Source of the DNA: Propionibacteriaceae bacterium
GTDB taxonomy: Bacteria; Actinomycetota; Actinomycetes; Propionibacteriales; Propionibacteriaceae
Direction: 5' to 3'
NCBI GenBank assembly: GCA_020438595.1
Contig: JAGQUI010000053.1
Location: forward strand, 1 to 10,860
Length of the DNA: 10,860 nt
Position numbers and translations under genes: made by a program. Shown in pieces: positions 1 to 10,860 of this stretch. The number at the start of each line of letters is the position of its first letter. Position 1 is the stretch's first letter. The notes under the pieces are model-generated. The model searched no databases. It was given only the letters and a program-made list of their open reading frames with translations, and had not been told where the DNA came from.

Positions 1-1567
1 CGAGCTGCTCGTCCGGGCCGACGAGGGGGACGCCGAAGCGGTGGCCGAGCTCGAGTCGGCGTTCGCCGGGCCGCTGGAGTTCGGTACGGCCGGCCTGCGC
101 GGGCCGCTGGGTCCGGGTCCGGCCCGGATGAACCGGGTCGTGGTGAGCCAGGCGGCGGCCGGCCTGGCCGCGCACCTGCGCAGCCTGGGCCAGGAGGGCG
201 GACGGGTGATCGTCGGGTTCGACGCCCGCTACAACTCCGAGGTGTTCGCCGCGGACACCGCAGAGATCCTCGCCGGGGCGGGCCTGTTCCCGCTGCTGTG
301 CTCGCGCCCGCTGCCCACCCCGGTGGTCGCGTTCGGCATCCGCCACTTCGAGTGCGTGGCCGGGGTCGTCGTCACGGCGTCCCACAATCCCCCGCAGGAC
401 AACGGCTACAAGGTCTACCTGGGCGACGGCTCCCAGATCGTGCCGCCCACCGACAGCCAGATCGCCGCGCAGATCGCCGCGGTCGCGGCCCACCCGGTGG
501 CCGACATCGCCCGTAGCGACGACTACCCGCTGGTCGGGGACGAACTGGTCGACGCCTACGTGGCCAGGGCCGCCTCGCTGGTGCCGCCCGAGGCGCCGCG
601 CGACGTGACCTGGGTGTACACCGCGATGCACGGGGTCGGCGCGGCGGTGGTCGACCAGGTCGTGGCCGCGTCCGGGTTCGGCGAGCCGTACCGGGTGGCC
701 GCGCAGATCGAGCCCGACCCGGCCTTCCCGACCGTGCCGTTCCCGAACCCGGAGGAACCCGGCGCCATCGACCTCGCCCTCGGCCTCGCCATCGAGACCC
801 GCGCCGACATCGCGATCGCCAACGACCCGGACGCCGACCGCTGCGCCGCGGCCGCCGTGGTCGACGGGAGCTGGCGGATGCTCACCGGCGACGAACTCGG
901 CGCGCTGCTGGCCGACGACCTGCTCCGCCGCGGCGTGAGCGGGACCTACGCCTGCTCGGTCGTCTCCAGCACGCTGCTGGCCTCGATGGCCGCCGCGCAC
1001 GGCCAGCCGTTCGCGACCACGCTGACCGGGTTCAAGTGGATCGGACGGGTACCCGGGCTGGCGTTCGGCTACGAGGAGGCGATCGGCTACTGCACCGACG
1101 CCGCCGCCGTGCCCGACAAGGACGGCATCACCACCCTGGTCCGGATCCTCGCCCTCGTCGCCGAACTGAAGGCGGCCGGGCAAACCGTGGCGCAGCGGCT
1201 CGACGAGATCGCCCGCGACTACGGCGTACACCTCACCTCACAACTCGCGTTCCGCGTGGCCGACCTGAGCCTGATCGCCGACGCGATGGCGCGTGTCCGG
1301 GCCACTCCCCCGGTCGAGCTGGCCGGAGAACCGGTCTCGGCGACCGACCTCGCGACCGGCGGCGCCGAGCTGCCGCCCACCGACGGCATGCTGTTCGAGG
1401 GCGCCTCCGTGCGCGTGGTGGTGCGTCCCTCGGGCACCGAGCCCAAACTCAAGTGCTACCTGCAGGTGCGGCTGCCCGCCGGCGGCGACCTCGCGTCCGA
1501 CCGGGCCAGGGCCGCGGAACTCATGGCCCGGGCGCGCGCCGACATGACCACAGCCCTCGGCCTGTGA
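1..1567 (+). CDS. pmmB: Phospho-sugar mutase (phosphomannomutase/phosphoglucomutase family, PmmB type), 5' truncated
   Basis: An alpha-D-phosphohexomutase interconverts sugar 1- and 6-phosphates (or pentose 1- and 5-phosphates) in the cytoplasm through a phosphoserine. The frame is open from base 2, and the text before the first GTG at 41 still reads like family sequence, so the true start lies upstream of the window. Numbering from the codon at 41, the phosphoserine loop TASHNP has Ser114, the metal loop DPDADR is 262-267, the sugar-specificity loop GYEEAIG is about 343-349, and the phosphate-binding RPSGTEPK is 462-469. All four active-site loops are intact. Known context: in mycobacteria the pmmB gene lies among purine nucleoside phosphorylase and upp salvage genes. 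With a uridine-kinase-like gene next door, a phosphopentomutase role in nucleoside salvage is as plausible as a mannose role. The stop TGA at 1565 overlaps the next start. The family is certain; the substrate is inferred. Confidence 0.93.
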   Translation, partial: ELLVRADEGDAEAVAELESAFAGPLEFGTAGLRGPLGPGPARMNRVVVSQAAAGLAAHLRSLGQEGGRVIVGFDARYNSEVFAADTAEILAGAGLFPLLCSRPLPTPVVAFGIRHFECVAGVVVTASHNPPQDNGYKVYLGDGSQIVPPTDSQIAAQIAAVAAHPVADIARSDDYPLVGDELVDAYVARAASLVPPEAPRDVTWVYTAMHGVGAAVVDQVVAASGFGEPYRVAAQIEPDPAFPTVPFPNPEEPGAIDLALGLAIETRADIAIANDPDADRCAAAAVVDGSWRMLTGDELGALLADDLLRRGVSGTYACSVVSSTLLASMAAAHGQPFATTLTGFKWIGRVPGLAFGYEEAIGYCTDAAAVPDKDGITTLVRILALVAELKAAGQTVAQRLDEIARDYGVHLTSQLAFRVADLSLIADAMARVRATPPVELAGEPVSATDLATGGAELPPTDGMLFEGASVRVVVRPSGTEPKLKCYLQVRLPAGGDLASDRARAAELMARARADMTTALGL

Positions 1568-2157
1568 GCGGGGCGCCTCCGCGGCTGGTGCTGATCGCCG
1601 GCGCGTCCGGCAGCGGCAAGTCCCGGCTGGCGCACCTGGCCGGCTGCCCGTCCCTGCGGCTGGACGACTTCTACTTCGACGCCGACCACCCCGACCTGCC
1701 GCGCTCGCCGCTCGGGATCGTGGACTGGGACGACCCGCGCTGCTGGGCCGCGGACGCCGCCGTCGCCGCGCTGAAGGAGTTGCTGGCGTCCGGACGGATC
1801 GTGGCGCCGGCCTACTCGATCCCGGAGAGCCGCCGGGTGGGCAGCCACGAGGTGCGCCTGGACGGAGCGTCCTGCCTGACCGCCGAAGGCATCTTCGCGA
1901 TCGAATTCCTGGCCACCTGCCGCGCCGCCGGCCTGGCCGCCGACGCCGTCTACCTCGACCGTCCCGGCTTCGTGGTGTTCTGGCTGCGGTTGCGCCGCGA
2001 CCTGGCCCGGAAGCGCAAGCCCCCGCGGATCCTGTTCCGGCGCGGGCTCGCGCTCTGGCGTGCCCAGCCGGCGCTGAAGCGCAAGGCGCTCGCCGCCGGG
2101 TTCACCCCGATGTCGATGCGGGCCGCCGTCGCGCACCTCGCCAGCACTTCGCCGTAA
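1564..2157 (+). CDS. Uridine kinase-like P-loop NTPase
   Basis: A 197-residue cytoplasmic protein of the uridine kinase/phosphoribulokinase-like P-loop group, which would phosphorylate a nucleoside or related small molecule with ATP. The start is the GTG at 1564, whose last two bases belong to the mutase stop TGA (GTGA overlap), indicating translational coupling. The reading frame stays open far upstream, but only as a shadow of the mutase gene. Visible motifs are the Walker A GASGSGKS at 13-20, an acidic substrate-site stretch DDFYFD at 34-39, WDDP at 55-58 (where uridine kinases have a similar Asp-His-Pro element), the strand EGIFA at 108-112, and an Arg/Lys-rich lid-like region at about 142-163. 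The length matches small uridine kinases. The phosphorylated substrate cannot be read from the sequence, and some proteins of this kind are annotated only as ATP-binding proteins. Its partner gene supports a salvage role. Confidence 0.82.
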   Translation: MSGAPPRLVLIAGASGSGKSRLAHLAGCPSLRLDDFYFDADHPDLPRSPLGIVDWDDPRCWAADAAVAALKELLASGRIVAPAYSIPESRRVGSHEVRLDGASCLTAEGIFAIEFLATCRAAGLAADAVYLDRPGFVVFWLRLRRDLARKRKPPRILFRRGLALWRAQPALKRKALAAGFTPMSMRAAVAHLASTSP

Positions 2158-2161
2158 GACC

Positions 2162-2175
2162 GGCCGTCAACGGCC
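2162..2175 (+). terminator. Weak hairpin after the mutase/kinase pair
   Basis: Five bases after the kinase stop, GGCCG (2162-2166) can pair with CGGCC (2171-2175) around a TCAA loop. There is no U-tract, so it is at best a weak terminator. It is the only candidate between the kinase gene and the next promoter. Confidence 0.22.
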
Positions 2176-2206
2176 ACTTCGAAGCCACGCCGAACATCGT
2201 TCAGTG

Positions 2207-2235
2207 TTGCCCGACTCCCGCCGGCTTGTTAGGGT
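2207..2235 (+). promoter_or_regulatory. Sigma-70-type promoter of the osmoprotectant ABC operon
   Basis: TTGCCC at 2207-2212 and TAGGGT at 2230-2235 are separated by exactly 17 bases, and a TG one base before the -10 (2227-2228) makes an extended -10. Transcription would begin near 2242, about 180 bases before the first start codon, leaving a long untranslated leader. Just upstream, GAAC-ATC-GTTC (2192-2202) is a small inverted repeat that could be an operator, though such short repeats also occur by chance. Seen by eye and not tested. Confidence 0.55.
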
Positions 2236-2241
2236 CGGCAG

Positions 2242-2423
2242 TCGGCGCCGGTCCTCGAACCGGCGGTGGGCCGCGTGCGTCGGGGGAGATTCCTCCGGAT
2301 GTACGTACGGTGTGGGGAGTCTCGTGCGCCGGCGATGAGCGCCGGTGTTCCACGAGCCCGGGGGCCGAACCCCCGGGCGGGATTCCACGACCCGGTCGGC
2401 GGTGACTCCGCCCGGAGGGACGA
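2242..2423 (+). ncRNA. Structured 5' leader of the osmoprotectant operon (riboswitch-like, unrecognised)
   Basis: This roughly 180-base leader can form five hairpins in series. (a) 2246-2252 with 2259-2265, 7 pairs. (b) 2281-2287 with 2291-2297, 7 pairs including one G-U, extendable by 2275-2280 with 2303-2308. (c) 2321-2326 (CTCGTG) with 2351-2356 (CACGAG), capped by CCGGCG/CGCCGG around ATGAG. (d) 2356-2364 with 2370-2378, 9 perfect pairs around CCGAA; base 2356 cannot be in (c) and (d) at once. (e) GGCGG 2398-2402 with CCGCC 2408-2412. GTGG at 2312-2315 can also pair with CCAC at 2385-2388, closing (c) and (d) into a junction. The 3' strand of (b), 2290-2298, is complementary over 9 bases (one G-U) to 2412-2420, which contains the Shine-Dalgarno GGAGGG. 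This gives two mutually exclusive folds. I do not recognise it as a known riboswitch class. GC-rich DNA pairs easily, so covariation is needed. Confidence 0.5.
2414..2419 (+). promoter_or_regulatory. Ribosome binding site fixing the GTG start of the ATPase gene
   Basis: GGAGGG sits 4 bases before the GTG at 2424. It begins two bases after the last leader hairpin and lies inside the stretch that is complementary to 2290-2298, so it could be hidden or exposed by refolding of the leader. Confidence 0.6.
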
Positions 2424-3704
2424 GTGGACGAAACGACAATCGCGTTGCGTGCCGAAGGCCTGTTCAAGGTCTTCGGACCACGCCCGCAGGCGGCGGTACG
2501 CAAGCTTCACGAGGGAATCGGTCGGGATGAACTCGGCGACAACGTGACCGCTGCGGTCATCGACGCGTCGTTCGAGGTGAAGGTCGGCGAGATCTTCGTC
2601 GTGATGGGCTTGTCAGGATCCGGCAAGTCGACGCTGATCCGGATGCTGAACGGCCTCTGGGATGCCACCGCGGGCAGCGTCACGATCGGCGGCGAGACCA
2701 TCACCGGCGTCAGCCACAAGCGCCTCCGCGAGATCCGGGAGCAGCGGATCTCGATGGTGTTCCAGCACTTCGCGCTGCTCCCCCACCGCACCGTGCTCGA
2801 CAACGTCGCCTACGGCCTCGAGATCCGCAAGGTGCCGCGGGCCGAACGCGAGGCCCGGGCGCGTGAGGTGGTCCGGCTGGTCGGCCTCGAGGGCTGGGAG
2901 CGGCGACTGCCGGGCCAGCTGTCCGGCGGCATGAAGCAGCGCGTGGGCCTCGCCCGGGCGCTGGCCGCCGACACCGAGGTGCTGCTCATGGACGAGGCGT
3001 TCTCCGCCCTCGACCCCCTGATCCGGCGCGAGATGCAGGAGCAGCTGCTGGAGCTGCAGGAGAGCCTCGGCAAGACCATCGTCTTCATCACCCACGACCT
3101 GAACGAGGCCATGTTCCTGGGTGACCGGATCGCGGTGATGCGGGACGGGCGGATCGTCCAGATCGGCACCCCGGAGGACATCCTCACCGACCCCGCCAAC
3201 GACTACGTCGCCCAGTTCGTCCAGGACGTCGACCGCGCCCGGGTGCTCACCGCCGGCGCCGTGATGGAGCAGCCGCGCGCCCTCGTCCAGCTCGGCGCCG
3301 GCCCGCGGGCGGCCCTGCGGGCAATGCGGGACACCCAGTCGGCGACGGCGTTCGTGGTCGACCGCGGACGCAAGCTGGTCGGCCGGATCAGCGACCGCGC
3401 AGCGCTCGACCTCGTCCGGGCCGGGGAGACCAGCCTGAAGGGACACCTCAGGACGGCGGCCACCGTGGAGCCCTCTGCCCTGCTCGCCGACCTGTTCATG
3501 ACCGCGGTGGAGACCTCGGCGCCACTCGCGGTGGTCGATGCCGGGCAGCGACTGCTGGGCGTGGTGCCGCGGGTCACGCTGCTGGCCGCCCTCGGCGGCG
3601 AGACCGAGGCCGGCCGGACCGCCCCGCTCGCGCACCGGGCGCTGCCGACGTCCGTGATCGACACCGTCCTGGAACCGGCGCCGACGAACGGGGAGGTGGG
3701 CTGA
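2424..3704 (+). CDS. proV: Osmoprotectant (glycine betaine/proline-type) ABC transporter ATP-binding protein with CBS region
   Basis: A 426-residue cytoplasmic ATPase that powers a ProU/OpuA-type compatible-solute importer. The opening (KVFGPRP..., about residues 15-45) is the N-terminal extension typical of ProV/OpuAA. The ABC elements are complete: Walker A GLSGSGKST at 62-70, Q-loop Gln114, signature LSGGMKQ at 166-172, Walker B VLLMDE at 186-191, D-loop SALDP at 194-198 and switch His224 in ITHD. Residues about 277-395 form a degenerate CBS pair. In OpuA this region senses ionic strength, and in related transporters it binds cyclic di-AMP; which applies here is unknown. The GTG at 2424 is chosen for its strong Shine-Dalgarno and because it begins the conserved family N-terminus. 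The stop TGA at 3702-3704 shares its A with the permease ATG. Solute specificity is inferred from family and operon content. Confidence 0.95.
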   Translation: MDETTIALRAEGLFKVFGPRPQAAVRKLHEGIGRDELGDNVTAAVIDASFEVKVGEIFVVMGLSGSGKSTLIRMLNGLWDATAGSVTIGGETITGVSHKRLREIREQRISMVFQHFALLPHRTVLDNVAYGLEIRKVPRAEREARAREVVRLVGLEGWERRLPGQLSGGMKQRVGLARALAADTEVLLMDEAFSALDPLIRREMQEQLLELQESLGKTIVFITHDLNEAMFLGDRIAVMRDGRIVQIGTPEDILTDPANDYVAQFVQDVDRARVLTAGAVMEQPRALVQLGAGPRAALRAMRDTQSATAFVVDRGRKLVGRISDRAALDLVRAGETSLKGHLRTAATVEPSALLADLFMTAVETSAPLAVVDAGQRLLGVVPRVTLLAALGGETEAGRTAPLAHRALPTSVIDTVLEPAPTNGEVG

Positions 3705-4633
3705 TGGACGGCTTCCGCATTCCGATCGGTGACTGGGTCGCCGATGGCGTCGACTGGGTGGTGCAGAACGCCGAGACACCTTTCCTGTGGCTGCGCACCC
3801 TCTTCCTCGGTCTCTACGACCTGCTCGACGCGGCCCTGACCAGCGTCTCCCCGTGGCTCCTGATCGTCCTCGTCGTCGTCCTGGCGCTGTTCGCGCGGGG
3901 CTGGGTGTTCGCCCTCGGCGGCGGCATCGGCCTGATCCTGATCATGGGCATGGACCAGTGGACCAACGCGATGGACACCCTGTCGCTGGTGCTGGTCTCC
4001 GCGTTCCTGGCGATCGTGATCTCGATCCCGCTGGGCATCCTCGCCGCGAAGTCCAGAGCCGTCTCCCTGGTGGTCCGCCCGATCATGGATTTCCTGCAGA
4101 CCATGCCCGCCTTCGTCTACCTGATTCCTGCGCTGCTGCTGTTCCGCGTGGGCGTCGCACCGGGCATCGTCGCCACGATCATCTTCGCGCTCGCCCCGGG
4201 CGTCCGGCTCACCGAACTGGGCATCCGCGGCGTCGACCGCGAGGTGGTGGAGGCCGGCGCGGCCTTCGGCGCCACCCCCGCGCGCATCCTGCGCCAGATC
4301 CAGCTCCCGCTCGCGATGCCCAGCATCATGGCCGGCGTCAACCAGGTGATCATGCTGTCGTTGTCGATGGTCGTGATCGCCGGGCTGGTCGGCGCCGGTG
4401 GCCTGGGCGGTGACGTGATCGCGTCGCTGAACCGGCTGGACACCTCGCTCGGCGTGGAGGCCGGGCTCTCCGTGGTGATCCTCGCGATCCTGCTCGACCG
4501 GTTCACCAGCGCCTTCGGCGAACACCGCGGGCTGTACGCGCGGCTGCGCGCCCGGCAGATCGCCGCCCGCGAAGCGAACGGCTCCGGCGCCGACGACGAC
4601 CGGGAGGTGCGGGCGGACGCCACGGTCGCCTGA
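3704..4633 (+). CDS. proW: Osmoprotectant ABC transporter permease
   Basis: A 309-residue inner-membrane permease of the ProW/OpuAB family, the channel for the compatible solute. The N-terminus has the amphipathic stretch seen in ProW (IPIGDWVADGVDWVVQN, about 6-22). Hydrophobic segments follow at about 50-66, 68-83, 92-115, 128-147, 150-168, 209-235 and 250-266. The coupling loop that docks on the ATPase is the EAA motif EAGAAFGATPARILRQIQLP at 183-202, in the usual place. The hydrophilic tail from about 272 is longer than in a minimal permease and ends in a run of Asp, Glu and Arg. The ATG shares one base with the ATPase stop, and a GGGGAGGTG ribosome site lies at 3690-3698 inside that gene, so translation is coupled. 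One permease gene presumably forms a homodimer. Confidence 0.95.
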   Translation: MDGFRIPIGDWVADGVDWVVQNAETPFLWLRTLFLGLYDLLDAALTSVSPWLLIVLVVVLALFARGWVFALGGGIGLILIMGMDQWTNAMDTLSLVLVSAFLAIVISIPLGILAAKSRAVSLVVRPIMDFLQTMPAFVYLIPALLLFRVGVAPGIVATIIFALAPGVRLTELGIRGVDREVVEAGAAFGATPARILRQIQLPLAMPSIMAGVNQVIMLSLSMVVIAGLVGAGGLGGDVIASLNRLDTSLGVEAGLSVVILAILLDRFTSAFGEHRGLYARLRARQIAAREANGSGADDDREVRADATVA

Positions 4634-4739
4634 GCCCGACGACTCCGCGGCCAGTGGGTCGCGTGCGTGTGGATCGCCGAACGGTCCCCGCGTCCACGGC
4701 GGGACGGAGACTCCGCCTGCCGGGAAAGGAATACCAATC
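4634..4739 (+). promoter_or_regulatory. 106-base spacer with hairpins before the binding-protein gene
   Basis: This gap breaks the otherwise overlapping operon. GGATCG (4671-4676) pairs with CGGTCC (4682-4687) around a CCGAA loop. Alternatively GTGGA (4669-4673) pairs with TCCAC (4693-4697). GGCGG (4698-4702) can pair with CCGCC (4713-4717), whose strand contains GACTCCGCC. The ribosome site AAAGGA (4725-4730) is 9 bases before the ATG at 4740. Several of these elements recur in the same order in the leader at 2310-2420. No convincing -10/-35 pair is visible, so the gene is probably read through from upstream, with the hairpins affecting stability, processing or translation of the abundant binding protein. 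Confidence 0.4.
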
Positions 4740-5633
4740 ATGAAGAAGCTGGCCACCGCGCTCACCGCCGCGGCCGCAGCGACCACACTGTTCATCGGGG
4801 GGTGTTCGTCGACGGCCCCCGGAACCACGACCTCAGAGTCGACGAGCGACAAGACCGTCACCCTCGCCGTCTTCAACGGCTGGGACGAGGGCATCGCGAG
4901 CTCCGAGTTGTGGAAGGCGATCCTGGAGGACAAGGGCTACACGGTGAACCTCGAGTACGCCGACGTGGCGCCGTTGTTCGCCGGCCTGTCGACCGGGGAC
5001 TACGACTTCGCGACGGACATCTGGCTGCCGACCACCCACGCGTCCTACATCGACGAGTTCGGTGACAAGATCGTCGACGTCGGCACCTGGTTCGACCAGG
5101 CGAAGCTCACCCTCGCGGTGAACGAGGACGCCCCGATCACCTCGCTGGACGAGCTGGCCGCGAACGCCGACGCCTTCGACAACAAGATCATCGGCATCGA
5201 GCCGGGCGCCGGCCTGACCAAGACCGTCGAGGAGAAGGTCATCCCGGAGTACGGCCTGGACAAGATGACATTCACCACCTCCTCCACCGCAGCCATGCTC
5301 ACCGAGCTGAAGGCCGCCACGGACGCCGGCGAGAACATCGTGGTCACCTTGTGGGAGCCACACTGGGCCTACAGCGCGTTCCCGATCCGCAACCTCGAGG
5401 ACCCGAAGGGCACCCTGGGCGCCGCCGAGGGCATCCACGTGTACAGCCGCACCGGCTTTGCCGACGACCATGCCGAGGTCGCGGGCTGGCTCGCCGACTT
5501 CACGATGACCCCCGACCAGCTCTACAGCCTGGAGGACCTGCTGTTCAACCAGAACGACACCGACGACTACGGTCCGCTGGTGAAGCAGTGGATCTCCGAG
5601 AACCAGGACTACGTCGATTCGCTGACCAGCTGA
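4740..5633 (+). CDS. proX: Osmoprotectant ABC transporter substrate-binding lipoprotein
   Basis: A 297-residue extracytoplasmic binding protein of the OpuAC/ProX family that captures a quaternary-amine-type solute and passes it to the permease. The N-terminus is a lipoprotein signal: two Lys, a hydrophobic stretch 4-19 and a lipobox IGGC, with Cys22 to be lipidated. A short Thr/Ser-rich linker (24-38) precedes the globular part. Family landmarks are FNGWDE at 45-50, DIWLPTTHASY at 93-103, GIEPGAGL at 152-159 and TLWEPHWAYS at 203-212. Trp48, Trp95, Trp205 and Trp209 are candidates for the aromatic cage that binds trimethylammonium groups in this family. The start ATG has a Shine-Dalgarno 9 bases upstream. 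The gene ends the operon, about 20 bases before a strong terminator. The exact ligand (glycine betaine, proline betaine, carnitine or choline) cannot be read from the sequence. Confidence 0.94.
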   Translation: MKKLATALTAAAAATTLFIGGCSSTAPGTTTSESTSDKTVTLAVFNGWDEGIASSELWKAILEDKGYTVNLEYADVAPLFAGLSTGDYDFATDIWLPTTHASYIDEFGDKIVDVGTWFDQAKLTLAVNEDAPITSLDELAANADAFDNKIIGIEPGAGLTKTVEEKVIPEYGLDKMTFTTSSTAAMLTELKAATDAGENIVVTLWEPHWAYSAFPIRNLEDPKGTLGAAEGIHVYSRTGFADDHAEVAGWLADFTMTPDQLYSLEDLLFNQNDTDDYGPLVKQWISENQDYVDSLTS

Positions 5634-5654
5634 CGCTGGACCACAGCCCGGCCA

Positions 5655-5687
5655 CGAGGGGTCCCGACGCCAGGTCGGGGCCCTTCG
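5655..5687 (+). terminator. Strong hairpin terminator of the osmoprotectant operon
   Basis: Bases 5655-5668 pair with 5674-5687 to give a 14-base-pair stem with two G-U pairs and a 5-base GCCAG loop. The stem starts 22 bases after the stop of the binding-protein gene. Only scattered Ts follow, as is usual for high-GC actinobacterial terminators. Confidence 0.8.
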
Positions 5688-5731
5688 TCGTCGGCGAATG
5701 GGCCGCTTTCCACTTCTGGCGTCCTTGCCCT

Positions 5732-5737
5732 TACGAT
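5732..5737 (+). promoter_or_regulatory. Possible -10 box of the phosphate permease gene
   Basis: TACGAT fits the actinobacterial TANNNT pattern and lies at the very start of the permease reading frame. Its distance to the in-frame GTG at 5745 is 7 bases, which would make a leaderless transcript starting at that GTG. The best -35 is poor (TTTCCA at 5707-5712, with a 19-base spacer). No Shine-Dalgarno is visible before the ATG at 5736. Confidence 0.35.
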
Positions 5738-6977
5738 GAAGAGCGTGACCCCTGAGTTCATACTCTTGGCACTCGTTGTTATCACGGCGTTGGCCTTCGA
5801 TTTCACCAACGGGTTCCATGACACAGCGAACGCCATGGCCACCTCGATCGCAACGAAGGCGTTGAGCCCGAAGGCAGCCGTCACCCTCTCGGCCATCCTG
5901 AATCTGGTCGGCGCCTTCCTCTCCGTCGAGGTCGCCATCACCGTCACCAACGCCGTGATCCGGATCCAGAACCCCGACGGTACTCCCATCCCGGCGCTGA
6001 TGGCGGACGACGGCTACGGCCTGCTGCTGATCCTGATGGCGGGCCTGGCCGGCGCGATCATCTGGAACATCCTGACCTGGCTGTGGGGGTTGCCCTCGAG
6101 TTCCTCGCACGCCCTGTTCGGCGGCCTGATCGGGGCCACGATCGCCAGCATGGGCTGGGGCGGCGTCAAGTGGATCGGCGACGGCGCGAAGCTCGACGGG
6201 GTGATCGGCAAGGTCATCCTGCCGGGCGTGCTGTCGCCCGTCGTCGCCATCATCGTGGCGATGGTCGGCACCTGGCTGGTGTTCAAGATCACCGAGGGCG
6301 TCGCCCGGCGCTACCAGGAGAGCGGCTTCCGCTGGGGGCAGATCGGCACCGCGTCACTGCTCTCCCTCTCCCACGGCACCAACGACGCCCAGAAGACGAT
6401 GGGCGTCGTGACCCTGGCCCTGATCGCCTCCGGCTACTGGACCGACCCCACCGCGATCCCGGTCTGGGTGAAGATCGCCTGCGCTGTCGCCATCGCCTCC
6501 GGCACCTACATCGGCGGCTGGCGGATCATCCGCACCATGGGCAAGGGCCTCGTCGAGATCCTGTCCCCGCAGGGCATGGCCGCAGAAAGCGCCTCGGCCG
6601 CGGTCATCCTCACCTCGAGCCAGCTCGGTTTCGCCCTCTCCACCACCCACGTCTGCACCGGTTCGATCCTCGGCTCTGGCCTCGGCCGCAAGGGCGCGAC
6701 CGTCCGCTGGCGAGTGGCCGGACGGATGGGTCTGGCCTGGCTGACCACGCTGCCGCTGGCCGGCCTGGTCGGCGCGGCGATGTGGTGGATCGGCCACCTC
6801 ATCGGAGGTACAACCGGCGCGTTCGTCGTGTTCGGCATCATGTGCCTGGCCGCCGTGTACATGTGGTGGCAGTCCCGACGCAACCCGATCAGCCCCCACA
6901 ACGTCAACGACGAGTGGGTCGACGGGGACAGCAGCGGCACCGACTCCGAGGTGCCGGTCTCCGAGGCGGTGCACTGA
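5736..6977 (+). CDS. PiT-family inorganic phosphate transporter
   Basis: A 413-residue integral membrane permease that imports phosphate (often as a metal-phosphate complex) using an ion gradient. The family's duplicated architecture is clear. The first repeat has NGFHDTANAMAT at 25-36 and GLPSSSSHALFGGLIGA at 118-134. The second has SHGTNDAQKTMG at 212-223 and QLGFALSTTHVCTGS at 296-310. About ten hydrophobic segments span residues 8-378, and a polar acidic tail follows. The length is normal for bacterial low-affinity Pit proteins. The ATG at 5736 has no ribosome site; the GTG at 5745, three codons in, is an alternative leaderless start and would leave the protein essentially unchanged. The stop shares its A with the next ATG. 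The family is secure. Affinity and co-substrate are unknown, and no PhoU-like gene is adjacent. Confidence 0.94.
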   Translation: MKSVTPEFILLALVVITALAFDFTNGFHDTANAMATSIATKALSPKAAVTLSAILNLVGAFLSVEVAITVTNAVIRIQNPDGTPIPALMADDGYGLLLILMAGLAGAIIWNILTWLWGLPSSSSHALFGGLIGATIASMGWGGVKWIGDGAKLDGVIGKVILPGVLSPVVAIIVAMVGTWLVFKITEGVARRYQESGFRWGQIGTASLLSLSHGTNDAQKTMGVVTLALIASGYWTDPTAIPVWVKIACAVAIASGTYIGGWRIIRTMGKGLVEILSPQGMAAESASAAVILTSSQLGFALSTTHVCTGSILGSGLGRKGATVRWRVAGRMGLAWLTTLPLAGLVGAAMWWIGHLIGGTTGAFVVFGIMCLAAVYMWWQSRRNPISPHNVNDEWVDGDSSGTDSEVPVSEAVH

Positions 6978-7288
6978 TGCAACAGCTCTGGGCGGCCCTG
7001 GACGGGGCCTGGCGCGTGCTCCTGGTGGGCCTGGTCCTCGGCGCGGGACTCCCTGCGATCTTCGCCCTGGGCGTGCGGTCGCTCGCGTGGGGCACCGGCG
7101 GCGAGGCCGCGATCCACGACGACGGCGTCGAACGGAAGCCCCACCCGCTGGGCCGGGTGCTCGCCGTGGTCCTGTTCGCGATCGTCGTACTGGCGGTGCT
7201 CGCCGGGCTCGGCTACATCATCGCCCACGGCATGGGCTGGACGGTCACCTTCAACGGCATCGTCCCGGTGTTCACGAAGAAGGGCTGA
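6977..7288 (+). CDS. Small two-helix membrane protein coupled to the phosphate permease
   Basis: A 103-residue protein of unknown function. It starts at the ATG that shares one base with the permease stop, so it is translationally coupled to it. Two hydrophobic segments at about 13-34 and 60-84 flank a soluble loop of about 25 residues rich in Gly, Asp, Glu and His (HDDGVERKPHP). The protein ends FTKKG. The tight coupling suggests an accessory or stabilising subunit of the permease; this is inferred from position only. Codon usage and frame look normal for the region. Its last 17 bases overlap, tail to tail, the last codons of the sialyltransferase-like gene on the other strand. Confidence 0.8.
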   Translation: MQQLWAALDGAWRVLLVGLVLGAGLPAIFALGVRSLAWGTGGEAAIHDDGVERKPHPLGRVLAVVLFAIVVLAVLAGLGYIIAHGMGWTVTFNGIVPVFTKKG

Positions 7289-8324
7289 GCACCACCGGCT
7301 GCAGGCCGGCGGCCGAGACCGCCTGCTGCATGTCCTGCGCCACCCGGGCGAGCAGCGCGCGCGCCCGCAGGCCGACGTGAGCCCGGATCATCGACTCCGG
7401 CAGCGGCTGGACGGCGATCCGGCTGCCCACCCCGCCCAGCACGAGCGGCAGCGTGTAGCCGACCGAGGACGGGAAGCTCGCCAGCTGGGTGGCCACGGGC
7501 CCCCGGCGCAGCTCGATCTCCAGCGGCACCTTCGGCCGTACGATCCGCAGCCCCGTCCGCAGCGAGAGGTCCCGCAGCTTGTCGGGATGCTCACGCCGGT
7601 GCGCGAAGTAGCGTCCGGCCGCGCCCTGCTGCCCGGCGAGCCGCGCCACCGCATCCAGGTAGGCGTCGGAGTCGACCACGCCGGTCTCCACGAGCGAGGA
7701 GCCGACCACGTCCACCCCGCGCAGCAGCCGGGGCGGGCCGAACCGGCGCCGCGTCCAGTCGTAGCCGTGGTGCTCGACCCGGCTGCCCGGCAGCGCGGTG
7801 ACGCTCATCACCGTGAACAGCTGCAGGTGGGCGCGGGACAGGAACCTGCGCGCGTGGTGGGCCAGCGGCACCCGGGCCGCGCCGAGGCCCGCGTGCCAGC
7901 GCCGCAGCGGCTCGCCGCCGGCCAGTTGGGCGGCGAACTCCAGCGTGGCCGTGCCGTCGTCGACCACCACCACCTCGCCGGGCCGTGCGAACGGCAGAAG
8001 GGCCTGGACCATGCCCGAGAACGGGTCGCCGATCACCAGCCGGCGGGCGCCGGCCACGACCGGCCGCAGCTGCGCCAGCGTCCGCACCCGGGCCACGGCG
8101 GACGCCCGCGGCGCGTGCCAACTCAGTGCGATGCCCTCCTCCTCGGCGAAGTCGCCCATCGAGCGCAGTTGCTCGACCGTGACCCGATCGGCGGGAGTGA
8201 GCACCGCGAGGTGCGTGCGTGCGGCGGTGCCCTCGCTGTGGCACCACTCGAGCACGTGCAGGAACTGGGCCGGGCTCTCGACCAGCGCCAGCGTGTCGGT
8301 GCGCATGCGGGGCTCCGTGCTCAT
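7272..8324 (-). CDS. Sialyltransferase/polysialyltransferase-like glycosyltransferase
   Basis: A 350-residue protein, third gene of the neu operon, expected to transfer a sialic-acid-type sugar from CMP to a surface acceptor at the inner face of the membrane. No signal peptide or membrane helix is seen. It begins with a Rossmann-like strand (TLALVESPAQFLHVLEW, 11-27). It carries the three short motifs known from bacterial sialyltransferases (GT52, GT38 and related): an acidic-acidic-Gly motif VDDG at 121-124, a His-Pro motif REHPDK at 244-249, and a Ser-Ser motif FPSSVGY at 284-290, all in the expected order and spacing. Overall similarity to characterised enzymes looks low, so linkage, donor and mono- versus polymerising activity are open. 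The ATG at 8324 overlaps the synthase stop (ATGA) but has a weak ribosome site. The ATG at 8306 (Met7) has GGAG 6 bases upstream and may be the true start. Confidence 0.75.
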   Translation of the reverse strand: MSTEPRMRTDTLALVESPAQFLHVLEWCHSEGTAARTHLAVLTPADRVTVEQLRSMGDFAEEEGIALSWHAPRASAVARVRTLAQLRPVVAGARRLVIGDPFSGMVQALLPFARPGEVVVVDDGTATLEFAAQLAGGEPLRRWHAGLGAARVPLAHHARRFLSRAHLQLFTVMSVTALPGSRVEHHGYDWTRRRFGPPRLLRGVDVVGSSLVETGVVDSDAYLDAVARLAGQQGAAGRYFAHRREHPDKLRDLSLRTGLRIVRPKVPLEIELRRGPVATQLASFPSSVGYTLPLVLGGVGSRIAVQPLPESMIRAHVGLRARALLARVAQDMQQAVSAAGLQPVVLSPSS

Positions 8325-9250
8325 GCCACCCGGTCCGGTCCCGCCTGCGCGGCCTCAGCGACCACGCCGGGGACCCGGCGCAGCTTCTTCATCGCCGTGA
8401 GTTCGCCCGGGTAGACCTGCTTCACGCCGTCGCCCAGGGACTCCTCGATCACCCGGATGTCGCGGACGAGGCGCCGCATACCCTCCGGTTCGACGGACGC
8501 GGACTGGTCCGAGCCCCACATCGCGCGGTCGAGGGTGATGTGCCGCTCCACCATGCACGCGCCCAGCGCCACGGCGCACAGCGTGGTCTGCAGGCCGACC
8601 TCGTGCCCGGAGTAGCCGATCGGCACGTTCGGGTACTCGGCCTCGAGGGTGTTGATCACCCGCAGGTTCAGCTGCTCCGCCGGCGCCGGGTAGGTGCTGG
8701 TGGCGTGCAGCAGCACGATGTTGCGACTGCCCAGCACCTCGACGGCGTGCCGGATCTGCTCGGGGGTGGACATGCCGGTGGACAGGATCACCGTCCGTCC
8801 GGTCGCCCGCAGCGCGCGCAGCAGGGCGTCGTCGGTGAGGCTCGCCGAGGCCACCTTGAACGCGGGCGGGTTGAACGCGCCGAGGAAGTCGACGCTCTCG
8901 GTGTCCCACGGCGAGGCGAACCAGTCGATGCCGACCTCGCGGCAGTACTCGTCGACCTGGCGGTACTGCTCGGCGTCGAACTCGACCCGGCGCCGGTACT
9001 CGATGTAGGTCATCCGGCCCCACGGGGTGTCGCGCTCGAGTTCCCACTGGTCGCGGGGGGTGCACACCTCGGGGGTGCGCTTCTGGAACTTGACCGCGTC
9101 CATGCCCGCGGCCTTCGCCTGGTCGATCAGCGCCAGCGCGGTGCGCAGGTCGCCGTTGTGGTTGATGCCGATCTCGCCGATCACGTAGACCGGCTGGCCG
9201 GGTCCGACCAGCCGTTCGCCGATCCGGCGCAGCCTGGGGTTGAAGCTCAC
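8321..9250 (-). CDS. neuB: NeuB-family sialic acid (N-acylneuraminate/nonulosonate) synthase, lacking SAF domain
   Basis: A 309-residue cytoplasmic aldolase-type synthase that condenses phosphoenolpyruvate with ManNAc, its 6-phosphate or a related hexose to make a nine-carbon sialic-type acid. TIM-barrel landmarks are EIGINHNGD at 26-34 (Glu26), KFQKR at 54-58, FASPWD at 111-116, FKVAS at 131-135 (Lys132), STGMST at 157-162, HATSTYP at 182-188 (Tyr187), YSGHE at 213-217 (His216) and ERHITLD at 235-241 (His237). His216 and His237 are the expected metal ligands. Typical NeuB proteins are about 340-350 residues with a C-terminal antifreeze-like SAF domain that reaches the partner active site; this one stops about 20 residues after the barrel. 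The start is the GTG at 9250, with AGGAGG 7 bases upstream, and it overlaps the activating-enzyme stop by 4 bases. Whether the product is Neu5Ac, KDN or legionaminic-type is not readable. Confidence 0.9.
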   Translation of the reverse strand: MSFNPRLRRIGERLVGPGQPVYVIGEIGINHNGDLRTALALIDQAKAAGMDAVKFQKRTPEVCTPRDQWELERDTPWGRMTYIEYRRRVEFDAEQYRQVDEYCREVGIDWFASPWDTESVDFLGAFNPPAFKVASASLTDDALLRALRATGRTVILSTGMSTPEQIRHAVEVLGSRNIVLLHATSTYPAPAEQLNLRVINTLEAEYPNVPIGYSGHEVGLQTTLCAVALGACMVERHITLDRAMWGSDQSASVEPEGMRRLVRDIRVIEESLGDGVKQVYPGELTAMKKLRRVPGVVAEAAQAGPDRVA

Positions 9251-10455
9251 AGTTGGTCCTCCTCAAGGATCCACGAGGCGATCTCGCGGACGGCTCCGTG
9301 CCCTCCCGGCACGGTGGTGACGGTGCGGGCGGCCGCCCGCACCGATGCGTGGGCCGAGGCGACCGCCACCGGCCAGCCGACCTGCGCGAAACAGGGCAGG
9401 TCGTTGACGTCGTTGCCGAGGTACAGGACGCGGCCCGGCGCCAGCCGCCGTTCGTCCAGCCACAGCGCGAGTTCCTCGCCCTTGGCCGGGATGCCGTGGC
9501 GGCACTCGACGCCGAGCTTGGCCGCCCGCGCCGCGACGACCGGGTTCACCTCGGTCGACAGGATCAGCACCGGCAGGCCGGCCCGGCGCATCGCGGCAAC
9601 GCCCATACCGTCGCCGCGATGCACCGCGACCCGTTCGGTGCCGTCCGCGCCCAGCCAGGCGCGGTCGTCGGTCTGCGTGCCGTCGAAGTCGAGCACGACC
9701 GCGTCGACGTCGCCGGGGATGGGCCGGGTGCGGGCGTCGAGCAGGGGGATCAACGCCCGCGCCCGGTCCAGGTCGGCCGGCTCGTCGATCTCCAGCACCC
9801 GGGCGGGATCGGTCGGCACGGCCACGGTACGTCCGAAGAACCTCCGGCCGGACGCGGCGAAGCCGTCGGCGCGCATCGCGTACACGGCGCCGGTCTCCAG
9901 CCACTCCGGCTCGCGGTCCTGCCGGCGCTGCCGGCCCCGCGCGTCGTGGTTGACGCCGGTGGCGGCGTTCGCGTCCCGCCAGAGGAAGCCGTGGAACGAC
10001 GCGGCGGTGAAGGCGGTGTCGGCGCCGTCGTCCAGGACCGCGGCCACGGCGGCGTCCAGGTCGCCGGCGGTCAGGAACGGGCTGGTGCACTGCACGAGCA
10101 CGACCACCGCGAGGTCCTCGGCGTGGTCGCCGTAGAGCACCTCGACCGCGTGGGTGAGGGCGGACTCGCTGGAGGCGTGGTCGTCGGACAGCTCGGGTGG
10201 ACGCCGCACCGCGATCGCGCCGGCGGCGGTGGCAGCGGCGGCGATCGCCGGATCGTCGGTGGAGACGGCGACCGCACTGATGCGTCCGGCTGCCTGGGCG
10301 GCCCGGATCGCACGCACCACGAGCGGCACCCCGCCGACCCGGGCGAGGTTCTTGCCGGGGACGCCCTTCGACCCACCGCGGGCGGGGATCACGGCCAGCA
10401 CGTCGCCGCGTCCGGGGCCGGCGGTGGTGCCGGGGGGTGTGCTCGTCCTGGTCAC
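9247..10455 (-). CDS. neuA: CMP-sialic acid synthetase fused to a HAD-family phosphatase
   Basis: A 402-residue bidomain cytoplasmic protein. Residues about 17-240 are an N-acylneuraminate cytidylyltransferase, which activates the sugar with CTP: the nucleotide loop ARGGSKGVPGKN at 25-36, STDD at 65-68, QCTSP at 122-126, an Arg-rich RQRRQD stretch at 175-180 and ETGAVY at 187-192. Residues about 248-400 are a KDO-8-phosphate-phosphatase-type HAD domain with all four motifs: DFDGTQTDD at 256-264 (Asp256 nucleophile, Asp258 acid), STE at 300-302, Lys325, and GNDVND at 347-352. The HAD part implies removal of a 9-phosphate before activation, as in the phosphorylated sialic acid route. The frame is open to 10701, but homology begins only at about residue 17. 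GTG 10455 is chosen because a TAGCGT box lies 7 bases upstream, fitting a leaderless message, and no ribosome site precedes any GTG here. Confidence 0.9.
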   Translation of the reverse strand: MTRTSTPPGTTAGPGRGDVLAVIPARGGSKGVPGKNLARVGGVPLVVRAIRAAQAAGRISAVAVSTDDPAIAAAATAAGAIAVRRPPELSDDHASSESALTHAVEVLYGDHAEDLAVVVLVQCTSPFLTAGDLDAAVAAVLDDGADTAFTAASFHGFLWRDANAATGVNHDARGRQRRQDREPEWLETGAVYAMRADGFAASGRRFFGRTVAVPTDPARVLEIDEPADLDRARALIPLLDARTRPIPGDVDAVVLDFDGTQTDDRAWLGADGTERVAVHRGDGMGVAAMRRAGLPVLILSTEVNPVVAARAAKLGVECRHGIPAKGEELALWLDERRLAPGRVLYLGNDVNDLPCFAQVGWPVAVASAHASVRAAARTVTTVPGGHGAVREIASWILEEDQL

Positions 10456-10462
10456 AACCCGC

Positions 10463-10468
10463 ACGCTA
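10463..10468 (-). promoter_or_regulatory. -10 box (TAGCGT) of the sialic acid operon, probably leaderless
   Basis: On the minus strand TAGCGT fits TANNNT, and 7 bases separate it from the GTG at 10455, so transcription would begin at or next to the start codon. No good -35 is visible at 16-19 bases. The lack of any Shine-Dalgarno before the gene agrees with a leaderless start, while the next gene (GTG 9250) has a perfect AGGAGG. Confidence 0.4.
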
Positions 10469-10523
10469 GGCAGGCCGGGCAGCAGGCAGGACACGGTCAG
10501 TCCACCAGTCGGTGAACGGTCGG

Positions 10524-10552
10524 GGAACATTGCGAGGCGCCCGGCGTTGACC
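10524..10552 (+). promoter_or_regulatory. Candidate promoter(s) of the small coiled-coil gene, ECF-sigma-like
   Basis: GGAACA (10524-10529) and CGTT (10545-10548) are 15 bases apart, resembling the GGGAAC...CGTT pattern of stress sigma factors such as mycobacterial SigE and SigH. An overlapping alternative is TTGACC (10547-10552) with CACGTT (10571-10576) at 18 bases, preceded by an extended TG at 10568-10569. Either would serve the gene at 10618. Both are pattern matches by eye only. Confidence 0.35.
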
Positions 10553-10617
10553 CCGGGCAGAGGGTCGTGCCACGTTGGAGGTACGGGCGCCGCGGGGTGC
10601 CCGGATCGGAGGCGACG

Positions 10618-10764
10618 ATGCCCAGCCAGGCCGAGGTGGACGAACTGAAGCGGCGGATCGCGGAACTCGAGGCGGAGCTGGCCGAGGCCAGGCAGGCCCA
10701 TGACAAGCTCCTGCAGGAAGAGGTGAAGTCCGACCAGGCCTGGGGCGAGTTCAACCCCGGCTGA
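10618..10764 (+). CDS. Small coiled-coil protein (48 residues), function unknown
   Basis: A 48-residue protein starting at the ATG at 10618, with GGAGG at 10608-10612 and 5 bases of spacing, a textbook ribosome site that rules out the earlier in-frame codon at 10567. Residues about 5-38 form a charged amphipathic helix with Leu/Ile/Ala heptads (VDELKRRIAELEAELAEA at 7-24), strongly predicted to be a coiled coil, followed by a short polar tail rich in Trp, Gly and Asn. There is no signal peptide or membrane segment. It is divergent from the neu operon and stops 9 bases before the end of the convergent gene. I do not recognise a named family. It is probably a dimerising helical protein and possibly stress-induced, judging from the upstream promoter pattern. 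Confidence 0.75.
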   Translation: MPSQAEVDELKRRIAELEAELAEARQAHDKLLQEEVKSDQAWGEFNPG

Positions 10765-10773
10765 GTCGTCGGA

Positions 10774-10860
10774 TCACGCGGGCTTGCCGAACACCTCCTC
10801 GAGGATGGGGGCGAGCTTGGCGTTGTACTTGTCGGCCATCGACAGCAGCCAGCCCTCGTC
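10774..10860 (-). CDS. C-terminal end of an unidentified gene running out of the window
   Basis: On the minus strand an open frame enters from the right edge and ends with TGA at 10774-10776. It encodes the last 28 residues: DEGWLLSMAD, then KYNAKLAPILEEVFGKPA. The codons have the region's strong third-position G/C bias and the reading is protein-like (an amphipathic helix followed by a short tail), so I take it as a real 3' end. It is convergent with the coiled-coil gene. Too little is present to name a family. Confidence 0.6.
   Translation of the reverse strand, partial: DEGWLLSMADKYNAKLAPILEEVFGKPA

Follow-up and report, generated by a model that had tools for sequence, protein, structure and literature searches.

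A conserved three-way-junction RNA in proV leaders of actinomycetes, a candidate riboswitch-like regulator of osmoprotectant import

To our knowledge, RNA-level sensing of osmotic stress in bacteria is still little understood. The ydaO riboswitch is a sensor of c-di-AMP, an osmotic signal nucleotide, and a study of C. glutamicum reportedly found that a c-di-AMP riboswitch also occurs in Actinobacteria. The proX motif (SRC-29-1) precedes a gene for a glycine betaine/proline betaine transporter; in the accessible part of its description, 17 representatives are given, mainly from Spiribacter and saltwater samples and located before proX, the ligand is unproved, and the candidates named for it are betaine, proline betaine, further osmoprotectants or c-di-AMP (PMC8632094). 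The same part of that text stresses a ribosome-binding site that can be occluded by helix P2 (PMC8632094). The genes named for the Na+-I riboswitch in the accessible part of its source are those of Na+ homeostasis and ATP synthase together with dapB, ablA, eam and kefB (PMC9337991).

The window, i.e., the whole stretch of 10,860 nucleotides analyzed here, derives from a Propionibacteriaceae bacterium and carries proV, proW-like and proX-like genes on the plus strand. The leader of proV proves larger than was at first thought: positions 2269-2397 (plus strand) form a three-way-junction RNA composed of helices P1, P2 and P3, of which P3 carries two further hairpins, P4 and P5. The features of the locus are as follows.

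2207..2235, plus strand: promoter, read from the sequence (-35 box TTGCCC at 2207-2212, 17-nt spacer, -10 box TAGGGT at 2230-2235).
2242..2268, plus strand: SL0, a 5' hairpin between the predicted transcription start and P1, from folding; a small hairpin is seen here by eye in many relatives.
2269..2273, plus strand: 5' strand of P1 (GGCCG), 5/5 pairs with 2393-2397; P1 covaries across the family.
2274..2305, plus strand: P2 hairpin, from folding; its pairs covary.
2304..2311, plus strand: conserved motif CGTACGGT, comprising the end of P2, the unpaired junction UAC (2306-2308) and the start of P3, GGU (2309-2311).
2309..2324, plus strand: 5' strand of P3, from the constrained fold.
2326..2348, plus strand: P4 hairpin within P3, in free and constrained folds.
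2356..2378, plus strand: P5 hairpin within P3, in free and constrained folds.
2379..2392, plus strand: 3' strand of P3, ending in ACC (2390-2392), from the constrained fold.
2393..2397, plus strand: 3' strand of P1 (CGGUC), paired with 2269-2273; the model match described below covers 2269-2398.
2398..2412, plus strand: tail hairpin GGCGG-UGACU-CCGCC directly 5' of the ribosome site, read from the sequence.
2414..2419, plus strand: Shine-Dalgarno sequence GGAGGG, read from the sequence, 4 nt 5' of the GTG at 2424.
2424..3704, plus strand: proV, ATP-binding subunit with a CBS-type C terminus (TIGR01186, 410 bits, above the cut-off; Pfam PF00571).
3704..4633, plus strand: proW-like permease, matching choline/betaine permease models under their curated cut-offs.
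4740..5633, plus strand: proX-like substrate-binding protein (TIGR03414, 97 bits, under the cut-off).

The TTGCCC and TAGGGT boxes with their 17-nt spacer make a transcript start at approx. 2242 reasonable, as an earlier sequence-only reading had proposed; a strict promoter scan of the window leader returned no promoter. The start codon of proV, GTG at 2424, lies approx. 180 nt from this predicted start. A loose pattern, TTGN3-N16-18-TANNNT, which was picked only after the leaders had been read, occurs 5' of P1 in 32 of 83 family leaders (the window included) against 1.0 expected from shuffles, and the -10 box lies at a median distance of 30 nt from P1 (range 16-63; 33 in the window). The five hairpins that had been noticed earlier are likewise recovered, SL0, P2, P4 and P5 in the folds and GGCGG/CCGCC (2398-2412) in the sequence, and hairpins stand by eye at the position of the latter, directly before the Shine-Dalgarno sequence, in relatives L218, L219 and L220. 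What that earlier picture lacked is the pairing of P1 and of P3 over long range, together with the motif CGTACGGT; these join the hairpins into one conserved fold.

Several neighboring genes were identified with less certainty. A Pit-like phosphate (or sulfate) transporter (5736-6977, plus strand; under cut-off) lies 3' of proX, and a uridine-kinase-like protein (1036-2157, plus strand; under cut-off) ends approx. 50 nt 5' of the proV -35 box. As listed, the reading frame of the latter overlaps the gene for a phosphomannomutase, and so it probably begins past 1567. The minus strand at 8324-10701 carries nonulosonic-acid-like genes, namely, a NeuB/PseI-like synthase and a PseF-like cytidylyltransferase fused to a KdsC-like phosphatase, all under curated cut-offs; they adjoin a 350-amino-acid protein (7275-8324) that has no NCBIfam match. 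The nearest proteins to the phosphomannomutase come from Propionicimonas (87% to one named MAG), so a host within the Propionibacteriaceae is probable.

The family was recognized by comparing 80 proV loci from named genomes. An nhmmer search of their 80 upstream regions with the window leader gave a best E value of 0.1, i.e., no useful sequence similarity; thus, a sequence search by itself misses the family. When compared side by side, the upstream regions share a common pattern: a strand ending in CG and followed directly by another CG, a hairpin, CGUAYGGY, a variable arm, and RCC followed directly by CG. In 63 of the 80 loci, the motif CGTA[CT]GG[TC] is found no more than 450 nt upstream of proV, compared with 2.45 expected from Markov shuffles, and it is also present in the window. 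In addition, the flanking 5-mers are able to pair across more than 100 nt and vary together between loci, the best partner having been selected locus by locus; the P1 variants include GUCCG/CGGGC, GGACG/CGUCC, GUCCG/CGGAC, GCCCG/CGGGC and AGACG/CGUCU, and the window has GGCCG/CGGUC.

Covariation was measured on two alignments. A1 holds 32 leaders in a plain MAFFT alignment, from which RNAalifold recovers the three-way junction unaided, with the innermost P1 base paired differently. A5 holds 54 leaders without the window; it was drawn from 80 trimmed cores, 65 of them under 85% identity, several of whose P1 ends had been placed by hand. Eleven (L020, L023, L025, L033, L037, L042, L045, L047, L049, L075 and L079) were left out by choice in order to thin close kin, and L116 (P1 ends unsure) and L137 (for no strong reason) had been removed beforehand and went into held-out tests. 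A further alignment, A4, which omitted 4 of 50 rows fitted with the A1-based model because of wrong 3' ends (L008, L031, L039 and L070), built no model. The tested structure (P1, P2, P3 and the P4 hairpin) was partly derived from these very alignments; with it, 92.0% of the cells in A1 are paired and two-sided changes number 180, compared with 52.5 in shuffled alignments and at most 32 in slid structures. The corresponding figures for A5 are 86.4%, 200, 83.4 and at most 85. The count of A5 pairs with any two-sided change, a less telling measure, is 14 versus 12.9 and was reached by 50 of 500 shuffles. By APC-corrected G statistics, the top 6 of 6,933 column pairs in A5 are all helix pairs (three in P2 and one each in P1, P3 and P4), and helix pairs make up 7 of the top 10 in A5 and 5 of the top 10 in A1. 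The inner P1 pairs, the base of P2, the UA of UAY and the GG/CC of P3 are invariant across A5; position 2 of P1 is unpaired in 18 of the 54 leaders. Judged from this comparison of sequences, the conserved proV leader RNA family is real.

Two elaborations of the fold were seen in subsets of the family. Long forms (L024, L031, L044, L051 and others, from Mycetocola, Leifsonia, Microterricola, Agromyces and other genera) seem by eye to share a sub-element inside P3 that resembles GAUUCGCC ... GGCUUGAG around an additional hairpin. Leaders of the Microbacterium type (L010, L033, L046, L049, L052, L060, L075 and similar ones) have a P2 loop GCUGUG.. that is complementary to ..CACAGC in the P5 region. 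Complementary runs between the two loops in 17 such leaders amount to 126 versus 98.3 with shuffled letters (0/200); a pseudoknot is nevertheless unproved, as partners swapped among rows do as well in 192 of 500 trials.

The window leader itself very probably belongs to this family, as far as comparison with relatives can tell. It can form P1 (2269-2273/2393-2397, 5/5 pairs), its P2 ends in CGUAYGGY with UAY unpaired (CGTACGGT, 2304-2311) and with 4/4 pairs beside the P2 base, and the base of its P3 (GGY/RCC, 2309-2311/2390-2392) abuts P1. A family descriptor composed of core P1, P2, CGUAYGGY and RCCCG, which was written with the window sequence already in view, gives the window 10 of 10 points; an equal score was reached by none of 40,000 dinucleotide shuffles of 2200-2423, among which 932 had the motif and 169 the frame. 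Two covariance models were used, R1 from the A1 leaders only and R2 from A5, i.e., with the window excluded. Within the window, the top match of R1 is 2269-2398 (14.0 bits, E 0.035; next 9.1 bits), and R2 places its top match at the same positions with a modest 23.4 bits (E 0.0035; next 9.1 bits). In a 578-kb search with R1, the window leader was not among the matches at E <= 1. The nearest genome relative found, L218, whose ProV is 76% identical, has the same fold. The sequence-only reading had held that it would fail if homologous leaders lacked conserved structure or covariation; the covariation in A1 and A5 and the match of the window-free model contradict such a lack.

Folding energies were examined in parallel. 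Both 2242-2440 (z -2.4) and 2269-2397 (z -4.0) fold more stably than shuffled sequences (0/200 each). In 2269-2397, the family structure has -76.7 kcal/mol versus -79.5 kcal/mol for the free optimum, a cost of 2.8 kcal/mol, and the free optimum moves P3 base pairing by one base; the cost is 0.1 kcal/mol in L218 (-55.1 versus -55.2 kcal/mol), 0.5 in L220 and 0.1 in L099. P1 has a probability of approx. 0.001 in the free ensemble of 2242-2460, where enforcing it costs 8.1 kcal/mol (-114.9 versus -123.0), and of approx. 0.17 in a transcript ended at 2400. P1 is therefore improbable when long transcripts are folded by energy, as rival pairings compete, and the case for it rests on comparison rather than on energy.

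The family is widespread among the proV loci compared. R1 matches the proV leader in 58 of the 80 loci, 32 of which trained the model; the titles of these 58 name 15 genera, which we take to be Microbacteriaceae, and one organism given just as Actinomycetales bacterium. Among 114 further leaders, 35 carry the motif. R2 recovers 5 of 7 motif-bearing loci outside its training set; L003 and L016 (the latter cut by a contig end) bear the motif and gave no R2 match. Leaders of 88 motif-less loci gave none either, apart from one chance match 2 kb upstream at L009. The Microlunatus genome of L022 belongs to what is probably the family of the window; a close proV occurs there in 25 of 198 genomes, and only 3 of these 25 have the motif, namely, the three whose ProV is closest to that of the window (76, 68 and 67%). 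R2 matches two of these three, L220 (37.2 bits, E 0.00017) and L218 (20.8 bits, E 0.089); L219 carries the motif and is not matched. In whole-genome searches, all eight distinct matches with E < 0.02 precede proV, and six weaker matches from one search have no ProV in their locus. Matches off the proV leader were scored as false (6 of 64 in the 578-kb R1 search and 6 of 39 in another). Of 99 genomes sampled at the order level, R1 found 3, and R2 recovered, genome-wide, one of five known carriers at the proV leader, two of the missed ones having been in its training set. Since genome-wide searching thus misses 4 of 5 known carriers, other gene contexts could exist.

In the family of Demequina, to which genome G001 belongs, a close proV was found in 39 of 47 genomes. 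The motif is present in 6 of the 30 leaders fetched, and the remaining 24 have a different, near-invariant leader. This second proV leader RNA (L092-L097, L101-L103, L105, L106, L108-L115 and L117-L121) is built around the block CCGUGAYUGCCGUMCGACGGCUGCG with a covarying hairpin upstream; R2 matched none of the 17 searched.

No Rfam 15 family, that of ydaO included, reaches its gathering score in the window, and 20 diverse proV loci yield one tRNA only. Lax Rfam scans of four leaders returned nothing meaningful; the best lax match to the window leader, mir-H5 on its minus strand, scored 26.8 bits where 90 is the gathering score and was discarded. Literature searches, which covered few subscription papers and no preprints, brought up neither a leader RNA of actinomycete proV nor a validated RNA that senses a compatible solute. 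Within the reach of these searches, the family is undescribed. The shared motif, the covariation and the lack of an Rfam family bear out the sequence-only reading insofar as the osmoprotectant operon is preceded by a structured leader that is conserved and had gone unrecognized.

Comparison of sequences thus shows that there is a fold, that it is conserved, and that it lies between the promoter and the start codon of proV. The RNA at 2269-2397 probably belongs to an undescribed 5' leader RNA family of proV in actinomycetes and probably acts as a riboswitch-like cis-regulator of proVWX. The fold would be transcribed at the 5' end of the proV mRNA and would regulate the proVWX osmoprotectant importer in cis. 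Its most likely mode of action is riboswitch-like: an osmotic signal (a compatible solute, an ion or a nucleotide) may stabilize the junction, whose near-invariant bases lie at UAY and the adjoining pairs, and closing of P1 and P3 would alter access to, or the stability of, the proV start region. A terminator search of the window leader found none, which makes translation or mRNA decay likelier than attenuation. In the free ensemble, bases 2415-2420 of the Shine-Dalgarno region are for the most part left unpaired (0.77-0.94); enforcing P1 in the energy model lowers the unpaired probability of 2417-2419 from approx. 0.8 to 0.36-0.49, a weak hint that the P1 fold could reduce access to the ribosome site in the window. 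A solute, an ion, a nucleotide and a protein are all compatible as the signal. Only tentatively do we suggest a new actinomycete riboswitch class that would recognize a compatible solute (glycine betaine, proline or a choline-derived compound) or an osmotic ion signal in a near-invariant UAY pocket of the three-way junction controlling proVWX, and that would be exchangeable, within the Demequina family, with the second and seemingly unrelated leader.

Among the alternatives, the leader might serve as a protein-binding site, for an RNA-binding regulator or as an element of RNase processing or stability, that sets proV translation or mRNA life. A compact fold that shows no visible expression platform and a single gene context among the eight strong genome-wide matches would fit such a site. 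However, the conserved bases lie at an internal junction and not in exposed loops, which would be more aptamer-like, and no candidate protein emerged from this analysis; this reading is possible and yet rather unlikely. It is less probable still that the fold senses a physical state (ionic strength, K+, temperature or crowding) through how stable it is in itself, with no specific ligand involved. The one target seen is an osmoprotectant importer, and the GC-rich fold is close to alternative pairings. In some leaders from Microbacterium and Cryobacterium, moreover, the 5' flank can pair with GGU of the P3 5' strand (summed runs in 81 leaders, 329 versus 273 +/- 7.7; 0/1000), possibly as an alternative state. 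Yet the near-invariant UAY and its flanking pairs exceed the sequence specificity that a melting sensor needs, and the alternative helix is missing from the window (run of 1); it was therefore left out of the explanation for this locus.

In the switch proposed by the sequence-only reading, the 3' strand of P2 (2290-2298) would cover the Shine-Dalgarno region (2412-2420) in an off state. The complementarity is exactly as reported, nine base pairs with one G-U; enforcing it in 2242-2460 costs 7.6 kcal/mol (-115.4 versus -123.0), slightly less than P1, and a similar geometry of P2 and ribosome-binding site appears in the accessible part of the proX motif text (PMC8632094). Nevertheless, complementary runs of at least 9 over the Shine-Dalgarno sequence arise in 69 of 1000 dinucleotide shuffles, so the pairing by itself is not beyond chance. 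Across 67 leaders whose start codons were set by a simple rule, the duplex between Shine-Dalgarno sequence and leader is on average no stronger than with shuffled Shine-Dalgarno sequences (mean z -0.004). Single leaders, including that of the window (z -3.1), are exceptional in this test, but the Shine-Dalgarno stretch of the window pairs best with 2369-2382 in P5/P3 and not with 2290-2298; in P2 of the closest relative, L218, no complementary strand was seen by eye. This on/off switch is accordingly most improbable: the kind of explanation, a conserved structured leader, stands, whereas the specific switch does not, and the picture from which it was drawn was too small. Chance hairpins of no function, which GC-rich sequence readily forms, can practically be dismissed in view of the z of -4.0 and of conservation and covariation across fifteen named genera and more.

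The favored reading, a riboswitch-like leader RNA of proV, would place a candidate switch in control of how cells cope with salt and drought. A three-armed fold that is common to many related bacteria and absent from the Rfam release searched makes the leader a good candidate for a switch not yet described, and the present work provides a covariation-supported fold for a family without an Rfam 15 match. The Propionicimonas-like metagenomic lineage of the window very probably carries this proV leader RNA as well. Many Microbacteriaceae are easily grown, and since the family is common in this group and its target gene has so far been the same throughout, identification of the ligand is directly testable.

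Among described systems, the ydaO/c-di-AMP riboswitch would resemble the candidate in its osmotic signal and differs in that no Rfam match was obtained at gathering score in the window or, save for the tRNA, in the 20 loci, nor any meaningful one in the four leaders scanned at lax settings. The nearest published idea is the proX motif, which is likewise a candidate riboswitch before a betaine transporter gene (PMC8632094). Compared by description only, and within the accessible part of that source, the proX motif belongs mainly to Spiribacter, precedes proX and has a ribosome-binding site occluded by P2, whereas the RNA described here belongs to actinomycetes and precedes proV. Judging by the average over the 67 leaders, the proV leaders have no conserved strand that covers the ribosome-binding site. 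The Na+-I riboswitch (DUF1646 motif) differs in that the scanned proV leaders gave no Rfam match and that proV is not among the genes named for it in the accessible part of the source; it is, however, an RNA that senses an ion and is linked to genes of osmotic stress (PMC9337991), and thus an ion as the ligand of the proV leader RNA would have a precedent.
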